From Streptomyces sp. NBC_01775 (lineage in GTDB: Bacteria > Actinomycetota > Actinomycetes > Streptomycetales > Streptomycetaceae), in the NCBI RefSeq assembly GCF_035917675.1, contig NZ_CP109105.1, positions 211,124 through 275,123 on the forward strand: 64,000 nucleotides of DNA, written 5' to 3'. Positions 1-64,000 of the stretch are shown in pieces. The position numbers and the translations under genes were made by a program. Numbering within the stretch: the stretch's first letter is position 1; every line of letters begins with the position of its first letter. The notes beneath the pieces were generated by a model. That model worked only from the letters and a program-made list of their open reading frames with translations. It searched no databases and was not told where the DNA came from.

Positions 1-1
1 C

Positions 2-1468
2 GCTGCCGGCATCCGTCACCGCGACGTGAAGCCCGCCAACGTGATGCTGCGCCCGGACGGCGACGCGGTACTCACCGACTTCGGAATCGCCGCACTCCAG
101 CGAACCGGCTCAACGGACTCCGCCGTCGGGTCCGCGCCGCTGACCGCGACCGGAGAACTCATCGGCACGCCCGACTACCTCGCCCCCGAACGCATCCGGG
201 GCACGAACGACGACCCCGCCTCGGATCTGTGGTCGCTGGGCATGACGCTGTACGTCTGCGTCGAGGGCCACAACCCGCTGCGCCGGCAGACCTCACTGGC
301 CACAATGGCGGCCGTCCTCGACGGCGCGGTGCCGCCGCCCGTCCGGGCCGGGGCTCTGGCGCCCGTGCTGACGGAACTCCTCGTAACAGACTCGGCGGCG
401 AGGCCCTCTGCCGAGCGGCTCGACGCCATGCTGGCCGCGGCGGAAAGCGGCAAGGGCACGACGGCCAAGCTCCCCGAGGCGTTTCAGACCACCCAGACCG
501 CCCGGGTCCCGGCTCGGGAACCGGGCCCTATGCCACCGCCCGCCGCCCCGTCTCGCCGTAGGCGTTCATGGCTGATCGCCGGAGCGACGATGGTGGCCAC
601 CGTGCTGGTCGCGGTCACGGCATACACCCTGGGGAATTCCTCCGGCGACGGCAACAAGGCATCGGGCGGGGCCAGCAGCCCGGGCCAGCAGGAGAACAAA
701 CTCCAGCTCGTGAAGCCCGGAACACTCAGGGTCGCCACATACTCCACGGGTGCGCTCGATTCCAAAGACGCAAGCGGCGATGTGTCCAGTCTCGACGTTG
801 ATCTGGCCAAAGCGCTCGGCGAGCAACTCGGCCTGAAGGTGGAGATTGTCGACACAGAAGGCTACGAGGGGCTCAGCGGCCTGAGGGAAAGGAGTTACGA
901 CCTGGTCATGCCGACGGACGTCCCGACGAGCGTGGACGACCACGGCTACGACACGGAGGCACGAGAGGGCGTCGACTTGGTCCACTACTTTGACTCCGGA
1001 TACACGGTCTACACCACGTGGGCGACGGCCCACGACATCCACTCGTGGGCCGATCTCTGCGGCATGCGTGTCGCCACGCGCTACAACGACGAAGCGGCCG
1101 AGAAAGCCATCCGGGCGGCGTCCTACAAGGAGTGCGGCCCGAAACCGATCAAGCAGACGTCCGAGGACGGCCTTAAACTCGACGACGTGGATTGGCTCCG
1201 TAAGCGCTCCATAGACGCGGTGGTCACCGACCTTGATTACGCCGTCTACAGGGCAAAGAACACCGATGGCGACTTCCACCTGCCGGACGGCGACCTGACC
1301 GACGGCGCCCCCATCGGCATCGCTGTGAACAAGTCCAACACCGCGCTGCGCGACGCCACCCGGAAGGCCCTCAACGCGCTCATCAACAGCGGCGAATACG
1401 GCAAGATTCTTTCCGACTGGGGCCTTGAGCACGGCGCCGTCACCACCGCCCAGATCATCCGAGGCTGA
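2..1468 (+). CDS. Ser/Thr protein kinase fused to a solute-binding sensor domain (5' end outside window)
   Basis: The open frame enters from the left edge; the first visible residues contain the kinase catalytic loop HRDVKPAN, so the N-lobe is missing. DFG (about residue 26 of the visible part) and the APE-type motif YLAPER (about 61) follow, then a proline-rich linker, one membrane segment (about 190-212) and an extracytoplasmic domain that reads like a bacterial family-3 solute-binding protein (starts LVKPGTLRVATYS). By family knowledge the kinase phosphorylates cytoplasmic Ser/Thr targets. The outer domain probably senses a small ligand such as an amino acid, in place of the PASTA repeats of PknB. 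The join is continuous in one frame, so it is a true fusion. Ligand and targets are unknown. Confidence 0.88.
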   Translation, partial: AAGIRHRDVKPANVMLRPDGDAVLTDFGIAALQRTGSTDSAVGSAPLTATGELIGTPDYLAPERIRGTNDDPASDLWSLGMTLYVCVEGHNPLRRQTSLATMAAVLDGAVPPPVRAGALAPVLTELLVTDSAARPSAERLDAMLAAAESGKGTTAKLPEAFQTTQTARVPAREPGPMPPPAAPSRRRRSWLIAGATMVATVLVAVTAYTLGNSSGDGNKASGGASSPGQQENKLQLVKPGTLRVATYSTGALDSKDASGDVSSLDVDLAKALGEQLGLKVEIVDTEGYEGLSGLRERSYDLVMPTDVPTSVDDHGYDTEAREGVDLVHYFDSGYTVYTTWATAHDIHSWADLCGMRVATRYNDEAAEKAIRAASYKECGPKPIKQTSEDGLKLDDVDWLRKRSIDAVVTDLDYAVYRAKNTDGDFHLPDGDLTDGAPIGIAVNKSNTALRDATRKALNALINSGEYGKILSDWGLEHGAVTTAQIIRG

Positions 1469-1520
1469 CCCCGGCCCTCACCCGCGGCACCCTGCCCCGA
1501 TACTCAGGCACCCGGGAGCA

Positions 1521-1910
1521 TCATCGGCCCTGCCCAGCTACCCCCGGCGGCAGCCAAGCCGAGTCCACGGCCATTGCGGATCGCCCGCCAAGAGACGTTG
1601 TACTTGCGCCCACGCGCGCCGCATCTTCATGCTCCGCAGCGATTCGGCCAGCATACGTGCGGTACGCCTTGCGCCCGGCCCGGGTGCCGCCGTCAGCGGC
1701 GAGGGCAACACACTGCTTCAGCGCGGCTTGGTGGAGCACGAGCGGAGCGGTAACGCGCACCGAGTAGCCCTGCCCGCGGCGGATCGTCCGGCCGCTGCGC
1801 AGTGACTCCCGGATATCGGAGACCTTGGTGGCCTTGAGGTGCTCGGCGAGCAGGCCGGGCATGTCGATAGCGTGCAGCGACTCGTGATGGCGATTCTTGA
1901 AAACGACCAC
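1521..1910 (-). CDS. Hypothetical 129-aa protein beside IS481 remnant
   Basis: A GTG start is preceded by AGGAG about 12 nt upstream. The protein is basic and the part around YSVRVTAPLVLHQAALKQC reads as real coding sequence; the C-terminal third looks less protein-like. The adjoining transposase frame runs into this gene from upstream, so the IS end lies just before its start and may have removed the native promoter or N-terminus. I do not recognise the family. It could also be the tail of a larger gene truncated by the insertion. Confidence 0.4.
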   Translation of the reverse strand: MVVFKNRHHESLHAIDMPGLLAEHLKATKVSDIRESLRSGRTIRRGQGYSVRVTAPLVLHQAALKQCVALAADGGTRAGRKAYRTYAGRIAAEHEDAARVGASTTSLGGRSAMAVDSAWLPPGVAGQGR

Positions 1911-1934
1911 GTGTGCTCTTCACTCCTGTAGGAG

Positions 1935-2922
1935 GCCAGGACGTTACTTACGGCTGCCTGGAGTCGCGATGCTGGAGGTTTTCCATCGGTGGCGCTGTGG
2001 GGCCGGTGATAGTTGTAGTGGATGTTCCAGGCTCCGAGGGCCTCGGGGCGCTGGTCCTCTGAGGTCCAAGTGCGGGCGTAGAGGAAATCCTCGGAGATGA
2101 TCCGGTTGTAGCGCTCTACTTTGCCGTTGTGGCGAGGCGTGTATGGGGTGATGCGCTGATGCCGAGACCCAAGCAGTGCGCGGGCGAAGGCCCCAGCGCG
2201 GTAGCACGCCCCGTTGTCCGTGATGATCCGCTCGATGTGGGCAATGCCGTGCGCGGCGAACCAGGCACGGGCTCGGTGCACGAACGCGATCGCCGTGACG
2301 GCCTTCTCGTCTGAGAGTGCTTCGGTGTAGGCAAGGCGGGAGTAGCCGTCGATCGCGGAGTGCAGGTAGACGTAGCCTCCGCGCTGGGTCTTTCGCTTCG
2401 AGCGTTCGGCGAACTTGGCTCCGTCAGATCCGCGGCCGTGTGCACGCCACCCTCCGCCGTCGGGGATGCGCCCGACCTTCTTCACGTCGATGTGGACCAT
2501 GTGCCCGGGACGCAACGCGCGATGATCTTGCGCGGTTCGCGGTTGGTTTCACCGTTGGGGTCGATGAAGCGACGATGATTGAGGCCGAGTGCCGCGAGGT
2601 GACGAGTTACAGTGCGCCGGCCGATCTGGATTCCGTCTGCTTCGAGCTCAAAGGCGATCCGCGAGGCCGACCATTTATGGGTACGACGCATCTCTTCGAT
2701 CCGGGTGACAACCGTCGGGTCCGTCGCCGCGGGTTGGTGCTGGGGCGTGGAGGTTCGGTCGACCAGCCCGAGTTCACCGTAGCGCCGGTACCGGTTTATC
2801 CACTTTGACGCGGTCGCGCGGGAGATCCCCATCTCTGCCGCGACATGGGCGATCGGCTGGGTCTGGCAACGAGCGATAAGCCGACGTCGGCCCTCTGGCG
2901 TCAGTGGCGCGTTCTTATGCAT
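1935..2922 (-). pseudogene. IS481-family transposase, split by a frameshift
   Basis: The N-terminal piece (ATG at 2922) has a helix-turn-helix region (GISRATASKWINRYRRYG) and the arginine-rich pre-catalytic segment. The C-terminal piece, in another frame from about 2515, has the DDE core: HIDVKKVGRIPDGG, a TDNGACYR segment and the HNGKVERYNR motif with the final Glu. The switch is at about 2505-2515, where the first frame ends GTWSTST while the second begins RPGHMVHID. One base change of length would restore a normal transposase of about 320 aa. The IS termini could not be placed exactly; the left end is near 1930 and the right end is close to the ATG. Confidence 0.8.
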
Positions 2923-3409
2923 CGCGCGTCCCGTCTTCCGCTGATGCGTATGTCTTGATTCGGGCTGTGTGGCCTGGGATGTGGGTGGTGGCGCGGAGTG
3001 CGATCAGGTCCTGCCAGGGCATGTGCTGTTCGGGAAGGGGGGCGCCGGCACGGTCGAAGAGACGCAGGAGCACGGGACTGTCAGCCGCCTGGTCGGGGAC
3101 GACGCCGAGTGCCTCGCGGAGCGCGTGGGCATGGTCGCGGACCATCGCAACGCGTTGCCGATGAGTGGTGGAAGCGATGAGCTCGGCGATCACGCCCTGG
3201 TCCATTGCGTCCTGAATGTCGACGATGGCATGGCGTCCGCGGTGGATGTCGCGGGCCGCTTCGGTGAGGAGTGGGTCGCTGAGCGCGATATGGCTCAACG
3301 TCCAGTCGATGTCCTCGCGCGCTGATGCTGCGTAGCCTGCTGTGTCCGGAATTGACTCGGCGAGCCTGAGGAGGTTTCGGTAGGCGGCCTCGAGTTCAGT
3401 GGTGTCCAT
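2915..3409 (-). CDS. Hypothetical 164-aa helical protein downstream of MFS exporter
   Basis: ATG at 3409 has a GGAGG ribosome site 4 nt upstream (3413-3418) and lies 29 bp behind the stop of the MFS gene, so the two are probably co-transcribed. The protein is soluble, rich in Ala, Leu and Glu and predicted mostly helical (DTTELEAAYRNLLRLAES near the start). No catalytic motif is visible and the family is not recognised. Its TAA overlaps the region of the transposase ATG, so the insertion element landed immediately behind it. Confidence 0.6.
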   Translation of the reverse strand: MDTTELEAAYRNLLRLAESIPDTAGYAASAREDIDWTLSHIALSDPLLTEAARDIHRGRHAIVDIQDAMDQGVIAELIASTTHRQRVAMVRDHAHALREALGVVPDQAADSPVLLRLFDRAGAPLPEQHMPWQDLIALRATTHIPGHTARIKTYASAEDGTRDA

Positions 3410-3438
3410 GGGCCCTCCAAGGTGTGGGGTGATCCGGG

Positions 3439-4719
3439 CTACTTGCTGAGCACTGCGGCGGTGTCGCGGTTGGTGCGGGAGAGTGCGGCGAGCACGAGCA
3501 GGCACAAGAGGGCGACGACTCCGGCGAACCAGGTCATGGCCGTGGCGAGGTCGAAGATGGTGGCCAGGACGCCGACACCGAGCACGGGTAGTCCTACGCC
3601 GGTGTAGACGATGACGTAGAAGCTGGAGAGCACCTCGGCGTGCCGGGTGGAAGGGGCATTGTTGTTCACGGTGGTGAGGCCGCCGAGGAACACCAGCCCG
3701 TGGCCGGCCCCGGCGAGGACGGCGGCGGCCAGCAGCAGTTCGAGCGAGGGTGTGTTCCCGACCATCACGAGCAGCCCCAGTCCCGCTGCCAGGATTGGCA
3801 GTCCAGCGAGCTGAAGATGGCGCGGACGCCGTCCGTAGGTGATGAGTTGGACAGCGACAGAGCTGGCCAGCATGAGCGCTGAGGTACCTCCGCCAAGAAG
3901 CAGGTTCGTACTGCCCGTCAGCGTCGCCACGTAGGTCGGAATGAGGGTGAGGAAGAGCCCGATGACCCCGAAGGCGAGGAAGTTGGCGCTTCCGCTGGTC
4001 ATGAACACTGTTCGCATGGCGGCCGGAATCTGAGGTCGTCGAGGACGCCACTGTGTCGCCTGGCGGGTCGAGGGCATCCGCGTGACCGCGACGGCCGCGG
4101 GAATGAGGAGCACGATCTCAACGGCGAACGGCGTCACATCGGGAGCAGTTGCGTACTCGGCGATCAGCCCTCCCAGCACCGGTCCCAGGCCCAGGCCGCC
4201 GACTGACGCCACCGTGGTGACCAGCGCGGCCTTGCGGCGGCTGCCGGTGGGTTCGAGTTCGCTGAGCGCAGCTGTCAGAGCTCCGGATGCCGCCCCAACC
4301 GAGAGGCCCTGCAAGATACGGGCGGCGAAAAGCCACCCGGTGTTGGTGGCCAGCGCGAACGCGAGTGATCCCACGGCCGCCAACATCAGAGCTGGCAGCA
4401 GGACCCGGCGTCGCCCGATCGCATCGGAGAGTGGGCCGGCCACGAGCAGGGATGGGACGAGGGTCGCGACGTAGACGGCGAAGATCAGCGTGACGACGAA
4501 CGGGGAGAACCCGAACGCCGTTTCGTAGCTGCGATACAGCGGTGTGGGCAGGTTGGTCCCGGTAAGCAGGATCAGCAGCGCGTACGCCGTCGCCCAGAAC
4601 CTCCACCGGCTCGCCCCGGCGGCCATCCGTGCGCGGGCACCCGATGCTGCTGAGCCCGCAGGCTGAACCACACTCTGAGCGCCGTCGTCGGCCGCCCTGC
4701 CACCATGCCTCATGTTCAT
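3439..4719 (-). CDS. MFS transporter (drug-exporter type)
   Basis: About 426 aa with some 12 hydrophobic segments. The loop after TM2 carries GPLSDAIGRRRVLLP, the standard MFS motif A, and TM5 has a glycine-rich stretch (GGLGLGPVLGG) like motif C of exporters. By family it should move small hydrophobic compounds out of the cell by proton antiport. The start was set at ATG 4719 (or 4713), because upstream codons fall within the operator region shared with the divergent ArsR gene. It shares that operator, so repression relieved by a ligand is the likely control. Confidence 0.85.
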   Translation of the reverse strand: MNMRHGGRAADDGAQSVVQPAGSAASGARARMAAGASRWRFWATAYALLILLTGTNLPTPLYRSYETAFGFSPFVVTLIFAVYVATLVPSLLVAGPLSDAIGRRRVLLPALMLAAVGSLAFALATNTGWLFAARILQGLSVGAASGALTAALSELEPTGSRRKAALVTTVASVGGLGLGPVLGGLIAEYATAPDVTPFAVEIVLLIPAAVAVTRMPSTRQATQWRPRRPQIPAAMRTVFMTSGSANFLAFGVIGLFLTLIPTYVATLTGSTNLLLGGGTSALMLASSVAVQLITYGRRPRHLQLAGLPILAAGLGLLVMVGNTPSLELLLAAAVLAGAGHGLVFLGGLTTVNNNAPSTRHAEVLSSFYVIVYTGVGLPVLGVGVLATIFDLATAMTWFAGVVALLCLLVLAALSRTNRDTAAVLSK

Positions 4720-4725
4720 GGTTGC

Positions 4726-4764
4726 CGAACATAGCAGATGTTCGTGCACGCTGAACATGTTCGG
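4726..4764. promoter_or_regulatory. Paired palindromic operators between MFS and ArsR genes
   Basis: Two related inverted repeats lie in the divergent intergenic region: CGAACAT at 4726-4732 with ATGTTCG at 4738-4744, and the compact palindrome GAACATGTTC at 4753-4762. They share the half-site GAACAT, are one to two helical turns apart and sit where both promoters must lie. They are the obvious binding sites for the ArsR-type repressor encoded to the right. Confidence 0.7.
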
Positions 4765-4777
4765 TAGAGTGGGAGTC

Positions 4778-5125
4778 ATGGCCAGTAGGACTGCAACCAA
4801 GCTCGTGCACCCAGCCCCCGGCGAGGTGGAGTTCACGGTCGTCCTGGCAGCACTCAGCGACCCGGTCCGATTGGCCATCGTTGCGCGGCTCGCCCAGGTC
4901 GAACCCGAAGGCGAACTGGCCTGTACGACATTCGCGCTGCCCGTCAGCAAGTCAACCCAAAGCGGCCACTTCAAGACCCTCCGCGAAGCGGGAGTGATCT
5001 ACCAGCGAGACGAAGGCACCAGGCGCCTGAACCGACTCCGGCGTACCGACCTCGACAATCGCTTTCCCGGGCTCCTCGACCTCGCCATCCCGCAAGGACA
5101 CAACATCATCAAGAGCTGGACATAA
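4778..5125 (+). CDS. ArsR-family winged-helix repressor
   Basis: A 115-aa protein; ATG at 4778 follows a weak GGGAG. It contains the ArsR signature ALSDPVRLAIVARLA (about residues 23-37) and the recognition helix region SKSTQSGHFKTLREAGVI (about 66-83). Metal-binding cysteine pairs of classical ArsR/SmtB sensors are absent, with a single Cys in ACTTF, so it is more likely a sensor of an organic ligand. It is divergent from the MFS exporter with palindromes between them, the usual arrangement for a repressor controlling the exporter and itself. Confidence 0.85.
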   Translation: MASRTATKLVHPAPGEVEFTVVLAALSDPVRLAIVARLAQVEPEGELACTTFALPVSKSTQSGHFKTLREAGVIYQRDEGTRRLNRLRRTDLDNRFPGLLDLAIPQGHNIIKSWT

Positions 5126-5415
5126 CCACTACGCAGGCGTCAACAACCTCATGTCCAACAACATCTAGGACCCCGGCGAGCATCGTGACGAACAGTTTGG
5201 CCTGCGGGTCGTCGGCCGCGAGATCGAAGCCGGACCATGCGCCGGTGGCGATGTGCAGGTGCAGGCCGCGCCGCTGTAGGGCTTCCCGGATCTGGATGAC
5301 ATCCTTGGTCGAGCGGAACAGCCGCGCGGCGTCCGCGATGCGGATGGTGTCGCCGACCGCTGCTTCATCGAGCAACTGGCGGAATCCGGATCGGTTGATC
5401 GCGTAGACGATTCTC
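5109..5415 (-). pseudogene. Serine-recombinase N-terminal domain fragment
   Basis: The frame reads NRSGFRQLLDEAAVGDTIRI and ends with KLFVTMLAGVLD, which matches the middle of a resolvase/invertase catalytic domain (the D-R-LxR-loop region). The N-terminal catalytic serine segment and the DNA-binding C-terminus are both missing. The fragment joins directly onto the repeat patch and methyltransferase remnant upstream, so this is a scar of an old mobile element. Confidence 0.55.
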
Positions 5416-5418
5416 GGT

Positions 5419-5600
5419 CGCCCTGGAGGGCGACCGCCACCCTCCGGGGCGACCGAGGATCGCAACCACACCGGCCCGGCGTAGATGGGCCACAGGATGT
5501 TGTGGCGGTCGTCCTCCGCGTCCTCCGGGGCGACTGGGGATCGCAACCTCGCCCTGGTCGACGACGAGGGCCACGACGCGGGGTGGCGGTCGTCCTCCGT
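5419..5600. repeat. Degenerate direct repeats with constant 81-bp period (CRISPR-like remnant)
   Basis: On the plus strand CCTCCGGGGCGAC..GGATCGCAAC occurs at 5441-5466 and 5522-5547, and GTGGCGGTCGTCCTCCG at 5502-5518 and 5583-5599. Both pairs are exactly 81 bp apart. Read on the minus strand this gives a repeat of about 46 nt starting GTTGCGATCC, separated by two unrelated 35-nt sequences. That geometry resembles two spacers between decayed CRISPR repeats. No cas gene is nearby and the repeat is longer than most, so a simple tandem duplication remains possible. Confidence 0.35.
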
Positions 5601-5830
5601 AGCCGACGTGGTGGGGTGCGGCGTCGCGGGCAGGCATGAACTTGGCGAGGCCGCGGACGTGCCCGACGGCCTGGTGCGCGTCGTCGGAGACGGTGAGCGC
5701 GACGTGTCCCAGGCGGCCCCAGGGTGTGCCGGGTCTGGCCTGGGCCACCCAGTTCCAGGGGATCGTCTTGACAGCGTAGGTAGCGATGATCCGCTCGTAC
5801 CCGTCGCCGGGCTATCCGGAACCAGACCCC
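5600..5830 (-). pseudogene. Methyltransferase remnant (PIMT-like), copy A
   Basis: The minus strand reads TPWGRLGHVALTVSDD followed by GHVRGLAKFMPARD. I associate these with the C-terminal half of protein-L-isoaspartate-methyltransferase-like enzymes that accompany ATP-grasp peptide (graspetide) loci in Streptomyces. The upstream part (ATYAV-K-TIPWNWVAQ region, about 5740-5800) is in a different frame, and the gene is broken on both sides. A second, equally broken copy lies at 20850-21300 on the opposite strand. Confidence 0.5.
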
Positions 5831-5979
5831 CGGCACACGCCGCCCTAGCAGCAGCGCCTTGCCCTCCCGCCACCGCCGCTCACCGAGCCACGGACCGCCG
5901 GAAGATCAGCGGCTCGCAACGATCTGGATACTCAACCCCGTTGATGGAACGATGAGTTGGGATGAAAGGTGGGGGTTTC

Positions 5980-7944
5980 GTGCAGGAGGACAGGCGGCGG
6001 ATCCAGACAGCGGTGCTGGGCAGCGCGGACTCGGACGAGCCGCTGATGCTGCCCCTGGAAGCGATCGAGCTGGACGTCTTCCGTCAGATACATGAGCACG
6101 ACACGTTCTGGTGCGGGCTGCTGCTCGGGGGCTGCGGCGGCCAGCTGACCACCAAGCTCTACACCGATCGGGTCTGTCACTTCGCCCACCATCCCGGCCC
6201 GGATGGTCTGCCGCACGAGTGTGGGCGGCGTGCTCGCGGAGTGGCCAGCGCCGACCACCTGTACGTCAAGGCCGCTGCCCGCACGTGGCTCCAGGACCAG
6301 GGGGCGCAGGTCCGCTTCGACTTCGCCCGTCCGGACGGGGCGCCGATCGGATCGGTCGTGGACATCGAGTCGCCGCGTGGCGCGCTGCGCGTGCACCTGG
6401 ACCAGGCGGTGCCGCCCTCGTGGGACGAAGGCCGCGAGCCGGTGCTGGGGGTGTCGGTGCCGGTCGACCGGGACACGCTGGTCGACCGCTGGTATGTGCA
6501 CCGTATCCGGCTGGAGAGCGAGGGCACCACGCGGCGCGTCCGGCTCGGCACCGAGGCGTTTGCACGGGCCACCGAGTGGTTCGGGCTGGCCGAGTGCGGC
6601 CTGTCCGAGCGGGGGCTGACAACACCGGCCGTCGAACGGATCGTCCAGGCCCGCCGAACACCCCCGCCCACAGGACGGCCCGGCAGAGTCGAGAGGGTGC
6701 CTCCCCTGCAGGCCCATGTCGAGTTGCTGCTGCGCCGCCTGGCCGGCGCACAAAGACAGCGGTCCGTGGCCATGATGGAACGGGCCTGCCGAGACATCGA
6801 AGCTGTGGGCGATGTGGATGAGTCACAACGGGCGCTCCTTGACCGCGCACTCCAGGACGCGCACCGCTGGCTGGAAGAAGAGACCCGGGCCCGCCGTGCG
6901 CTGTTCTTCGGTTTGGAGGAGGCGGTGCGCGCGCAGGACACTCCGACGGTCCGCGAGCTGCTGAAACGGGCCACAGCGATGGAGGACCGCACGGAGAGCG
7001 AGGATGCCGCCATCGAGGCGGCCCGCGGGCACTGCACGGTGGTCGCGCAGCGCGTCGTCAAGGAGGCGGCGGCCAAGCGCTTACGGAAGGGCCTGGGCGC
7101 GCTCAACCATAATGGCGGCCACAGCCTTCTCGGGCCCCAGCTGAGCAGCCAGGTGGCGAAACTTGTGCGGGCGCTGGCCGAGGCGGGCGACCTCGTCACG
7201 GCTGGGGAGAGAGAGCAGATTGCGGAGTGGAAAGCCCTCGCGGCCAAGCGGGTCGAGAGCGCCGAGCGCGCCGCCCGCAAGCCGGCGGCGGGTCACGAGA
7301 GGGCGCGCAGCCAGCCGAGGCCAAAGCGAGGGCGGGCTCAGGGAAGGCACGCTTCCTCCAATGGCGTTCAGGAACTGCTGGACGACCTGGAGCGCAAACG
7401 CAACGTCATCAGCGGGAAAGGGCTGCGGCGCAGGGTGACCCGGCTGGAGGAGTGCGCCGCCCCGGTCATGTCCTCCCTGACTCCGCAACAGCAGGAAGCC
7501 ATCGCCCGGTGGAAGCGCGAAGCCGCCGACAGCGTGCCCGCCCCGGAGCCGGGCAGGCACCAGTCGAAGGCGTCGGTGCCTGCCTCGCCTCCACGGGCCC
7601 GCACCACGGCGCGAAGCGACTTCGCCCGCGCCCGGTCCGAACCGGAGTTGGCCGCCGCGGTCCGCGATGTCCTCGAACACGCGGCCCGACTGGGCAAGAC
7701 CGTTACCTGGCCGCGGCTGTGCGCCTCAGTCAAGGGCCTGGCGGGGCTGTCGGAGGATAGCCAGCGCGCCGCACTGCGTCAGGCCGGGAACGTGCCCGGC
7801 CAGCCCGGACTCGCGCTCAGCGCTCTGATCACCACCGAGACAGGCGATCCTCATCCCCTCCACCGCGGCTTCGCCCCCGTTGGGAGTGATCAGACGGCCT
7901 GGCGCAGCAGTGTCCAGCAAGTCCACCGCCACTACCGGACGTAG
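5980..7944 (+). CDS. CoiA-like protein with long coiled-coil C-terminal region
   Basis: About 655 aa. GTG at 5980 has GGTGGGGG 4 nt upstream; the in-frame ATG at 5962 is the alternative. The N-terminus carries a zinc-ribbon/CoiA-like region (CGGQLTTKLYTDRVCHFAHH, then a later Cys) followed by a nuclease-like segment ending VDIES. The middle and C-terminal parts are long, charged and helical with two repeats of a unit resembling LLKRA...ITARG. CoiA family proteins are linked to handling of DNA taken up in competence; in Streptomyces they are accessory genes of unknown role. The downstream 200 bp up to the Tn3 transposon contain no clear gene. Confidence 0.7.
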   Translation: MQEDRRRIQTAVLGSADSDEPLMLPLEAIELDVFRQIHEHDTFWCGLLLGGCGGQLTTKLYTDRVCHFAHHPGPDGLPHECGRRARGVASADHLYVKAAARTWLQDQGAQVRFDFARPDGAPIGSVVDIESPRGALRVHLDQAVPPSWDEGREPVLGVSVPVDRDTLVDRWYVHRIRLESEGTTRRVRLGTEAFARATEWFGLAECGLSERGLTTPAVERIVQARRTPPPTGRPGRVERVPPLQAHVELLLRRLAGAQRQRSVAMMERACRDIEAVGDVDESQRALLDRALQDAHRWLEEETRARRALFFGLEEAVRAQDTPTVRELLKRATAMEDRTESEDAAIEAARGHCTVVAQRVVKEAAAKRLRKGLGALNHNGGHSLLGPQLSSQVAKLVRALAEAGDLVTAGEREQIAEWKALAAKRVESAERAARKPAAGHERARSQPRPKRGRAQGRHASSNGVQELLDDLERKRNVISGKGLRRRVTRLEECAAPVMSSLTPQQQEAIARWKREAADSVPAPEPGRHQSKASVPASPPRARTTARSDFARARSEPELAAAVRDVLEHAARLGKTVTWPRLCASVKGLAGLSEDSQRAALRQAGNVPGQPGLALSALITTETGDPHPLHRGFAPVGSDQTAWRSSVQQVHRHYRT

Positions 7945-8143
7945 CTGCCCCGGGGAACGCCGACTGCGCCGGGGCGACAACGTCGGGGACGCGGCGCGCA
8001 CCTACCCGCTTCGGTGCCCTTTTTGGCGTGACCGCACCGCTGGCCCTGAGCTGTTTGCGATCCCCGGCCCTGATGGCGCGGTGTCCGAGCGGGCCGGGCG
8101 GCTGGGGAAAGGTGCTGTCGGGCTTGTGGCGAACGGGTGAGGC

Positions 8144-8181
8144 GGCCCTGTTCTCCCGAAGCTGCCGCGAAGTGACAAGTA
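8144..8181 (+). repeat. Tn3 left terminal inverted repeat (38 bp)
   Basis: Begins GGCCCTGTTCTCCCG and ends GACAAGTA; it is the exact reverse complement of 19385-19422. GAGGC precedes it. Confidence 0.95.
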
Positions 8182-8183
8182 AC

Positions 8184-9191
8184 TCAGCGTGTCGTTAGGG
8201 CCTTGGCTTCTGTGCGAGGTTCAGGCACCTCGCTGCCGGTGAGGGCGGCGAAGTCGACGTGGGCCTGTTCGATGGCTTCGGGGTACGCCACCCGTTTCTC
8301 GTTCTCGGCGAGTGCGCGGTAGATGCTGGCGACGGACGGGCTCTGCCCCTTGCGCTTGCCGGTAGGGATGATCAGGTCGGGCTGGATCTGCTCGACGGAC
8401 TCGCCGTTCGCCCGCCTGAGGAGCACGGTGTGCAGCATGTCCTCGGTGATGACTGGCGGCCGGCCGCCGTGCTTGCCCTTGCGTGCCGCGGTGTCGAGCC
8501 CTTCCAGGGTCGACTCCCGGATGTTCTCCCGCTCGGTCTCCGCCATCGCTGCGAAGAACGCGAAGAGCAGCTTCCCTGGACCGGTGGGGTCGTAGATGCC
8601 GGGCAGGGGTCCGGCCAGCATCTCCAGGACCAGGCCGTGGGCGGTGAGGTGGTCGGCGAGGGCGGTGAGTTCGGCGGCGTCGCGGCCGAGCCGCTTCATC
8701 TCGTAGACGGTGAAGATGACCCGGCAGTGCGGGGCGTGCGCCTTGACCTCTCGCGCCGTCCGCAGTGCCTCCTCGAACTTCGGCCGGACCCGTACCCGGG
8801 TGCTGATCTTCTCGCTGAAGATTTTGTCCCTCGGGATGCCGTGCTTGCTGAGTGCGTCGAGCTGGGAGTCGAGTTCCTGCCCGAGCGTCGAGCAGCGGGC
8901 GTACCCGATGCGGATGTCCGCGCTCGGCAGGGCCGGGTCGATCGGCGCCGGGGGCGGGGTGCCCGGCCGCCACGGCCGGCCCGGTCCGCGGTCGGCGGGG
9001 GTCGGCACCCGCAACGCCTTCTTCAGCCGGGGCACCATCGTGAAGCGGCGGGTGTGGTAGGCGGAGGCCACCGCGCCACCGCGCGAGCGGCACGGCGAGC
9101 CGGGCTGCGCGTCACACTTCGGGCAGGTGTGCTGTTCGACGTCGTCCGCGTCCGACCGGTCGGTCGGGGAAGGCTGCTGAGGGTCCGTCAT
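8184..9191 (-). CDS. tnpR: Serine resolvase of the Tn3 transposon
   Basis: 335 aa, ATG at 9191, stop 2 bp inside the left terminal repeat. The catalytic domain starts RIGYARCSTLGQELDSQ (active serine in ARCS, about residue 100), with KRLGRDAAEL and the E-helix region AFFAAMAETERENI. A C-terminal HTH follows. The extra N-terminal 90 residues contain a CPKC...PC...H zinc-finger-like motif common in Streptomyces DNA-binding proteins and not in standard 185-aa TnpR. It should resolve cointegrates at a res site, most likely in the 163 bp between this gene and the hydrolase (9192-9354). Confidence 0.88.
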   Translation of the reverse strand: MTDPQQPSPTDRSDADDVEQHTCPKCDAQPGSPCRSRGGAVASAYHTRRFTMVPRLKKALRVPTPADRGPGRPWRPGTPPPAPIDPALPSADIRIGYARCSTLGQELDSQLDALSKHGIPRDKIFSEKISTRVRVRPKFEEALRTAREVKAHAPHCRVIFTVYEMKRLGRDAAELTALADHLTAHGLVLEMLAGPLPGIYDPTGPGKLLFAFFAAMAETERENIRESTLEGLDTAARKGKHGGRPPVITEDMLHTVLLRRANGESVEQIQPDLIIPTGKRKGQSPSVASIYRALAENEKRVAYPEAIEQAHVDFAALTGSEVPEPRTEAKALTTR

Positions 9192-9354
9192 GGCCCCGGA
9201 TTTTCGCACAATGCAAGTCTCAGAAGGGGGTCCGTCCCGCTTTTGAGTGAGAACGGGTTCTGAGAACGAATCCGGGTCCGGCGAGGGTTCGGTGGCCTGC
9301 TGTTGATCTTGCTCGCGCAAAGGGTCGTTTGTGAGAGCCGGGCGTCGACTTCGG

Positions 9355-10242
9355 TCAGAGAGGCAGGTCGGCGGCGAAGGCGGTGATGGCCTCGGCGAGG
9401 GCGTGGGGGCCCGTGAGGAAGGCGTCGTGGGCTTCGCCGGGGATCTCGACGAGGCGGGCGTCGGGCAGGGCCTTGTGCAGGCGGCGGGAGACGTCGGTCA
9501 GCCAGCGGGGGCTGAGTTCGCCGATCACGAGGAGGGTCGGGATGTTGAGGGTGGCGAAGCGGGTGAGGTCGTCGCCGAAGCTGTCCATCGCGCGCATCTC
9601 GCGGGCCCATGTCGGGGTCATGGACGCACGGATGGCCCAGAACGGGGTCTGGCGGAACTCCTCGATGGCCTCGTCGGGGAACTTCAGGAAGTTCCGCAGC
9701 CCGAGGGTGAGGGCCTGATCGAGGTCGCCTGCCTGGACGGCCTCCTCAAAGGGAGCGATGGCGTCGCCGCCGACGGGGCCGCCCAGCGGGATCGGGGGCT
9801 CGTAGAGGATGAACGCTGCCGGGAGCTGGTGCAGGGCGTGAGCGAGGGTGACCAGTCCGCCGTAGGAGTGGCCGAGCAGGATCGCGTCAGGGCCGGCGAG
9901 GTCGAGGATGGCGGCAATGTCGTCGGCCTCCTGCTGGATGGTGTGCTCGCTGTGGTCGCCGCTGGCGCCCCGGCCGCGGCGGTCGATCGCGTAGGTGGTG
10001 AAGTGCGGGGCCAGCAGGTCGGCGAGGATCTGCCAGTCCTGGGCGGCGTTGAGGGCGCCGGGGGAGACGATCAAAGGGCGGCCCTGGCCGGTGACCGTGA
10101 CGGCGATCTTTGTGCCGTCGGTGGAGGTGACGTGGGCCTGGCGGCGGGGGGAGCGGCAGTCATGATCTTCTTCCTTGTGCGGCCGGGCGGGCAGCCCGCC
10201 CGGGCTGGCCTTGCAGGCGGTACGGAGGAGGCGCCTCCGCAT
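9355..10242 (-). CDS. Alpha/beta hydrolase (transposon cargo)
   Basis: The fold is clear: HG-equivalent loop, nucleophile elbow GHSYGG, acid region and the final catalytic His in GEAHDAF. It resembles small esterase/haloperoxidase-like hydrolases; substrate unknown. The native start appears to be an ATG near 10162 with a good GGAAGAAG site, which would give MTAAPP. That start is one base out of frame with the rest because of a run of six G at 10146-10151 (seven would restore it). The listed ATG at 10242 is the only in-frame start but has no good ribosome site and overlaps the operator zone. The gene is divergent from the PadR-type regulator. Confidence 0.8.
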   Translation of the reverse strand: MRRRLLRTACKASPGGLPARPHKEEDHDCRSPRRQAHVTSTDGTKIAVTVTGQGRPLIVSPGALNAAQDWQILADLLAPHFTTYAIDRRGRGASGDHSEHTIQQEADDIAAILDLAGPDAILLGHSYGGLVTLAHALHQLPAAFILYEPPIPLGGPVGGDAIAPFEEAVQAGDLDQALTLGLRNFLKFPDEAIEEFRQTPFWAIRASMTPTWAREMRAMDSFGDDLTRFATLNIPTLLVIGELSPRWLTDVSRRLHKALPDARLVEIPGEAHDAFLTGPHALAEAITAFAADLPL

Positions 10243-10251
10243 TCACCGTAA

Positions 10252-10281
10252 CATCGAAACGATGTACACATCGTTTCGATG
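10252..10281. promoter_or_regulatory. Perfect palindromic operator upstream of PadR gene
   Basis: CATCGAAACGATG at 10252-10264 and its exact complement CATCGTTTCGATG at 10269-10281 flank a 4-nt centre. The site lies between the hydrolase and the regulator and 15 nt before the regulator start, so it is the likely binding site of that regulator and probably controls both directions. Confidence 0.75.
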
Positions 10282-10296
10282 TGTGATCCTGGAGTC

Positions 10297-10857
10297 ATGC
10301 TTGAACTCGCGATACTCGGCTTCCTCGCCGCAGGCCCCCTGCCCGGTCACGAGCTGCGCCGCCGCATCACGCACCTGACCGGCTACAGCCGTCCGGTCAG
10401 CGACGGCACCCTCTACCCGGCGATCAACCGGCTGACGAAGGCTGGCCTCATCGAACGGCGCCCCGCCCCCGAGGCCGGCGGCGGCCGGTACGTGCTGAAC
10501 CTGACCACGGCAGGACGCGAGGACATACTGCGGCGGCTGCGGGAACCTGCCGAGCACGAGATCACCGACTTCTCCCGCTGGTTCACGATCCTGGCGTTCC
10601 TCTCGCTGCTGCCCGACAGTGCCGAGCAGCACGCCGTGCTGCGCCGCCGTCTGGACTTCCTGGAGACCCCCGCCAGCTTCTTCTACGACGGCGACACCCC
10701 GCTGCGCGCCGAGCAGGTCACCGACCCCTATCGGCGCGGCATGCTGCTCACCGCCCGCGCAACCAGCCGCGCAGAACGCGCCTGGCTCCACGAGATCCTG
10801 GACGGCGACGGCATCCGGGCAGCGGACGAACAGCTCCACCCGCAGACCCACCCGTGA
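10297..10857 (+). CDS. PadR-family transcriptional regulator
   Basis: 186 aa; ATG 10297 has CTGGAG 3-8 nt upstream. The N-terminal winged helix is typical of PadR proteins: LELAILGFLAAGPLPGHELR, SDGTLYPAINRLTKAGLIE and a wing ending RYVLNLTTAGRE. The C-terminal half (PadR_C-like) is helical and probably dimerises. Stop and the start of the oxidoreductase are 15 bp apart, so the two form an operon. It should repress this operon and the divergent hydrolase through the palindrome at 10252-10281. Confidence 0.88.
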   Translation: MLELAILGFLAAGPLPGHELRRRITHLTGYSRPVSDGTLYPAINRLTKAGLIERRPAPEAGGGRYVLNLTTAGREDILRRLREPAEHEITDFSRWFTILAFLSLLPDSAEQHAVLRRRLDFLETPASFFYDGDTPLRAEQVTDPYRRGMLLTARATSRAERAWLHEILDGDGIRAADEQLHPQTHP

Positions 10858-10872
10858 TCGGAAGGACTGAAC

Positions 10873-11847
10873 ATGCTTGCCTCCTGGTACGACCAGCAGG
10901 GCCCGGCCGCCGAAGTGCTCCAGTTCGGTGAGCTGCCCGACCCCACCCCCGGCCCCGGTGAGGTCCGTGTCCGCGTCACCGTCTCCGGCGCCAACCCCGG
11001 CGACACCAAGAAGCGGCGCGGCTGGACCGGCTCGGCCATGCCCTATCCGCGGGTGGTCCCGCACAGCGACGCCGCCGGCATCATCGACGCCGTCGGCGAC
11101 GGCGTCGACACGCGCCGCGTCGGGACGCGCGTGTGGGTGTACGGCGCCCAGTCCTACCGCCCCTTCGGCACCGCCGCCCAGTACACCGTCGTCCCCGGCG
11201 ACCTCGCCGTCCCCCTGCCCGACCACCTGTCCGACGATCTCGGCGCGAGCCTGGGCATCCCCGGCATCACCGCGCACCGCACTGTCTTCGCCGACGGTCC
11301 CGTCGACGGCAAACTGGTGCTGGTCAACGGCGTCCTCGGCGGGGTCGGCTCACTGGCCGCCCAGCTCGCCCGCTGGGGCGGCGCCACGGTCATCGGCACC
11401 GTCCGCCGCGGCACCGAACTGAATCGGATCGACCCCGCAGTCGTCTCCCACGCCGTCGCCCTCGACTCAGGCGACCCCGCCGCCGCGATCCGCGCACCCG
11501 ACGGCGTGGACCGGATCATCGAGGTTGCCCTGTCCGACAACGCCGACCTGGACGACGCCGTCGCCGCGAACGGCGCGGTCATCGCCGCCTACGCCACCCG
11601 CGACGACCGCACCGAGATCCCGTTCTGGACCCTGCTGTTCAACAACGTCACCCTGCGCCTGCTCGGCAGCGACGACTTCCCCGCCGAGGCCAGGCGCCAG
11701 GCCGCCCGCGATCTCACCGCCGCGGCCGCCGTCGGCGCCCTCACCGTCGATGTCGGCGACCGCTTCCCGCTCGCCGACATTGCCAAGGCCCACGACCGCA
11801 TCGACGCCGGCGGTCGCGGGCGCGTCCTGATCGACGCCCCCCAGTAA
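10873..11847 (+). CDS. NADPH-dependent quinone oxidoreductase (zinc-free MDR type)
   Basis: 324 aa; ATG 10873 with GGAAGG upstream. An N-terminal GroES-like fold (PGPGEVRVRVTVSGANPGD) is followed by the Rossmann nucleotide-binding segment VLVNGVLGGVGSLAAQLA (about residues 153-170), in which GxGxxG is replaced by the GGVGS variant of quinone reductases. The zinc ligands of alcohol dehydrogenases are absent. By family it reduces quinones or enones with NADPH. With the hydrolase and the PadR regulator it forms a small detoxification-like cassette carried by the transposon. Confidence 0.9.
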   Translation: MLASWYDQQGPAAEVLQFGELPDPTPGPGEVRVRVTVSGANPGDTKKRRGWTGSAMPYPRVVPHSDAAGIIDAVGDGVDTRRVGTRVWVYGAQSYRPFGTAAQYTVVPGDLAVPLPDHLSDDLGASLGIPGITAHRTVFADGPVDGKLVLVNGVLGGVGSLAAQLARWGGATVIGTVRRGTELNRIDPAVVSHAVALDSGDPAAAIRAPDGVDRIIEVALSDNADLDDAVAANGAVIAAYATRDDRTEIPFWTLLFNNVTLRLLGSDDFPAEARRQAARDLTAAAAVGALTVDVGDRFPLADIAKAHDRIDAGGRGRVLIDAPQ

Positions 11848-11868
11848 AGAAACTCCGGCGTGACCTCC

Positions 11869-12121
11869 TCATCCCCCCGCAGTCGAGCGTGAGGGCGCTG
11901 CGGGCGGGTGGAAGCCTGCGGGTCGGGCGCGGTGCGGGGACCAGGCAGCAGGGCCACTGCGGCAGCGAGATCGAGGTGGGAGTTCATGTCCAGCTCGAAC
12001 CGGCCGTAGGGGTTCACATGGGTCCAGAACAGCGGTGACAGGGCCCGCCGGTCGGCATCGGTGAGCCGCTTCTGCCACTTCTTCTCACTCAGGATGTCCT
12101 GGAGGAGCAGGGTGTTGATGT
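11869..12121 (-). pseudogene. tnpA: 3' end of the Tn3 transposase, separated by the nested element
   Basis: The minus strand reads HINTLLLQDILSEKKW, TDADRRALSPLFW and NPYGRFELDMNSHLDL. This is the conserved C-terminus of Tn3-type transposases. It continues exactly where the frame of the large transposase piece is lost at 16476 ([11 protein letters not shown]...). The two pieces are therefore one gene split by the insertion. No stop is seen before the frame runs antisense into the oxidoreductase gene. Confidence 0.85.
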
Positions 12122-12177
12122 GTTCTCTGAACTCCGTGGCGGGCCCGCAGTACGGCGTCTGATCGGCCAGCGGCAGG

Positions 12178-12720
12178 TCAGGGCAGGAGTCGGCGGGCCT
12201 CGGCCCAGGGGAGAAGTTGATCTCGTGCTGGGCCGGGCCGCAGGCGGTTCATGAGCCTTTCAAGATGGGCTGTCAGGTTCTTGTGCCGCCGTAGCTCGCG
12301 GATCTGCTCGATGGGGAGCTCACGCCAACTGCTGGTGAGAGCACGGGCCTGTGGCAGTGTGAGAGCCAGCTCATCGAGTGTGTCGGACGCCAGCCTCTCG
12401 GGGCTCCAATCGGGATCCTTATCGTCGGGACCGAGGTGGTCGATGACCCACATTCGGAGCATGAAGTCCTGTTGGACCTCGCGCGATGGATTACCGGGAT
12501 CGTCACCGTGCATGCGCCGGTTCGCCAGCAGTGACAACTTGGCCCACTGCCGCCGGGCCTCCTGCGGCTGCTCGGAGTCGTAGTAAGCGTGTTGCTGCGC
12601 GACGATACGTACTGCTTCAAGCTGCCGGCGGTCAGCGTCCGCGGTGAACGCCTGAAGGCGCTCGATCGGCCACGTGCTGAGTCCGAGCTCCGGTTCTTCG
12701 TGATCTGCGCCGGTGCTCAA
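12178..12720 (-). CDS. TnpC-like small protein of Tn554-like element
   Basis: 180 aa; its TTG start overlaps the TGA of the preceding recombinase (TTGA), so translation is coupled. The protein is charged and helical (RRQLEAVRIVAQQHAYYDSE; IEQIRELRRHKNLTAHLERLM) without a catalytic motif. In Tn554 the third gene, tnpC, affects orientation and efficiency of transposition. Position and size fit that role, but sequence similarity is not claimed. Confidence 0.65.
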   Translation of the reverse strand: MSTGADHEEPELGLSTWPIERLQAFTADADRRQLEAVRIVAQQHAYYDSEQPQEARRQWAKLSLLANRRMHGDDPGNPSREVQQDFMLRMWVIDHLGPDDKDPDWSPERLASDTLDELALTLPQARALTSSWRELPIEQIRELRRHKNLTAHLERLMNRLRPGPARDQLLPWAEARRLLP

Positions 12721-13925
12721 TGATCTTCGCTCCTGGTCCTAGGCATGCCGAGACTGACGGTTGTTCTTCGCCGGGAACGACGGTCGATCTGGGCGAGCTT
12801 ATCCGCGGCGCCGGCGAGGCTGACCTTGAGTCCGTCGACCTCGCCGAGCCAGCCCTCCTTCTCGGCTTCGGCAATCCGGTCGAGCAGGTTGTCGCGGATG
12901 GCGACGATGCGGTGGCGTTGGTCGGGGTCGGGCCGCAGGAGGCTGCATCGCAGATGCTCGTGCACGCAGCTGGTTCCGTAGGCTCGGCCGCAGTCGCCCA
13001 GGGCGACGCGGCGGCGTTCGAAGTGGCCGAGGAACTCCTCCCATTCCGCCTCGGTGGGGGTCCGGTATTCCTCGCTGGGGCGGGTGGCCCGGCGGCGGGC
13101 GATGAACGCGCGGTGGCCGTTGATGACTTCCTCGGGATAGACCGCCTTGTAGCCCGTGGTGGTATTGATGTCGCGGTGGCCGACCACGAGTTGGGCGATG
13201 TGGGGCGGCATGCCGTTCATGATCGCGTCTGTGATGAATAGCCTGCGGAAGTCGTGGGGGCTGAAGGCCAGCGGCTGGCCGCCGGTGTCGGAGAGTCCGG
13301 TGCGCGAGAGTGCTTCGTTGAGCAATTGCCGTATCCCGGACGGCGGGATCGGCCGGTTCTCGACTCCGACGTGGCGCTGGAACAGCAGCGGCATCGGAGG
13401 GTTCCAGACGCGTTCGTGGCCGTCGTAGGAGACCACGAGCGGGACGGCGCCGTTCTCGCCGCGGATGCGGCTGATGATCGTGCTGAGCACGTCGGCGAGC
13501 TCGGGGCTGATGACGAGCAGACGCTCGGCGTCGGTCTTGGACGGGGCGATGTGCAGCAGCGGGATGAGCTCTCCGGTGCCGGGCAGCCGGTATTGGACCA
13601 GGCTGTGATGGGAGAGCTCGGTCAGCTCCTCGATGCGGATCCCGGTGTGCCTCAGGACTTCGACGATCGCCCAGGACCAGAACGCGCGATGCTCCTCCAG
13701 GGTGAGGTCGAGGCGCTGCCCGGTGTCGGGGTCAACCGCCCAGACCCTGGCGGCGGGGTTCTTGGTGGTCGGCCGGTGCCAGCGTTTGCCAGCGGCGACG
13801 AAGTCGGTCCCCGGGCGGGCGGCCTGGGAGCTTGCCAGCTGCTCGGCTGCCAGTCGGCGCTGTGCGTCGACGGTCGCGGCCAGGACCGGCAGGACGGGCA
13901 GCCGTTCGCGGGTCCGCTGATCCAT
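12717..13925 (-). CDS. TnpB-like tyrosine recombinase, C-terminal catalytic part
   Basis: This frame has the full catalytic set: Arg in HTGIRIEELTE, HxxR in SPHDFRRLF and the second His plus Tyr in VVGHRDINTTTGYK. After it comes a Cys-rich tail (CGRAYGTSC..HLRC) that may bind zinc, then a coiled-coil. The first ATG (MDQRTRERLP) is internal to what looks like a longer protein whose N-terminal part is in the next frame upstream; the join is near 13941-13946, where one extra base in GGCCGGCCGC breaks RRKSRMDQR. It would be about 816 aa if intact. Confidence 0.85.
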   Translation of the reverse strand: MDQRTRERLPVLPVLAATVDAQRRLAAEQLASSQAARPGTDFVAAGKRWHRPTTKNPAARVWAVDPDTGQRLDLTLEEHRAFWSWAIVEVLRHTGIRIEELTELSHHSLVQYRLPGTGELIPLLHIAPSKTDAERLLVISPELADVLSTIISRIRGENGAVPLVVSYDGHERVWNPPMPLLFQRHVGVENRPIPPSGIRQLLNEALSRTGLSDTGGQPLAFSPHDFRRLFITDAIMNGMPPHIAQLVVGHRDINTTTGYKAVYPEEVINGHRAFIARRRATRPSEEYRTPTEAEWEEFLGHFERRRVALGDCGRAYGTSCVHEHLRCSLLRPDPDQRHRIVAIRDNLLDRIAEAEKEGWLGEVDGLKVSLAGAADKLAQIDRRSRRRTTVSLGMPRTRSEDH

Positions 13926-15165
13926 GCGCGACTTGCGGCCGGCCCTTTTCCTTCCGGCGCGACATCTCCTCTTCCCGGATGGGACAAGGTGCCGCCCAAA
14001 CGCCCCAGCGTGCGGGGTCGTCCATGGCCCACTGGGCGAGGTCTAGGTAGAAGGCCCGCACGACGGCCAGGTGGTTGAGTCCGCGATCGGCGCGCGGGGT
14101 CTGCGTCTCGACGAGCTCGCCGTCGGCGGTCTTGTTACGGACCGTCTTCAGGCCGATCCGATGCTTCCATGCGGCCGTGACACCCGGGGCCAGGCGTAGA
14201 GAGTCGATGCCCGGGTGGTGATCCTCCAGGTCCTTCCAGAAGAGCTTGCCCAGGCTGAAGGCCACCGCCCGCAGCGAGACGTAGTCGAGGGAAAGCGCGC
14301 GTTCGTGGAGGTAGTTGACCAGCAGGTCCCGCACCGGTCGGCAGGCGATGCCGTAGCGGTCGATCATCTGCTCGACGCTGATCTGGCCCTGGTTCTTGGG
14401 GTCGAGGAGGCGGACGGTCGCCGGTGCCTCCCTCGGGAAGACCTCGGTCGCGTGCAGCAACTGGTAGAAGTACACGCTCGTGTCGATCGAGCGGCTGCCG
14501 ATGCCGAGCAGGTGGTCCGCCAGCTCCAGGCAGTCCCCGACCGTGATGTCGCGGACCTTGCCGCCCTTGGCCGCCATCAGGGTGGCGATCCGCCGCAGCG
14601 CGCCGTCCTTGGTGTGGGCGTTGGCCGGGTCTCTCCGGCAGACGGCTGCCAGGGCGGCGAACCCTTGTGGGTCGCGGCTGCGTGCCATCTCGGCGGTCAG
14701 GATCTGCACGGTGCCCGGGGTGAGCAACCAGGACAGGCCGGGCCGGATGACATCGCCGCTGATCAGCACCAGCATGCCGCTGCCGAGGGCGTCGAAGTCC
14801 TTCTTCGGGTCCTGGTAGGACCAGCCGGTGGACTGGAGCCAGGCGGTCGCCAGGTGCCGCCAGGCGATGTTGCCGACCTCGTCCGCGCCGCTGGCGTGCC
14901 AGCGGTCCTGCCATGTCTGCCCGGGAAACTGCTCCAGCCAGGCCAGGGTCTTGGTCAGTCCGGTTCGGCGCCGGGACTGCGAGGCCGGGGAGGCCAGCAC
15001 GAACGGGGCCGCGAGCAGCCGCTCCGTCACCTGCTCGCGCGGCTGCCCAGTGGCAGCCCAGGCGCGTTCACGGCGGCGGGGTGGGAAGCGCTTCAGCATC
15101 GCCGTCACCTCCGGGCTGTGCTGCCGTTGCGGGGAGCGCTCCGGGGCCAGAACCTGCCTGATCAC
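13732..15165 (-). CDS. TnpB-like tyrosine recombinase, N-terminal part (frameshifted)
   Basis: GTG at 15165 overlaps the TGA of the first recombinase (GTGA), giving translational coupling. The protein runs as an N-terminal core-binding region (GLTKTLAWLEQFPGQTWQDR, DDPARWGVWAAPCPIREEEM) and then leaves the native frame after about 13945. Residues beyond EKGRPQ to the stop at 13732 are out-of-frame. It needs the downstream frame for its active site, so this copy is probably inactive unless ribosomes shift frame. Confidence 0.75.
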   Translation of the reverse strand: MIRQVLAPERSPQRQHSPEVTAMLKRFPPRRRERAWAATGQPREQVTERLLAAPFVLASPASQSRRRTGLTKTLAWLEQFPGQTWQDRWHASGADEVGNIAWRHLATAWLQSTGWSYQDPKKDFDALGSGMLVLISGDVIRPGLSWLLTPGTVQILTAEMARSRDPQGFAALAAVCRRDPANAHTKDGALRRIATLMAAKGGKVRDITVGDCLELADHLLGIGSRSIDTSVYFYQLLHATEVFPREAPATVRLLDPKNQGQISVEQMIDRYGIACRPVRDLLVNYLHERALSLDYVSLRAVAFSLGKLFWKDLEDHHPGIDSLRLAPGVTAAWKHRIGLKTVRNKTADGELVETQTPRADRGLNHLAVVRAFYLDLAQWAMDDPARWGVWAAPCPIREEEMSRRKEKGRPQVAHGSADPRTAARPAGPGRDRRRTAPTGSRAAGKLPGRPPGDRLRRRWQTLAPADHQEPRRQGLGG

Positions 15166-16400
15166 GCGGTTCCCTCCCCGAACAGGATGTTCAGCGCTTC
15201 TGGCCGGTACGACAGCGGCGACGGCCCGTCCTTCGGTATCGTTGTCGCCGTCACGGTGCCAGCCGCCACGCGCGCGTGGTGGGCCAGGGCCTGCGCGATG
15301 ACGTCCTCGGTGAGCGGGTTCAGGTAGAGCTGAGTCGTGCTCAGATGGGCGTGGCCGAGGACCCACTGCACGTCGGTGAGCGACATGTTGGGATCGCGGG
15401 CCATCCGGTAGGCCGCCGTGTGACGCAGGTCATGCAACGACCAGTTGGCCCCGAGTGCGGCGTTCGCCCGGCTGAACATCCGGTAGGCAGCGTGGTAGCT
15501 GAGCGCCGTAAAGGGGCGCCGCAGCGTCCACCACAGGGGATCATCCACTCTCGTCGGCACCAGGCCGTGCATCTGGGCCTGGTAGAGGCGAAGCCAGACG
15601 AAGGCGTCCGGCGAGGCCGGCAGCTGCTGGATCGCTCGCGTTCCCTTGCGGATCACCGTGATCAGCTGCTGGCCTGGATCGGCGTCGCCGTAGTGCGCGC
15701 CCAGCAGTTCGGACGCGCGAGCGCCCGTGGACACCCAGAAGGCCACCAGAGCCCGGTCCCGATTGGAGCCGAGCTGGGCGAACACCTCGTTGAACTTCTC
15801 GTCCGGGATGGACCGCGGCGCCCGCTGAACAGGTCGAGGGCGGTATAGCCCTGACCGTTCATTGCGGTGGAGATCCATCGGGTTGTGGTGGGCATGGGCC
15901 CTGCTGCCGCACCTGACCAGCGGGAACGGGTTGACCATCGGTCCTGAGCCAACGTCGCGGTGGAAGTCGTAGAAGCCGCGGAGCACGCTCTCGCTGTGAC
16001 CGCGGGTGGCTGGCGCGTACTTGCGGCCCGGGCCGGCCTTGCCCGTCACCGGATTCGGGACCGCCGTGGCAGGAGCGCTGGCGCGGTTCGGCTTGTCGCT
16101 GATCTGGATCCAGCGGGAGAAGTCACGCGCCTCGTCCCGGGTGGCCTGGTCCCACGGCACCTCGACAGCCCACAGGAACCGGAACCACCGGAGCAGGTCC
16201 ATCCCGTACGAACGCTGTGTCGTCGCGGGCCGTCCGATGCCCTGCAGGTCCTTCAGGTACACCGCGACTGGCTCGACGACCGTGCCTGCCGGATCAAGCA
16301 GCCGGTACGGCTCCCACACATCGCTGGTCTCCAGGAGCGACCCTACCCGTGGTACGTCGAGCGAGCGCAGATCCCGGCCTTCCCCATGTCTCTCGATCAC
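15162..16400 (-). CDS. TnpA-like tyrosine recombinase of Tn554-like element
   Basis: 412 aa with an N-terminal SAM-like core-binding domain ([20 protein letters not shown]) and the catalytic domain: Arg in [13 protein letters not shown] (about residue 226), HxLR in [11 protein letters not shown] (about 318), and [12 protein letters not shown] with the nucleophile Tyr. All active-site residues are present. It is the first gene of the element. The start could be earlier in frame, but ATG 16400 lies 60 bp inside the right end of the element, as expected. Confidence 0.85.
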
Positions 16401-19272
16401 GAGCCGGGACCATAGCCACCCGCTTCGCGAGCTGTCCGCTGAACTGCGGAAACTCTCTCGGTAGTTCAGTCAACAGGTACACCAGCGCCGACTGGAGCAG
16501 GTGCAGCGCCAACATCGAGACCTCCTGGGACTCCTTGTCCGAGCCGGTCAGGTCGCCGTCCTTGCCGTAGAACAGGTCGTGGTTGGCGCTGTTCCAGTTC
16601 TCCACGACCTGGAGGCCGTCGTTGATCTCGCGCCGCAGGTCGGCGTCGGCGAGGTAGTCGCAGATGAACGCCGTACGCACCGCGCGCCCCAGTTCTTCGA
16701 TCGCCCGGTAGGTGGGGTGCTTGGGCCCGCCGCGGGTGAAGCGCCGCAGGACCTGCTCGGCCTCGGCGGTGCCCAGGCGCAGGGCGGTGGTGTACTTCAC
16801 GATCTGGTCGTACTGCTGGCGGATCAGGTCCCAGTCGATCGTTTTGGTCGACAGCACCGGCGCCAGGTTCGGCCACGTCTCGTCCTGACCGGCCGCCGGC
16901 CGGTACAGGCGTGCCGAGCCGACGTTCTTCAGCCGGGGCAGCAGGTTGAAGCCGAGCATGTGGGCGAAGGCGAACCCGACGATCGAGGCGCCGTGCGTGT
17001 CGGTGTACTGCCGGTCGATCTCCACGTCCGTGCAGTGCCGCAGCACGCCCTCGATCATTGCGGCGACCTCGGAGGCCGAGCAGGACTTGAGCTGGCTGTA
17101 GACGCACAGCGACTTTTTCTCGACGTGCCAGTAGATCATCACCCCGGGGCCGCGGTAGCGCTGGTGCCACTCGGTCATGAAGTTGCTGGACCAGGAGCCG
17201 AACTTCTTGGAATCGCTCGCGCAGGCGGTGCCCTCGCCCCACCATGCGGCATCGCGGGCGGCGAAGGTGGAGTTGACCAGCCGCACCAGCGCGGAGCGCA
17301 GGTTGGCCCGGTTGACGAACAGGTGCCGCACCCGCCGCAGGACGGCCTCGCTCTCGCCGTGCTTGCCGGTGACCGCGACCCGCTTGATGCCCATGTTCGT
17401 GCCCAGGGCGAACAGCACCAGCAGCAGCCGGCGCCGCAGCACCGCCTTCGGGACCGCCTCCCTGGTGGCGACCGAGGTGAACTCAGACGTGAAGCCGGTG
17501 GCGAACTCGGCCTCCTTGAGGACGTCGATCAGGTCGATGGTGCCCCAGCGGCGTTCGATCTCCGCCTTCAGTGCGACGAGGTTCTCCGGCTCCTCCTGCT
17601 TGCCCAGCGGCGAGACCTTGATCCACGGCTCGCCGTGCTTCTTGACGATGTCCACCCCGCCCGTGGTGCCCACCTCCAGCGCCGTGTCGAAGCGGGTCAG
17701 GGCCTCGCGCAGCCGCTTCTGAAGGGCCCCGATGAACTTCTCCGGGTCCTGCGGCTGGCGGATCGCGTCGTAGTGCACGTCGCGGTTGTCCTCGAAGTCC
17801 GGTGGCAGATCGTCCTCCGGGTTCTGCCACCGGTTCGCGCCCGGCACCCAAATCTCCCGCCGACGCAGCGCATCCCGCAGGCTGACCAGCACGCACAACT
17901 CGTACGGGATGCGCTCGACCCGGCCGCGCTCGTCCACGACCGCCTTGCGCCACTCCTCGCGCACCACCCCGCTCAGCGGGATCTTCTCCGCCTCGTCGAA
18001 GAACGCTCCTTCCTTCGCGATGGGCTGGTCCAGATACCGTTTGAGCAGATCAATCGCGTCCATCACCGGCCGGTAGGCGGTGTTGTTGCACTTCAGCTCC
18101 AGCGCGTTCAGCAGCGGCGAGAGCATCCGCCGCCAGTGGCCCGAGTACGACGAACGCAGCACCGTCCGCACCCGGGCCCGGTAGCGGGCCTCGTTCGCCG
18201 CCGCCTCCGCCGCCAGCGCCTTCAGCGTCGACTCCCCGGCCACCGGATAGATCACCTTGCGGACCGTGCCGCCCGGCTCGGCAACCGCCGCCTCCGCCAG
18301 CCGCAGCAGGATGCCCTCCTTGCCGCGGACCCGCTTCATCTCCTTGTTGAACTCGCCCTCTACCTTCTTCTCCGCGCGCGTGTTGATCTTCTGCACGAGC
18401 TGGATGAACAGCTCCACCAGCGAGTCGGTGATCTCCGTCTGGCGCACATGGCACAGCGTCGACAGCAGCGTGTACCGCACCGGGCCGGCCGCCGCCCGCA
18501 GGTCCGAGGGGTACTCCTTCGACGCCCGTGCCCGCCAGGCGGCCACCAGCTTCTCCGACACGTCCCCGAACAGCTCCGGCGGCAGTTCCAGCGCGCGGAC
18601 CCGCTGGAGCTTGTTCACCTCCGCCAGGAGGCTGTCCAGCCCCAGCGCGCCCGGGTCGGCCTTCAGCTCGGTGAAGAACGTGCCCCCGCCGCCCGTGCTG
18701 TCCTCACTCGCGTCGGCGTCCTCGGCGATCAGGTCATCCAGCCGGGACCGGGTCGCCGCCGACAGCCGGCCCACCGTAGTCGCGCAGAACCGTTCCTCGA
18801 AGGTGCTGACCGCCGACCCCACCAGGCGGGCGATACGCCCCGGCGTCGGCGGCTCCAGCCTGTCCTTGCGGCAGCGGACCACCACCGCCTCCGCCAGCCG
18901 GTCCCTCGACAGCTCCACCCCGCACAGCTCCACCGCCAGCCACTCGGCGAGCTGGTCCTGGTCCTCCTCAGTGCAATCGCGGAAGCCGAACGCGCCCCGG
19001 ATCTCCACCCGGTGCCGCTTGATCGCCCGCCCCGCCCAGTCGTACGCGGCCCACTCCTCCGCCGCCACCTTCACCTGCTGAGCGACGTACGCCACCGCCG
19101 GCGCCGGGATCTCCTCGGCGTTCTCTGGGAACCGGGCCTCCACCTCGAAGAACTTCAGTAACAGCGCGAACCCCAACCGGTTCGCCCCCGACTTGTTCCG
19201 CAGCCGCTCCTGATCCTCCTCCAGCAGCGTCCAGACCTCGATCAGGTCCTCCGGCTCCCACTCCTGGCGCAC
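16294..19272 (-). CDS. tnpA: Tn3-family transposase, C-terminus replaced by insertion
   Basis: The frame begins [20 protein letters not shown] and [17 protein letters not shown], the canonical Tn3 transposase start, 113 bp inside the right terminal repeat. It holds the DDE region ([40 protein letters not shown]). Native sequence runs to [11 protein letters not shown] at about 16480; the last 60 codons of the 992-aa reading frame are coded by the Tn554-like element. The missing tail lies at 11869-12121. The final Glu of the active site (VENWNS) is retained, but the loss of the conserved C-terminus probably inactivates it. Confidence 0.9.
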
Positions 19273-19384
19273 CCCGGGCTCCTTCCGGCCGTCATGACCG
19301 GACCAACGTCGCTGAGCACGGCCCCCGATGAACCCAGAAGATCGAAAACGCTGACGAGCGCACCCCAGATCCGCTACAGAGAGC

Positions 19385-19422
19385 TACTTGTCACTTCGCG
19401 GCAGCTTCGGGAGAACAGGGCC
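19385..19422 (-). repeat. Tn3 right terminal inverted repeat (38 bp)
   Basis: Exact reverse complement of 8144-8181; followed by the target duplication GAGGC at 19423-19427. Confidence 0.95.
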
Positions 19423-19679
19423 GAGGCGAGAGCACGGCCTGACGCGGTGTCGTTCCCCGCAGCCGTACGCCTTCCACCTGGCCAGAAGCGCGCCTTCCTG
19501 GATGGTCAAGCCCAAGCCGAAGCCGAACCAGTGCTTCCCGCTCACCGTAGCCGTCCGCTCTGGTCCAGATCAGTGACGGCCAGCCCCGCTCGGCCGCTGT
19601 GTCGCGCAGGGCCGCCAGTCCGGAGCGGACCTGGCTGGCAGCCCGCAGGCTCCTGGGGAAGTTGCAGGTCTCAGCCGTC
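19423..19679. other. Flank of the transposon without a supportable gene
   Basis: The 250 bp right of the transposon would rejoin the sequence before 8143 after excision. Short open stretches exist on both strands but none has a start with a ribosome site or a recognisable motif. A weak minus-strand stretch (RSGLAALRDTAAERGWPSLI) may be a remnant of a lost gene. Confidence 0.4.
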
Positions 19680-20018
19680 TCAGGCCGCGGTTGTTGGGCT
19701 TGCTGTTTTGGCGGTGCGGCGGTGTTCGGCGTTGATGCGCTGGGCTTCTTCGAGCTGGTCTTCGAGGATGACGATGCGGCAGGCAGCCTCGATGGGGGTC
19801 CCGTGGTCGACGAGTTCCCGGGCGCGGGCCGCGATGCGCAGTTGGTAGCGGGAGTAGCGGCGGTGGCCGCCGGGGGAGCGGAGCGGGGTGATGAGGCGGG
19901 CTTCGCCGATGGCTCGGAGGAAGCTGTGGGTGGTGCCGAGCATCTCGGCGGCCCGGCCCATGGTGTAGGCGGGGTAGTCGTCGTCGTCGAGACGGCCGAA
20001 GGAGTCGTCTGCTGTCAT
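19680..20018 (-). CDS. MerR-like DNA-binding protein
   Basis: 112 aa; ATG 20018 with AGAGGTG upstream. YTMGRAAEMLGTTHSFLRAIGEARLITP followed by SPGGHRRYSRYQL is the MerR/BldC winged-helix signature, and the C-terminal half is a single coiled-coil helix (IVILEDQLEEAQRINAEHRR). No effector domain is present, so it may act as a small architectural or developmental regulator of the kind widespread in Streptomyces. A motif-rich non-coding region lies directly upstream (20292-20655). Confidence 0.85.
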   Translation of the reverse strand: MTADDSFGRLDDDDYPAYTMGRAAEMLGTTHSFLRAIGEARLITPLRSPGGHRRYSRYQLRIAARARELVDHGTPIEAACRIVILEDQLEEAQRINAEHRRTAKTASPTTAA

Positions 20019-20291
20019 TGCACCTCTCTGTGGAACGCGTGGAGGGGCCCTGGTGCCGTCTGGCACCAGGGCCCCGAAGGAACTGCTACACCATCTGCCG
20101 GCCCTGATACCGCACCGGCCTTCTGTATCCGCAGACCCGACCGAGACGCTGTCGGGGGTGCGGGGATCGCGGTTGCTTGACCGGAGACCACCTCACTATC
20201 GATGTCCTGCGGTACCCGGGCTCAAGACTTCCGCCCGGGCGATCCTGATGGCGCCTGGCTCCTCCGTTTCTTCCCTCTGGGATCAATCACT

Positions 20292-20655
20292 TACCTACTG
20301 CGGGTACTGCGCTCCTGCGTACTGCTGGTGATGCGAACTGCTCTGTGGCCTGCTGTAGCGCCACTCTTCGGCAGCCAGCCCCGTCGCCCGTCCTGCGTCT
20401 GCCCCGGCTTGGAACCCCACTGCCGAACCTCCCGGTGCGTGCGTCCGCAGCCGACGCCTTCACCGAGGTGCTGCTCACTGCACTGCTGGGTACTGCGAAC
20501 TGCACATACCGAACTGCGGTACTGCTCACGGCGGCCCCTGATCACTGCGGGCCCCCCGGTCCGGTCGTCAGTCCCGTCGCCGTCCTGCAACAACCCTGGC
20601 TCCGGAACTCCACCACCGAACCGTCCTGCGAACTGCAACTGCGGCTACTGCTGGC
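20292..20655 (+). repeat. Cluster of 15 ACTGC motifs, iteron-like
   Basis: ACTGC occurs 15 times on the plus strand between 20297 and 20651, often as TACTGC or GAACTGC, with close spacings of 5-16 bp in three sub-clusters (20297-20341, 20477-20525, 20632-20651). Less than one occurrence is expected by chance in this length. No gene is supported here on either strand. The arrangement resembles iterons of a replication origin, a plasmid transfer locus or a multi-site operator. Confidence 0.6.
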
Positions 20656-20849
20656 CGGCAGTTCGTCTCTGCCAGGCCTCGTCGATCTCGGCTACGAGAG
20701 AAACCATAACCACACCACAACCTAATGTCTACTCCAGCCAACATAGATTTCCGCGTGTTCGTCGATGAGGTAATCGACCTCGCCCAGCGATGGAGGGAGG
20801 GTGGGAGCAAGCCGGGCTAACGGACCGCAGGCCGGGGCACAAGCCCCGC

Positions 20850-21300
20850 GCGGACGGGTCACCAGTGTCGAAGTCGACGAGGAAATCGCCGCCGCAACCC
20901 GGCAGTGACTGAAGCAGGCCGAGGTCGCCGTCCACGTGCACAACGGGGACGGCGAGACGGGTGACGTACCCGGCGACGGGTACGAGCGGGTCATCGCTAC
21001 CTACGCTGTCGAGACGATCCCCTGAGCTGGGTGGCCAGGGCCCGGCCCGGCGCGCGGATCGTCGCACCCTGGGGCCGTCTGGGACATGTTGCGATCAGCG
21101 TCTCCGAGGACGGGCGCCAGGCCGTCGGGCATGTGCGCGGCCTCGCCCAGTTCATGCCGGCCCGCGACACCACCCCCCGCCACGTCGGCTTCCGTCAGCT
21201 GCGTGCCGATCACGAGCCCGCCCACGAACACGGCCTCGCCCGCGATCTGACACCCCTGCACCAGGACTGGCACCTGCGCTTCGCGCTCCGGGTAGCGGTT
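20850..21300 (+). pseudogene. Methyltransferase remnant (PIMT-like), copy B
   Basis: Three frames hold successive pieces: VTSVEVDEEIAAATRQ (SAM-binding region, about 20858), YERVIATYAVETIP (about 20981-21024, stop after it) and APWGRLGHVAISVSEDGRQA (21067-21126) with FMPARDTTPRHVGF. The order is that of a PIMT-like methyltransferase of graspetide loci. Internal stops and frame changes make it a pseudogene. It is a diverged relative of the remnant at 5600-5830. Confidence 0.55.
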
Positions 21301-21383
21301 CGGCAGTCCCCGCGTATTCCGCGCGCCGGTCCGGGGCGACGTGGGCGCGCGGCCCCGCTGGCCGTGGAGTCATGGCGGTGCGG

Positions 21384-21786
21384 GACTGATTGGACATCCG
21401 GCACGTCGGCGTCGCCGGGCCCGCGGTGGGTGCGGGCTGGCCGGTTGGGTGATGGGGAAGCCGTCACTCTTTAGAGTTAACGAGTTCGGTGGTTCCGGGG
21501 GGATTTGATGACAACCATGTTGCTCGCCGGGAGGCGTTCGGGGCGGCGCATGCGGGCACTGACGATCTGAGCTGCGCGCGCGTATTCGATTCTCAAGGCG
21601 GAGATTTTCGCGGCTTATGCCCGAATCGCTGATCGATTTTTAGCGTCTACCGAACAGTACCGCTCAGAGCATTGAGAAGGCTGGTCGCTCAGCGCCGACG
21701 GGCGTCTATACCCATGGTGCTACTTTCCGGCACCGGGTGCGTGCGGAAGGTAGTACTGTCCCCTCTCCGGCCATTCGCCGGGCAAG
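21384..21786. other. Non-coding stretch
   Basis: About 400 bp, locally less GC-rich around 21470-21660, without a supportable gene. A 20-codon open frame at 21509 exists but has nothing to back it. Confidence 0.4.
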
Positions 21787-21828
21787 CAAGGACCCCGGCT
21801 GTGCTTGGCCGGCCCACCGGGGTCCTTG
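21787..21828. terminator. Strong hairpin terminator
   Basis: CAAGGACCCCGG (21787-21798) pairs perfectly with CCGGGGTCCTTG (21817-21828) around an 18-nt loop, without a T run, as usual in Streptomyces. Confidence 0.6.
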
Positions 21829-21869
21829 TCACTTCTTGACGCCAGTCCGAACCCCGAGAGGAACCCCTC

Positions 21870-22151
21870 ATGGCTCTACACCCACGTCCAATTCGCCTCC
21901 CTGCACGTGCTGATGCACTTACGGGGAAATCGAGTCGCGAACGTATCATCCCTAGTCGCGGTGCGGTTGAAACGCCTCAGTGGAATGTCTGCGCTGTCAC
22001 CGTCCGCGGGAGCCTGCTCATCACAGCACTTTGCTTGCCTCTGCTCGTGGTGCCGGACGCTCTCCCGCCCCGCGGGGTACCGCTCGTCACGGTCCTCCTG
22101 GCGGCCTCCCACGGATCCTTCCTGGTCCACCGGCGTATTCGTCGTCGCTGA
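21870..22151 (+). CDS. Small membrane protein
   Basis: 93 aa; ATG 21870 with GAGAGG upstream. A basic N-terminus is followed by one or two hydrophobic segments (GSLLITALCLPLLVVPDA and VPLVTVLLAASHGSFLV) and a basic tail HRRIRRR. No family recognised. It lies before the HTH genes at 22284 and 23231 on the same strand and may be co-transcribed with them. Confidence 0.45.
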   Translation: MALHPRPIRLPARADALTGKSSRERIIPSRGAVETPQWNVCAVTVRGSLLITALCLPLLVVPDALPPRGVPLVTVLLAASHGSFLVHRRIRRR

Positions 22152-22283
22152 TCCGCCCGGCCGGGCGGCGGCCCACGGCGATGAACCGCCCGCCTCGCCG
22201 CCCGGCAGCAGCGCTGATCACCATCACGCCCCTCGGCGGGCGGGCGTAGATACCCGCCCAGGCACCCCCGAAAGAGGTCACCC

Positions 22284-23207
22284 GTGTCCGTGCCCGCTCG
22301 TTCCCACTCCGCCGGCCCGCAGCCCCGCACCACCCCTTCTCTCGACTCCGGCCGGGCGGCCCGCTGCACCTACGGTCTGCGCGTCATCGCCGAAGAGCTC
22401 CACACGCTCTCCGAGTCCCTGATGCTCGCGGCCTACAGCGACGGCTCCCCCGCAGAGATCGCCCGGCTTCTCGCAGGGATGAACACCCTGCTGCAGAAAG
22501 AGGCCGGAGCCCTCGTCGTACGGCAGCGCTCACAGGGCAAACCCCTCACCGGGATCGCTACCGAACTCGGTCTGTCCGAGGACCGGCTACGCAAGAAATA
22601 CCCGCCCGAGAAGGTCGATCAACAGCTCGCGGCCCACAAACGGCTGGTGTGCAGCAGGCCGTCCGAGGGGAGGAGCACCGTTGCCCTCCAGCCGGAGTGG
22701 CGCCAGCCGTATCAGCGCGTGGCGGCGGCTCTGACCCGGATGGTGCACGAGAGCAACACCTCCCAGCGGCAGGTCGCCACAGCCCTCCAGGTCGACCCGT
22801 CCTACATCTCGCGGCTGCTCTCCGGCGAGCGGGAAGCTTCCTGGCTGCACGTCAAGGAGGTCTGTGACGTGTGCGGGGTCGAGCCCGAACTGCTGGAACC
22901 CCTGTGGGAGGTCGCCGCGGGTGTTCCTGCGAACTCGGACAAACCAGTCCAGTACCTGCGCACCTATCTGCGGGCCCTTCACTACGCCGCCGGCTCCCCG
23001 GGCGAAGGGCGCGTCCTCGACTCCGCACCCGGCCTCACCGACCACAGGCTGCAGCAGGCACTCGAGGGGCCCGGCGTCCCCCACTGGGACGTGATCGCCC
23101 AAGTCGTCACCGCGTTCAAGGGCTTGCCGCAGACCGCGCACCAGATGTGGCAGCAGGCCCGCTACATCCATGAGACCGGCCCCGCCCCCGCTGAGGTCTT
23201 CGGCTGA
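22284..23207 (+). CDS. XRE-type regulator with two HTH regions
   Basis: 307 aa; GTG 22284 preceded by AAAGAGGT. The first third has a sigma-region-4-like HTH (GKPLTGIATELGLSEDRLRKKY, about residues 85-106). The middle has a standard XRE HTH (NTSQRQVATALQVDPSYISRLLSGER, split over about 160-185). The C-terminal third is helical with no known domain. This double arrangement is seen in Streptomyces plasmid-borne regulators; target unknown. The next gene starts 23 bp downstream and is probably in the same operon. Confidence 0.75.
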   Translation: MSVPARSHSAGPQPRTTPSLDSGRAARCTYGLRVIAEELHTLSESLMLAAYSDGSPAEIARLLAGMNTLLQKEAGALVVRQRSQGKPLTGIATELGLSEDRLRKKYPPEKVDQQLAAHKRLVCSRPSEGRSTVALQPEWRQPYQRVAAALTRMVHESNTSQRQVATALQVDPSYISRLLSGEREASWLHVKEVCDVCGVEPELLEPLWEVAAGVPANSDKPVQYLRTYLRALHYAAGSPGEGRVLDSAPGLTDHRLQQALEGPGVPHWDVIAQVVTAFKGLPQTAHQMWQQARYIHETGPAPAEVFG

Positions 23208-23230
23208 CCCGCACACCCATGAGAAGGATC

Positions 23231-23689
23231 ATGAAAACTTCCGTCTCGCCCGCCGTGCTCACGACCGCCTTCTACGCCTTCTACGACCTGCACCGCCCCG
23301 TCTACCACGCCTACGCCGCCTCCCATCTGACGCCGGAGGAGGCCCAGGTCGCCGTCGCTCACCTCTTCAACCTGGTCGCCAGCAACTGGAGCACCGTGGT
23401 CGCGAAACCCTGCCCCGCCGCCTGGGCATGGCGCAGGCACACCCGCGCCGTCGCCCAGCGCAGCGGCCACCCCCGCACCGCAGCCGATGATGCCGCTCTG
23501 CTCCATGAGCACCTGCGGCTGAGCATTGAGAAGATCGCCTTTGTCACCGGCACCGAACGCGCGACGGTGACCGCGCTCTTAGCCACCTCCCGCCGACGAC
23601 GGAGTTGCGAGCGCAGCAGGCCGTTGGTGGCATTACGAAACAACGCACATCCCGTGGGGGCGAACCCTGGACTGGTTCCCCTGTCTTGA
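23231..23689 (+). CDS. Hypothetical protein with C-terminal HTH-like motif
   Basis: About 152 aa from ATG 23231, which has GAGAAGG 4 nt upstream and is a better start than ATG 23219. It begins TSVSPAVLTTAFYAFYDLHRP and contains IEKIAFVTGTERATVTALLAT, which resembles the last two helices of a sigma-factor region 4. It is placed directly behind the XRE regulator. The last 30 residues look unlike protein and may reflect a frameshift near 23600. Confidence 0.55.
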   Translation: MKTSVSPAVLTTAFYAFYDLHRPVYHAYAASHLTPEEAQVAVAHLFNLVASNWSTVVAKPCPAAWAWRRHTRAVAQRSGHPRTAADDAALLHEHLRLSIEKIAFVTGTERATVTALLATSRRRRSCERSRPLVALRNNAHPVGANPGLVPLS

Positions 23690-23796
23690 AGGGACCTGGC
23701 AGCAGATCGACGCTGAACGCACCTCGCGCATCGCACGCACCGTTGCGGCCGGGAGCCGAACGAGCCGAGCGCCCTCACGGCCGGCTACGCCAGGCC

Positions 23797-24189
23797 TCAG
23801 TTCTCCCCGAATACGGGCAGTTCGTCGGGGGAGAGGTCGGGGCGCAGGCGCCGTACCCCCACCGGGTGGCGGTATCTCCCTGCGGCGACGGCGGCATCGC
23901 CCTCGAACTCGACGACCGCCGACGGCCGCACACGCCGGTGCTCCAAAGCCTCCCGGGTTCCCCAGGCCGGGCTGAAGGTGACATTCATCCAGGGGTGATC
24001 GGGTGAGGGAGCTGCGAGGACGGCGCCCACCTCATGCCGCAGCGGTGTGGGCAGGGGAGTGCTGCGCGCGATCATTCGTAGCCTGTCGTCGTCGTAGCGG
24101 CCGAGCAGCAGGGTGTGGGGGAGCGTCAGCGGTCCGGTCACCGCCCCGAGTCCATCCGCACTCTCTGATCCCTCAGCCCACCTCCACAT
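23797..24189 (-). pseudogene. ATP-dependent DNA ligase, C-terminal fragment
   Basis: The frame reads LPHTLLLGRYDDDRLRMIAR, then HPWMNVTFSPAWGTREALEH and VRPSAVVEFEGDAAVAAGRY, the OB-fold C-terminus of small Streptomyces ATP-dependent DNA ligases. The catalytic domain with the lysine motif is absent and the frame opens without a proper start. The fragment is a close relative of the one at 34523-34882. Confidence 0.7.
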
Positions 24190-24209
24190 TCAAGGTTTGT
24201 TGCAGGTTT
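24188..24209 (+). promoter_or_regulatory. Element shared upstream of two secreted nuclease genes, copy 1
   Basis: 22 identical bases (start ATTCAAGGTTTG, end GCAGGTTT) occur here and at 40819-40840, 141 and 138 bp before the starts of the two secreted DNase genes. It contains the half-site GGTTTGTTGCA. A shared operator or promoter is the simplest reading. Confidence 0.55.
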
Positions 24210-24349
24210 CTCCCAGCCCGCCCCGGCACGGTGGGAACACACTGACCAGGCGAAGGGCCAGGTCCGTCGGGCACTGGCCTTCGCGACGGAAAGGGGTACT
24301 CGTGCGCGCCCGTACAGGCCGGCCGCGCGGGTACCAGCCAGGAGGGGGA

Positions 24350-25285
24350 ATGATGAACAGGTCAAGATGGGGCGCAGGGCTGGCGCTGCTTGTGACGGCA
24401 GGAGTGACGATACCTATGCTCGCTGCTGGGGCCGGCGGGTCGGGCGAGGGGCAGGCCGCCAAAGCTGAGACGGCAGGAGTGACATCCAGGCTCGCTGCTG
24501 GGGCCGGCGGGTCGGGCGAGGGGCAGGCCGCCAAGGCTTCGGTGGTCCGTGACCGGGTCATGTCCTGGAACTCCAACGGGCAGGACCTCGGCACACCGCA
24601 GCTCGTTGCCGAGCAGATCATGCGTTTCAAGCCCCAGATCGCCCTGCTCCAGGAATCGTGCCACGGCGAGGTGGACGAGGCTGTCAAGATGCTGAAGCGA
24701 CAGGGGCTGGAGTACGACGCCTATCCCGGGCAGTGGACCGACCTCAACACCTGCGACGGCACCAAAATGCTGGGGTCGGTGGCCCTGGCAGCCAAGGGCA
24801 CCAAGGTCGACGGATACGGTGCTGACCCCTACAAGGACAGAGACTTCAACGAGAACCGGAACCTCACGTTCTTCATAACCCGTCTCGCGGGTCGGGACGT
24901 CCGGGTGTTCAACACGCAGCTCAGCGACGCCGGGGATAGAGACCTCCGCGTCAAACAGGTGGACCAGCTGATGGATGCCGTCCCTGGCATGCCGAACACG
25001 CTGATTGCCGGTGACTTCAACGCCCAGCCCTGGTCGCCCCAGTACCCGGAAATGGGGCGGATCTGGAAGTCAGGGTTCTCGGACGTCGACCCGTTCTGCA
25101 AGCAGACCTGGGACAGCCGCTGCAACGGCACGCAGGTCGGTTCGGGCAAGAAGTTCGACTACATCCTCCACAAGGGGCTGAACTCCCGGAATTGCATGCT
25201 GCACACGGTGAACGACGACCACCGCGTGGTGGTCAGTGACCTGACCGCCGGTCAGGCATCGGGCAGGCCCTGCTCCCTGGTCTGA
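24350..25285 (+). CDS. Secreted endonuclease/exonuclease/phosphatase-family nuclease
   Basis: 311 aa; ATG 24350 with GGAGGGGG. A signal peptide (SRWGAGLALLVTAGVTIPML) is followed by the EEP fold: VMSWNSNGQ, LLQESCHGE (metal-binding Glu), VFNTQLSDAG, IAGDFNAQPWSP (Asp-Asn) and NDDHRVVVSD (catalytic His). Expected activity is Mg-dependent DNA or phosphodiester cleavage outside the cell. A 75-bp tandem duplication (24394-24468 and 24469-24543) doubles a 25-residue segment LAAGAGGSGEGQAAKA just after the signal peptide. The shared element at 24188 suggests co-regulation with the DNase gene at 40978. Confidence 0.85.
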   Translation: MMNRSRWGAGLALLVTAGVTIPMLAAGAGGSGEGQAAKAETAGVTSRLAAGAGGSGEGQAAKASVVRDRVMSWNSNGQDLGTPQLVAEQIMRFKPQIALLQESCHGEVDEAVKMLKRQGLEYDAYPGQWTDLNTCDGTKMLGSVALAAKGTKVDGYGADPYKDRDFNENRNLTFFITRLAGRDVRVFNTQLSDAGDRDLRVKQVDQLMDAVPGMPNTLIAGDFNAQPWSPQYPEMGRIWKSGFSDVDPFCKQTWDSRCNGTQVGSGKKFDYILHKGLNSRNCMLHTVNDDHRVVVSDLTAGQASGRPCSLV

Positions 25286-25514
25286 CCAGGCATCCATCTC
25301 GGGGCATCCGGGCGCCGGCCCGGCCGGCAAGCGCAACGCCGACCGCGGCCGGCGTTAAACGCGGGCGCCCGCACTTTCTGAGAGAACCACCTTGTGACCG
25401 GGATTCTTCGGGCCTCCAGCATGGTGAAGTGGCGGACCCGACAGCCAGCGGAACACACGGCACGCTGAGCGGCCATGGCGGACAGCGAGCCGCGCCACGT
25501 CGCGTACCCGCTGC

Positions 25515-25682
25515 TCATCTGTCCACTCGTTCCTCCGCCAGAGGCCAGGACTTGAGCACGTGCCCGTCCGCCCTTCTCGTGAGGCGGATGGTTACCCCGG
25601 TGCTGTCACCGCCGTACTGGCCGACCCAGGCACGGTATTTACGATCGGCGGTCTCCCACTCCTCCCAGTCGCCGGTGATGAC
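25515..25682 (-). pseudogene. Small protein fragment, minus-strand member of head-to-head pair
   Basis: The minus strand reads VITGDWEEWETADRKYRAWV then TIRLTRRADGHVLKSWPLAE to a stop at 25515. I see this as a real small Streptomyces protein, but no in-frame start codon precedes it, so it is probably truncated. Its second half resembles the product of the plus-strand frame at 25703. Confidence 0.4.
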
Positions 25683-25702
25683 GGGGCCGCGGTGACCGGT
25701 GT

Positions 25703-25855
25703 GTGGGGGAGGACAAGGACACGGCGCTGCGCAAGTATCGCGAGCAGCTCGGGCTCTACGGCAGCGGCTCCCACGTCCTGCAACTCGTCGAAGTGACCGA
25801 CGACGGCGAGCGGCACCTACTCAGAATGTGGCCCCCGAACCAGCCACAGGAGTAA
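25703..25855 (+). CDS. Small hypothetical protein, plus-strand member of head-to-head pair
   Basis: 50 aa from GTG 25703 (weak ribosome site): DKDTALRKYREQLGLYGSGS, then LVEVTDDGERHLLRMWPPNQ. The pattern RKYR...LYG...GERHLLRMWP resembles RKYRAWVGQYG...DGHVLKSWP of the minus-strand neighbour, so the two are related and point away from each other. Function unknown. Confidence 0.4.
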   Translation: MGEDKDTALRKYREQLGLYGSGSHVLQLVEVTDDGERHLLRMWPPNQPQE

Positions 25856-26110
25856 AGAAGGGGTATCGCTCAGGCACGCCGCAGAGGAGAGGGCGGCTGC
25901 ATACCGAAGCGGCGCTCTGCTGCTGCCAGGTTTCGCCCAGGACCTGCTGACAGGCGGTTGGTACGCGTCCGTGAAAAGAACCGCGGCCTTCTCTCGGCCG
26001 GGATCGTCTAGATGTCGAGACGGTCCCGCCCGAGACGAACGCGGGTACCGGAGCGCCCGGATGTGGCCACGGACCGCGCGGCGCCAACGGCGTCGGACCG
26101 CACCGCTCGG

Positions 26111-27184
26111 CTACGGTCGGCTGGTGCGCAGGCGGTCGTCGATAGTCACCACCACCGGCGCTCCCTCCGCGTGTACCGCGTCGTACAGCACCTTGGCCGT
26201 AGACCGGTAGACCTGGGAGGCCATCGCCCAATCGGCATATGCGGCCAGCTTGTCGTCGCTGTCGTCCGCCCCGTGCGGGGGCTTCGCCGCACGGTAGAGA
26301 GCCAGGAGCACCGCGACGAGGGACCGGCCGGAGAGCACGGCGGCCACCAGCCCGGCCTCACGTTCTTCAAGAGCCGGGGCACGGAAGTGCGGGTGGGAAC
26401 CGGCCAGGGACGCCACGAACTCCCACGTGTCCCGGTGGCAGACCAGTGTGGCCGACGCGACCCGCCCGGCCCGCATGATCGCCCAGATCCGCCCGGCCTC
26501 ACTCAGGGCGGCCGGTTCCTTCACTTCGCTGGGCGCTGGTTCTCCGACGCCGGCTTCCTGCGCCGCCTGGAGGGCGGCCTGCTCCTGCTGCTCTTCGTGT
26601 TCCTCGGCGCGACCCGGTTCGGACAGCGCGGCCGCCGCCGGTTCCTTGCCTGCCTTCGGAGCGTCCTCCCTTGGCTCCGCAGTATCCGCCGATTCCTGAT
26701 CATCCAGAGCGTCGTCCGTCTCCGGGCCGGCGCCCAAGGGGAAGGATGTCGATGCCGGCTCCTCCATCAGCTGCCGCTGTTGTGGGAGGACACCGTGCTC
26801 CTCCTCAATTCCTGCGGCCGCGTCGGGCGGCCCGCCGGAAGACACCGGCGCCGCAGTCCGGAGGAGGGCGAGCACCTCCCCGACTTCCAGACGAAGACTG
26901 TCCAGCCCGCTGCGCAACTGGTCGACATCCCGCCGTAGTTCGGCCACTGCGGTGACTGCGTCACCGGCCCGTTTGCCAGCGCTGTTCGCACTGGCGCGCG
27001 TCTCTTGCTGGGACGACTTCAGGTCGGCCAGGCCGCTGTCCCGCAAGGTGGTGATCTCGTGGGTGAACGTCGCTCGCAGGTCCCGGTCCAGATCGCCCAC
27101 GCGGCTGTCCAGGTCATCGACCGATTTCTTCATCTCGTTCTTCGTGTCGATCAGCAGCGTGATGACATCGTCCCTGCGCGCCAA
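26111..27184 (-). CDS. Coiled-coil protein of unknown function
   Basis: About 357 aa from TTG 27184, which has GGAGGG 5 nt upstream; the open frame extends further but only shadows opposite-strand sequence. The N-terminal 110 residues form a heptad-rich coiled coil (MKKSVDDLDSRVGDLDRDLR). A long acidic, low-complexity Glu/Ala linker follows, then a compact C-terminal domain (HRDTWEFVASLAGSHPHFRA; VAAVLSGRSLVAVLLALYRA). No catalytic residues are recognised. It is divergent from a three-gene cluster with another coiled-coil protein and may work with it as a structural or partner protein. Confidence 0.65.
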   Translation of the reverse strand: MARRDDVITLLIDTKNEMKKSVDDLDSRVGDLDRDLRATFTHEITTLRDSGLADLKSSQQETRASANSAGKRAGDAVTAVAELRRDVDQLRSGLDSLRLEVGEVLALLRTAAPVSSGGPPDAAAGIEEEHGVLPQQRQLMEEPASTSFPLGAGPETDDALDDQESADTAEPREDAPKAGKEPAAAALSEPGRAEEHEEQQEQAALQAAQEAGVGEPAPSEVKEPAALSEAGRIWAIMRAGRVASATLVCHRDTWEFVASLAGSHPHFRAPALEEREAGLVAAVLSGRSLVAVLLALYRAAKPPHGADDSDDKLAAYADWAMASQVYRSTAKVLYDAVHAEGAPVVVTIDDRLRTSRP

Positions 27185-27502
27185 GACATCCCTCCAACAG
27201 GCTCGCGTAACAAGATAGTTGCGCTGCGTAGTTTTCCGAAGCGGAGGAGGATTCCTGCCCGAGTAGGGCCAGATTGGCCGGTTCGTCACACGAAGTGGCC
27301 GAACAAGCGACACCGAGCCGCCGTGAAACAGCCAGGCGTGCCGCCGACGGGCCCGGGGATGCACCACTCCATCCATCGGCGGTCGCTTTGGTTCCGCGAG
27401 GTTTTTGCCGCGCGGGGAATGAATCACGCCAGCGTTCCCGAAGATCGGGTGGGCTGGTGCCGTAGTCGCGATACTCGAAGCCGCGCGCCATCTGAAGGCG
27501 GG
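27185..27502. other. Divergent intergenic region
   Basis: 318 bp between the two arms of the coiled-coil locus. It must hold both promoters. No strong palindrome or RNA structure was found. Confidence 0.4.
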
Positions 27503-28060
27503 ATGAGGAAGCTTGCGACGGGGGAGCCGGTGACCGAGACGGAACATGATCTGCACGAGCGGCACAAGGGCCTCGCCCGCGCTCTGGCTGACCAGCATGC
27601 GCGCGTCGGTGCTCTCGGGTCCGGCGACGCGGTGACCGATGAGGCGTTCGATGCCCTGGTGGGTCGGGCGGAGGAGCTGTTGGCGTTCGAGCAGCAGATG
27701 CCGGCCAAGCTCGCCGAACCGCAGCGGCTGCGCAGCGAGAAGGTCATCTTCTGGTCCTGGCGTGCACAGAGTGGCGTGGCCGCTGCGCTCATCGCTGCGG
27801 TGTTCCTCTTCGGGCACACCGCCTGGTGGCTCGCGTTGATCATTCCCCACGCGCTGGCTACTCTCACCGGCTGGTCGCTGAAAGCGAGCCCGAAGGAGCA
27901 CAAGGCCCGGCGTAAAGCGGCCATCGGCCTGCACCTCGTGGGAGTGCTGCTCGTCCTGGTCACCCTGGGAGTCTTGTCCGCATGGTTCATCATCGCCGTC
28001 CTGTTCGGCTGGGCCGTGGTCGGCATCGCCTCCGCGGATGAGCAGGGGGCCGTGAAATGA
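27503..28060 (+). CDS. Integral membrane protein, first gene of coiled-coil operon
   Basis: 185 aa; ATG 27503 after GAAGGCGGG (GTG 27532 is an alternative). The cytoplasmic N-terminal 85 residues are helical and charged (ETEHDLHERHKGLARALADQ). They are followed by four hydrophobic segments in two pairs (VAAALIAAVFLFG, ALIIPHALATLTG; LVGVLLVLVTLGVLSAWF, IIAVLFGWAVVGIAS). The stop overlaps the next start (ATGA), so the genes are translationally coupled. No family recognised. Confidence 0.7.
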   Translation: MRKLATGEPVTETEHDLHERHKGLARALADQHARVGALGSGDAVTDEAFDALVGRAEELLAFEQQMPAKLAEPQRLRSEKVIFWSWRAQSGVAAALIAAVFLFGHTAWWLALIIPHALATLTGWSLKASPKEHKARRKAAIGLHLVGVLLVLVTLGVLSAWFIIAVLFGWAVVGIASADEQGAVK

Positions 28061-29019
28061 GCGAAGAACTTGAATACCAGATGGAGGCCACCGAACGGCG
28101 CGTCCGCGACCTGGACAGGCGCCTCGACGACCTGGACAGCGAGCACGAGAGCCTGAAGACCCGGTTCGGATACACCGACGATCTGGACTACGAGCTGCGC
28201 GATATCCGCAGCGACATCGAACAGGTCGACGGCAGAGTCGATGAGATCCGAGAAGAGCTGGGCGGCCGCGTCGACACCGCGGAACAGGCAGTCGCGCGTC
28301 TCACCCGACACGTACGGCTGCTGGAAGGCCAGATCATGGCCGCCGGCGGAGCTCCCGCCGCGGACCTGGACACCTTCACCAAGGACCAGCGCTCCCTGGC
28401 ACGCACCATGCAGTCCGGCTGGAACGCCGCCGAGTTCCTCCTCAGCGACCATTCACGCGGCATCCACCGGGCACGCGTGGAACGCTTCCGCAACACGCGA
28501 GCCCGACACCAAACGGCCCGGGAAGAAGTCGTCGAGCTGACCGGCACGCTGGCCGGCACCCGCTACGGCACACAAGACCACACCGAAGCCGCCACCCAAC
28601 TGCGCAGCGCCATCACAACCGAGGCCACACTGCGCCAGGGCCTGGCCCGGCAGGAAGCCGAGGCACAGGAAGCCTCCGAGGCCCTGGCCGCGGACACCAC
28701 GGCCCGCGCCGACAAGCAGCCGGCAATAGCGGCAGGCGTCCGGGCGGAGAAGCGGCTCACGCTGGCCCTTCGCGGGCGGCTGGACGACGCCGTCAGCAGC
28801 CGCTCCCTTCTGCCGGCCTGGTTCGCCACCGTTCTCGGCGCGGCGCCACCGGCCCGTGGCACCGAACGTTGGATGGAGTGCGCCACCCACGTCCTGCTGT
28901 ACCGGCTCACCTACGGCATCGACGACCAGGTCGTCGCGCTCGGCCCCGCACCCAGTGCCGCACAGCCGCACCGGCGCCAGCGGTACGAGAAGCTCCGCGA
29001 GGACCTACGCCGGTGGTGA
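28057..29019 (+). CDS. Coiled-coil protein, second gene of operon
   Basis: 320 aa. The first 90 residues are an almost perfect coiled coil (ATERRVRDLDRRLDDLDSEH; DIEQVDGRVDEIREELGGRV). The rest is helical and ends with a more globular domain around LPAWFATVLGAAPPARGTER and a segment LYRLTYGIDDQVVALG. The ATGA overlap with the membrane-protein gene suggests the two proteins form a complex. Functionally unassigned. Confidence 0.7.
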   Translation: MSEELEYQMEATERRVRDLDRRLDDLDSEHESLKTRFGYTDDLDYELRDIRSDIEQVDGRVDEIREELGGRVDTAEQAVARLTRHVRLLEGQIMAAGGAPAADLDTFTKDQRSLARTMQSGWNAAEFLLSDHSRGIHRARVERFRNTRARHQTAREEVVELTGTLAGTRYGTQDHTEAATQLRSAITTEATLRQGLARQEAEAQEASEALAADTTARADKQPAIAAGVRAEKRLTLALRGRLDDAVSSRSLLPAWFATVLGAAPPARGTERWMECATHVLLYRLTYGIDDQVVALGPAPSAAQPHRRQRYEKLREDLRRW

Positions 29020-29282
29020 AGACCCCGTTACGGCGACGCCGGCCGCCTGGCGACCCGATGGACGACGCCGGGCGGCGCTACACGGCGCGCTGGTCCTCTT
29101 CGAGTACGAGGTCCTCCCCGAAGCCCGTGAGATCCGCATACCCGTCGTGGTCTGGTGCGGCTGACCGCAGAGAACAACCGCGCGAGGCCCGCACGCCACC
29201 GGCCGGCACGGCCCGCGCCGTATCGAGACCGCCGTACACCGCACGCCGGCCCCAGCAAGGCCCGGCCCGCGAAGGAGCGCAG

Positions 29283-29801
29283 ATGCCAACCCCCTTCCAG
29301 CAGCTCTCCGCTCACCGTGAACTCAGCGCGCTCCGAACCGTACTGAAATGTTCCGGCAAGACGACCGCGCTCCGAGAGGGACCCGCTGACGAGCCCGGAC
29401 AGAATGCGGCCTGGCTCGCGTTTCTGTGTCCCGCGCACTCAGAGAGCCTGCCCGAATGGCCTGGCGCAAGGACCCATCCCGACAGCGATTCGCTCCCCTG
29501 CGGGACCGTCCTGGACTTCCGCGCCACCGAGCAGCTGCTCCAGTCGCACGCCGATCTGTGGCTGACGCCCCTGACTGGAGTACGCCCGGATGCCTCCCGC
29601 GGTGCCTGGCCCGACTTCCTGGACCAGGCCGGCCGAGTGTTGCGCGACCGCCTGGAGCAAGACGACGGTGCCGATGAGGACGGGCCTTTGCAAAGCATCG
29701 TGATGATGATGGGCATGGCTCGCCGGTCCGCGGCCAGCGACGACCTCCACCAGGCGACAATATCCCTCGGCTACTGCGAGACCCTCACCCAGAGCCTGTA
29801 G
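29283..29801 (+). CDS. Hypothetical 172-aa protein, last gene of coiled-coil locus
   Basis: ATG 29283 has GAAGGAGC just upstream. The protein is acidic with a few conserved-looking positions (AWLAFLCPAHSESLPEWPGA; SDSLPCGTVLDFRA) but no recognisable domain. The 260 bp between it and the preceding gene contain a short coding-like piece ending FEYEVLPEAREIRIPVVVWC at 29164 that lacks a start in its frame and may be a broken small gene. Confidence 0.6.
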   Translation: MPTPFQQLSAHRELSALRTVLKCSGKTTALREGPADEPGQNAAWLAFLCPAHSESLPEWPGARTHPDSDSLPCGTVLDFRATEQLLQSHADLWLTPLTGVRPDASRGAWPDFLDQAGRVLRDRLEQDDGADEDGPLQSIVMMMGMARRSAASDDLHQATISLGYCETLTQSL

Positions 29802-29945
29802 TCGTCGCTGCCAACTCGCTGTCCACCGCCGAGCTGGGCTCTGGTGTCGCCGTCCGTCAGGCGGTGCGCGCGGTCTGGCGGACGGCATCGAGAACACCGT
29901 GGCCGGGGCCTTTCCAAGTTTCCTGGCGGCAGGTCCTGGCCGTTG

Positions 29946-30548
29946 TCAGGTATGTGTGAGGGCGGGAGGTGGTGCGCTGAGGGTGGCTCCGAAGGTGGCG
30001 AAGATGTCGGTGAGTCGGCTGCCGGGGGTGGCGGCCGGCGCGGGGCCGCGCGGGGGGTGCGAAGGCCCCCCGGTTGACGAGATCGACGCGGCCGGGGTGG
30101 CACTGTCCTGCCACAGCGGGTAGAAGGTCGCGGGGTCGCCCTGAAGGACTCGCACGAGCCGTTCGGTGGATGGCCAGGCGGGCAGCAGTGTGCCGTTGAG
30201 GGCTGCGCTGATCTGTTCGGGCGTGAGCGCGTGGTCGAGGACGATGGCGATGGCGCGGGCTGTGGGCGTCCCGCAGCGCTGGTGGAGGGCGCTGAGGGCG
30301 GAAGCGAGGTCGGCGCCGGGTGTGGCCTTCCCCAAGGAGGTGCTCGCGCGGGATTTGCGGTGCAGTTTCTCGACGGTCAGGTAGCGGTCCTCGTCCTCCC
30401 AGATCCGTCGCAGGGTGCACACGTCGGCTCCCAGCGCGCGTCCGAGGCGTTCGGTCACCTCCCAGGAGGGGAAGCGCTGGCCGGCCAGGACGCGGCTGAG
30501 GTAGGAGGCTGAGACGCCGACGCGCAGTCCGAGGTGACGTAGTGGCAT
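29946..30548 (-). CDS. XRE-family HTH regulator
   Basis: The ATG-initiated part starts inside the first helix of the HTH: MPLRHLGLRVGVSASYLSRV. The in-frame upstream codons read LAPVLSRLQRAAR, the usual first helix, so the true start lies 30-60 codons further upstream but no convincing start was found before 30650. The C-terminal 130 residues repeat a theme of HTH-linked plasmid regulators (LTPEQISAALNGTLLPAWPS). Target unknown. Confidence 0.65.
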   Translation of the reverse strand: MPLRHLGLRVGVSASYLSRVLAGQRFPSWEVTERLGRALGADVCTLRRIWEDEDRYLTVEKLHRKSRASTSLGKATPGADLASALSALHQRCGTPTARAIAIVLDHALTPEQISAALNGTLLPAWPSTERLVRVLQGDPATFYPLWQDSATPAASISSTGGPSHPPRGPAPAATPGSRLTDIFATFGATLSAPPPALTHT

Positions 30549-30916
30549 GCGCGCGGCTCGTTGGAGGCGGGAGAGGACGGGGGCGAGCTGTTTGCGTGCG
30601 CGCAGGTGGACGGGCGCCGCGTCCTTGGGTGGGGGGTCCTCGACGAGTTGCGCAGGTGGGGGGCGTCGGTGGCGTCGGGGCGGGGGTTGCCGGGGTGGAG
30701 TCGGTTGTAGCGGCGGTGGTGGAAGTGACGCCGGGCGGTCTCGGGGCTATTGCGTAGATAGACGGCCCGGGCGAAGCATCCCCCTCCGGCGCCCGGCACA
30801 ACGAGCCGTACGCCCGCCACGGACAGAGCGGACACCGCCACGCACGCCCTCCGCCTGCCGCACTCCTATCCGTTAGCAGTACGGATCTGCGTACTCCGCC
30901 ACGGAAAGACGCGCCG
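30549..30916. other. Upstream region of XRE gene
   Basis: The first 100 bp are the probable N-terminal coding part of the XRE gene. The remainder up to 30916 shows no supportable gene; it presumably holds the two divergent promoters. Confidence 0.4.
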
Positions 30917-31447
30917 GTGAGCCAGCATGAAGACATGCCCGAACCCCACGCGACCGTGATGGAAATCGTCCGCGCCTCCATGAACCCTGCCTGCCGCACG
31001 ACCACACGTCGTACCGATCACCCCGCCTGCCGCGTCATGGCCCGCGAAGCGCACGCCGACGCCGACGACGGTGGCATGGACCGTGTACTGCTCCTGGCGA
31101 CAGGCACGGCAGCCAGCGCAACGGCGGTGACTACCGTTCTCGCCCAGGAGAGCGACCAGACACCCGAGACTCTCGTGGACTCGATGGAGTCGGCAGCAGC
31201 CGCCCGAGGCAAGGAATTTTCTATCGGCCCGGTCCTGCGGGGCATGCTCACGGACCACGGCGGGCCCGGTGCAGAGGAGCTCGGGAAGGCATTCGCGCGA
31301 GACCAGGGTGAGTTCTACGACCTGGTGGTGGAGCTCGCCGACTACACCGCCAGCTGCATCCAGATGCGCGCCGTCAAATTCCGCGTTCCGGTGCGGGAGT
31401 CCCTGAACGACCTGAACGAGATGCTCAAGGACTTCGTCAGTGCGTAG
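30917..31447 (+). CDS. Hypothetical 176-aa protein
   Basis: GTG 30917 or ATG 30935. The product is hydrophilic with a central Ala-rich segment (RVLLLATGTAASATAVTTVL) and a helical C-terminal half ending RESLNDLNEMLKDFVSA. No family is recognised. It stands alone, with the next gene on the other strand. Confidence 0.5.
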   Translation: MSQHEDMPEPHATVMEIVRASMNPACRTTTRRTDHPACRVMAREAHADADDGGMDRVLLLATGTAASATAVTTVLAQESDQTPETLVDSMESAAAARGKEFSIGPVLRGMLTDHGGPGAEELGKAFARDQGEFYDLVVELADYTASCIQMRAVKFRVPVRESLNDLNEMLKDFVSA

Positions 31448-31584
31448 CGCGGAAACCGCCCTCCCCGCCCAGAGTCCCCGACCGCGCCAGACCCTCCACC
31501 ACTCTCTCGGCTGCTCCTCGGCCGGCATCGCCGGTTGAGCCTGGGCCTGGTCGCGGCGGCGTCCGTGACCAGGCCCAGGATGCT

Positions 31585-32241
31585 TCAGCTCGCGATCTCG
31601 GTGCTCACCCTCGCCGCGGGGCACTCGGTGGCGCGCTGGGTGAGGGCGTTCTTCTCCGCCCGGTCGATGGTGAGTTGCCAGCGGGTTTTGGTGGCGACCC
31701 AGTCGGACAGGTACTGACACGACGCGTCGGCGCTCGGCACCCACCACGTGCTGGGGTCCTGGTCGCTTTTCTGGCGATTCGATCGCGCAGTGACCGCGAC
31801 GAGACTGCGTTCGCTACCAAGATCGTTGGCGTAGCGCATGCGCCGGTCCGCATCCCATTTCGACGCCCCGCTGTCCCACGCCTCGGCCAAGGGGACCATG
31901 TGATCGATATCGAGGGCCCCAGCCTTGCTCACGGTGATGTCGTCGTAGTACGAACGCCACTGACCTCCCAAAATCTTGCAGCCCGCGCCGACCGTGGGCT
32001 TTTCGACCGCCTCGGCAATCAGCACCTCGGCGCGCGTGTTGCAGCCGTCGCGGTCCGCGTCCACCCAGTGTTTGAAGGACGTCCTCTTGTAGCCCGCCCT
32101 CGACTCCTCGTCGACGGGCAGGGCCTGGACGGCGCGCTGCACCGGCAGGTCGACGCGCTGGGGAGCGGGCTCGGCCACAGCCGGAGCCGCGGCGGCCAGG
32201 AGCGGGGTGGCAAGGGCGGCGGCCAGCAGGCTGCGGGTCAT
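31585..32241 (-). CDS. Secreted HNH-type nuclease (DUF1524/GmrSD-like), copy 1
   Basis: 218 aa from ATG 32241 with a signal peptide (TRSLLAAALATPLLAAAAPA). The core reads DIDHMVPLAEAWDSGASKWD, then RYANDLGSERSLVAVTARSN and QDPSTWWVPSADASCQYLSD, the His-Asn variant of the HNH fold found in exported Streptomyces nucleases. Expected role is extracellular DNA degradation, for nutrition, competition or development. A paralogue with the same layout lies at 39291-39965. Upstream contains no shared promoter element with the other nucleases. Confidence 0.88.
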   Translation of the reverse strand: MTRSLLAAALATPLLAAAAPAVAEPAPQRVDLPVQRAVQALPVDEESRAGYKRTSFKHWVDADRDGCNTRAEVLIAEAVEKPTVGAGCKILGGQWRSYYDDITVSKAGALDIDHMVPLAEAWDSGASKWDADRRMRYANDLGSERSLVAVTARSNRQKSDQDPSTWWVPSADASCQYLSDWVATKTRWQLTIDRAEKNALTQRATECPAARVSTEIAS

Positions 32242-32440
32242 AGTGATCACGTCGTAGTCGTATCGCCCGCAGCCTCTCATGTGTTCCGCATGGCAAAGCA
32301 GTTCACCCGACCGAGGGGCGCCGGGCTGGACGCGTAGCCTCCAGCTGCGACTGAGCATTCCAGTTGGCCCGTTGAGCACCACAGCTGGCTAACTGGAACA
32401 TGGCCTCGTGCCGAGGCGATACTCCTTCGACTACGGTCGG

Positions 32441-34183
32441 CTACCGCTTCACACGGCCACGAATGGCGAGGGCAGCTAGACCGAGCAGGACCGGCTCGGT
32501 GACACGGGAGGCCATCTCGGTGTACGTGCCGAAGGTGGTCAGGCCCTGACCGGAAGAACGGAATACTACCGAGTTGATGACCACTCGCAATGACTTCTCG
32601 AACCGGTCAGGGGTCATGCGTTGTGTGAGCGGTCCGTCAGGCGTGGCTGCCTCGGGAGTGTCGGTGGTCAGCGAGATGCGCTGGTCTGTGAGCTTGCCGG
32701 TGGTCTCGGGTTTCTGGTCATCCTTGGGCAGGCCCCACAGCGTCATCAGCAGCACGGTGGTGGTCATGGCCAGCAACAGCCACCCGAGGGCGCGGGAAGC
32801 GCGCAGGCCGTACCCCGATACCGCCCAGTACGCGGCGAGCACGCTCCGCTCACCCAAGGGAATGTCGTCAGCGTGGCGGCGCATTTCCATCTCGCCGTAA
32901 TAAAAATCCGCTGCTCCGGGCTCGTGTTTGCCGTCCTCGAATGCCTTGCGTAGCTGCCGGTATACAGGCGCCAGCGCCGCCGGGTCCAGTACATCAACCC
33001 CCTCTGGGGCGGGAGTCGTCCAGCCATCCGTGCCGGTACTGCGGGCGGTACGCCAGTGCTGCTCTTCGGCCAGGGTGCGGCGCGGCGTCCAGCGAACGGG
33101 CCATACCCCGCGCCGGCGCAGGCCGGATGGGGTGGCGGGCAGGTGATAGAGCCCTTCCAGTCGTAGTTGGTCGAGGTGCACGGTCCCAGCAAAGAGGCAC
33201 TGGGTGAGGTCGATATCGGCGAGCAGAAGATGTGCGGCGTCCGCGCCTCGCAGGGACACCACCTGCACACGGGGGTTCTGCCGATCCAGTTCGGGCTCTT
33301 CCGACCCCGGGGGATCGGTAAATGGCAGCGTGAACGGCCGGGAGTGAGTGGCGACAATTACTGGGTATTCCAATACTGCGTCGCTCAAGTCGACGGTTGC
33401 ATAGCGTAGGCGCAGTGCTGCCGTGGCGGCCCATCGCGTCCGTCGGCACAGCACCGTGGGCGCCGCCACTTCGATTGTCACGGCTGCCCCAAACGTCGCC
33501 TCCGAGAGATCCAGCGTCCCGCAGCAAGACATGGGCCCCAGTTTGGGCGCGCGTTGGAAGTTTGTTCGGTGGAATTTGGTGTCGCCCTTGATGCGCGCGT
33601 CTGCGAACGAGGCAAGCCCGCCAAACTCCATCATGTGGAACGAGGCGCTGCCACTGATGTCCACCTTCGTGAAGATGCCATTCCCGCCGATTCTCGCCAG
33701 GGCGAACGAGATGTCACCGTCGACCTCTACATGGAAGAAGTTGACGTGATTGCTGAATTCTGACCGGCTGAAATCGGTTTTCCCCTTGAATGTCGCCCCC
33801 ACGAATTCAACGTCCCCGCGAAAGCGCGCCTCGGTGAACCTGGCCTCACCATTGAATACCGCCCTCGTGAAGCGGACATCCCCCTCAAACTCCGCATCCA
33901 TGAATAAGGCGCTTCCCAGGTGGGCCCGGTCGTCGGCAGTGGGCGTGAGCGCGGAGAGCAGTTTTGCCAGTAGTACCCCGTCGAACCGGGTGCCTCGGTG
34001 GTCGATGTCGGCGCCGGGCTGCAAGCTCGCCAAGTAGGCCGAACGATCGGCTTCCTCGAGGTGAGCCAGGCAGTAGTCATGCGATCCGACCCTGATCCCG
34101 CGGCAGTCAGGCTCAGCTTCGTGTCCGCAGTGCGGCCAGGGAGGGGTGGGGGTGGTTGGCACGGTGCCGTTGCTAGCGGTCAT
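32441..34183 (-). CDS. Pentapeptide-repeat membrane protein
   Basis: About 580 aa from ATG 34183. The N-terminal half is a pentapeptide-repeat solenoid with typical A(D/N)LXX-type units in the form FxGDVxFxxAxF (DVRFTRAVFNGEARFTEA and following). A CGHE..C pair near the start may bind zinc. Near the C-terminus are one or two hydrophobic segments (ALGWLLLAMTTTVLLMTLWG; EPVLLGLAALAI). Proteins with this layout are common in Streptomyces and are sometimes annotated as ion-channel-like; function is not established. Confidence 0.8.
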   Translation of the reverse strand: MTASNGTVPTTPTPPWPHCGHEAEPDCRGIRVGSHDYCLAHLEEADRSAYLASLQPGADIDHRGTRFDGVLLAKLLSALTPTADDRAHLGSALFMDAEFEGDVRFTRAVFNGEARFTEARFRGDVEFVGATFKGKTDFSRSEFSNHVNFFHVEVDGDISFALARIGGNGIFTKVDISGSASFHMMEFGGLASFADARIKGDTKFHRTNFQRAPKLGPMSCCGTLDLSEATFGAAVTIEVAAPTVLCRRTRWAATAALRLRYATVDLSDAVLEYPVIVATHSRPFTLPFTDPPGSEEPELDRQNPRVQVVSLRGADAAHLLLADIDLTQCLFAGTVHLDQLRLEGLYHLPATPSGLRRRGVWPVRWTPRRTLAEEQHWRTARSTGTDGWTTPAPEGVDVLDPAALAPVYRQLRKAFEDGKHEPGAADFYYGEMEMRRHADDIPLGERSVLAAYWAVSGYGLRASRALGWLLLAMTTTVLLMTLWGLPKDDQKPETTGKLTDQRISLTTDTPEAATPDGPLTQRMTPDRFEKSLRVVINSVVFRSSGQGLTTFGTYTEMASRVTEPVLLGLAALAIRGRVKR

Positions 34184-34466
34184 GACCGGGGGGACGATGG
34201 CGCGCCGACCACAGGTTGCTGAGGCAGCCGAAGCGACAATCTTGGACAAGTATCTGCTGGTTCCAGTCGGTGGAGCAGGCAGGGCACCAAGCGCTCAACT
34301 GGCCAACAGAAGGGCTCAGTCACACCAGACCGCACCGGCAATGGACCGTCCCGCGCACCAAATAATCGAACACGATATCGTTTCTAGCGTGGGTGAAGGT
34401 GATTCTACTCGGCAACGGGAAGCGGTGGAGGCACGGCCGTGGCGTGCCAAGGATGGTCCCGGGTCT

Positions 34467-34522
34467 CAGCTTGTTGTTTATCTGAAGAGGTCGAAACGGG
34501 CCTCCTCAGATAAGCAACAAGC
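34467..34522 (-). terminator. Long hairpin behind ligase fragment
   Basis: Two 23-base arms (34467-34489, 34500-34522) pair around a 10-nt loop. The two mismatches become G-U pairs in a minus-strand transcript, so it is best suited to terminate the minus-strand gene whose stop is at 34523. Confidence 0.6.
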
Positions 34523-34882
34523 TCAGTGTCCCTCGAAATCGGGAAGTTCATCAGGGGAGAGGTCGGGGCGTAGGCGTCTGATTCGCACCGGATGTCTCCA
34601 CCGGCCGCGGTCCTGGGCCGCGTCGCCCTCAAACTCCACGACGGCCGTTGGCCGCACGCACCGGTGCTCCAGCGCCTCGCGCGTGCCCCAGCCGGCGGAG
34701 AAGGTGACTTCCCGCCAGGGGTGGTCGGGCGCGGCCGCCCCCAGGACGCCGCCGATCTGCTGGCGCAGCGAGAGGGGCAGCGGGGTGCTGCGGGCGACCA
34801 GCCGCAGGCGGCCTGCCTCGTCCCAGCGGCCGAGGAGCACGGTGTGCGGCATGGTGAGGGGGCCGGTGACCGCGCCGATCAC
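34523..34882 (-). pseudogene. ATP-dependent DNA ligase, C-terminal fragment
   Basis: Reads LTMPHTVLLGRWDEAGRLRL, HPWREVTFSAGWGTREALEH and VRPTAVVEFEGDAAQDRGRW: the OB-fold C-terminus of an ATP-dependent DNA ligase. A hairpin terminator follows its stop directly, so the 3' end is native. The 5' part was lost at about 34885. A matching N-terminal fragment with the same orientation lies at 38166-38465, so one ligase gene was probably split by the 3.3 kb in between. Confidence 0.75.
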
Positions 34883-35314
34883 CGCGTCGTGCGCACTGCG
34901 CGAGCACTGGCAGATATGCAGTATTTGGAAGGTGCGCTATTCACGCTCAGACGTGCCGGGACGGGGTGATCTGCCCGGGGCGGAGGGAGGACTGAAGGGG
35001 CTGGCGCAGGTCTTCGCCATGGTGCTGGGCCTCGTCACCAGCGCAGCAGTGGCCCGCGCTGTCGGCTTCTCCTTGGCGCCATGGTCGCGGCGCCGGGAGT
35101 TTTCGCTGCACCGACAGCGTCTGCTGCGACGCGGCGAAGACTCCCGGCGCCGACCACGAGTCCCGCTCGTCAGACTGCGCCGCACCGGACCGCACCGCCA
35201 GGACGCGGCCGGGCCAGCTCCCGCATGCCGCCTGACCTACTCATCGATGTCCGGACGTCGTCATGGGTCCCGGGGGCCGTACAGCAAAGGCTTTACGAAG
35301 AGCTACGATCCTGT
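34883..35314. other. Non-coding segment with a 12-bp inverted repeat
   Basis: No gene is supported. GGCGCCGGGAGT (35089-35100) pairs with ACTCCCGGCGCC (35140-35151); TTCGC/GCGAA just inside extends the stem. It may be a recombination site or terminator. Confidence 0.45.
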
Positions 35315-35752
35315 CTACTGGCTGTCCTCTGCCGCCAGATCCTGCACGTGTGCCACGGCCTCGCCCAAAAGTCGTGCGGGGACGAGCCAGTAGTCGTAAA
35401 TGCCGCCCTGCGCGGAGTTGTAGCCGCAGAGCACGGCCACGCCCGTGCCGAGTTGGTCCTTGAGCTCGCTGGCCAGCCAGCCTACAAAGCCGCTGTTGTC
35501 GGCCGCTGCCGGGAAGTGGAAGGCGAAGACGCCGAAGACCTCCGCCTCGTCGCCCTGCGCCGGTCCGAGGACCGACCAGCTCTCCTCGTCGCGCACCAGA
35601 GCCAGCGCGTCGGCGGACGGCTGCGGTACCGGCCCTCCGGGGTGCTCGTGGTACGCCCAGTGCCCAGGCAATACCTCGAAGGCGGCTTCCGCCAGCACCC
35701 GGCGCAGCCGCGCGCGAGTTTCCTGTTGTGTTTCGTGACTGATGCTAACCAT
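35315..35752 (-). CDS. Conserved hypothetical (DUF6196-like) protein
   Basis: 145 aa from ATG 35752 (an in-frame ATG at 35773 and GTG at 35776 are alternatives). The sequence pattern QETRARLRRVLAEAAFEVLP, then ALALVRDEESWS and FGVFAFHFPAAADNSGFVGW, GYNSAQGGIYDYW recalls a Streptomyces family I know as DUF6196. Function is unknown. It stands between the two ligase fragments. Confidence 0.6.
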   Translation of the reverse strand: MVSISHETQQETRARLRRVLAEAAFEVLPGHWAYHEHPGGPVPQPSADALALVRDEESWSVLGPAQGDEAEVFGVFAFHFPAAADNSGFVGWLASELKDQLGTGVAVLCGYNSAQGGIYDYWLVPARLLGEAVAHVQDLAAEDSQ

Positions 35753-35828
35753 GGGCCGTTCAACCGCGGACATCACACCGAGATTCCCGCCCCGGATGCC
35801 GAGGGGTCGTCACCATCAGTCACCATAA

Positions 35829-38165
35829 CTACGTACAGCTACTTTCCGCTTGGTCGCGCCGACCCGAGCGGAGGGCCCTGTGGGTGGCGGGCGGCGAGGT
35901 AGTCGGTCCACCGGCCGCCGGCGAATTGAGCCCATCGGTGGGCGGTGGCGGGGTGAGGCCGAACAGGTCGGCGACCACGGCGGGTGGCAGGTCGGTGATG
36001 GCTTCCATCATTGCGGTGTTGCGTGCGGCCCGGACCGGCAGCTCATAGCGCCTGAGGGTGTCGGCCAGCCCCATGGAAATGCGGGGGCGGCCCAGGCTGT
36101 GGCCCGGCAGCAGGTAGCCGGTGGCATCGTGAAGCTGCCGCTGATGTGCAGGAGCACCGTGGAGACTTGAGAACTGCGTTTCGATCAGGTGGGCCAGCGC
36201 GGGCGGGAGAACCATGGGGTGGCGGTCGAGCGTGAGGTAGGTCGCTTGGGCATCCCGGTGAAAGTGGTCGGCGGTCAGCTCGACGATCCGGGACAGGGGG
36301 AGGGCGTAGAGGCGGACCTCGAGGGGGAGGGTGGCCTCGTGGAGGCGGCGGTGGAGCTGCCGGTGGAGGAGGTCCTCGGGCTGGAAGTGCTCAGGACTTC
36401 GGCTGGGCGGGTAGTGGAGGGTGACCCCGTGGGTGAGGTTGCGGGCTTTCGCCCAGCGGAGGAAGGGGATGATGCGGCTGCGCATGGTGGGGTGCTCGAT
36501 CAGCCACAGGTCCAGGTCGGTTTGTGTGAGGGAAGCGAACTGGATGTTCTGGGTGTCCAGCCAGGTCAGGAAGGCGGCGGCGAAGCGGATGTCGCGGCAA
36601 TCTCCCTTGTAGGCGCCCAGGCTGTAGCGCCCGCGCGTTGAGCGGCGGCGTGCGTCTCGCACCACGCCCCATTCGGCGAAGGGCCTGATGATGGTGACGT
36701 GGTGGGCTGGTAGTTGGGTGAGAGTACGTGCGAGCCAGATTTCCAGCCGGGCGAAATTCTCATCCCGCCTGGGGAGGATGCCTGCGGTGACCAGGAGGTC
36801 GCGCACATAGCGCATGGAGTTGTTTGGCGGAGGAGCATCGAGGGTCTGGTGGCTGATCTTCGTCGGTTCCTGCGCCAGGCTGGCCAGCAGCGTGGAGACC
36901 GGGCTGCGGCGCAGCCATTCAAGGACGGGGTAGGGGTTGTCCGCTTGAGCCAGGACATCTGCGAGTGGCTCCAGGACGGGCGGGACGGTGTTTTCATCGG
37001 TGGAGAGCAGGCTGCGTACCTTGCGTGTGAGTGAGTAGTGCGGGCACAGGCTGTCCGGCCGCAGAAGGCCAGTAGAGGAGCATCGCGCGCAAGCCGCCGC
37101 GGAGTTTTGGTGCCCGCAGCACGCGCCGCACAGATCTTCACCCTCATCAGTTCGGCCGACGAGAATCCCGCTTCGCCCGCACTGGCTGCAAGGGGCAGGT
37201 GTGCGGCGCCGCCATCGGTAACAGCGGTCGCACACCGGACCCAGGGGCCAGGTCGTCTTGACCGGCTGCTGCTGCCCGCAGATGCCGCAGGTGCGCAGGG
37301 GCCGTGGGGTGCAGGTGGAGCAGTGGAAAGCCCCCCGGCCCTTGTCGATGTGCTGGCCCTGCCGGATACGGCCGCACACACAGCACGGCTTCTTCGGCTC
37401 CTGGTAGCAGTCGCCGCAGATATCCGGCTGCCCTCCCTTGGCCTTCGACCGGATCGAGGCGATACGGCCGCACACCCCACACTTCCTCGGCGGACTGGTG
37501 TAACAGCTGCTGCACACTGGGCCTTGCGGTGTGTGTGCGTTGACCCGGCGCTGACGGCCGCAGCGCACGCAGCGACGGCGGTGGACCGGGCAGCAGATCT
37601 GACACAGAAGCCGGCCCTCGCTCCCGTTGCGGCGGCAGATCATCAAGCGGTGGCAGTTCTCGCACTCCTGCCGGGCGTCGGGCTCTCTGTCCCGGGAGGG
37701 CTTGCAGATGGTTCCCTCGGGTCGGCGGACGTGCAGCCTCCTGACCTTCCCGCACCGGGCGTAGGAACTATGTTGGCGCCGCGACGCGCACGTTCCGCAG
37801 ACTCGGCCATCAAAGGTGGACCCGCACGGCAGGGGGCTGGTGCGGCCACAGTCCGCGCACGCCACACGCGCCACCGTAGCCCCGTGCCCAGCATTGACCA
37901 GCAGGTCCAAGACCCTGACCAGTACCGCCGGACAATGAGGGGAGGAAGATGTCAAGGCATCCGGGTGCTGCCGCAAGTGCTCCGCCAGAGCGTGCGCGTT
38001 CGGACCGCGCCATGCCCTGGCCCCCTCCAGCACCGCCTGGACCGTCTCCCGGTCCAGTCCTGGCCCGATGGCCTCAATCAGACAAGTCCGAATCAGGGAA
38101 CGGGCTTCCTCCAGTTCGGCCCGGAGCCGAATCTGGTCGGGGGTTAAGTAGCCGGGCCTCCTCAT
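35829..38165 (-). CDS. Zinc-ribbon-array protein with degenerate tyrosine-recombinase-like C-terminus
   Basis: About 778 aa from ATG 38165; the same frame runs on upstream into a DNA-ligase fragment. Residues 80-320 hold some nine consecutive CxxC...CxxC zinc ribbons (CADCGRTSPLPCG; CVRCGRQRRV; CGVCGRIASIRSK; CCVCGRIRQGQHI; CGICGQQQPV). The C-terminal 400 residues follow the layout of a tyrosine recombinase (core-binding domain, then VRLYALPLSRIVELT) but the catalytic Arg, HxxR and Tyr are not visible. It probably binds DNA without cutting it. Related genes occur in Streptomyces islands; the role is unknown. Confidence 0.7.
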   Translation of the reverse strand: MRRPGYLTPDQIRLRAELEEARSLIRTCLIEAIGPGLDRETVQAVLEGARAWRGPNAHALAEHLRQHPDALTSSSPHCPAVLVRVLDLLVNAGHGATVARVACADCGRTSPLPCGSTFDGRVCGTCASRRQHSSYARCGKVRRLHVRRPEGTICKPSRDREPDARQECENCHRLMICRRNGSEGRLLCQICCPVHRRRCVRCGRQRRVNAHTPQGPVCSSCYTSPPRKCGVCGRIASIRSKAKGGQPDICGDCYQEPKKPCCVCGRIRQGQHIDKGRGAFHCSTCTPRPLRTCGICGQQQPVKTTWPLGPVCDRCYRWRRRTPAPCSQCGRSGILVGRTDEGEDLCGACCGHQNSAAACARCSSTGLLRPDSLCPHYSLTRKVRSLLSTDENTVPPVLEPLADVLAQADNPYPVLEWLRRSPVSTLLASLAQEPTKISHQTLDAPPPNNSMRYVRDLLVTAGILPRRDENFARLEIWLARTLTQLPAHHVTIIRPFAEWGVVRDARRRSTRGRYSLGAYKGDCRDIRFAAAFLTWLDTQNIQFASLTQTDLDLWLIEHPTMRSRIIPFLRWAKARNLTHGVTLHYPPSRSPEHFQPEDLLHRQLHRRLHEATLPLEVRLYALPLSRIVELTADHFHRDAQATYLTLDRHPMVLPPALAHLIETQFSSLHGAPAHQRQLHDATGYLLPGHSLGRPRISMGLADTLRRYELPVRAARNTAMMEAITDLPPAVVADLFGLTPPPPTDGLNSPAAGGPTTSPPATHRALRSGRRDQAESSCT

Positions 38166-38465
38166 GGCTGCCCCGGCCGACGGATCACCGTGCGCCGGCA
38201 GCTCCGCGAGTTGGTCGGCGGCCCGGACGATCTCGGGGAAGGCGCCGCCCATGTCCGTGCCCCGCCGGGCCTGGAGGTAGGTGCCGCCGGGACGCGCGAA
38301 GCGGATACAGCGGAAGCCGTCCCACTTGGCCTCGTACCAAAGCCCCCGGCGGCGGGGAAGGTCCTCGATCGGGCGGGCGAGCATGGGAGCGATCGGCGGG
38401 GACAGAGCAGGCACACGGCCACCAGGGTGCAGCGCGGGGGATAAACGGGTGTCGCGAGTGTGCAC
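38166..38465 (-). pseudogene. ATP-dependent DNA ligase, N-terminal fragment
   Basis: Starts PPIAPMLARPIEDLPRRRGL and contains EAKWDGFRC, the nucleotidyl-transfer motif KxDGxR with the active lysine. It breaks off after QLAELPAH, where a ligase would continue to LDGE. The frame then runs straight into the zinc-ribbon protein, making an accidental in-frame fusion of about 878 aa. The C-terminal piece of a ligase lies 3.3 kb downstream in the same orientation (34523-34882). Confidence 0.75.
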
Positions 38466-38655
38466 CGACCCGGAGGTGTCCCTGGGACGGGCATGCCCGT
38501 GCCGCCAGCATCGGCGTCACCAGCGGAGTGGTGCTGAGTGTGATCCAGGTTTTTCGGAGTTCGGCGGTCTGTGGATGTCGAGAACGTGCCACCGGCTCCG
38601 TCCCAGGGACATCAGCGGCCAGCACCGGCCGCACGGGGAAGAAGGAGAAACCAGC

Positions 38656-39096
38656 ATGGCGATTCAGCGGATGGACAACGTCGGCATCGTCGTCGAGGAC
38701 ATGGATGCCGCCATTGCGTTCTTCGTGGAACTCGGTATGGAGCTGGAGGGCAGGGCGCAGGTCGAGGGCCTCGTCGCCGACCAGTGCACCGGACTCGACG
38801 GCGTCCGCTGTGACATCGCGATGGTCCGGACCCCGGACGGTCACAGCCGGCTCGAGCTGGCGAAGTACCGCAGCCCCGCGGCGATCAGCGCCGGGCCGCG
38901 CAACCGGCCGCACAACATTCTGGGCACGCACCGCGTCATGTTCGCCGTCGACGACATCGAGGACACCGTTGCCCGCCTGCGCCCTCACGGCGCCGAACTC
39001 GTCGGCCAGATCGCCCGGTTCGAGGACAGCTATCTGCTCTGCTACCTCCGCGGCCCGGAGGGAATCATCGTCGGACTGGCCGAGCAACTGCGCTGA
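38656..39096 (+). CDS. VOC/glyoxalase-superfamily protein
   Basis: 146 aa; ATG 38656 with AAGGAGA upstream. MAIQRMDNVGIVVEDMDAAI and LGMELEGRAQ form the first beta-alpha-beta-beta-beta unit, and HNILGTHRVMFAVDDIEDTV with LLCYLRGPEGIIVGLAE the second. The metal-ligand positions appear kept in part (H in HSRLE, E in PEGI). Such enzymes isomerise, epimerise or cleave small molecules; the substrate is not predictable. Confidence 0.85.
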   Translation: MAIQRMDNVGIVVEDMDAAIAFFVELGMELEGRAQVEGLVADQCTGLDGVRCDIAMVRTPDGHSRLELAKYRSPAAISAGPRNRPHNILGTHRVMFAVDDIEDTVARLRPHGAELVGQIARFEDSYLLCYLRGPEGIIVGLAEQLR

Positions 39097-39248
39097 GAAG
39101 GAGGAACCGAACCATGCAGTCGAACGAGATCACCGAGGTTTGAACCGCCCGATCAGCCAGGAGCTGCCTGGCTCGGCGAGCGCGCTCAGCAACCCGGCTG
39201 GCTGTTTCGATGCCGCGCGTCACTGGAGGAGCTGGATCTTCAAGGGGC

Positions 39249-39285
39249 GTGCTGGCTCCCGCCCCCGCCAGAGGGGAGCCAGCAC
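39249..39285. terminator. Hairpin terminator behind HNH nuclease gene
   Basis: GTGCTGGCTCCC (39249-39260) pairs perfectly with GGGAGCCAGCAC (39274-39285); the nuclease stop is 6 bp away, so it terminates the minus-strand gene. Confidence 0.7.
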
Positions 39286-39290
39286 GGTGT

Positions 39291-39965
39291 TCAGTGGGCG
39301 AGTTCGGTGTCGATGCGGGTATCGGGGCACTGGGCGGCGCGGTCGGTGAGGGCCTGCTTCTCCGCCTGGTCGATGGTGAGCTTCCAGCGGGTCTTGGTGG
39401 CCACCCAGTCCGACAGGTACTGGCAGGACGCGTCGGCACTCGGTACCCACCAGTCGGTGGGGTCTTTGTCTCCCTTGGCTCGGTTGTGCTTCGCGGTCAC
39501 GGCCACCAGGGAGCGCTCGCTGCCGAGGTCGTTGGCGTAGGCTTCCCGCTGTTTCGCATCCCAGTTCGATGCACTTGAGTCCCATGCCTCGGCGAGGGGC
39601 ACCATGTGGTCGATGTCCAGGCTGCGGGGGTCGCTCGTGTCCTGGCCGTCGTAGTAGGAATGCCACCGACCGCCGGTGAGAGAGCAGCCCTTGCCCACGG
39701 CCGGCTTTTCGACGGCCTCCTGGATGAGTACTTCCTGGCGGGTGTTGCAGCCGTCCCGGTCGGCGTCGATCCAGTGCTTGAAGGACGTGCGCTTGTAGCC
39801 AGTGCGGTCCTCGGTCTGCACCGTGAGCTGCTCGATCGCGTCGGCCACAGGCACACGCACCCGCTCCGCACCTGGCGCGGCCGGCTCGGCGAGCGCGGGC
39901 GCGGCAATGGACAGCACGGATGCGGACAAGGTGGCGGCCAGCAGACCGCGCATCAGGGTGTTCAT
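39291..39965 (-). CDS. Secreted HNH-type nuclease (DUF1524/GmrSD-like), copy 2
   Basis: 224 aa from ATG 39965 with a signal peptide (MRGLLAATLSASVLSIAAPA). DIDHMVPLAEAWDSSASNWD, YANDLGSERSLVAVTAKHN and SADASCQYLSDWVATKTRW match copy 1 at 31585-32241 almost residue for residue in the core. The two are thus paralogues about 8 kb apart with different signal peptides and N-terminal segments. A strong terminator follows. Confidence 0.88.
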   Translation of the reverse strand: MNTLMRGLLAATLSASVLSIAAPALAEPAAPGAERVRVPVADAIEQLTVQTEDRTGYKRTSFKHWIDADRDGCNTRQEVLIQEAVEKPAVGKGCSLTGGRWHSYYDGQDTSDPRSLDIDHMVPLAEAWDSSASNWDAKQREAYANDLGSERSLVAVTAKHNRAKGDKDPTDWWVPSADASCQYLSDWVATKTRWKLTIDQAEKQALTDRAAQCPDTRIDTELAH

Positions 39966-40317
39966 GTGGTGATTCCTAGCGGCATGAGCCCGCCCATCTG
40001 CACCGCAGAAGGGAGAAACCACACGATGTGCTGACGCACTCGTACGCAGAGGAGGAGTCCGTCGGCATCCGCAGGGCTGAGGCCCGGGGTCAGGGCGCCG
40101 GCAGCTGGCTTGTGGGCGTGGCCTGGTCGGCGGGCTGGTCCAACTGCTGCTGGCGGCGCCGCTGCTGCTCGTTGCGGTGGTCTTCGACGCGTTGGGTGAA
40201 CTTCTCCAGCGGCTCGGCAACTTGGGCTGTTCGCCTTTCTGACCTTGTTCTATGCAGTGTGCTGACGCGGGTACCTGGGGAAGCATGGTGCGTTGTTGTC
40301 GCCCATGAGGGGGATCT
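39966..40317. other. Intergenic region with a gene-tail remnant
   Basis: On the minus strand, AEPLEKFTQRVEDHRNEQQR through QATPTSQLPAP (about 40091-40215) reads as the hydrophilic tail of a protein but has no start in its frame. Otherwise nothing recognisable. Confidence 0.3.
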
Positions 40318-40494
40318 GTGTCAAAGCACCTGCCAGCCGCACGGAAGTTCGCGAACGAGGCTGAGGAACTGCTGGGGAGCATCAACGACCCCGGACAGAA
40401 GGCGACGGTGTACGCCCTGCTTGCCATCGCCCACGGGGTGATGGAGGCCGGTTTTGACCTCAATGAGGTGAAGAGCGCCATCGAGACGAAGTGA
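40318..40494 (+). CDS. Small conserved-looking helical protein (58 aa)
   Basis: GTG 40318 follows GAGGGGGA. MSKHLPAARKFANEAEELLG and ATVYALLAIAHGVMEAGFDL form an amphipathic helical protein. A perfect terminator hairpin follows 18 bp after the stop, which supports a real transcription unit. Family unknown. Confidence 0.65.
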   Translation: MSKHLPAARKFANEAEELLGSINDPGQKATVYALLAIAHGVMEAGFDLNEVKSAIETK

Positions 40495-40512
40495 TCGGGT
40501 CTGGCATCCTGC

Positions 40513-40538
40513 TTTGGGCCCTCTTTTGAGGGCCCAAA
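40513..40538 (+). terminator. Rho-independent-type hairpin
   Basis: TTTGGGCCCTC (40513-40523), loop TTTT, GAGGGCCCAAA (40528-40538): perfect 11-bp stem behind the small gene. Confidence 0.8.
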
Positions 40539-40977
40539 AGTAGAACCCATGCACTGTTACCTGCATATCTGTGACGGCGTGATCAGGTGAGTCCGGCGGT
40601 GGCGTTCACGGCTCGCCCGTGCGCTGGCACTCAAGACAGCGAGGACCATTGCCGCTCGCGTTGTTGGGACAGTGAACATGCCCAAGAACGCCGCGGGAAC
40701 GGGCGTGAGGTAGTCGCTGTAAAGGCCCCGTCGCACGCCGACGGCGCGCCGCGCCTCCCACCCGCCGCGTGACGCCGCCGCCGGCCGCCGCCCTCGCGCA
40801 GCGCTTCTGCGAGTAGCGATTCAAGGTTTGTTGCAGGTTTTTTGCAAGGCTGGTGGAGCAGTGTGATTACTGCGGAATTTCGAGGCTGTTCGAGACAGCC
40901 GATTTCGTCGCTTACACCCGTCAAGGTCAGCAGTCTTTGGGTGAGTAGCCGTTCACGACCATCGGGGGAGATCCCAC
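40539..40977. other. Upstream region of NucA/NucB-like gene
   Basis: No gene is supported in this 440 bp. The region from 40810 holds the element shared with the other secreted DNase and is less GC-rich than its surroundings, as expected for a promoter. Confidence 0.4.
40819..40840 (+). promoter_or_regulatory. Element shared upstream of two secreted nuclease genes, copy 2
   Basis: Identical over 22 bases to 24188-24209. Here GGTTTGTTGCA is followed directly by GGTTTTTTGCA, a tandem half-site repeat. It lies 138 bp before the DNase start. Confidence 0.55.
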
Positions 40978-42093
40978 ATGCGCAAGGTACGTTCTGCCTT
41001 AGCCGTTGCCAGCACCGCCGCACTTGCCGGCGTCCTCGCCCTACCCGGTACATCCGCAGCGACTCCCTCCGAGGGGGGTAGCGGCCCCCAGGGTGGACAG
41101 CGGCTCGTCACCACCACCTCTGCCACGCCCATGACTCCGGCAGGTGGTGCTACTGCCATGTCACCGAAGCCCCTGGCAACCCTGGCAGGTGGTGCTGCCG
41201 CCATGTTGCCGAAGCCCCTGGCAGGTGGCGTTGCCGCTGCAGCCGCATGTGGCACCTACACCCGCGTCCAGTCCTGCCGAGTTGTCAAGCATACGACCAC
41301 CGTCTTCAACAAGCGGGGGGTTCCCATCGGTGAGGTCAAGAGCACGTCAACCCATGCACTGGTGTTCAGCACCAAGAGTCGTAAGTTTCGAGAGACCATT
41401 GTCCGGAAGGTCGACAGCATCACCGGCAAAGCGACAGGTATTCGTGAGACCCTGGCAGTCTCCTGCGGATCCCCTTGCCGGGCCACGAACAATTTTCCGC
41501 AAAACAGGGTATTGAAGCAGGGTGATATCATCAAGGGTACAATTGCCTACGCCGACGCGGTGAAGAAGGACAAGGTCCATTCCACGGCCACTCGCTACAC
41601 CTGGACCGTTTCGAAGCCTCCGCACGTACCAGCAGCCACCACCTACAAGTCTATCGGTTATCGCTGTGACGATAAGATCAAGACGCGATCCGTGGGATGC
41701 GTGATTCCGAAGTTCCCGGAAGTGATGACCGCGATGAAAAAACTCCCTGGTATCGCGGCAAACATCCGCCGCATTCAGAACAACAGCCCTGGTCACTACG
41801 GGAAGCTGCACAGCGGTCACCCGTTGCATCGGATGATGGATGCGACGAAGCAAGGGAAGAACCGTAGGGCCGTGTGCGGCAGGCGCATTGTTGGACCTCG
41901 CCCGCGGCCGGGCGTCAGCTGCGACGAGTACCCCTTCGCCAGCACCCGCGAAGGCGGTACGGCTCTGAGTAAGAAGAACCGTGGCGTCGCCTGGGTGCCC
42001 GCATGGGAGCAAGGCAAGCAAGGGGGCTACATCACCGGATCCCACAACGACTGGCGGGCCCTCAACGGTGAGGCCTTCTACGTGGTGGTTTAA
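40978..42093 (+). CDS. Secreted NucA/NucB-like deoxyribonuclease
   Basis: 371 aa; ATG 40978 with GGGGGA upstream. A signal peptide (KVRSALAVASTAALAGVLAL) precedes a low-complexity segment with repeats of (S/L)PKPLA..AGG and then the globular part. The C-terminal 100 residues hold CDEYPFASTREGG and EQGKQGGYITG, the hallmark of NucA/NucB DNases. By family it nicks or cuts DNA outside the cell. The gene downstream begins 2 bp after the stop and resembles ComJ, the inhibitor of Bacillus NucA, so the pair is probably nuclease plus inhibitor. Confidence 0.85.
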   Translation: MRKVRSALAVASTAALAGVLALPGTSAATPSEGGSGPQGGQRLVTTTSATPMTPAGGATAMSPKPLATLAGGAAAMLPKPLAGGVAAAAACGTYTRVQSCRVVKHTTTVFNKRGVPIGEVKSTSTHALVFSTKSRKFRETIVRKVDSITGKATGIRETLAVSCGSPCRATNNFPQNRVLKQGDIIKGTIAYADAVKKDKVHSTATRYTWTVSKPPHVPAATTYKSIGYRCDDKIKTRSVGCVIPKFPEVMTAMKKLPGIAANIRRIQNNSPGHYGKLHSGHPLHRMMDATKQGKNRRAVCGRRIVGPRPRPGVSCDEYPFASTREGGTALSKKNRGVAWVPAWEQGKQGGYITGSHNDWRALNGEAFYVVV

Positions 42094-42095
42094 CC

Positions 42096-42602
42096 TTGAG
42101 TGAGACATCCCTGCGTGTCAGTGCGGCCTACCACCAGTACACACTGGAGTGGGCCGCATGGGATCCCGACGCCATTCCCTTCAAAGGGGGAAATGGTTTG
42201 CTCTGGAATTCCGAGGGGCGCATTGTGGTGCTGACCGGTGTGGACTCCGGCGATATTCCCGTTGAGTTCGGAATCGATGACAGCGAACCTCCTCTCGACC
42301 TGGGCCCTTGGGAGGAGGTCGTCGAAGTCAGCGCCGTAATCACCGGGGACGCTATCAGTGTGTTCGTGCCTGATGGCATCCATATCGGTGACGTGGAACT
42401 CCCGGCAAGCCGGGAGATCTACCGGCTGCGTGTTCACGCCCGCGGTCGAGACGCCGGCTACGAAGCGGAGTTCATCGACGCCTCCGGGGGAGAGCACATG
42501 GTGGAAGAACATCTGATCCGCATCTGGCCCGCACCACCATCGCCTGAGAGCAGACTGAAACTGACAGACAGGGTTGGGGAAGTTAACCGTGCTCAGAAAT
42601 AG
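42096..42602 (+). CDS. Probable ComJ-like nuclease inhibitor
   Basis: 168 aa from TTG 42096, 2 bp after the DNase stop. It has no signal peptide and reads as a beta-rich domain (SLRVSAAYHQYTLEWAAWDP; GNGLLWNSEGRIVVLTGVDS; EVSAVITGDAISVF). In Bacillus, comJ (nin) lies next to nucA and its product inhibits the nuclease. Size, position and pattern fit this family, but I rate similarity as probable only. It would protect the producing cell before export. Confidence 0.6.
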   Translation: MSETSLRVSAAYHQYTLEWAAWDPDAIPFKGGNGLLWNSEGRIVVLTGVDSGDIPVEFGIDDSEPPLDLGPWEEVVEVSAVITGDAISVFVPDGIHIGDVELPASREIYRLRVHARGRDAGYEAEFIDASGGEHMVEEHLIRIWPAPPSPESRLKLTDRVGEVNRAQK

Positions 42603-42613
42603 GCGATGCCCGG

Positions 42614-42712
42614 AGGGCTGCTGCGGTGGCTGTGCTGCGGTAGACGTATCTGCCCTTGTCGTAGCGAGTGGCCACGGCCCGGGACTGCCTCAGCCTGTTG
42701 ATCGCCCACTCA
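42614..42712 (-). mobile_element. IS5-type transposase tail remnant
   Basis: The minus strand reads AINRLRQSRAVATRYDKG and STATAAA, the end of an IS5-group transposase (RVATRYDK...TATAAAL). Only some 30 codons remain. Confidence 0.5.
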
Positions 42713-42809
42713 TCGGGCCCGCCACGCAGGGCCCCGGCCACCCTGCAGTCCGGGGCCGTCTAACTGCGCTCAGGGTGAGTGCGTCAGGTGCTGGCCGCAC
42801 GGTTTATGT

Positions 42810-43030
42810 ATGGCCACCGCTCCGATCATCGTGTATCCGCCCGACGAGGAGGGCGGGTCCGCGCTGACGGGGCGATCCTCGGCCGGGCCTACGGCGTGAC
42901 TGACCTGCTGGAGTTCTTACGCCGTGCCGGGCTGAACCCGGACGAAGTCGCGCTGGACGGCCCACTGATCGAATGGCGCGGTGGAGGGCCCTATGCCTGG
43001 GAGCCGGCGTCCGGCGGCAGCTCGTCGCCC
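42810..43030 (+). pseudogene. Small Streptomyces hypothetical gene broken by a frameshift
   Basis: ATG 42810 gives MATAPIIVYPPDEEGG; the continuation RRVRADGAILGRAYGVTDLL and EFLRRAGLNPDEVALDGPLI then EWRGGGP is in another frame from about 42856. Together they match a small protein common in Streptomyces mobile regions. A short deletion after GAGGAGGGC explains the break. Confidence 0.5.
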
Positions 43031-43222
43031 CCGAGCGCACACCCCGGTCGGGCGCCACAGGTCGCCCGACCGGTCCGCGCGTGCCTCCGCCAACAGCTCG
43101 GCGGTCTTCCGGCAAGGTCACCCGGCGGGCTGGCCAGTAGTCGCGGCGGTGTACGGTCCGGGCCCTGATCGCGTACACCACATTGCCGTACGGCCGGCAA
43201 CCGCGCCTTCGGCGGGGTGGTG

Positions 43223-43633
43223 TCAGCCGCAGTCGTTGCGGTTGATGCGCAAAGAGCGGGTCTGGTCGTTGAGGTTGTAGCCACGCAGGTCGTGGATGGA
43301 GCCGCCGCTCTTGGTGACGCACACCCATCGTCCGGCGAAGTTGCGCTTCTCGTAGACGCGGGCGGTGCGCTCGGAGTTGTTGCGCACCGAGCTGCCCCGG
43401 TCGCGGATGGCTGTGGGCAGGCCCTTCACGCTGCCGTCGACCGCGCGCTTGACCCACGGCTGGCCACCGAAGTTGATCTCGGGGTAGATGCACACGTAGC
43501 CACTGGGGCAGTCGATCACGGCTGATGTGGCGACCGCCGGCACGGCAGCGGCCAGAAGGGGCATGGCCAGGGCAGCGGCCACCAGGCCGCGGGAAAGGGA
43601 GTTCACGTCCGCATTCAAGCGCCGCTGCTTCAC
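43223..43633 (-). CDS. Secreted peptidase-inhibitor I36-like protein
   Basis: 136 aa from GTG 43633 (GTG 43606 is the alternative start). A signal peptide (GLVAAALAMPLLAAAVPA) is followed by CPSGYVCIYPEINFGGQPW, KGLPTAIRDRGSSVRNNSER and WVCVTKSGGSIHDL, the beta-gamma-crystallin-like pattern of family I36 inhibitors. By family it may inhibit metalloproteases outside the cell or simply be a stable secreted Ca-binding fold. Confidence 0.8.
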   Translation of the reverse strand: MKQRRLNADVNSLSRGLVAAALAMPLLAAAVPAVATSAVIDCPSGYVCIYPEINFGGQPWVKRAVDGSVKGLPTAIRDRGSSVRNNSERTARVYEKRNFAGRWVCVTKSGGSIHDLRGYNLNDQTRSLRINRNDCG

Positions 43634-43801
43634 CAGCGCGGGCGATGGAAGGCAAAACCACCTGATCGGGGAAGAGTCAGCCCCGCCACGGCAGGCTGAT
43701 CACTTCGGGAGAGGCTTCATGCGAGGGGGCGGAAAGCGCCCTTCACTCTGTCCCGGGCGGAACTCGAAGCACTCCGTGAGAGGTGATCCTGCACCCACGG
43801 G

Positions 43802-43818
43802 TTCTACCGGCGGTAGAA
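43802..43818. promoter_or_regulatory. Palindromic operator before toxin-antitoxin genes
   Basis: TTCTACCG-G-CGGTAGAA is a perfect 8-bp inverted repeat 8 bp before the antitoxin ATG; autorepression by the antitoxin is likely. Confidence 0.65.
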
Positions 43819-43826
43819 TCGCGGGT

Positions 43827-44078
43827 ATGGGGAAAGCGACGAGCATCAAGACCAGTGAGGATGTGCGCGACCGGCTGCACATCCTGGCCAGTGAGCGCGG
43901 CACCACGATCACCAAGCTGCTGGAGGAGCTCGCCTCCCGGGAGCTGACGGAGACCGAGCGGGAACAGCGCGCGCGTGAGGCAGCCGGTGAGCTGGGCGTC
44001 GACTACACCGAGCAGGTCCAGCAGAGCGGTCAGGACGCCTGGGCCAGGGTCCGTGCCCACCAGGGCGGCGCCGCGTGA
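43827..44078 (+). CDS. Ribbon-helix-helix-type antitoxin
   Basis: 83 aa. ATSIKTSEDVRDRLHILASE and TTITKLLEELASREL form the RHH DNA-binding unit; the C-terminal half is the flexible toxin-binding part. The stop overlaps the start of the toxin gene (GTGA). A palindrome sits just before the start. Typical VapB/CopG-like antitoxin. Confidence 0.8.
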   Translation: MGKATSIKTSEDVRDRLHILASERGTTITKLLEELASRELTETEREQRAREAAGELGVDYTEQVQQSGQDAWARVRAHQGGAA

Positions 44079-44449
44079 GCTTGACGGCTGTCCTGGACCA
44101 CACCGCGGTGTCCGCCCTGTACCGCGCGGACCCGTTCTTCACCGGCCTCTACATCGAGGCCTCGCGCGGCACCGGCCGCGTCCTCATCCCGTCCCTGGCG
44201 GTGCTTGCTGCCGAGCGGCATCTCCCGGGCGCGGGCCAGCACGCGGCCTCCCTGCGCTTCGCGGAGAGCGTGCCGTTCACGGACGCGCACGCGGTGGAGG
44301 CGATGGGCTGGACGAAGGCGGACTGGCCGGTGGCCCACGTCGCGGCGGTCGCCTGGCACGCGGTGAAGGCGGGCGAGCCGCTCACCGTGCTGTCGCTGGA
44401 GCCCGGACTGTACGCGGCGACCGGGATCACTCCGCTGGACCCCACCTGA
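44075..44449 (+). CDS. PIN-like toxin partner
   Basis: 124 aa from GTG 44075, overlapping the antitoxin stop. LTAVLDHTAVSALYRADPF carries the first acidic residue of a PIN domain; LIPSLAVLAAER and DAHAVEAMGW follow. The late acidic motif is weak (VLSLEPGLYAA), so activity is uncertain. It probably acts as an RNase toxin; such pairs stabilise plasmids and islands. A perfect 20-bp palindrome terminates the operon. Confidence 0.65.
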   Translation: MSLTAVLDHTAVSALYRADPFFTGLYIEASRGTGRVLIPSLAVLAAERHLPGAGQHAASLRFAESVPFTDAHAVEAMGWTKADWPVAHVAAVAWHAVKAGEPLTVLSLEPGLYAATGITPLDPT

Positions 44450-44450
44450 G

Positions 44451-44470
44451 CCCCGCCCTGCAGGGCGGGG
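44451..44470. terminator. Terminator between convergent genes
   Basis: CCCCGCCCTG-CAGGGCGGGG is a perfect 20-bp palindrome between the toxin gene and the convergent gene ending at 44507. Confidence 0.7.
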
Positions 44471-44506
44471 AGGGCGGGCCGTTTCCTCCGGGGACTGCGC
44501 CGGGGT

Positions 44507-45097
44507 TCAGCGCCGGGCGTCCAGGTACGAGCGGCGGGCGGTGACCAGGTCGCGCCATCGTGTGTGGACCTGGTCTGGGGGGCCGATCCAGCGGGTGGAG
44601 GCAGATGAGCCGGCGGGCTGCGGGCGGTTGGCCATGAAGTGCGCGATGTCGGCGTAGGAGGCGTAGTCACCCCGGTCGGCTATGGCGTTGAGGTGCTGGA
44701 TGCTGTCGGCGAGCTGCTGCTGATCGTCACGGATGGCGTGGTGGAAGGCGAGGACGAGTTCGACGGTGGCCTCGGCGGCGGTCACGCCGGCGAGCCGGGC
44801 TTCGGTGCGCAGCACCTGGGCACGGTCATCGACGCCGGCTTCGCCGCGTCCGGCGTCCCGGGCGAGGGCGGCGGTGCGCACGGTCAGGGCGGTGGCGCGC
44901 AGATCGAGGCCCTGGAGAAGCACTTCGGCCAGGTCGATCTCGTCGTCGGCGGCCGCGGGGTCGGCGAAGGACAGGACGAGAGCACGCTGGGCCTGGCAGG
45001 TGGCACGCTCGCCGGCGACATCGTGTTCTTCGGCTTCGGCGCGTGCGGCACGGTAGGCGGCGGCCGCGCGGCCGAGGTCACCGTGAGGCCACCACAC
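44507..45097 (-). CDS. TPR-like C-terminal part of zeta-toxin locus
   Basis: The frame contains AAAAYRAARAEAEEHDVAGE, DPAAADDEIDLAEVLLQGLD and later helical pairs typical of tetratricopeptide-like proteins. Coding sense extends upstream of the first ATG to about 45240 (ARIARDFPTGLETARQLGWE), where the zeta-toxin frame loses sense. Either this is the natural C-terminus of the zeta protein after a one-base frameshift, or a separate gene with a hidden start. Confidence 0.6.
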   Translation of the reverse strand: MWWPHGDLGRAAAAYRAARAEAEEHDVAGERATCQAQRALVLSFADPAAADDEIDLAEVLLQGLDLRATALTVRTAALARDAGRGEAGVDDRAQVLRTEARLAGVTAAEATVELVLAFHHAIRDDQQQLADSIQHLNAIADRGDYASYADIAHFMANRPQPAGSSASTRWIGPPDQVHTRWRDLVTARRSYLDARR

Positions 45098-47061
45098 GTC
45101 GCCTTCGACGCGGTGTCCGCGGCCCTCCCAGCCCAGTTGCCGGGCTGTCTCCAGGCCGGTGGGGAAGTCACGGGCGATGCGGGCCAGGTGCGCGATGCCG
45201 CGACGGGCGGCCGGGGCGCGGCGGCCGCCGAGGTGGGCAGATGCCGCAGTACCGGGTGCGGTCGCTCCAGCTGGGGCGGCCGCACCGCTGCGGGCATCAT
45301 CGGCCGGGCCAGCGCCGCGATCTCCTCCAGCTCGGCGCGGTGCTGGGGCAATGCGCGCAGCAGTCCTTGGTGCAGCGTCAGGAAGCGCCGGGCCTCGGTC
45401 TCGGTATAGGGCCGGGACCGTTCGGCAGCCAGCGCCGCGGACGCGTGGGGCGGGGAGCCGGATTCCTGCCGCAGCAGTGCCTGCCCGTTCCGGCCGAGCA
45501 CCGTCAGCGCGGTGACAGCCGGGTGCGTCTGGGCGAGCGCAACGACGTCGTCCAGGGCGCGGTAGCAGGTGTCATGGCCGGCGCGGGAGGTGAAGCGGGC
45601 CGGGATGCCGGCCTGGAGGGCGCGGGCGTATCGCAGCGCAGCAGCCTGCCGGCTGTCGGCCCCTCGCACGGCGAGGACCACCAACTCGATCGGATATCCA
45701 TCGCCCGCGAAAGGCAGGGCGCTGTCGAGGAATTCACCGGTGCTGCCCGGCGCACCTTCGATGAGCACATCCCCGCGTGCGCGCCGCACATACTCCTCAG
45801 CCTCGGCGAACCATGCCCGGTAGTCAGCACGGATCGCCGCCCCGGCGTTTCGAGGATCCTCCGTCAGCAGTTGCAGATAGTCCGGATGCGACGCCTTGAA
45901 GTCGTCACCGAGCAAATGCGCCGTCCCGGGACGCACGGCCCGCTTCACCATCCTGGCCGCCAGCAGTTTTCCCGCCCCCGGCTGGCCCAGCACGTAGACC
46001 CCGCGGGGGTCGTCCCGGCGGACGATGCCACTCAGGTACGACGGTGTGATCAGCTCCTCGAAGACCCACCGGTGTTCCTCGGCCGACAGCCGGTGGTAGT
46101 CCACCCCCGGTGCCTGGCGGCGAGGCTGGGCTATACGGCGGACCGGCTCCGCCCACGCGGCAGCACGCTCGACGTCTCGCTGGACCGCCAGGCGGCGGTC
46201 GTCGCAGGTGAGGTTGCGATGCAGGCGCCGATCAGTGCGTGCCAACTCGCGACGGAAGACGGCGGTCTCCGGCGCGCTCCAGGGCCGGGCGCGGTTCCGG
46301 GTCACCGCCCGGGCCGCGGCCGGGCGTTCCCGACTCCAGGCGCCGTCGACCAGTTCGTTGGCGTAGAGCACGGTGCCGTCGCGGCGCAGCACGGTGACGC
46401 GGTCGGCCAGCTGCTCGGCTTCGATGGCCGCGAGCACTGCGGGCATCCGCTGCGCGCAGGTGTCGTGGTTGTCCCACGACACGTACCGGCCACCGCCCCG
46501 CACCGGCTCGCTGAGGAAACGGTCGAGGATCCCCAGCTGGCTGAGCGCCTCGGGCGTCGCCACCGCCACCACCTCCAGGCGCGCCCCCGCCTCCCGGTAG
46601 GTGGCCGCCGATGCCCGGAACTCACCGATGTCCGCGAGAGCGGATTCGACCACGGCATCGAAACCCCGCTCGCGCACCAGGTCCTCGACGGCCGTCTGCC
46701 AGCGAGAGGTCTCTTCGCGCACCGCCGCGCCCGCGGTGCGCACATCGGCAGCGAGCGCGGCCAGGTAGCCGGGGTGAGCGGCCTTGTACAGGTCGCGGCC
46801 CACCCGCACGGCGCCACCCCGCCGCCGGAGAACAGCTTCGAGCAGATCGGCGATCTGCGTCTTCCCCGCCCCGGGCTGACCTCCGACCACGACGACCACG
46901 GGGCGCTCTTGGCGCACAGCCCCGCTCATAGCGGCCGGAAGGATCACCTGGCGCAGCAGGGCGAGGCTTTCCCGGTCCGTGAGCGCGTCCGGGGCCGGCC
47001 CGTCCACTGAACCGTCTTGCTGCACCAGGTGATCCCTCCGGCCATAGCCCTCAACCCGCAT
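44884..47061 (-). CDS. Zeta-toxin-like kinase with two P-loop domains
   Basis: 725 aa as read; residues after about 610 (past 45240) are out-of-frame. The first zeta domain has a good Walker A (VGGQPGAGKTQIADLL, about residue 60) and HDTCAQRMPAVLAA. The second has VLGQPGAGKLLAARMV (about 357), where the usual Thr/Ser after Lys is Leu, and GHDTCYRALDDVVAL. Zeta toxins phosphorylate UDP-GlcNAc or related sugars and poison cell-wall synthesis. No epsilon antitoxin is recognised next to it. A tandem zeta protein with one degenerate domain could be self-inhibited. Confidence 0.75.
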   Translation of the reverse strand: MRVEGYGRRDHLVQQDGSVDGPAPDALTDRESLALLRQVILPAAMSGAVRQERPVVVVVGGQPGAGKTQIADLLEAVLRRRGGAVRVGRDLYKAAHPGYLAALAADVRTAGAAVREETSRWQTAVEDLVRERGFDAVVESALADIGEFRASAATYREAGARLEVVAVATPEALSQLGILDRFLSEPVRGGGRYVSWDNHDTCAQRMPAVLAAIEAEQLADRVTVLRRDGTVLYANELVDGAWSRERPAAARAVTRNRARPWSAPETAVFRRELARTDRRLHRNLTCDDRRLAVQRDVERAAAWAEPVRRIAQPRRQAPGVDYHRLSAEEHRWVFEELITPSYLSGIVRRDDPRGVYVLGQPGAGKLLAARMVKRAVRPGTAHLLGDDFKASHPDYLQLLTEDPRNAGAAIRADYRAWFAEAEEYVRRARGDVLIEGAPGSTGEFLDSALPFAGDGYPIELVVLAVRGADSRQAAALRYARALQAGIPARFTSRAGHDTCYRALDDVVALAQTHPAVTALTVLGRNGQALLRQESGSPPHASAALAAERSRPYTETEARRFLTLHQGLLRALPQHRAELEEIAALARPMMPAAVRPPQLERPHPVLRHLPTSAAAAPRPPVAASRTWPASPVTSPPAWRQPGNWAGRAADTASKATCGGLTVTSAARPPPTVPHAPKPKNTMSPASVPPARPSVLSSCPSPTPRPPTTRSTWPKCFSRASICAPPP

Positions 47062-47148
47062 AGATTAAACAGAAGGCTACATCAAAGGTTAAGTGGATCC
47101 GCATTTGAGGGCTAAGAGATGCTAGGATTCGGCGCAGGAGGTAGCCCT

Positions 47149-47680
47149 ATGGCAAGCCAGGAAGAGTTGTTCGCGTCCGTCGACGCGCTGCTGGAGGAGG
47201 AGCCGCTACCGCCCCCTGCGGAGCGCGCCCGGCTGCGAGCGGCCGCCGGCGTCACCCAGTCCCGCCTCGCGGCCGCGCTCAAGACATCAACGCAGACGGT
47301 GAAGAACTGGGAGAACGAGACCCGGAGCGAGCCAAGGCCACCGCGTCTGGAGCCATACAAGCGCCTGCTGAAGGGCTGGGCGGCGAAGTACCCCGCCCAC
47401 GACGCTTCCGCACCGGACCCGGCCACCGTGTCCCAGCCGGAGTTGTCGGACGACGTTTACCGGGCCGGCGACTGAGTCGGAGGCCGCCGCTGCTCCGGCG
47501 GCCGCGCCGCGTCCGGCACGCACCACCAGGCCGACGGCGGAGTCGACGTCGCGCCGTCTGGGCGCGAAGAAGGCGGCCCCGGCTGACGCCCCGGCGGACG
47601 GCGCCGATCCGCGGTTCGAGATCGGCCCGCTGGCCGTCGTCGAAGTCGATGACGGGAGTGCTGGCGTACTGCGTCTGGCG
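47149..47680 (+). pseudogene. tap: Relict of tap, telomere-associated protein, N-terminal part
   Basis: ATG 47149 with AGGAGGT gives an intact 108-codon start: EELFASVDALLEEEPLPPPA, then AGVTQSRLAAALKTSTQTV and RLLKGWAAKYPA. This is the N-terminal HTH of Streptomyces Tap as I know it. After the stop at 47475 the Tap sequence continues in a second frame (ADPRFEIGPLAVVEVDDG, about 47603-47656) and again in a third (VLAYCVW, 47658), then is lost. Two frameshifts and a truncation make it a clear pseudogene. Tap normally binds telomeric DNA and recruits the terminal protein. Confidence 0.8.
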
Positions 47681-48143
47681 CCCTTGCGCGCCCCGTTCCG
47701 CTCCCCCACCGCCGCCCTCCTAACACCCGGAGACGGCAGGCGACTTGAGCGCGGCAGCCCGGCGTCGGCCCACAGGCGATCTGCTCCTCGCGCACGCCGC
47801 GCTGCTCGCCGAACTCGCTCCCTGGTCCAGGACGTCGACGTCGGACAGCTGGCTTTCGCGGCCCGGACCGCCACCACCGAGCCGAAGCCGCCGGCGCCCG
47901 CGCGGCCCTACCCGCTCGTAACGCAGCATTTGCACGACCCCTTCCGACGCGCTGGCCTCACCCTGCGCAACAGATCCTGGGGGAGACCGTGAGACGCCTG
48001 GGGGACTGGGGCCCGAAACACCCTGAACGTCCGGGGACACCTGGGGGGCTGGGGCCCGTTCCTCGGCGGTTTGCAAATGCCTCATACATCAACCTGCAAA
48101 GTAGATACTGCGATATCATGGGAGACCGAGCGAGGAGGCTTTG

Positions 48144-50432
48144 ATGGATGTGACGCTCTCCCAGGCCCGGGAGCGGTGGAGCGAAGTGGTCGAGCGCCTT
48201 CAGCAGGGCGATCAGGTCGTTTTGACCAACGCCAAGAGCGGTCAAGCAGCTCTGCTGCGCCGCCCTGAGGAGTCGGACCGGGCTCCCGCTGGGACGTGGA
48301 CGAGCACTCGGGCCCGGCAGGAGCTGGGCAGTCTGATCTCCGCGGCCCAGGAGGAGCCGCAGCTTTTGACGGTCGGCGCGCGTCCCGCCGCAATAGTCCT
48401 TCGTCACCAGGCCCCGGCCGGGCAGCCGCAGCGGGAGGCGGAGCCGGGCGTGACCGGGCTCGGCGATGTGCTGGACGGCCTGCTGGAGACCGCTCCGCAG
48501 CACTCGGGGCTGTCGACGGGGGTTGCCGCGCTGGACCGGGCCTGTGGGGGGCTGGCGCGGGGGAGTGTCACGCTGGTGGCCGCGCCGCCGAACGCGGGCG
48601 GGAGCCTGCTGCCCTTGCAGGCCGCGCGTGCGGCAGCGTTCCACTCTGAGCAGCCGACCCCGGTGCTCTATGTCCCCTCCGGGGTGCCGTTGCAGGTCGC
48701 GGCCCGTCGCCTGATCGCGGCCGAAGCTCCGGTGCCCTATGCCCAATTCGCCGCCGGCACTCTCACGGCCGGGCAGCGCCAGGCGGTCCTCGACGCGGAC
48801 AGTCGGCTGCGTGCGGCGCCCCTGTCGTTCACCAGGCCCGAGCCGACCGTGCAGGCGATCACCGAAGAGGCGTCCCGTATCGAGGGGCTGGGTCTGGTGG
48901 TGGTCGACCGGCTTCAGCACGCCCGTGCGGAGGGCACCCCGCTCTCGGGGCGTGCCCTGCCCACAGTGATGACGTCCCTGGCCCGTCTCGCTACCGACCG
49001 GCAGGCCGCCGTGGTCGTACTGCTGGACACCGACGATGCCCAGATCCTGGCCCGTCTGGACGCGGACCGCATCCTTCATCTGACCCGGCCGGGCGACGGT
49101 GCCACGGCCCGGATCACGGTAACCGCGCGGGACCTGGGCACCCTGACGGCCGTGGAAGTGGCGCTGGACATGACCCACCTGCGTCTCCTAGACCAGCCCG
49201 CCCCGCCCGCCCCTTCCACGGCCACACCCGCGACCACACCGGCCCTCCCGGCTCCGGCGCCTCATGCGGGCGCCGCACGCGGACCCGCCCAGACCTCACC
49301 TCCCCCCGCCCCAACCTCCCCCCGTCCCCAGCGCGCTGGAGCGGGCAGCGCAGGTCCCGCCCGCGCGCGTCCGTCAGCCGCGGTACACAAGAACAGCGGT
49401 GCGGTGGCCGGTCTCGTCGAGCGGATCGAGGGCAAGGTCCATACCGTCCTCACCGACACCGGGGGAGAGGTCGAGGAGGCAGTGGCGGCGCTGAAGAAGA
49501 CCGCGATCCCCGATGTGATGGACCTGCTGGACGCGAGCCGGACCGGCGGCCGTTACGACTTCCGCAACTACCCCGACCTGCCCGACATCCTCCACAAGCG
49601 GGGCCGTGAGGAGTCCGACGACATCTGGGAAGCCCGCCCCCACTTCACCGCTCCGCCCGAGGTCCTCGACCAGATCGGCGGCGGCGTGGTCACGGCCCTG
49701 GACATCAACGGTGCCTACCTCAGCGCGCTCAAGGCCCATCTGCCCATCGGGCAGCTCGAACACCACCTGGGCCCGGACGCCGGCGGCCCGGCGCACGACA
49801 CCAAGCGCTCGGGGGTCCACCTGGTCACCCCGCCCGCCTGGGAGCATGCCGACCTGCCGAACCCGATCGGCGACCGGGAAGAGCCCGGTCAGATCTGGAT
49901 CACCGAATCCACGCTCCGTCTCCTGCTGCGCCTGTCCGGCCCGAAGCTCGGCCTGTGCGAGCGGCCGTTGATCCACGAGTCGTGGACGTCGGGGTCGACG
50001 GAGCAGCTACTGGAGACGTTGCGACGGGCGCTGGTGCAGGTGCGTACGAACGCCCTGGTGGCCGGCTCGGCGCACGGGGAGGCGGCGTATGAGTACGTGA
50101 AGGCGATGTACTCCAAGCTGGTCTCCACGATGGGGGAGTCCAACTACAACCGGGACCTGTATCGGAGCGACTGGATGCACATCATCCGCTCCCAGGCGTT
50201 CGCCAACCTGTGGCACAAAGCCTGGAGCGCCCGTCAGGCGGGGCTGACGGTGGTGCGGATGATGGGCACCGACGAACTCCACCTCGCCGGCAACTGGCGC
50301 ACCGCGCGGGCGGCCGGGAAGGATACGCCGCTGTTCCCGGAAGGGCGTGAAGTCACCGAGGTCAAGCCCAAGCAGCTCTACCGGCTTGAGAAGGTGGCCG
50401 AGGGCAGCTATCGCGAACGAGAGGCGGACTGA
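48144..50432 (+). CDS. Tap-like telomere protein with Phd-like and degenerate RecA-like domains
   Basis: 762 aa; ATG 48144 with GAGGAGG 5 nt upstream. Residues 1-60 are a Phd/YefM-like DNA-binding domain (MDVTLSQARERWSEVVERLQ). Residues 110-350 look like a DnaB/RecA-type ATPase whose Walker A is degenerate (VAAPPNAGGS, about 146); LGLVVVDRLQ stands for Walker B. After a Pro/Ala linker, residues 410-760 resemble the polymerase core of Tap: ALDINGAYLSALKAHLPIG (about 515), YVKAMYSKLVSTMG (about 652) and VRMMGTDELHL (about 703), in the order of family-B-like motifs A, B and C with one Asp in C. Next gene is 18 bp downstream. Proposed role: priming or extending telomere ends. Confidence 0.65.
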   Translation: MDVTLSQARERWSEVVERLQQGDQVVLTNAKSGQAALLRRPEESDRAPAGTWTSTRARQELGSLISAAQEEPQLLTVGARPAAIVLRHQAPAGQPQREAEPGVTGLGDVLDGLLETAPQHSGLSTGVAALDRACGGLARGSVTLVAAPPNAGGSLLPLQAARAAAFHSEQPTPVLYVPSGVPLQVAARRLIAAEAPVPYAQFAAGTLTAGQRQAVLDADSRLRAAPLSFTRPEPTVQAITEEASRIEGLGLVVVDRLQHARAEGTPLSGRALPTVMTSLARLATDRQAAVVVLLDTDDAQILARLDADRILHLTRPGDGATARITVTARDLGTLTAVEVALDMTHLRLLDQPAPPAPSTATPATTPALPAPAPHAGAARGPAQTSPPPAPTSPRPQRAGAGSAGPARARPSAAVHKNSGAVAGLVERIEGKVHTVLTDTGGEVEEAVAALKKTAIPDVMDLLDASRTGGRYDFRNYPDLPDILHKRGREESDDIWEARPHFTAPPEVLDQIGGGVVTALDINGAYLSALKAHLPIGQLEHHLGPDAGGPAHDTKRSGVHLVTPPAWEHADLPNPIGDREEPGQIWITESTLRLLLRLSGPKLGLCERPLIHESWTSGSTEQLLETLRRALVQVRTNALVAGSAHGEAAYEYVKAMYSKLVSTMGESNYNRDLYRSDWMHIIRSQAFANLWHKAWSARQAGLTVVRMMGTDELHLAGNWRTARAAGKDTPLFPEGREVTEVKPKQLYRLEKVAEGSYREREAD

Positions 50433-50450
50433 CGGATGCCGGAGCGCACC

Positions 50451-51026
50451 ATGCAGTTCGGCCTCTACGGCGCGCGAGGCCGCAAGAGCGCCGACCTCGC
50501 CGGCGAGGTCCTCGACAAGCTGGCGATGGAGGGCGGCATCCGCTCACCCGTCACCAGCCGCCGGGGCCTGGGCGCCCGGCTCAACTACCTCACCCGCTCC
50601 GACGCCGGACGCCAGGCGATGGCAGAGGCCGGGATCACCGTCACCCGCCGCACGCTGCGCAACTGGCTCCAGCACAAACAAAGCCCCTCCCGCGACAACC
50701 TTGCCCGGATCGACGCGGCCTACCGTGCCCACCGCCGCCGTAACGTGGCCCCTCACCTGTTGCAGCGGCTCAACGCCCGCGGGGGGACCCGGGTGGAGAT
50801 CCAGCCGCTGGACCAGCGCGCCGTGGCGGACCCCCGCAAGCGGCACATCGCTACCGACCGGGCTGACTTCCGTCGGCTTCGGATCCGCACCTGGGACCGC
50901 ATCGTGGAAGCCTGGGCGGCCCAGGACGAGGCCGCGCTCGCCGATGCGTGGGATGACCAGCTCACCGACCTGGGATCCCAGTGGGGCCAGTACGAGTACG
51001 CCACCTCCGTCGGCTTCTCCGCCTGA
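50451..51026 (+). CDS. Putative terminal-protein-like DNA-binding protein
   Basis: 191 aa from ATG 50451 (CGGAG 7 nt upstream; ATG 50436 is the alternative). The size matches the archetypal terminal protein Tpg (about 185 aa). An HTH lies at TVTRRTLRNWLQHKQSPSRD, preceded by RRGLGARLNYLTRSDAG; the second half has TRVEIQPLDQ and WDRIVEAWAAQDEAALADAW and ends SQWGQYEYATSVGF. It always follows a Tap-like gene in this layout here, as tpg follows tap. I infer that it is the protein attached to, or recognising, the telomere ends; a plain regulator is the alternative. Confidence 0.55.
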   Translation: MQFGLYGARGRKSADLAGEVLDKLAMEGGIRSPVTSRRGLGARLNYLTRSDAGRQAMAEAGITVTRRTLRNWLQHKQSPSRDNLARIDAAYRAHRRRNVAPHLLQRLNARGGTRVEIQPLDQRAVADPRKRHIATDRADFRRLRIRTWDRIVEAWAAQDEAALADAWDDQLTDLGSQWGQYEYATSVGFSA

Positions 51027-51063
51027 CAGCCACGGACCGGCAAAAGGGGAGGGATCAGCAGGC

Positions 51064-53676
51064 ATGGAGAAGGAAGACAGCACGGGCAGCCCCCTGGAGC
51101 TGCGCCTCCGGCAGAAGGAAGCCGTCGACGCGGCCGTCTTCGCACTGGAGGCACCGCCTGGCGGTATTCCCGCGGCCGGTCTGCGTACTCAGGTGGTCGC
51201 CGCCCCTGGGTCGGGCAAGACGCTGGTCGCCTACGAGGTGGCCCGCCGGACCGTGCCGCGCGGCCGTGTCCTGGTCCTGGTCCCGACACTCAACCTGCTG
51301 GTACAGACGGTCACCAAATGGCGCGAGTACGGCATGCGTGGCCAAGCGGTCGCGGTCTGCTCCCTGGACCGCGACCCTGAGGTGCGCGCGTATCTGGCGG
51401 ACGAGCTGGATGTGCGGTGCACGACCAACCCGATCCGGCTGGCGATGTGGGCGGGCACCGGCCCCGTGACGATCTTCGCCACCTACGCGTCTCTGGTGGG
51501 CAACTCCGGCCGTCCCACCGACGACACTGACGTCGACGTCGACGAGGCCGCGGCCGAAGGAGAAGCAGTCGAGGAGCGCGCCGTTGCCGGCGTCCTGGAG
51601 CGCGCGCTGGCCGGGAACTTCGGGCAGCAGCTGGACGGGTTCGGCCTGGCGGTCGTGGATGAGGCGCACCGCACCGCGGGCCTCGCGTCGAAGCCGTGGG
51701 CGGTCATCCACGACAACACGCGTATCCCGGCCGACCGGCGCCTGTACATGACCGCCACGCCCCGCATCTGGGAAACCGGCGGCACCGGCTCCGACGGCGG
51801 GGGCGGTGAGGTGCTGGTGGCGTCGATGGACGACGAGGCCCTCTACGGCAAGCCCGCGTTCGTCTATCCCCTCGGCCAGGCCATCGAGGAAGGTGTACTG
51901 GCCTCCTTCGAGATCGACGTCCTGGAGATCCGCGACCCCGCACCCCCCGGCGACGACGCGAGCCTGGAGGAGCGCCGGGGGATGCGGCTGGGCGCGATCC
52001 GTGCCGCCGCCCTCGCTCACATGGAAACCGCCGGCGTCGTCAGCCTGCTGTCTTTCCACTCCCGCACCCAGGAGGCCCTCTCCTTCGCCCGTGGCCTGCC
52101 CGACGCCGCCGACGAGCTGCGCGCCGCCGGGCGCTTCCCCGGGGAGATCTGGGGGGAGTGGCTGTGCGGCCTCCACCCGGCAGCCCACCAGCGCGCCGTC
52201 CTCGACCAGATCGCGAACGGGGTGGACGCCGAAGGGCACAAGACCGAGTTCCGCATCCTGTGCACCTGTCGGCTGCTGGGGGAGGGCACCGACATCACCG
52301 GACGGTGCGGCCTGGACGGCGTGCTGTTCGCCGACGTGCGCAGCTCACCGGTGGATATCGTCCAGTCCGTCGGTCGCGCCCTGCGCCAGGCCCCGCACGA
52401 GGGCAAGGTCGCACGGCTGGTCGTGCCCGTCCTCCTGGCCGAGGAGGACGAGGGCCGGGACATGGCCGCAACGGCCGCGTTCGAGCCCCTGGTGAAGGTC
52501 CTTCGCGCACTGCGCTCCTTCGACCCGCGCATCATCGAACAGCTCTCACTGCGTCCCGCAGGACGCCGCAGCGGGACAGCGGAAGACACACTCGCCGCCG
52601 ACCCGCACGGAGACGCCCGCCAGACCGGCACCGAGCCCGCCGCCGAGGACGCCGAGCCGGCCGACGACCACGGCCCGGCGCAGGAGCCGGCCCGCGAGCT
52701 GCCCCTGCTGCACTTCTCCGACCGGGGCCGGGACGCCGAGGAGATCGCCCGGCTGGTGCGCACCCGCGTCCTGCGCCCGGAGTCCACCGCCTGGCTCACC
52801 GGCCTGGAGGCCGTCCGCACCTTCGCCGCCGGGCACGGGCACGCCAACGTCCCCTATACCGCCACCGTCCACCTCGGCGACCAGGCCGTGGACTATCAGG
52901 TGGGCCAGTTCGCGTCCGAGCAGCGCCGCGCCTGGCGACACGGGGACCTGGCCGACTGGCGAACCGAACTGCTGGCCGAGACGGGCTTTGTCTTCGACCC
53001 CCGCGACCAGGCGTTCACCGAGTTCCTGGACGTGTGCGCCCTCTACTTCGCCGGACACCACACCCTCGCCGCCCCGCGGGATGCGGTGCTGGCCGGGGTG
53101 GCGGTCGGGGAGCGCCTGCACCAGGTGCGCAAACCTGGCGGCCTGGGCAAGAAGCGCGCCACAGCCCGGCGCGAGCGGCTGGAGGCCATCGACCCGGACT
53201 GGAACCCCGCCTGGCCCCTGACCTGGCAGCGCCACTACGCGAAGGCCCGCTGGCTCCTCTCCCAGGGCGCTACCCCCGGCGAGCTCCAGCCCGGCGTCCA
53301 CCTCGGCGGCGACGACGTCGGCGCCTGGCTGGCCGAACAGCCCGCCGCCTGGCACACCCTCACCGACGGCCAGCAGCAGCGCCTGGCCGCGCTGGGGATC
53401 GGCCCCGCCCCGGCCGGGGCCCTCCCCGCGGCCGTGGCCCCTCCCGCCGGGGCCTCCCGGTGGGAGATCAACCTCGCCGCCGCCCGACAGTTCAAGGCCC
53501 GCGAGGGCCACCTGCGGGTCCCGCGCGCCCACACCGAGACCGTCACCGGCGCCGACGGTAGGGAGCACCGCATCCGGCTGGGCGTCTTCCGCAGCAACAC
53601 CCGCACCCACCACAACCAGCACAAACTCACCTCCGAGCAGGCACGCGAGGCCCGCACCATCGGGCTCCTGCAGTGA
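51064..53676 (+). CDS. Superfamily 2 helicase with helicase-associated domains
   Basis: 870 aa; ATG 51064 after AGGGGAGGG. Motifs in order: Walker A VVAAPGSGKTLVA (about 45), DEAH box LAVVDEAHRT (about 197), motif III MTATPR (about 229), and motif VI IVQSVGRALRQ (about 433). The C-terminal third has two helicase-associated (HA) units (WLTGLEAVRTFAAGHGHANV, about 577; WEINLAAARQFKAREGHLRV, about 800). Such helicases are frequent at Streptomyces chromosome and plasmid ends. Placed directly behind the Tap-like and Tpg-like genes, it may open or remodel telomere ends during replication or transfer. Confidence 0.85.
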   Translation: MEKEDSTGSPLELRLRQKEAVDAAVFALEAPPGGIPAAGLRTQVVAAPGSGKTLVAYEVARRTVPRGRVLVLVPTLNLLVQTVTKWREYGMRGQAVAVCSLDRDPEVRAYLADELDVRCTTNPIRLAMWAGTGPVTIFATYASLVGNSGRPTDDTDVDVDEAAAEGEAVEERAVAGVLERALAGNFGQQLDGFGLAVVDEAHRTAGLASKPWAVIHDNTRIPADRRLYMTATPRIWETGGTGSDGGGGEVLVASMDDEALYGKPAFVYPLGQAIEEGVLASFEIDVLEIRDPAPPGDDASLEERRGMRLGAIRAAALAHMETAGVVSLLSFHSRTQEALSFARGLPDAADELRAAGRFPGEIWGEWLCGLHPAAHQRAVLDQIANGVDAEGHKTEFRILCTCRLLGEGTDITGRCGLDGVLFADVRSSPVDIVQSVGRALRQAPHEGKVARLVVPVLLAEEDEGRDMAATAAFEPLVKVLRALRSFDPRIIEQLSLRPAGRRSGTAEDTLAADPHGDARQTGTEPAAEDAEPADDHGPAQEPARELPLLHFSDRGRDAEEIARLVRTRVLRPESTAWLTGLEAVRTFAAGHGHANVPYTATVHLGDQAVDYQVGQFASEQRRAWRHGDLADWRTELLAETGFVFDPRDQAFTEFLDVCALYFAGHHTLAAPRDAVLAGVAVGERLHQVRKPGGLGKKRATARRERLEAIDPDWNPAWPLTWQRHYAKARWLLSQGATPGELQPGVHLGGDDVGAWLAEQPAAWHTLTDGQQQRLAALGIGPAPAGALPAAVAPPAGASRWEINLAAARQFKAREGHLRVPRAHTETVTGADGREHRIRLGVFRSNTRTHHNQHKLTSEQAREARTIGLLQ

Positions 53677-54152
53677 CTGGTGACTGGCGGACGGATCGGA
53701 TCGGAAGTGCGCTGCGCCGTGAAAACCCTGCGGTGCTGCGGCGCTTGAATGCGGGGTTCGCCGCGATAGGCGATGTGCAGTTCCTGCCGGGCTACTCGGT
53801 GCTCCTGGTGGATGACCCCCAGGTGGAGAGGCTGTCGGACTTGCCCGGGGACAAGAGGCTGGCATTCCTGTCCGACATGGACCGGCTCGGAGAGGCAGTC
53901 GAGCGAGCATCCCGTCGCATGGACGCTGCCTTCCGGCGGGTCAATCTGGAAATCCTCGGCAACACCGAAAGGTACTTGCACGCGCACGTGTGGCCACGGT
54001 TCGAGTGGGAGCCCGCCGACATGGTTGGCAGGCCCGTGTGGCTCTACCCCCGCGACCGGTGGTCCGACGAGCGATTCGCACTTGGTCCGCAGCACGACCT
54101 GCTGCGTCGGGCGATCGGAGAGGAGCTGGACCGTCTGTGCTCGGCGAACTGA
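53673..54152 (+). CDS. HIT-like nucleotide-binding protein
   Basis: 159 aa from GTG 53673, overlapping the helicase stop (GTGA). VQFLPGYSVLLVDDPQVERL and FRRVNLEILGNTERYLHAHV followed by WPRF give the HIT-type H-x-H-x-x core in HAHVW. HIT proteins hydrolyse or transfer nucleotides, for example diadenosine polyphosphates or adenylylated DNA ends. It is in an operon with the helicase; removal of nucleotidyl adducts at DNA ends would make sense here but is speculation. Confidence 0.75.
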   Translation: MTGDWRTDRIGSALRRENPAVLRRLNAGFAAIGDVQFLPGYSVLLVDDPQVERLSDLPGDKRLAFLSDMDRLGEAVERASRRMDAAFRRVNLEILGNTERYLHAHVWPRFEWEPADMVGRPVWLYPRDRWSDERFALGPQHDLLRRAIGEELDRLCSAN

Positions 54153-54341
54153 CGGCGGCACGCGGGGGAGACGGTCGTGGAGGTGCTCGCCTTCGACGTC
54201 CCGGCCGCGTTCGCGGAGTGGCCTCTGATAGTCCGGACAACCGACCGGTGGCGCCCACACACCACGTGCACGTCTCGCGCTACCCCTCCGCCACCGCCCT
54301 GACCTGAGCTGCGCGAATGCTCAGGGGAGTGCCGGGGCGGC

Positions 54342-55043
54342 TCATAGCCGGGTGGGGGGTGTTTTGCCGCGCTGGACGTACTGGATGCGCTTGAACTGTA
54401 TCGTCGCGAAGATCAACAGGTCGTCCTTGGCGCCGAAGTCAGGGTCTTCTTCGCAGGAATCGTTGCAGACGTACCGCGTCACGGCCGAGACCGTGCCTGC
54501 CCGCATCACCAGCGTGACGGTCGTCTCGCCCGTGGCCTCATCGACGCTCTCGCGCATCGTGCTCGCGTTCCCCACCTTGGGAGACACTGCGCGCTTGCGG
54601 CCGGGCTGGTGGGCCAGGGATGCCTTGCGCCGTGTGTAGTCCCGGCGGGCCGCGGTGCGGCTCTCGTACGCCTGCAGGTCGATGGAGATCGTGCCCGTCT
54701 GATACGGGTCGTCGTACCGCGCCCGCCCTGAAGCCTTCAGCCCGGCACACCTGGTGGGGCCCGACGTTTTCCTGCACGGCAGGTCCGCGGGGGCGTCACG
54801 GGCCGAGGGCCTGGCCCCCACCTCCCAGGCCGTGGCCAGGTTCTCCGACCGGAGCATGGACTTCTTCAGCCCCGCAGCGTCCAGGCCGGCCGGCAAGTCC
54901 GCGACCCCATAATCCGAGGGTGCACTGCTGTGCCCTGCCCCGTCAGGTATCACCGACCCCGCACCGCACCCCACCGCCGACAGCAGCGCCACGATCACCG
55001 CACCACCCACCCACACCCTCGCCGCCAACCGTCCGCGGTACAC
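54342..55043 (-). CDS. Predicted lipoprotein
   Basis: 233 aa. The N-terminus RLAARVWVGGAVIVALLSAV ends in a lipobox-like VGC, so the protein is probably anchored outside the membrane. The rest has four Cys (PCRKTSGPTRC and VCNDSC) that may form two disulphides and a beta-rich domain (TGETTVTLVMRAGTVSAVTR). It resembles the large group of Streptomyces sensor-type lipoproteins without known function. Confidence 0.7.
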   Translation of the reverse strand: MYRGRLAARVWVGGAVIVALLSAVGCGAGSVIPDGAGHSSAPSDYGVADLPAGLDAAGLKKSMLRSENLATAWEVGARPSARDAPADLPCRKTSGPTRCAGLKASGRARYDDPYQTGTISIDLQAYESRTAARRDYTRRKASLAHQPGRKRAVSPKVGNASTMRESVDEATGETTVTLVMRAGTVSAVTRYVCNDSCEEDPDFGAKDDLLIFATIQFKRIQYVQRGKTPPTRL

Positions 55044-55188
55044 CCGGCCCCCGCTCCCTCAACAGAACCAACTCGCGGAGCCTAGACCTACTGTCCATCG
55101 AACATCTACCGTCCGGATGATCAAGCAGACCCGGGGGTGGTGCCGGGTTCGGCCCGGTTGGTTTCTGATGCCGGGAGCCGGACTTCGT

Positions 55189-55866
55189 TCAGGACGCTTG
55201 GTCTCGGTGGGCTTGGACGAGGAGGGTGCCGAAGCGGCCCGGCTGGGGGGCGGGGAGGGTGCGGGCGTTGATGTCGGTGTAACCGTGGCGTTTGAGGATG
55301 CCGGTCCATGCCTGGGGGGTGTATTGCCAGCGCTGGACGGTCAGCTCCCGCTCCCGTCCTTCCAGCCACCTGCCGCCCATCTGCTGGGGCCCGTGGGCAT
55401 CTCCTGGCTCGGCCTGGGAGAAGACCAGCGTCCCGCCGGGGGCCAGGCGGCGCAGGATGCGGGGCATCAGCTCTTCCGGGTCGGTGAACCAGACCGCGCC
55501 CCAGTTGGAGTAGATCGCATCGAAGCAGGGGCCGGCGGCCTGAAGGTAGGCACAGGCTTCCGCGTGGAGGAAATCGAGCCCCGGCAGGTGGGCCCAGAAA
55601 CGGCGGGCGCGCTCGGTCTGGACGGGGGAGAGGTCGATAGCCGTCACGTGGACGCCGAGCTGCGCGAGGTAGGCCGCCTCCGCGCCCTCCCCGGGGCCGA
55701 GTTCCAGGGCGCTGGTGCAGGGACCCAGAAGTTCGGCCCCGGGGCCGTGGCCGGGGTACTGCGTCCAGTCGAACCGGTCGTCGGGCGGGGGCGGCTGGTC
55801 GCCTTCTCCCCGGTAGGGCTTGTACAGGTCCCAGTACGCGGGGAGCGAGACGGGCGGGTGAGGCAT
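55189..55866 (-). CDS. SAM-dependent methyltransferase
   Basis: 225 aa; ATG 55866 with GAGGAG upstream. ALELGPGEGAEAAYLAQLG is motif I for SAM binding, followed by VTAIDLSPVQ, FDAIYSNWGAVWF and LRRLAPGGTLVFSQ, the class I fold in order. The substrate is not predictable; WDLYKPYRGEGDQPPPPD near the start suggests a Streptomyces subfamily of DNA- or small-molecule-modifying enzymes. It follows the gene at 56009-56470 on the same strand, with a huge palindrome between them. Confidence 0.85.
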   Translation of the reverse strand: MPHPPVSLPAYWDLYKPYRGEGDQPPPPDDRFDWTQYPGHGPGAELLGPCTSALELGPGEGAEAAYLAQLGVHVTAIDLSPVQTERARRFWAHLPGLDFLHAEACAYLQAAGPCFDAIYSNWGAVWFTDPEELMPRILRRLAPGGTLVFSQAEPGDAHGPQQMGGRWLEGRERELTVQRWQYTPQAWTGILKRHGYTDINARTLPAPQPGRFGTLLVQAHRDQAS

Positions 55867-55944
55867 GGGGCTCCTCGTGTGTCCGGTGGAGCTGGACACC
55901 GTAGCGGGGCCTCCATCGCGGCACGCCGTCTTTGCCGGGACTTC

Positions 55945-56016
55945 GCCACTGAGCGGGCATGAGGTGGCCCGGACGCGAACGTTCGCGTCCGGGCCACCTC
56001 ATGCCCGCTCAGTGGC
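55945..56016. terminator. Perfect 72-bp palindrome
   Basis: 36-base arms 55945-55980 and 55981-56016 are exact complements with no loop bases (centre GCGAAC/GTTCGC; outer ends GCCACTGAGC and GCTCAGTGGC). It overlaps the last codons of the gene ending at 56009 and works as a terminator in RNA. Confidence 0.8.
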
Positions 56017-56470
56017 AGTTCGCTCCTGGCCTGCAGGGGCCGCACTTGCCGTAGTCGTGCTCCCACAGCGGCCAGTCCACGGCGAACCCGTTCTCGTGCA
56101 GGATCGTCGCGGTGCGCTCCACGCTGCCGTCATACTTGAACGCGATCTCGGGAATGTGCTCCAGGAACCCGCCCTGGAAGTGCCGGGCGCAGAATTCGCG
56201 GTAGTTGCGGGTGTCGAGGATGAAGACATGCACGGCGGTGTCGACCAGCCTGCCGCAGCACATCTCCAGGCCCTGCCCGAACTTCTCCATGGCGGTGATC
56301 AGGTAGGCGACTGCCTGCCCGAACAGCCGCTCGGCCATCACCTCGTCGAAGGGGTGGTCGCGCTGGAGGAGAGTGACCTCCCGCTCCCACACCTGAGGGC
56401 TCACGAACGCCCTGGGATCCCGTACCCGCTCGACGGGAAGGACGGGCCTCTCAGCGAGTCCTGTCGTCAT
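56009..56470 (-). CDS. Conserved Streptomyces hypothetical protein with Cys-rich tail
   Basis: 153 aa; ATG 56470 with GGAGG 8 nt upstream. The sequence pattern AERLFGQAVAYLITAMEKFG, MCCGRLVDTAVHVFILDTRN and the tail CGPCRPGANCH is conserved in a Streptomyces family I recognise by sight but not by function. The CxxC...CH tail may bind a metal. The divergent XRE/TPR regulator at 56670 often accompanies such genes and may control it. Confidence 0.7.
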   Translation of the reverse strand: MTTGLAERPVLPVERVRDPRAFVSPQVWEREVTLLQRDHPFDEVMAERLFGQAVAYLITAMEKFGQGLEMCCGRLVDTAVHVFILDTRNYREFCARHFQGGFLEHIPEIAFKYDGSVERTATILHENGFAVDWPLWEHDYGKCGPCRPGANCH

Positions 56471-56669
56471 CGCTGCCTCCTTGCCTCGGCTCGTGCCTGA
56501 CACTCCCAGCACACCGCCGCGACACCCCGCCGGGAAGACGCGGCAGGCCCGGCCGCACGCTGTGTGCGGATCCCGCACACGGCGTGCGTCGCGCTGCCGT
56601 GCCCTGTCGGGGGCGCGGGCGCGGCGCTAGCGTGGGAAGGCTGACCGCCGGCCGCGCGGGAGGACCCTC

Positions 56670-58068
56670 ATGCTGACCGCGTCGATGTCCACGAGCACGC
56701 TCCCGGACCTGGGGGCCGTCATCCGCGGTGCGCGGGCCGCCGCTCGGATGACGCAGACCCAGCTGGGCAGGTGCTGCGGGTATTCGCACTCGGCCATCAG
56801 CCGGATCGAGACCGGCCACACCGTCCCGGACTGGCCCACCGTCGCCCGGCTCGCGGCCGTCCTCGGCATCGGCCCCGAGAAGCTCGGGCTGGCCCATTCG
56901 AGCGGGTCGCCGCCAACAGGTGCCGCGCCCGTCGCCCGGGCCACTAGGGTGCCGTCACGTCCCGATGCCGAGGACTGGGAGGATGCCGTGCGCCGCCGCC
57001 AGATGCTCGCCCTCACCGGCACCGCCGCAACCGCCGTGCTCGCCGGCCTCCCCGCAGCGGCCACCGCGCGGCCACAGCCCGCAGCCGATCCGGACCTGTC
57101 CGGCCTGGAGGACGCGCTGCTGTACGGACCGCCACCCAGCAGCCACGAAGCCACCACCGCCACGGTGGCCCTGGCAGTATCCGAGTCACGCGCCCTTCTC
57201 GCCCAGGGCCGCTACCGCGAACTGGCCGCCGGCCTCCCACACCAGCTCGCTCTGGCCGAGACCTACCGGGACGAGGACGGGGGCTCGGCCCTCTCCTCGC
57301 TCTTGTCCACCGCGGCCCGCGCGGCCATCAAGGCCGGAGACGACCGTGACACTGACCGCCGACCGCGCCGTCCTCACCGCCCGCGAGGCCGGTGACGCGC
57401 TGGCCCTGGCCGAGGCGTACCGCATGGCCTCCAGCGGCTACCGCCGCACCGGCCGCTACGACCGCGCCGTCCAGACCGCCGTCCGCGCGGCCGACCAGCT
57501 CGCCGCCGACCGCACCGCCCCCCGCGCCGCCCGCGCATCGCACGGCGGCAACCTGCTCGCCACGGCTGCCTACACCGCGGCCAAGCACGGCAACAGAGCC
57601 GGAGCACGGGAGCTGATCCGCGCCGCCCACCGCACGGCGGAAGCACTGGGAGGCGAACGCTGCGCAGGCAGCGCCTGGTTCGGGCCACGCCAGGTCGCCC
57701 TGCACGAGGTCTCCGTCCACCAAGTCCTCGGCGACCCGGAAGCCGCGGTGAAGGCCGCCCGGGCACTCCCTGTCCGGGGGCTCCCGAGGGAGCGCGCGGC
57801 CCGGCTGTGCATCGATGTGGCACGCGCGTACGAGGACTGGGGGAGACCGGAGGAGTGCTACCGCGCTCTGCTCTCAGCCGAGCGCGCCGTACCGGAAGAG
57901 GTACGGCGCGAAAGCATCCGCGAACTCACGAGGAAACTCCTCCCCTACGAACGGCGACTGCCGGGGATCCGCGACCTCGCCCGCCGCACAGCCGCCGTTG
58001 CCGAGACGAACCCTGATCGCTACTCCGTGACGAAGGGTGCGTATCCGACCGGGACCTCGCTCACCTGA
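56670..58068 (+). pseudogene. XRE-TPR regulator, broken by a frameshift
   Basis: The first frame (ATG 56670 to 57395) has the XRE HTH: MTQTQLGRCCGYSHSAISRI with ETGHTVPDWPTVARLAAVLG, and the first TPR helices. From about 57340 the sense passes to the next frame (TVTLTADRAVLTAREAGDAL, then SSGYRRTGRYDRAVQTAVRA and later TPR units) down to about 58050. One base change of length at GAGACGACCGTGACA would restore a protein of about 465 aa. Intact homologues are antibiotic- and development-related regulators. The gene is divergent from 56009-56470. Confidence 0.75.
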
Positions 58069-58493
58069 AGCTCGGAGAAGAGCAAGGTGAGGTTGTGAGC
58101 GTTGGTCTCCATGAGAACCTCGTGGAAGTCGATCCCAAGGGCCTTCGACCAGCGGCGGGTCGCCGCCGACTCGGCGGGAAGCTTGGCTCCCGGGTACAGG
58201 CAGTGCCACCTCACTCCCCAGACGTATCCGTCGAGATCGACACCGGTTTCGTGGTCGATGAGCCGGTCGTCCAAAGAGACCCGCCAGGTCTTCGCCGGTA
58301 CTGACGTCTCACACCGGGCCTCGACGCAGCATCGGAAGAGATACCGCAGGTGGGACGGCGTGATGCCGGTACGGGGATCTGCCGTCGCGTAGACGATGAC
58401 CTCGTAGTCGCGCATGTAGTTGGTGTATCCGTGGTGCACGACCGCGTGATCGAAGGTCTCGTCAAGCATCTGTTCAAGTACGGCGGCATCCAT
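58020..58493 (-). CDS. Conserved hypothetical (YxiG-like) protein
   Basis: 157 aa. LDETFDHAVVHHGYTNYMRD, YEVIVYATADPRTGITPSHL and LDGYVWGVRWHCLYPGAKLP are conserved in a Streptomyces family I would place near YxiG-like proteins. Its 3' end overlaps the tail of the broken XRE/TPR gene by 49 bp in antisense. Function unknown; members are often found beside polymorphic-toxin or phage-defence genes. Confidence 0.65.
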   Translation of the reverse strand: MDAAVLEQMLDETFDHAVVHHGYTNYMRDYEVIVYATADPRTGITPSHLRYLFRCCVEARCETSVPAKTWRVSLDDRLIDHETGVDLDGYVWGVRWHCLYPGAKLPAESAATRRWSKALGIDFHEVLMETNAHNLTLLFSELQVSEVPVGYAPFVTE

Positions 58494-58636
58494 ACCGCCC
58501 TTCTACCTCACTCGGCGAGACCTTCGACAATGAGATTCACGGGCAGCACCGTTGCCTCAGAGATCGCCCGGACAAGTCCTCTAGCATCTGTCTGGTGGGT
58601 CGGTAAGGGTCCTTGCCTGCTTTCTAGGCTGGGGTA

Positions 58637-59155
58637 ATGGACAACGAGCTCGCTCACGAGGGAAGCGCCTTCATCAACTTTCGTCGCTACCTCCCGGACC
58701 CGAAGGAGCACGGATTCCGGTGGGTCGATATCAAGCAGCTCCGCTTCTGCGCTCAGTCCGTGGACGATGGAGGGCTGCTTGCCGCGCTGATTGGGCATGA
58801 GCAGTTCCGGAACGACTATGCGGGTGGTGGAGTGCTGCCGGAGGGCACCCGGCACGGTCCGTACTGGCGACGGTTGATCACCCCCGATGTCTACGAGCCT
58901 GTCAGCCAGGAGAAAGCTGTGCGGATCCTGCGGGAGTGGGTGGATCCGCTCCGGGACGTGCCCGCCGTGCTGGAGGCAGAACTGCAGCGGGAGGTGTTCG
59001 ACCGCCTGGTCGCAGCTGATGGCATCTACTACCTCAACGAGCTCGGTGATGAAGCGATTCATGACTGGGGACGGGTGCACGACTACTTCCACGAGTTCGT
59101 CCTCGTCGACCGCTCGGCCAGGCAGATCGCTCTCATCGTCGCCGCCGACGACTAA
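58637..59155 (+). CDS. Hypothetical 172-aa protein with IS at its stop codon
   Basis: ATG 58637. SAFINFRRYLPDPKEHGFRW, then PVSQEKAVRILREWVDPLRD and VHDYFHEFVLVDRSARQIAL: an acidic soluble protein reminiscent of small immunity-type proteins, but unassigned. The stop TAA is also the 3-bp target duplication of the IS5-type element that follows, so the protein is intact while its transcription terminator was displaced. Confidence 0.65.
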   Translation: MDNELAHEGSAFINFRRYLPDPKEHGFRWVDIKQLRFCAQSVDDGGLLAALIGHEQFRNDYAGGGVLPEGTRHGPYWRRLITPDVYEPVSQEKAVRILREWVDPLRDVPAVLEAELQREVFDRLVAADGIYYLNELGDEAIHDWGRVHDYFHEFVLVDRSARQIALIVAADD

Positions 59156-59164
59156 GAGGTCATC

Positions 59165-59662
59165 TCATTTGGCCAGTCTGCGGTAGCAGATGAGGGTGCA
59201 GGCGATGCTGGTGAAGGCGAGGAAGTGTTCGGCTTTGCGCTCGTAGCGACGGTGGAGGCGTCGGCAGCCGGCCAGCCAGGACATGGTGCGCTCGATGGTC
59301 CAGCGATGGCGGCCCAGTCGCTGTGAGGGCTCGATTCCCTTGCGCGCGATGCGGTGGGTGATGCCGCGCTCGCGTAACCAGCGTCGCAGGTGGGAGTAGT
59401 CGTAGCCCTTGTCCGCGTGGAGCTTGCCCGGTCGGCGGCGCCGGGGGCCGCTGCGGGAGCAGATCGGCGGTATGCCCTTGACCAGAGGGATCAGTGCCTG
59501 GCTGTCGTGCAGGTTCGCCCCTGAGATCCCGATCGACAGGGGCAGACCGGTCCGCTCGGTGATCAAGTGGATCTTCGAGCCGTACTTACCCCGGTCGACA
59601 GGATTCGGACCTGTCAGGTCCCCCTTTTCAGGGCGCGCATGTTCACCGAGTCGACCGCGCAT
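59165..59662 (-). CDS. IS5-type transposase, second frame (catalytic part)
   Basis: Contains GPNPVDRGKYGSKIHLITER, LHDSQALIPLV, DKGYDYSHLRRWLRERGI (second Asp) and RHRWTIERTMSWLAGCRRL (final Glu), the DDE pattern of IS5. Expressed as a fusion with the first frame through a shift in the overlap near 59620-59660 (ALKRGT / RALKKG-type stretch). Confidence 0.85.
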   Translation of the reverse strand: MRGRLGEHARPEKGDLTGPNPVDRGKYGSKIHLITERTGLPLSIGISGANLHDSQALIPLVKGIPPICSRSGPRRRRPGKLHADKGYDYSHLRRWLRERGITHRIARKGIEPSQRLGRHRWTIERTMSWLAGCRRLHRRYERKAEHFLAFTSIACTLICYRRLAK

Positions 59663-59973
59663 CGGGACCAGTCCAGGTCACCGCGAGAGCCGAGTTCGTC
59701 GAGGACCAGGCGGTGGAGCTTCGCCCACACTCTGGCCTTCGACCATTCAGTGAAGCGGCGGTGGGCCGTGGCACCGGACGGCCCAAAAGACGCTGCGGGC
59801 ACCTGCTGCCAGGTACAGCCGGACGTCGCCACGAACACGATCGCGGCCAGCACTTCCCGGTCGCCGTGCCGACGACGGCCACCACCCTGCGGCCTTGCCG
59901 GTACCTCCGGCACCACTCGCTGGAACAACTCCCACAACTCATCCGGCACCAGCCGCTCAACGATCCCCACCAC
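59614..59973 (-). CDS. IS5-type transposase, first frame
   Basis: From GTG 59973 inside the IS. RLVPDELWELFQRVVPEVPA, DREVLAAIVFVATSGCTWQQ and WAKLHRLVLDELGSRGDLDW with CAVDSVNMRA (first catalytic Asp). Overlaps the second frame by 49 bp. Confidence 0.85.
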   Translation of the reverse strand: MVGIVERLVPDELWELFQRVVPEVPARPQGGGRRRHGDREVLAAIVFVATSGCTWQQVPAASFGPSGATAHRRFTEWSKARVWAKLHRLVLDELGSRGDLDWSRCAVDSVNMRALKRGT

Positions 59974-60049
59974 GACCGACAGACTACCGACCCAGCCAAA
60001 TGAGATGACCTCTAAGGCAACCATCGGACATCCGCTGTCGTAGCTGGGA

Positions 60050-60244
60050 TCAGTCGCGAAGACACCACCGAATCGCGGCAAGAGTGACCGTGCCCTGGAA
60101 GACATCGGCCCTCTTGCCGGAGTCGCGGCGGCCCGGCACCGGTTCCCGTACATCGGTACCGCGCGGGGCGGGATGAGCGCGTCCGAGCCGGTCCTGGTCC
60201 GTCCCTACGCGCCGGGGCTGTGGGAAGCGGTCTACGGCGCGCAA
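60050..60244 (-). mobile_element. Transposase C-terminal remnant
   Basis: VPGRRDSGKRADVFQGTVTL and AAIRWCLRD at the stop are the end of an IS-type transposase. The upstream part is lost. Confidence 0.4.
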
Positions 60245-60681
60245 ACGAACTCAAGAACAGCCGGTATGGGACTGGGGGGCAGCCGGTTTCGTGGCTGGGG
60301 CCGTTGGGCCTGCGAGCCGGGTGGCGGTGTCCGGGGGGCGGCGGTGTCCGGCTGGGCCGGGTGCCGGACCGCGCGTGGTGTTCAGCTCGGGGATGTGTCG
60401 TCCCGGAAGGCGGCGTCGGCCGCCAAGGCGGGGGCGCCCCTGCCGCGCCCGGCTCCACCTCGCTCCGGAGACCGTTCGGAGGGGGTCAACCCTCGCCCTT
60501 CAACGTCTATTTCCTTCTCGGAGCTGACCGATAGAGGAAAAGCAAAAAACGAGTGACTACCATCAACTACCCTTTTTCCGGGCCAATGATTGATATCCAA
60601 CAGGCAGCGAACCAGCCCGTCGCAGACGAGTACCGACGGACCGGAGAAACACAAGAAGGAACCGACCAACGGGAGGAAGAA
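60245..60681. other. Stretch without a supportable gene
   Basis: A long plus-strand open frame (60173-60556) is Gly/Arg-rich and looks like GC-driven noise. The end of the stretch (60500-60680) is less GC-rich and probably carries the promoter of the next gene. Confidence 0.4.
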
Positions 60682-61121
60682 ATGACACTGACGACAGACC
60701 CGGGAACCACCGAACGCCCGCACTTCCCCACCTGGCGCCAGGTGCCCGAAGGCGTCTATGCGACCAAGACCCAACTCAAGGGCATGGACCTGCCGCGCGA
60801 GCCCGGCCCGCCGGCGGCGAGTGTCGAGGGCTACGACGGGCTCGGTCGCCGCACCACCCCCACCCTCTACCGCGTCGATGAGTCCGAGCCGACCAGCGCC
60901 TCGGCCGCGCAGCTGGTAGCAGCCCACCGCCGCGCCGGCCCCGCCGCGCGCGAGTGCGCGGACTGCCAGGCCCGCCCCGAACGCGCCCCCGCCCTGAGCG
61001 AGGACGGGCCGCTGTGCCCGGCCTGCTGGCACATCCGCACGCTGCGAACCGGGCCGACGTCGAGGCCATCATCCGCACCGTCAACCCCTCGCTGCTCGCC
61101 GAGCTGGACGGCGCCCGTTGA
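60682..61121 (+). CDS. Zinc-binding protein of mobile-element type (RRQRL-like), frameshifted at the end
   Basis: ATG 60682 has GGGAGGAAG upstream. PTWRQVPEGVYATKTQLKGM and TPTLYRVDESEPTSASAAQL precede a zinc ribbon CADCQARPERAPALSEDG followed by CPAC. The layout equals the RRQRL-motif zinc-binding proteins of Streptomyces integrative elements and plasmids. After about 61045 the native tail is in another frame (ADVEAIIRTVNPSLLAELDG, stop 61121), while the original frame runs on as noise to 61167. Confidence 0.6.
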
Positions 61122-61391
61122 CCTGATGGGCGGGAGACAGCCAGACGTGGGGTTTTACCTGGTGTGACCGGCCGCCGAGCTCGCGGCCGTGCTCCGACTC
61201 GTACACCGGGGCTGCGATTTCGGGCAGTTCCCCGTCCTCGATGCGTACCGCGGCGTCGTGGATGGCGTCCTCCAGCTCCCTTTGGAAGGGCGCGGGAGGA
61301 GCTGTGCGGCAGTCGGGTTGTTCTGGTCCTCTAGAACAACCCGGTTCAGCTGGTGCTACCGCCGTCGGCGTCCGGGGGCTGGGCATGAAGA
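61122..61391. other. Region between zinc-protein gene and Rep-like operon
   Basis: A minus-strand open frame reading FQRELEDAIHDAAVRIEDGE (61386-61081) could be a short gene but lacks a clear start and family. CGGGTTGTTCT (61314-61324) and AGAACAACCCG (61333-61343) form a perfect 11-bp hairpin with an 8-nt loop. Confidence 0.35.
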
Positions 61392-61417
61392 AGGCGCTGC
61401 ACCGAAGTGCAGCGCCT
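61392..61417 (-). terminator. Hairpin terminator of Rep-like operon
   Basis: AGGCGCTGCAC (61392-61402), loop CGAA, GTGCAGCGCCT (61407-61417): perfect 11-bp stem 60 bp behind the last gene of the minus-strand operon. Confidence 0.75.
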
Positions 61418-61477
61418 GGAGGCTTCGAAGGGGCAGAGGGGTCCGCTGGAGGGCGCAGGAGGCCCCCTGGCAGGTGT

Positions 61478-61810
61478 TCAGCCGGTGGCGGCGAGGTTGG
61501 CCGTCTGGGCGGCGAACCTCGCCCGTCGCTGCTCGGTGAAGCGGCCGGGCTCGGCGGCCCTGATCTCCGGGACCGGCATGACGGGGGAGGAGACGGCGCC
61601 GCCGGTCAGCAGCGGGTGGAGCTGGTAGAGGCCGTCTTCAAGACTCCAGACGAGTCCGCACTCGCGGAGCTCTTTGAAGCCACGGTTGACTGTCGGCTTG
61701 CTGGCGCCCAGCTCGGCGCACATCTCGTTCTGGCTGATCGCGGCCGTGCTGGTCTCCGGGCCGCAGGTACAGCAGTTGGTCCAGGACGCGGCGGCCGACG
61801 GCCGGGCTGT
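61478..61810 (-). pseudogene. RepL-like winged-helix gene 3, frameshifted
   Basis: The winged helix reads NEMCAELGASKPTVNRGFKE, then GLVWSLEDGLYQLHPLLTGG. Its first helix, SPAVGRRVLDQLLYLRPGD, is in another frame before about 61755. The coding sense begins immediately behind the stop of gene 2, so the third gene either lost its frame or is read by shifting. The pattern GLYQLHP equals GLYQINP in gene 2 and GVYQFNP in gene 1. Confidence 0.6.
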
Positions 61811-61813
61811 CGT

Positions 61814-62260
61814 TCAGGAGACGGCTTTGAAGACCTGCCGGCGCTTCTGGTCGTCCTTGCGGCGGCGCTTCTCGGCGAGCTGGTCCTCGTAGGCGGCCAC
61901 CGCCTGGCGATAGTTGAGAACGAAGTTCCGGGCGTCCAGGCGCTCGTCCTTGGGCATCGCCTGCACCGCGGCGACGGCGTCCTCGGGGGAGTGGTAGCCC
62001 GCGAGCATCGGGTTGATCTGGTAGAGGCCGTTGCGGACCTTCTTGACCAGCTTGGCCAGCTCCAGGGTGCGCAGAGCCGCGTTGACGCTGGGGCGACTGA
62101 GTCCCAGTTCCTGGCCGATCGTGGCCTGGTCGGTATGGATCCGCCCGCCGGCCTCGCTCATGGCGCGCAGCTTCAGCAGCGCTCGGTACGCGGCGGGAGG
62201 CAGGTCGAGGTCGGCAAGGAGTCCGTCGGCGTTGACCGAGGCGAATCGCAGGGTGCTCAT
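61814..62260 (-). CDS. RepL-like winged-helix protein 2
   Basis: 148 aa; ATG 62260 overlaps the stop of gene 1 (ATGA). LDLPPAAYRALLKLRAMSEA, HTDQATIGQELGLSRPSVNA and KKVRNGLYQINPMLAGYHSP form a winged helix of the kind found in RepL plasmid initiators (helix, HTH, then wing ending YxxNP). The C-terminal tail is basic (QLAEKRRRKDDQKRRQVF). By family it may start replication or repress its own operon. Confidence 0.7.
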   Translation of the reverse strand: MSTLRFASVNADGLLADLDLPPAAYRALLKLRAMSEAGGRIHTDQATIGQELGLSRPSVNAALRTLELAKLVKKVRNGLYQINPMLAGYHSPEDAVAAVQAMPKDERLDARNFVLNYRQAVAAYEDQLAEKRRRKDDQKRRQVFKAVS

Positions 62261-63024
62261 TGGATTGTTCCCTCCTCACGCTGGGCTCGTGCCCGGCGCC
62301 GCTCCGCGCGCTGCTCGGCGCGCTCTTGCCTCAGCTCCTCGATGGCCTTCCGCATGTGCTCCAGCGAGGGGAACCTCACGAGGTCGGGCAGCTTCTCGTT
62401 CTTCCGGATGGACGCGATCGTCTTGTGCTGGGGCACGTTGACGTACTCCGCCTCCACCGTCTCGGTGCCGGGGATGAACTCGGCCACGCGGTAGGAGAAG
62501 GGCGGGTTGAACTGATAGACGCCCCGTTTCACCTTGAACACGATGCCGTGGCCCATGACCTCTTTGAGAGCCTCCCCCACCTTCACCCGATGCACGTCCA
62601 GCACCGTGGCCATCTCCTCCTGAGTCAAGTGGATGCGCCCGCCTGCCCGCTGACAGGCGATCATCAACAGGATCAGACGCAGGGGCAGTGCCTCTCGAAA
62701 ATACTGCGCGATGAGGAAGAAGAACTCCAGGGAGTCCATGGAGAAGGCGTTCGGAGCCCCATCGGGGGAGTAGAACTCCAGCGGCTTCCGCTCGCTGTCC
62801 AGCGACACCTTGCGGTTGGGGTACTTGCGCGCAAGGGCATCCAGATCCCGTACCGGCGCGACGGGCTTCGACCACGCCGACAGGGCGTCGTCGGAAGGCG
62901 ACGGCGCCGGGATGGGCGTTGGTGCGCTCCGGCGACGTGGCTCGGCTGACACGAGGCGGCTCTCCACTTCCTTGATCGCGTAGGACGCCAGTATGTCAGC
63001 CAGCCCGACTATTACGTCGGCCAT
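62257..63024 (-). CDS. RepL-like winged-helix protein 1
   Basis: About 255 aa from ATG 63024 (ATG 63099 or 63192 are in-frame alternatives). A 100-residue N-terminal domain is followed by a winged helix: SLEFFFLIAQYFREALPLRL, HLTQEEMATVLDVHRVKVGE, KVKRGVYQFNPPFSYRV. The C-terminal part has PDLVRFPSLEHMRKAIEELR and a strongly basic tail. It is the first gene of a three-gene winged-helix series, and direct repeats lie in and before its N-terminal region. A plasmid-type replication initiator is my best reading. Confidence 0.7.
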   Translation of the reverse strand: MADVIVGLADILASYAIKEVESRLVSAEPRRRSAPTPIPAPSPSDDALSAWSKPVAPVRDLDALARKYPNRKVSLDSERKPLEFYSPDGAPNAFSMDSLEFFFLIAQYFREALPLRLILLMIACQRAGGRIHLTQEEMATVLDVHRVKVGEALKEVMGHGIVFKVKRGVYQFNPPFSYRVAEFIPGTETVEAEYVNVPQHKTIASIRKNEKLPDLVRFPSLEHMRKAIEELRQERAEQRAERRRARAQREEGTIQ

Positions 63025-63182
63025 ACCGACGTTCCGGCGAGTTGTGCACCCCCACGAGGTACGCAACTTCCCGGCGTCGCCCTCCGCGTTCACTGACATC
63101 AGCGCTCCGCGCCCACCTCCGGAACGTCGGCAGCGCTGACATTCCGCGCACACAGACGTCAGCCTCGCCGACATTTCTGGCT
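62990..63182. repeat. Short repeated motif around CTGACAT/CCGACGT
   Basis: CCGACGTTCCGGC (63027), CTGACATCAGCGC (63093), CTGACATTCCGCGC (63136) and CCGACATTTCTGGC (63169) are variants of one motif, 30-65 bp apart, overlapping the possible 5' end of the Rep-like gene. Iteron or operator sites are likely. Confidence 0.45.
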
Positions 63183-63185
63183 CGA

Positions 63186-63241
63186 TATGCATCCTCAGCA
63201 GCTACACATTGGTAGACCTATGCAACCTCAGCAGCTACACA
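63186..63241 (+). repeat. Two 23-bp direct repeats upstream of Rep-like operon
   Basis: Copies at 63186-63208 and 63219-63241 start TATGCATCCTCAGC and TATGCAACCTCAGC and both end AGCTACACA; one mismatch, 33-bp period (about three helical turns). Iteron-like. Confidence 0.7.
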
Positions 63242-63780
63242 AGTCCCCACGCACAACGCCCTGACCAGGAGTTTCTTGATCCTGGTAGGTATCAGTGGCT
63301 GAGGTCAGCGGCCACTTCGCCACTACGTCGACGAAAACGCCTCGTGGCCAAGGCCCGGCCGACTCCGCCAAGTAGCCCTACTCTCCCCATCGAGTGGTGA
63401 TCCAGCCGAACCCATCCCCGCGCCTACGGCTCGTCACCGTGTCGGCCCCAGGGGCCGGCACCGCACCTCCGGGGTTCTTCTGTCCATGGGCTGCTGCATC
63501 ACTCCGCCCGCAAATTCGGATAAGGGGCTTCTGTAGAAAATCGGTGAAGGGAAACACGCGCACCCGCATACAACGAGTTACCGTAATTCCTGGCGTGCTC
63601 TCTATGGTTAAGGTAGAAAGGGCTGGAAGCAGGTGACGGCTCCCGGAACATAGGGGAGTTGTACCGGAACCTAAATTCCTCCCCGAGTTGCATATCTGAC
63701 AGGGAGTCAGGGAGGCGTCATGGGAGTAGGGGAGTGGCCCTAAATCCCAAAATGAACCCCGCTATGCATACAGGGCTACG
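63242..63780. other. Subterminal non-coding region, partly AT-richer
   Basis: No gene is supported. The part 63520-63720 is clearly less GC-rich than the rest of the window (TGGTTAAGGTAGAAAG and similar), which suits an origin or a promoter region beside the Rep-like genes. Confidence 0.45.
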
Positions 63781-63822
63781 CGAACCGTGGCCGAGCTCTT
63801 TTCTTCGTGGCCCGCCAGCGCA

Positions 63823-63982
63823 GCCCCGGAGGGGCGCGCCTTCACCCCGGCCAGCTGCAGGCCGTGATGGCTCAAAGCAACAGGCCGCGAGGCCAGTTGG
63901 CCCGGCCGGAGGCCGGGACCCCGTCCCCGGAGGGGACGGACTGGCGCCCGGAGGACACCAGAGCCCCGCCTCGTAGAGGCGG
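63823..63982 (+). repeat. Telomere-like array of short hairpins
   Basis: Perfect hairpins on the plus strand: GCCCC-GGA-GGGGC (63823-63835), GGCC-GCGA-GGCC (63883-63894), CCCGGCC-GGA-GGCCGGG (63901-63917), CCGTCCCC-GGA-GGGGACGG (63921-63939) and CCGCCTC-GTA-GAGGCGG (63966-63982). An imperfect one with a GGA loop lies at 63941-63961. Tandem small palindromes with purine-rich GNA loops are the hallmark of Streptomyces telomeres, where the 3' strand folds back. At a right-hand end the plus strand is the 3'-ending strand. The last bases, complement GCCCGCAGA, also suit a telomere tip. Confidence 0.75.
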
Positions 63983-64000
63983 CGCGTCGTGTCTGCGGGC

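Follow-up and report, generated by a model that had tools for sequence, protein, structure and literature searches.

A predicted Tap-like and terminal protein gene pair near an Sg2247-type end of a Streptomyces linear plasmid

The window analysed here, 64,000 nucleotides from Streptomyces sp. NBC_01775, comprises the terminal 64 kb of a linear plasmid, C2, which is 275 kb long, and it ends where the plasmid ends. Four ORFs on the same (+) strand, of 762, 191 (or 196), 870 and 159 aa, form a cluster 10–16 kb from the right plasmid end; they are separated by gaps of 18 (or 3) bp and 37 bp and then by a 4-bp overlap, which confirms the same-strand arrangement given in the original prediction. A Tap-type gene and a terminal protein (TP) gene make up one two-gene unit at the head of the cluster. 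The features, in window coordinates, are:

48144..50432, + strand: Tap-like protein, 762 aa, with Phd-like N-terminus, inactive DnaB/RecA-like domain, Pro-rich linker and Tap-like core (gene 1)
48294..48401, + strand: Phd/YefM-like segment, residues 51-86, the best of two stretches reported, possibly tandem
48507..49022, + strand: DnaB_C-like domain, residues 122-293, with degenerate Walker A at residues 147-154 and Walker B Asp255 kept
49425..50387, + strand: Tap-like core, residues 428-748, with candidate motifs A (D520), B (651-664) and C (T709-D710-E711)
50436..51026, + strand: terminal protein, 196 aa (191 aa from 50451), with candidate priming residue T118 in 196-aa numbering (gene 2)
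51064..53676, + strand: 870-aa SF2 helicase of TtrA type, containing HA repeats (gene 3)
53673..54152, + strand: 159-aa HIT-like protein, a probable bystander (gene 4)
63821..64000, no strand: right telomere, a hairpin run at the replicon end
63980..64000, - strand: terminal motif GCCCGCAGACACGACGCGCCG, read inward, Sg2247-type, subtype A

About 1.1 kb upstream of the cluster, on the opposite strand, there is also a gene with a zeta toxin family annotation.

Gene 1 had been predicted to join a Phd-type domain to a RecA/DnaB-like domain with a ruined Walker A, and both parts were recovered. The Phd segment is matched in Pfam at E 7e-6 (26.1 bits, under the Pfam cut-off of 29.8) and by TIGR01552 at 23.2 bits, over the cut-off of 20.8, while DnaB_C is matched at E 7e-15, with APPNAGGS as the degenerate Walker A, and the RecA-like domain matches 2q6t by sequence (E 4.6e-10). 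In this DnaB-like module, the Walker A Lys occurs in none of the 99 rows with a residue at that position, and the Glu of the SLE motif, which we take to be the catalytic Glu of DnaB helicase, in none of 100 rows. Related Tap cores carry either this module or an HTH module, and the DnaB-type architecture accounts for 76 of the 99 rows of the core tree, a sample picked by similarity to the gene 1 protein. Matches to translated gene 1 were found in 161 plasmid records, 142 of these from Streptomyces, and 1390 of the 8000 proteins scored reached E <= 0.001, numbers beyond a chance occurrence; the combination of Phd, DnaB-like module and Tap core is not unique to this locus. A few records (e.g., Lactococcus and Nostoc) fall outside the family range and are probably DnaB-only matches.

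The three polymerase-like motifs quoted for the C-terminal core in the original prediction are present. Local profile comparison of the core with archetypal Tap gave a score of 48.2 (E 1.8e-5 for this single comparison, probability 78%), compared with 14.9 for the reversed control and 26.3 for the best of 30 column shuffles; the local alignment ends before the third motif, and a forced global alignment reached a probability of just 10%. Remote homology to archetypal Tap was found at this profile level, no BLAST-level match of the core to archetypal Tap was obtained in the pSV2 and SLP2 comparisons, no polymerase relative of the core was detected by sequence in Pfam, PHROGs and PDB at the thresholds used, and Pfam and PDB gave no relative of any other kind.

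Gene 2 starts at the ATG at 50436 if the 196-aa product is taken, as annotated in plasmid NBC_01186. It had been described as a Tpg-sized HTH protein; its homology within the TP family is clear, but the HTH part is weaker, the sole Pfam match being a generic HTH at E 0.17. Residue T118 is Thr in 258 of 260 TPs, with one Ser and one Ile, and is the predicted priming residue. The TP aligns with pSV2 Tpg at 22.6% over 62 aa (E 0.002) and with SLP2 Tpg, across the HTH alone, at 28% over 78 aa (E 2e-4), and its match to archetypal Tpg profiles is likewise confined to the HTH (probability 5%); a plain Tpg was rejected as an identity for gene 2 after the comparison with the SLP2 and pSV2 proteins. 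Judged from sequence, genes 1 and 2 are a Tap-like/TP pair, tied to archetypal Tap by profile comparison only.

Telomere-like hairpins had been placed about 10 kb from the cluster, and DNA folding of the last 180 nt indeed gives -58.6 kcal/mol (z -3.6), a value equalled by 1 of 200 shuffles. Of 392 genomes, four contain the motif GCCCGSASACAYGACGCGCCG, the present one among them, and in three it starts at the last base of a contig; in the species collection, a related motif occurs in 63 stretches, and in 54 of these, on checked contig ranges, it lies within 60 bp of a contig end. The plasmid of S. cattleyicolor NRRL 8057 and pSHJG1, which PMC8743542 lists as Sg2247 replicons, carry the same motif terminally. 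With a terminal sequence like the published Sg2247 ends, located at the replicon end, the right end of the window is by sequence an Sg2247-type telomere of subtype A; it does not carry the archetypal telomere start CCCGCGGAGCGGG. In 12 of the 54 end loci, the sequence begins 18 nt ahead of the motif's AGAC; therefore, three assemblies, this one among them, probably stop inside the first palindrome, and GCCCG is doubtful as the exact terminal base. For pSHJG1, the Sg2247 end is the right-hand one according to PMC8743542, while in CP003276.1 the motif is at the left end and an archetypal sequence at the right.

The TP clade follows the telomere subtype. In the TP tree, all 13 type A proteins fall in one clade (SH-aLRT 99) and all five type B proteins in a separate one (SH-aLRT 94). 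The best 60 matches of the window TP include 28 of 40 Sg2247-ended versus 0 of 53 archetypal-ended plasmids, and the best 60 of an archetypal TP include 0 of 40 versus 15 of 53; p-values from these counts overstate independence, since the NBC plasmids are mutually related. Outside the window-TP best 60 are 12 of the 40, all Sg2247-only plasmids, of which four have an HTH-type Tap 57-60% like the gene 1 core and four belong to strains whose other plasmid is present in that best 60; in CP061282, CP108461, CP108483 and CP109451, also Sg2247-only, the TP is instead among the listed relatives of the chromosomal TP. A TP gene lies within the examined stretch (up to 8 kb) at nine A-ends and four B-ends among the 54, and one is also present at L070, 79 bp from its end. 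S. seoulensis and genome G300 combine an A telomere with an A-clade TP, and no archetypal Tpg was found in either at E <= 0.001; the S. seoulensis TP gene is not end-adjacent, being 1.03 Mb from the nearer end. SirexAA-E has an A telomere and also an archetypal Tpg, and a search of the pSHJG1 plasmid sequence gave no match to the window TP. In the window, Tap core, TP and telomere are all type A. The DnaB-like module is disfavoured as the setter of telomere type, because DnaB-type Taps occur with type-A as well as type-B ends (the latter at L019, L017, L043 and L088) and P0024 is mixed, with its core in the A group and its DnaB domain nested in the B group of trees that were quick searches with long-branch warnings.

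The remaining two genes had been proposed as added parts of the same system. Gene 3 does encode an SF2 helicase with four HA stretches, but it is better described as a homologue of SLP2 TtrA, with 41.5% identity over 921 aa. The HIT match of gene 4 is under the cut-off (E 0.0026). Plasmid NBC_01186 has the HIT gene, but no match to it was found in the 63 motif loci (each up to 8 kb) or in four related loci; for lack of such matches, the HIT gene is probably a bystander, and its place in a telomere system was rejected. The idea of an atypical Tap/TP system is retained for the position near a linear replicon end, the Phd and inactive DnaB-like N-terminus and the Tap-core profile match, without the HIT part.

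Gene homology, telomere class, the co-variation of TP clade and telomere, the loss of DnaB catalytic residues, the alternation of N-terminal modules and the remote Tap homology were all observed in this analysis, and their best explanation, taken whole, is that genes 1 and 2 probably prime and cap the right end, by a biochemistry that we infer. Replication would leave a 3' overhang folded into hairpins, and this folded overhang might be bound by the Tap-like protein, which would position the TP. The C-terminal core would then join the initial nucleotides, with dGMP predicted as the very first, to a Thr or Ser residue of the TP, for which T118 is predicted, giving a short protein-linked primer for extension by a host polymerase. 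The Phd and inactive DnaB-like N-terminus could serve as a non-motor docking module replacing the usual HTH, with no ATP binding expected of its DnaB-like part, and the downstream TtrA-type helicase may clear Tap or hairpins for extension.

According to PMC4513846, archetypal Tap was required and sufficient for in vitro Tpg deoxynucleotidylation, and it is reported as a polymerase in which no polymerase motifs could be recognised. A more speculative joint reading, which we hold only tentatively, is that the identity of Streptomyces telomeres is set by Tap core and TP, with a swappable N-terminal module (HTH, or Phd plus dead DnaB-like); that the dead module might form an inactive ring or dock on host DnaB, loading the end-patching complex in the wake of the incoming fork; and that the Tap core might be a protein-primed polymerase of divergent type, whose active site would resemble that of family B, with D520 (motif A) and D710 (motif C), and would have at least motif A in common with archetypal Tap. 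An Asp motif conserved between two families that have no BLAST-level link points to the Tap active site. The 2021 survey found no Tap- or Tpg-like proteins in Sg2247-telomere genomes and called these proteins elusive (PMC8743542). For Sg2247 ends, the window locus and its relatives offer a candidate Tap/TP pair together with predictions of the priming residue and of the catalytic positions, and the question of the Sg2247 proteins therefore becomes experimentally tractable.

Genes 1 and 2 might instead be passengers, redundant or decaying, with the right end maintained by a chromosomal Tap/TP pair. An intact homologous pair (51% and 40% identical to genes 1 and 2) is indeed present in both chromosome terminal repeats, and some published plasmids have no pair of their own (PMC8743542); however, the ORFs of genes 1 and 2 are intact, a 100% identical pair is carried by two other plasmids, the TP clade tracks the telomere subtype and the plasmid right end has another sequence than the chromosome ends, which makes this reading improbable. 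Still harder to sustain, and very improbable, is a toxin-antitoxin or regulatory operon of Phd and HTH repressors beside a DnaB-like replication protein. Database names such as 'transcriptional regulator' and, for relatives, 'prevent-host-death family antitoxin' would suit it, as would the Phd and HTH matches and the zeta toxin family gene upstream, but that gene is outside the operon, none of the four cluster genes matches a toxin family that could supply a partner toxin, the Tap-like core is conserved, and there is an association with replicon ends.

As assembled, the plasmid has one chromosome-type and one Sg2247-type end, and would be a natural specificity test within one cell. It is conceivable, though rather unlikely, that this is an assembly chimera in which a chromosome end was misjoined as the C2 left end, a case that would leave the right end and the operon unaffected: over its left 8,992 bp, C2 matches the chromosome ends at 99.96% identity, and it changes over at a 1.1-kb stretch common to both replicons, but a few bases near the tip distinguish C2 from the chromosome (C1), and such hybrid replicons have been published (PMC7205883 and PMC8743542).

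Priming and capping by genes 1 and 2, the preferred reading, can be set beside known systems. GtpB-GtpA of S. griseus IFO13350 is reportedly the subject of Suzuki et al. 2008. It is likewise an operon of a Tap-type and a TP gene, the TP being distantly Tpg-like, and genes 1 and 2 probably belong to its family, in which case just the Sg2247 link and the DnaB-like module would be new. At least four protein clusters named S. griseus are 83-85% identical to the S. anulatus TP of the window TP family, which gives S. griseus close TP homologues, and four family TPs have a global identity of 21-23% to SLP2 Tpg, near the 18% quoted for GtpA (SGR_RS00470; GtpB is SGR_RS00475) versus archetypal Tpg. GtpB-GtpA homologues (about 50% identity) are described in all 11 strains of PMC7205883, some with SirexAA-E-like ends, and S. 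griseus 13350 is placed in another telomere class than Sg2247 in PMC8743542. A resemblance to a helicase is likewise mentioned for a Tap-like protein of pRL2 (PMC8743542), a possible parallel by description. With the DnaB replicative helicase, gene 1 has the RecA-like domain in common by sequence, but its module has neither the Walker A Lys nor the SLE Glu. TtrA of SLP2 is a full-length homologue of gene 3 and represents a known telomere-proximal family; published ttrA genes are usually transcribed inward, whereas gene 3, 10-13 kb from the right end and directly downstream of the TP gene, is transcribed towards the end. Archetypal Tap-Tpg (pSV2, SLP2, S. lividans) shares the operon order, the sizes, the TP HTH and the local Tap-core profile match, but has another telomere, an HTH in place of the DnaB-like N-terminus and no BLAST-level similarity in the core or TP body. 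Finally, the Sg2247-type telomeres share their terminal motif with the window right end, and the publication assigns them no proteins (PMC8743542).

The window corresponds to G000:C2:211124-275123, and C2, the plasmid of the source genome, has a length of 275,123 bp, so the contig ends at window base 64000. The four-gene cluster lies approximately 10-16 kb from this right end of the linear plasmid, and the four open reading frames, their spacing and the motifs quoted in the original prediction were all borne out when the window was re-examined:

48144..50432, + strand, gene 1, Tap-like protein of 762 aa
50436..51026, + strand, gene 2, called terminal protein (TP)
51064..53676, + strand, gene 3, TtrA-type helicase
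53673..54152, + strand, gene 4, HIT-like protein

Gene 1 runs from a Phd-like domain through a DnaB-like domain and a Pro-rich linker to the core. A related pair of genes is present on the chromosome of the same genome (C1, 9,061,594 bp), which has 22.9-kb terminal repeats of 99.98% identity, as should be the case for a linear chromosome. Both repeats carry, 16 kb from the ends, genes for a 576-aa protein (HTH, Pro-rich region, core) and a 196-aa protein; the gene 1 core is 51% identical to the former over 325 aa, and gene 2 is 40% identical to the latter over 203 aa. The archetypal Tpg proteins of SLP2 and pSV2 match gene 2 in the HTH only (28% over 78 aa and 22.6% over 62 aa, respectively), the profile comparison between TP and archetypal Tpg has a probability of 5%, and BLAST gave no match between the pSV2 archetypal Tap and the gene 1 core. 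Gene 1 is nevertheless most likely a remote Tap homologue, because its core matches a profile of five archetypal Taps with a local score of 48.2 (probability 78%; E 1.8e-5, for one single comparison), the controls being 14.9 for the reversed profile and 26.3 for the best of 30 column shuffles. This local alignment spans residues 474-695, aligns motif A (ALDINGAYLSAL in the window protein, GIDVNMAFAAG in Tap), takes in the LPxP...E..GP.W..T stretch and W...IR...NL, and stops short of motif C; a forced global alignment reaches motif C and offsets the two Asp by one column, but its probability is only 10%. The candidate family-B-like motifs of the core, put forward in the original prediction, fit the conserved residues. 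The TP label of gene 2 is based on its place in the operon, its size, its HTH and its co-variation with the telomere; for Tpg, PMC3572947 gives T114 as the priming residue, for which Ser can substitute. In addition, C1 encodes an archetypal-like Tpg (G000:C1:9024877-9025733, L012:3283-4139; 48-49% to SLP2), upstream of which lies a match to no more than the C-terminal 102 aa of an archetypal Tap, a set resembling the 'type II' set of PMC7205883.

The N-terminal module was compared in 100 DnaB-type rows picked by similarity to gene 1, the window protein included. The Walker A Lys is lost in all 99 rows that have a residue at this position (Ser 51, Gly 34, Ala 13, Thr 1), the remaining row having a gap. 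The SLE motif of DnaB lacks its Glu in 100/100 (Gly 94, Arg 3, Gln 3), and the Walker B Asp is retained in 100/100. Judged from these residues, gene 1 would have a catalytically dead, DnaB-like N-terminus replacing the HTH. A core tree of 99 rows, built after removal of 31 near-copies or partial rows and with L065 labelled DnaB though its stretch cuts off the N-terminus, requires four switches of the N-terminus between DnaB and HTH, and its starred branches force four. The window clade groups with HTH-type cores, and one protein, P0024, has an A-group core, yet its DnaB domain falls within the B group; both the core and DnaB-domain trees were built quickly and carry long-branch warnings. The annotated lengths of related genes reach 1601 and 1947 aa. 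Elsewhere on the plasmid, at G000:C2:189556-189609, the opening 54 bases of gene 1 occur a second time (93% identity).

Over 921 aa, gene 3 shares 41.5% identity with the SLP2 helicase, which is annotated as DEAD/DEAH box helicase only and was taken for TtrA; it is 42% and 37% identical to the helicases adjoining both pSHJG1 ends. C1 also has a TtrA-like stretch, probably a remnant (G000:C1:9033894-9035120, L012:12300-13526), 82% identical to window helicase residues 332-732. Gene 4 is also found in plasmid NBC_01186, with no match at E 1e-6 among 63 telomere-pattern loci or at E 1e-4 in loci L016-L019. Gene 1 is preceded, at a distance of about 1.1 kb and on the opposite strand, by a gene (44884-47061, - strand) whose NBC_01186 counterpart bears the annotation zeta toxin family protein.

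The right end of C2, read inward, starts with GCCCGCAGACACGACGCGCCG, followed by hairpins. Of 392 Streptomyces genomes, 4 contain the pattern GCCCGSASACAYGACGCGCCG, the source genome among them; three matches begin at the last contig base and the fourth is internal (L020). The related pattern AGACRYGACGCGCCGNNNCTAC was found in 63 stretches of the species collection, 54 of them no more than 60 bp from a contig end and all of these from Streptomyces or Kitasatospora; the other nine comprise L070 (79 bp from the end), L084 and L046 (Streptomyces, further in) and six from other organisms. Because 12 of the 54 end loci start exactly 18 nt before AGAC, the window contig probably ends within the first palindrome. 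The Sg2247 motif is also present at one end of pSHJG1, whose other end is archetypal, and at ends of the plasmid from S. cattleyicolor NRRL 8057, presumably pSCAT. PMC8743542 lists both plasmids as Sg2247 replicons. Told apart by eye, subtype A has AGACACGACGCGCCGCCGCTACGCGGCGG and close forms and includes the window end, and subtype B has AGACATGACGCGCCGTCACTAC.GTGACGG (7/54 end loci). Three Streptomyces plasmids have ends that weakly match the C1 end (E 2e-4, 0.009 and 0.4), and each of them ranks seventh or better for the chromosomal TP. An additional end type, GACGCACGACCCTACGGGTCGT, terminates the L097 stretch (CP108694.1 left end, S. anulatus plasmid), accompanied by its own HTH-Tap, TP and helicase. 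Moreover, K. purpeofusca pKP058 (L017, AP028456.1), deposited as circular, is possibly linear; its first bases resemble a type-B telomere hairpin, with a Tap/TP pair 1.3-4.6 kb away.

The left 8,992 bp of C2 (L013:1-9000 region) are 99.96% identical to the C1 ends. Plasmid NBC_01186, which has the right 12 kb in common with C2 at 99.99%, likewise has the Sg2247 motif, at its left end, and its first 20 kb match C2 from 7,906 bp inward at 99.15%; where C2 switches, 1.1 kb is common to C1 and NBC_01186 at 91.8% identity. The simplest reading is that one crossover gave C2 its chromosomal left end, and an assembly chimera at this end is the less likely one.

Among plasmid records, the TP tends to go with the end type. 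The Sg2247 motif lay within 150 bp of the record end in 42 of the best 60 of 85 matched records, and the archetypal end in 55 of the best 60 of 63; excluding two records with one end of each type left 40 Sg2247-only and 53 archetypal-only plasmids. The window TP (best 60 of 150 records) was listed for 28/40 versus 0/53 of these (Fisher p 1.2e-14, such p-values being too good because the plasmids are kin and the counts come from the best 60), and the archetypal TP (best 60 of 395) for 0/40 versus 15/53. Among the 12 unlisted Sg2247-only plasmids, four have an HTH-type Tap 57-60% like the gene 1 core (H19, H34, H42, H59), four come from the same strain as a listed plasmid, and four (CP061282, CP108461, CP108483, CP109451) have a TP listed as a chromosomal TP relative, which counts against a strict TP-to-telomere rule. 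In the TP tree, which excludes L054 (B end, TP incomplete) and L070 (A end, TP split in two), all 13 A rows fall on one side of a branch (99) and all five B rows on one side of another (94), a count that omits nine protein-only rows and two whose end type is not known, with L017 assigned to B by its hairpin alone. S. seoulensis and G300, another Streptomyces genome, combine an A end and an A-clade TP without archetypal Tpg, SirexAA-E has an A end with both proteins, and the window TP found no match in pSHJG1. A gene 1 homologue lies within 30 kb of the record end in 11 of the 17 best plasmid records, and in S. seoulensis the TP gene lies 1.03 Mb away from the nearer end.

A literature search, with most subscription journals outside its reach, covered Sg2247, DnaB with telomere-associated protein, terminal-protein papers since 2022 and pRL2; among the papers listed, none gave proteins to Sg2247 ends and none described a DnaB-like Tap. 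Overall, the cluster is best read as a divergent Tap/TP operon outside the archetypal class, most likely one of the GtpB-GtpA kind, which would serve an Sg2247-type telomere.
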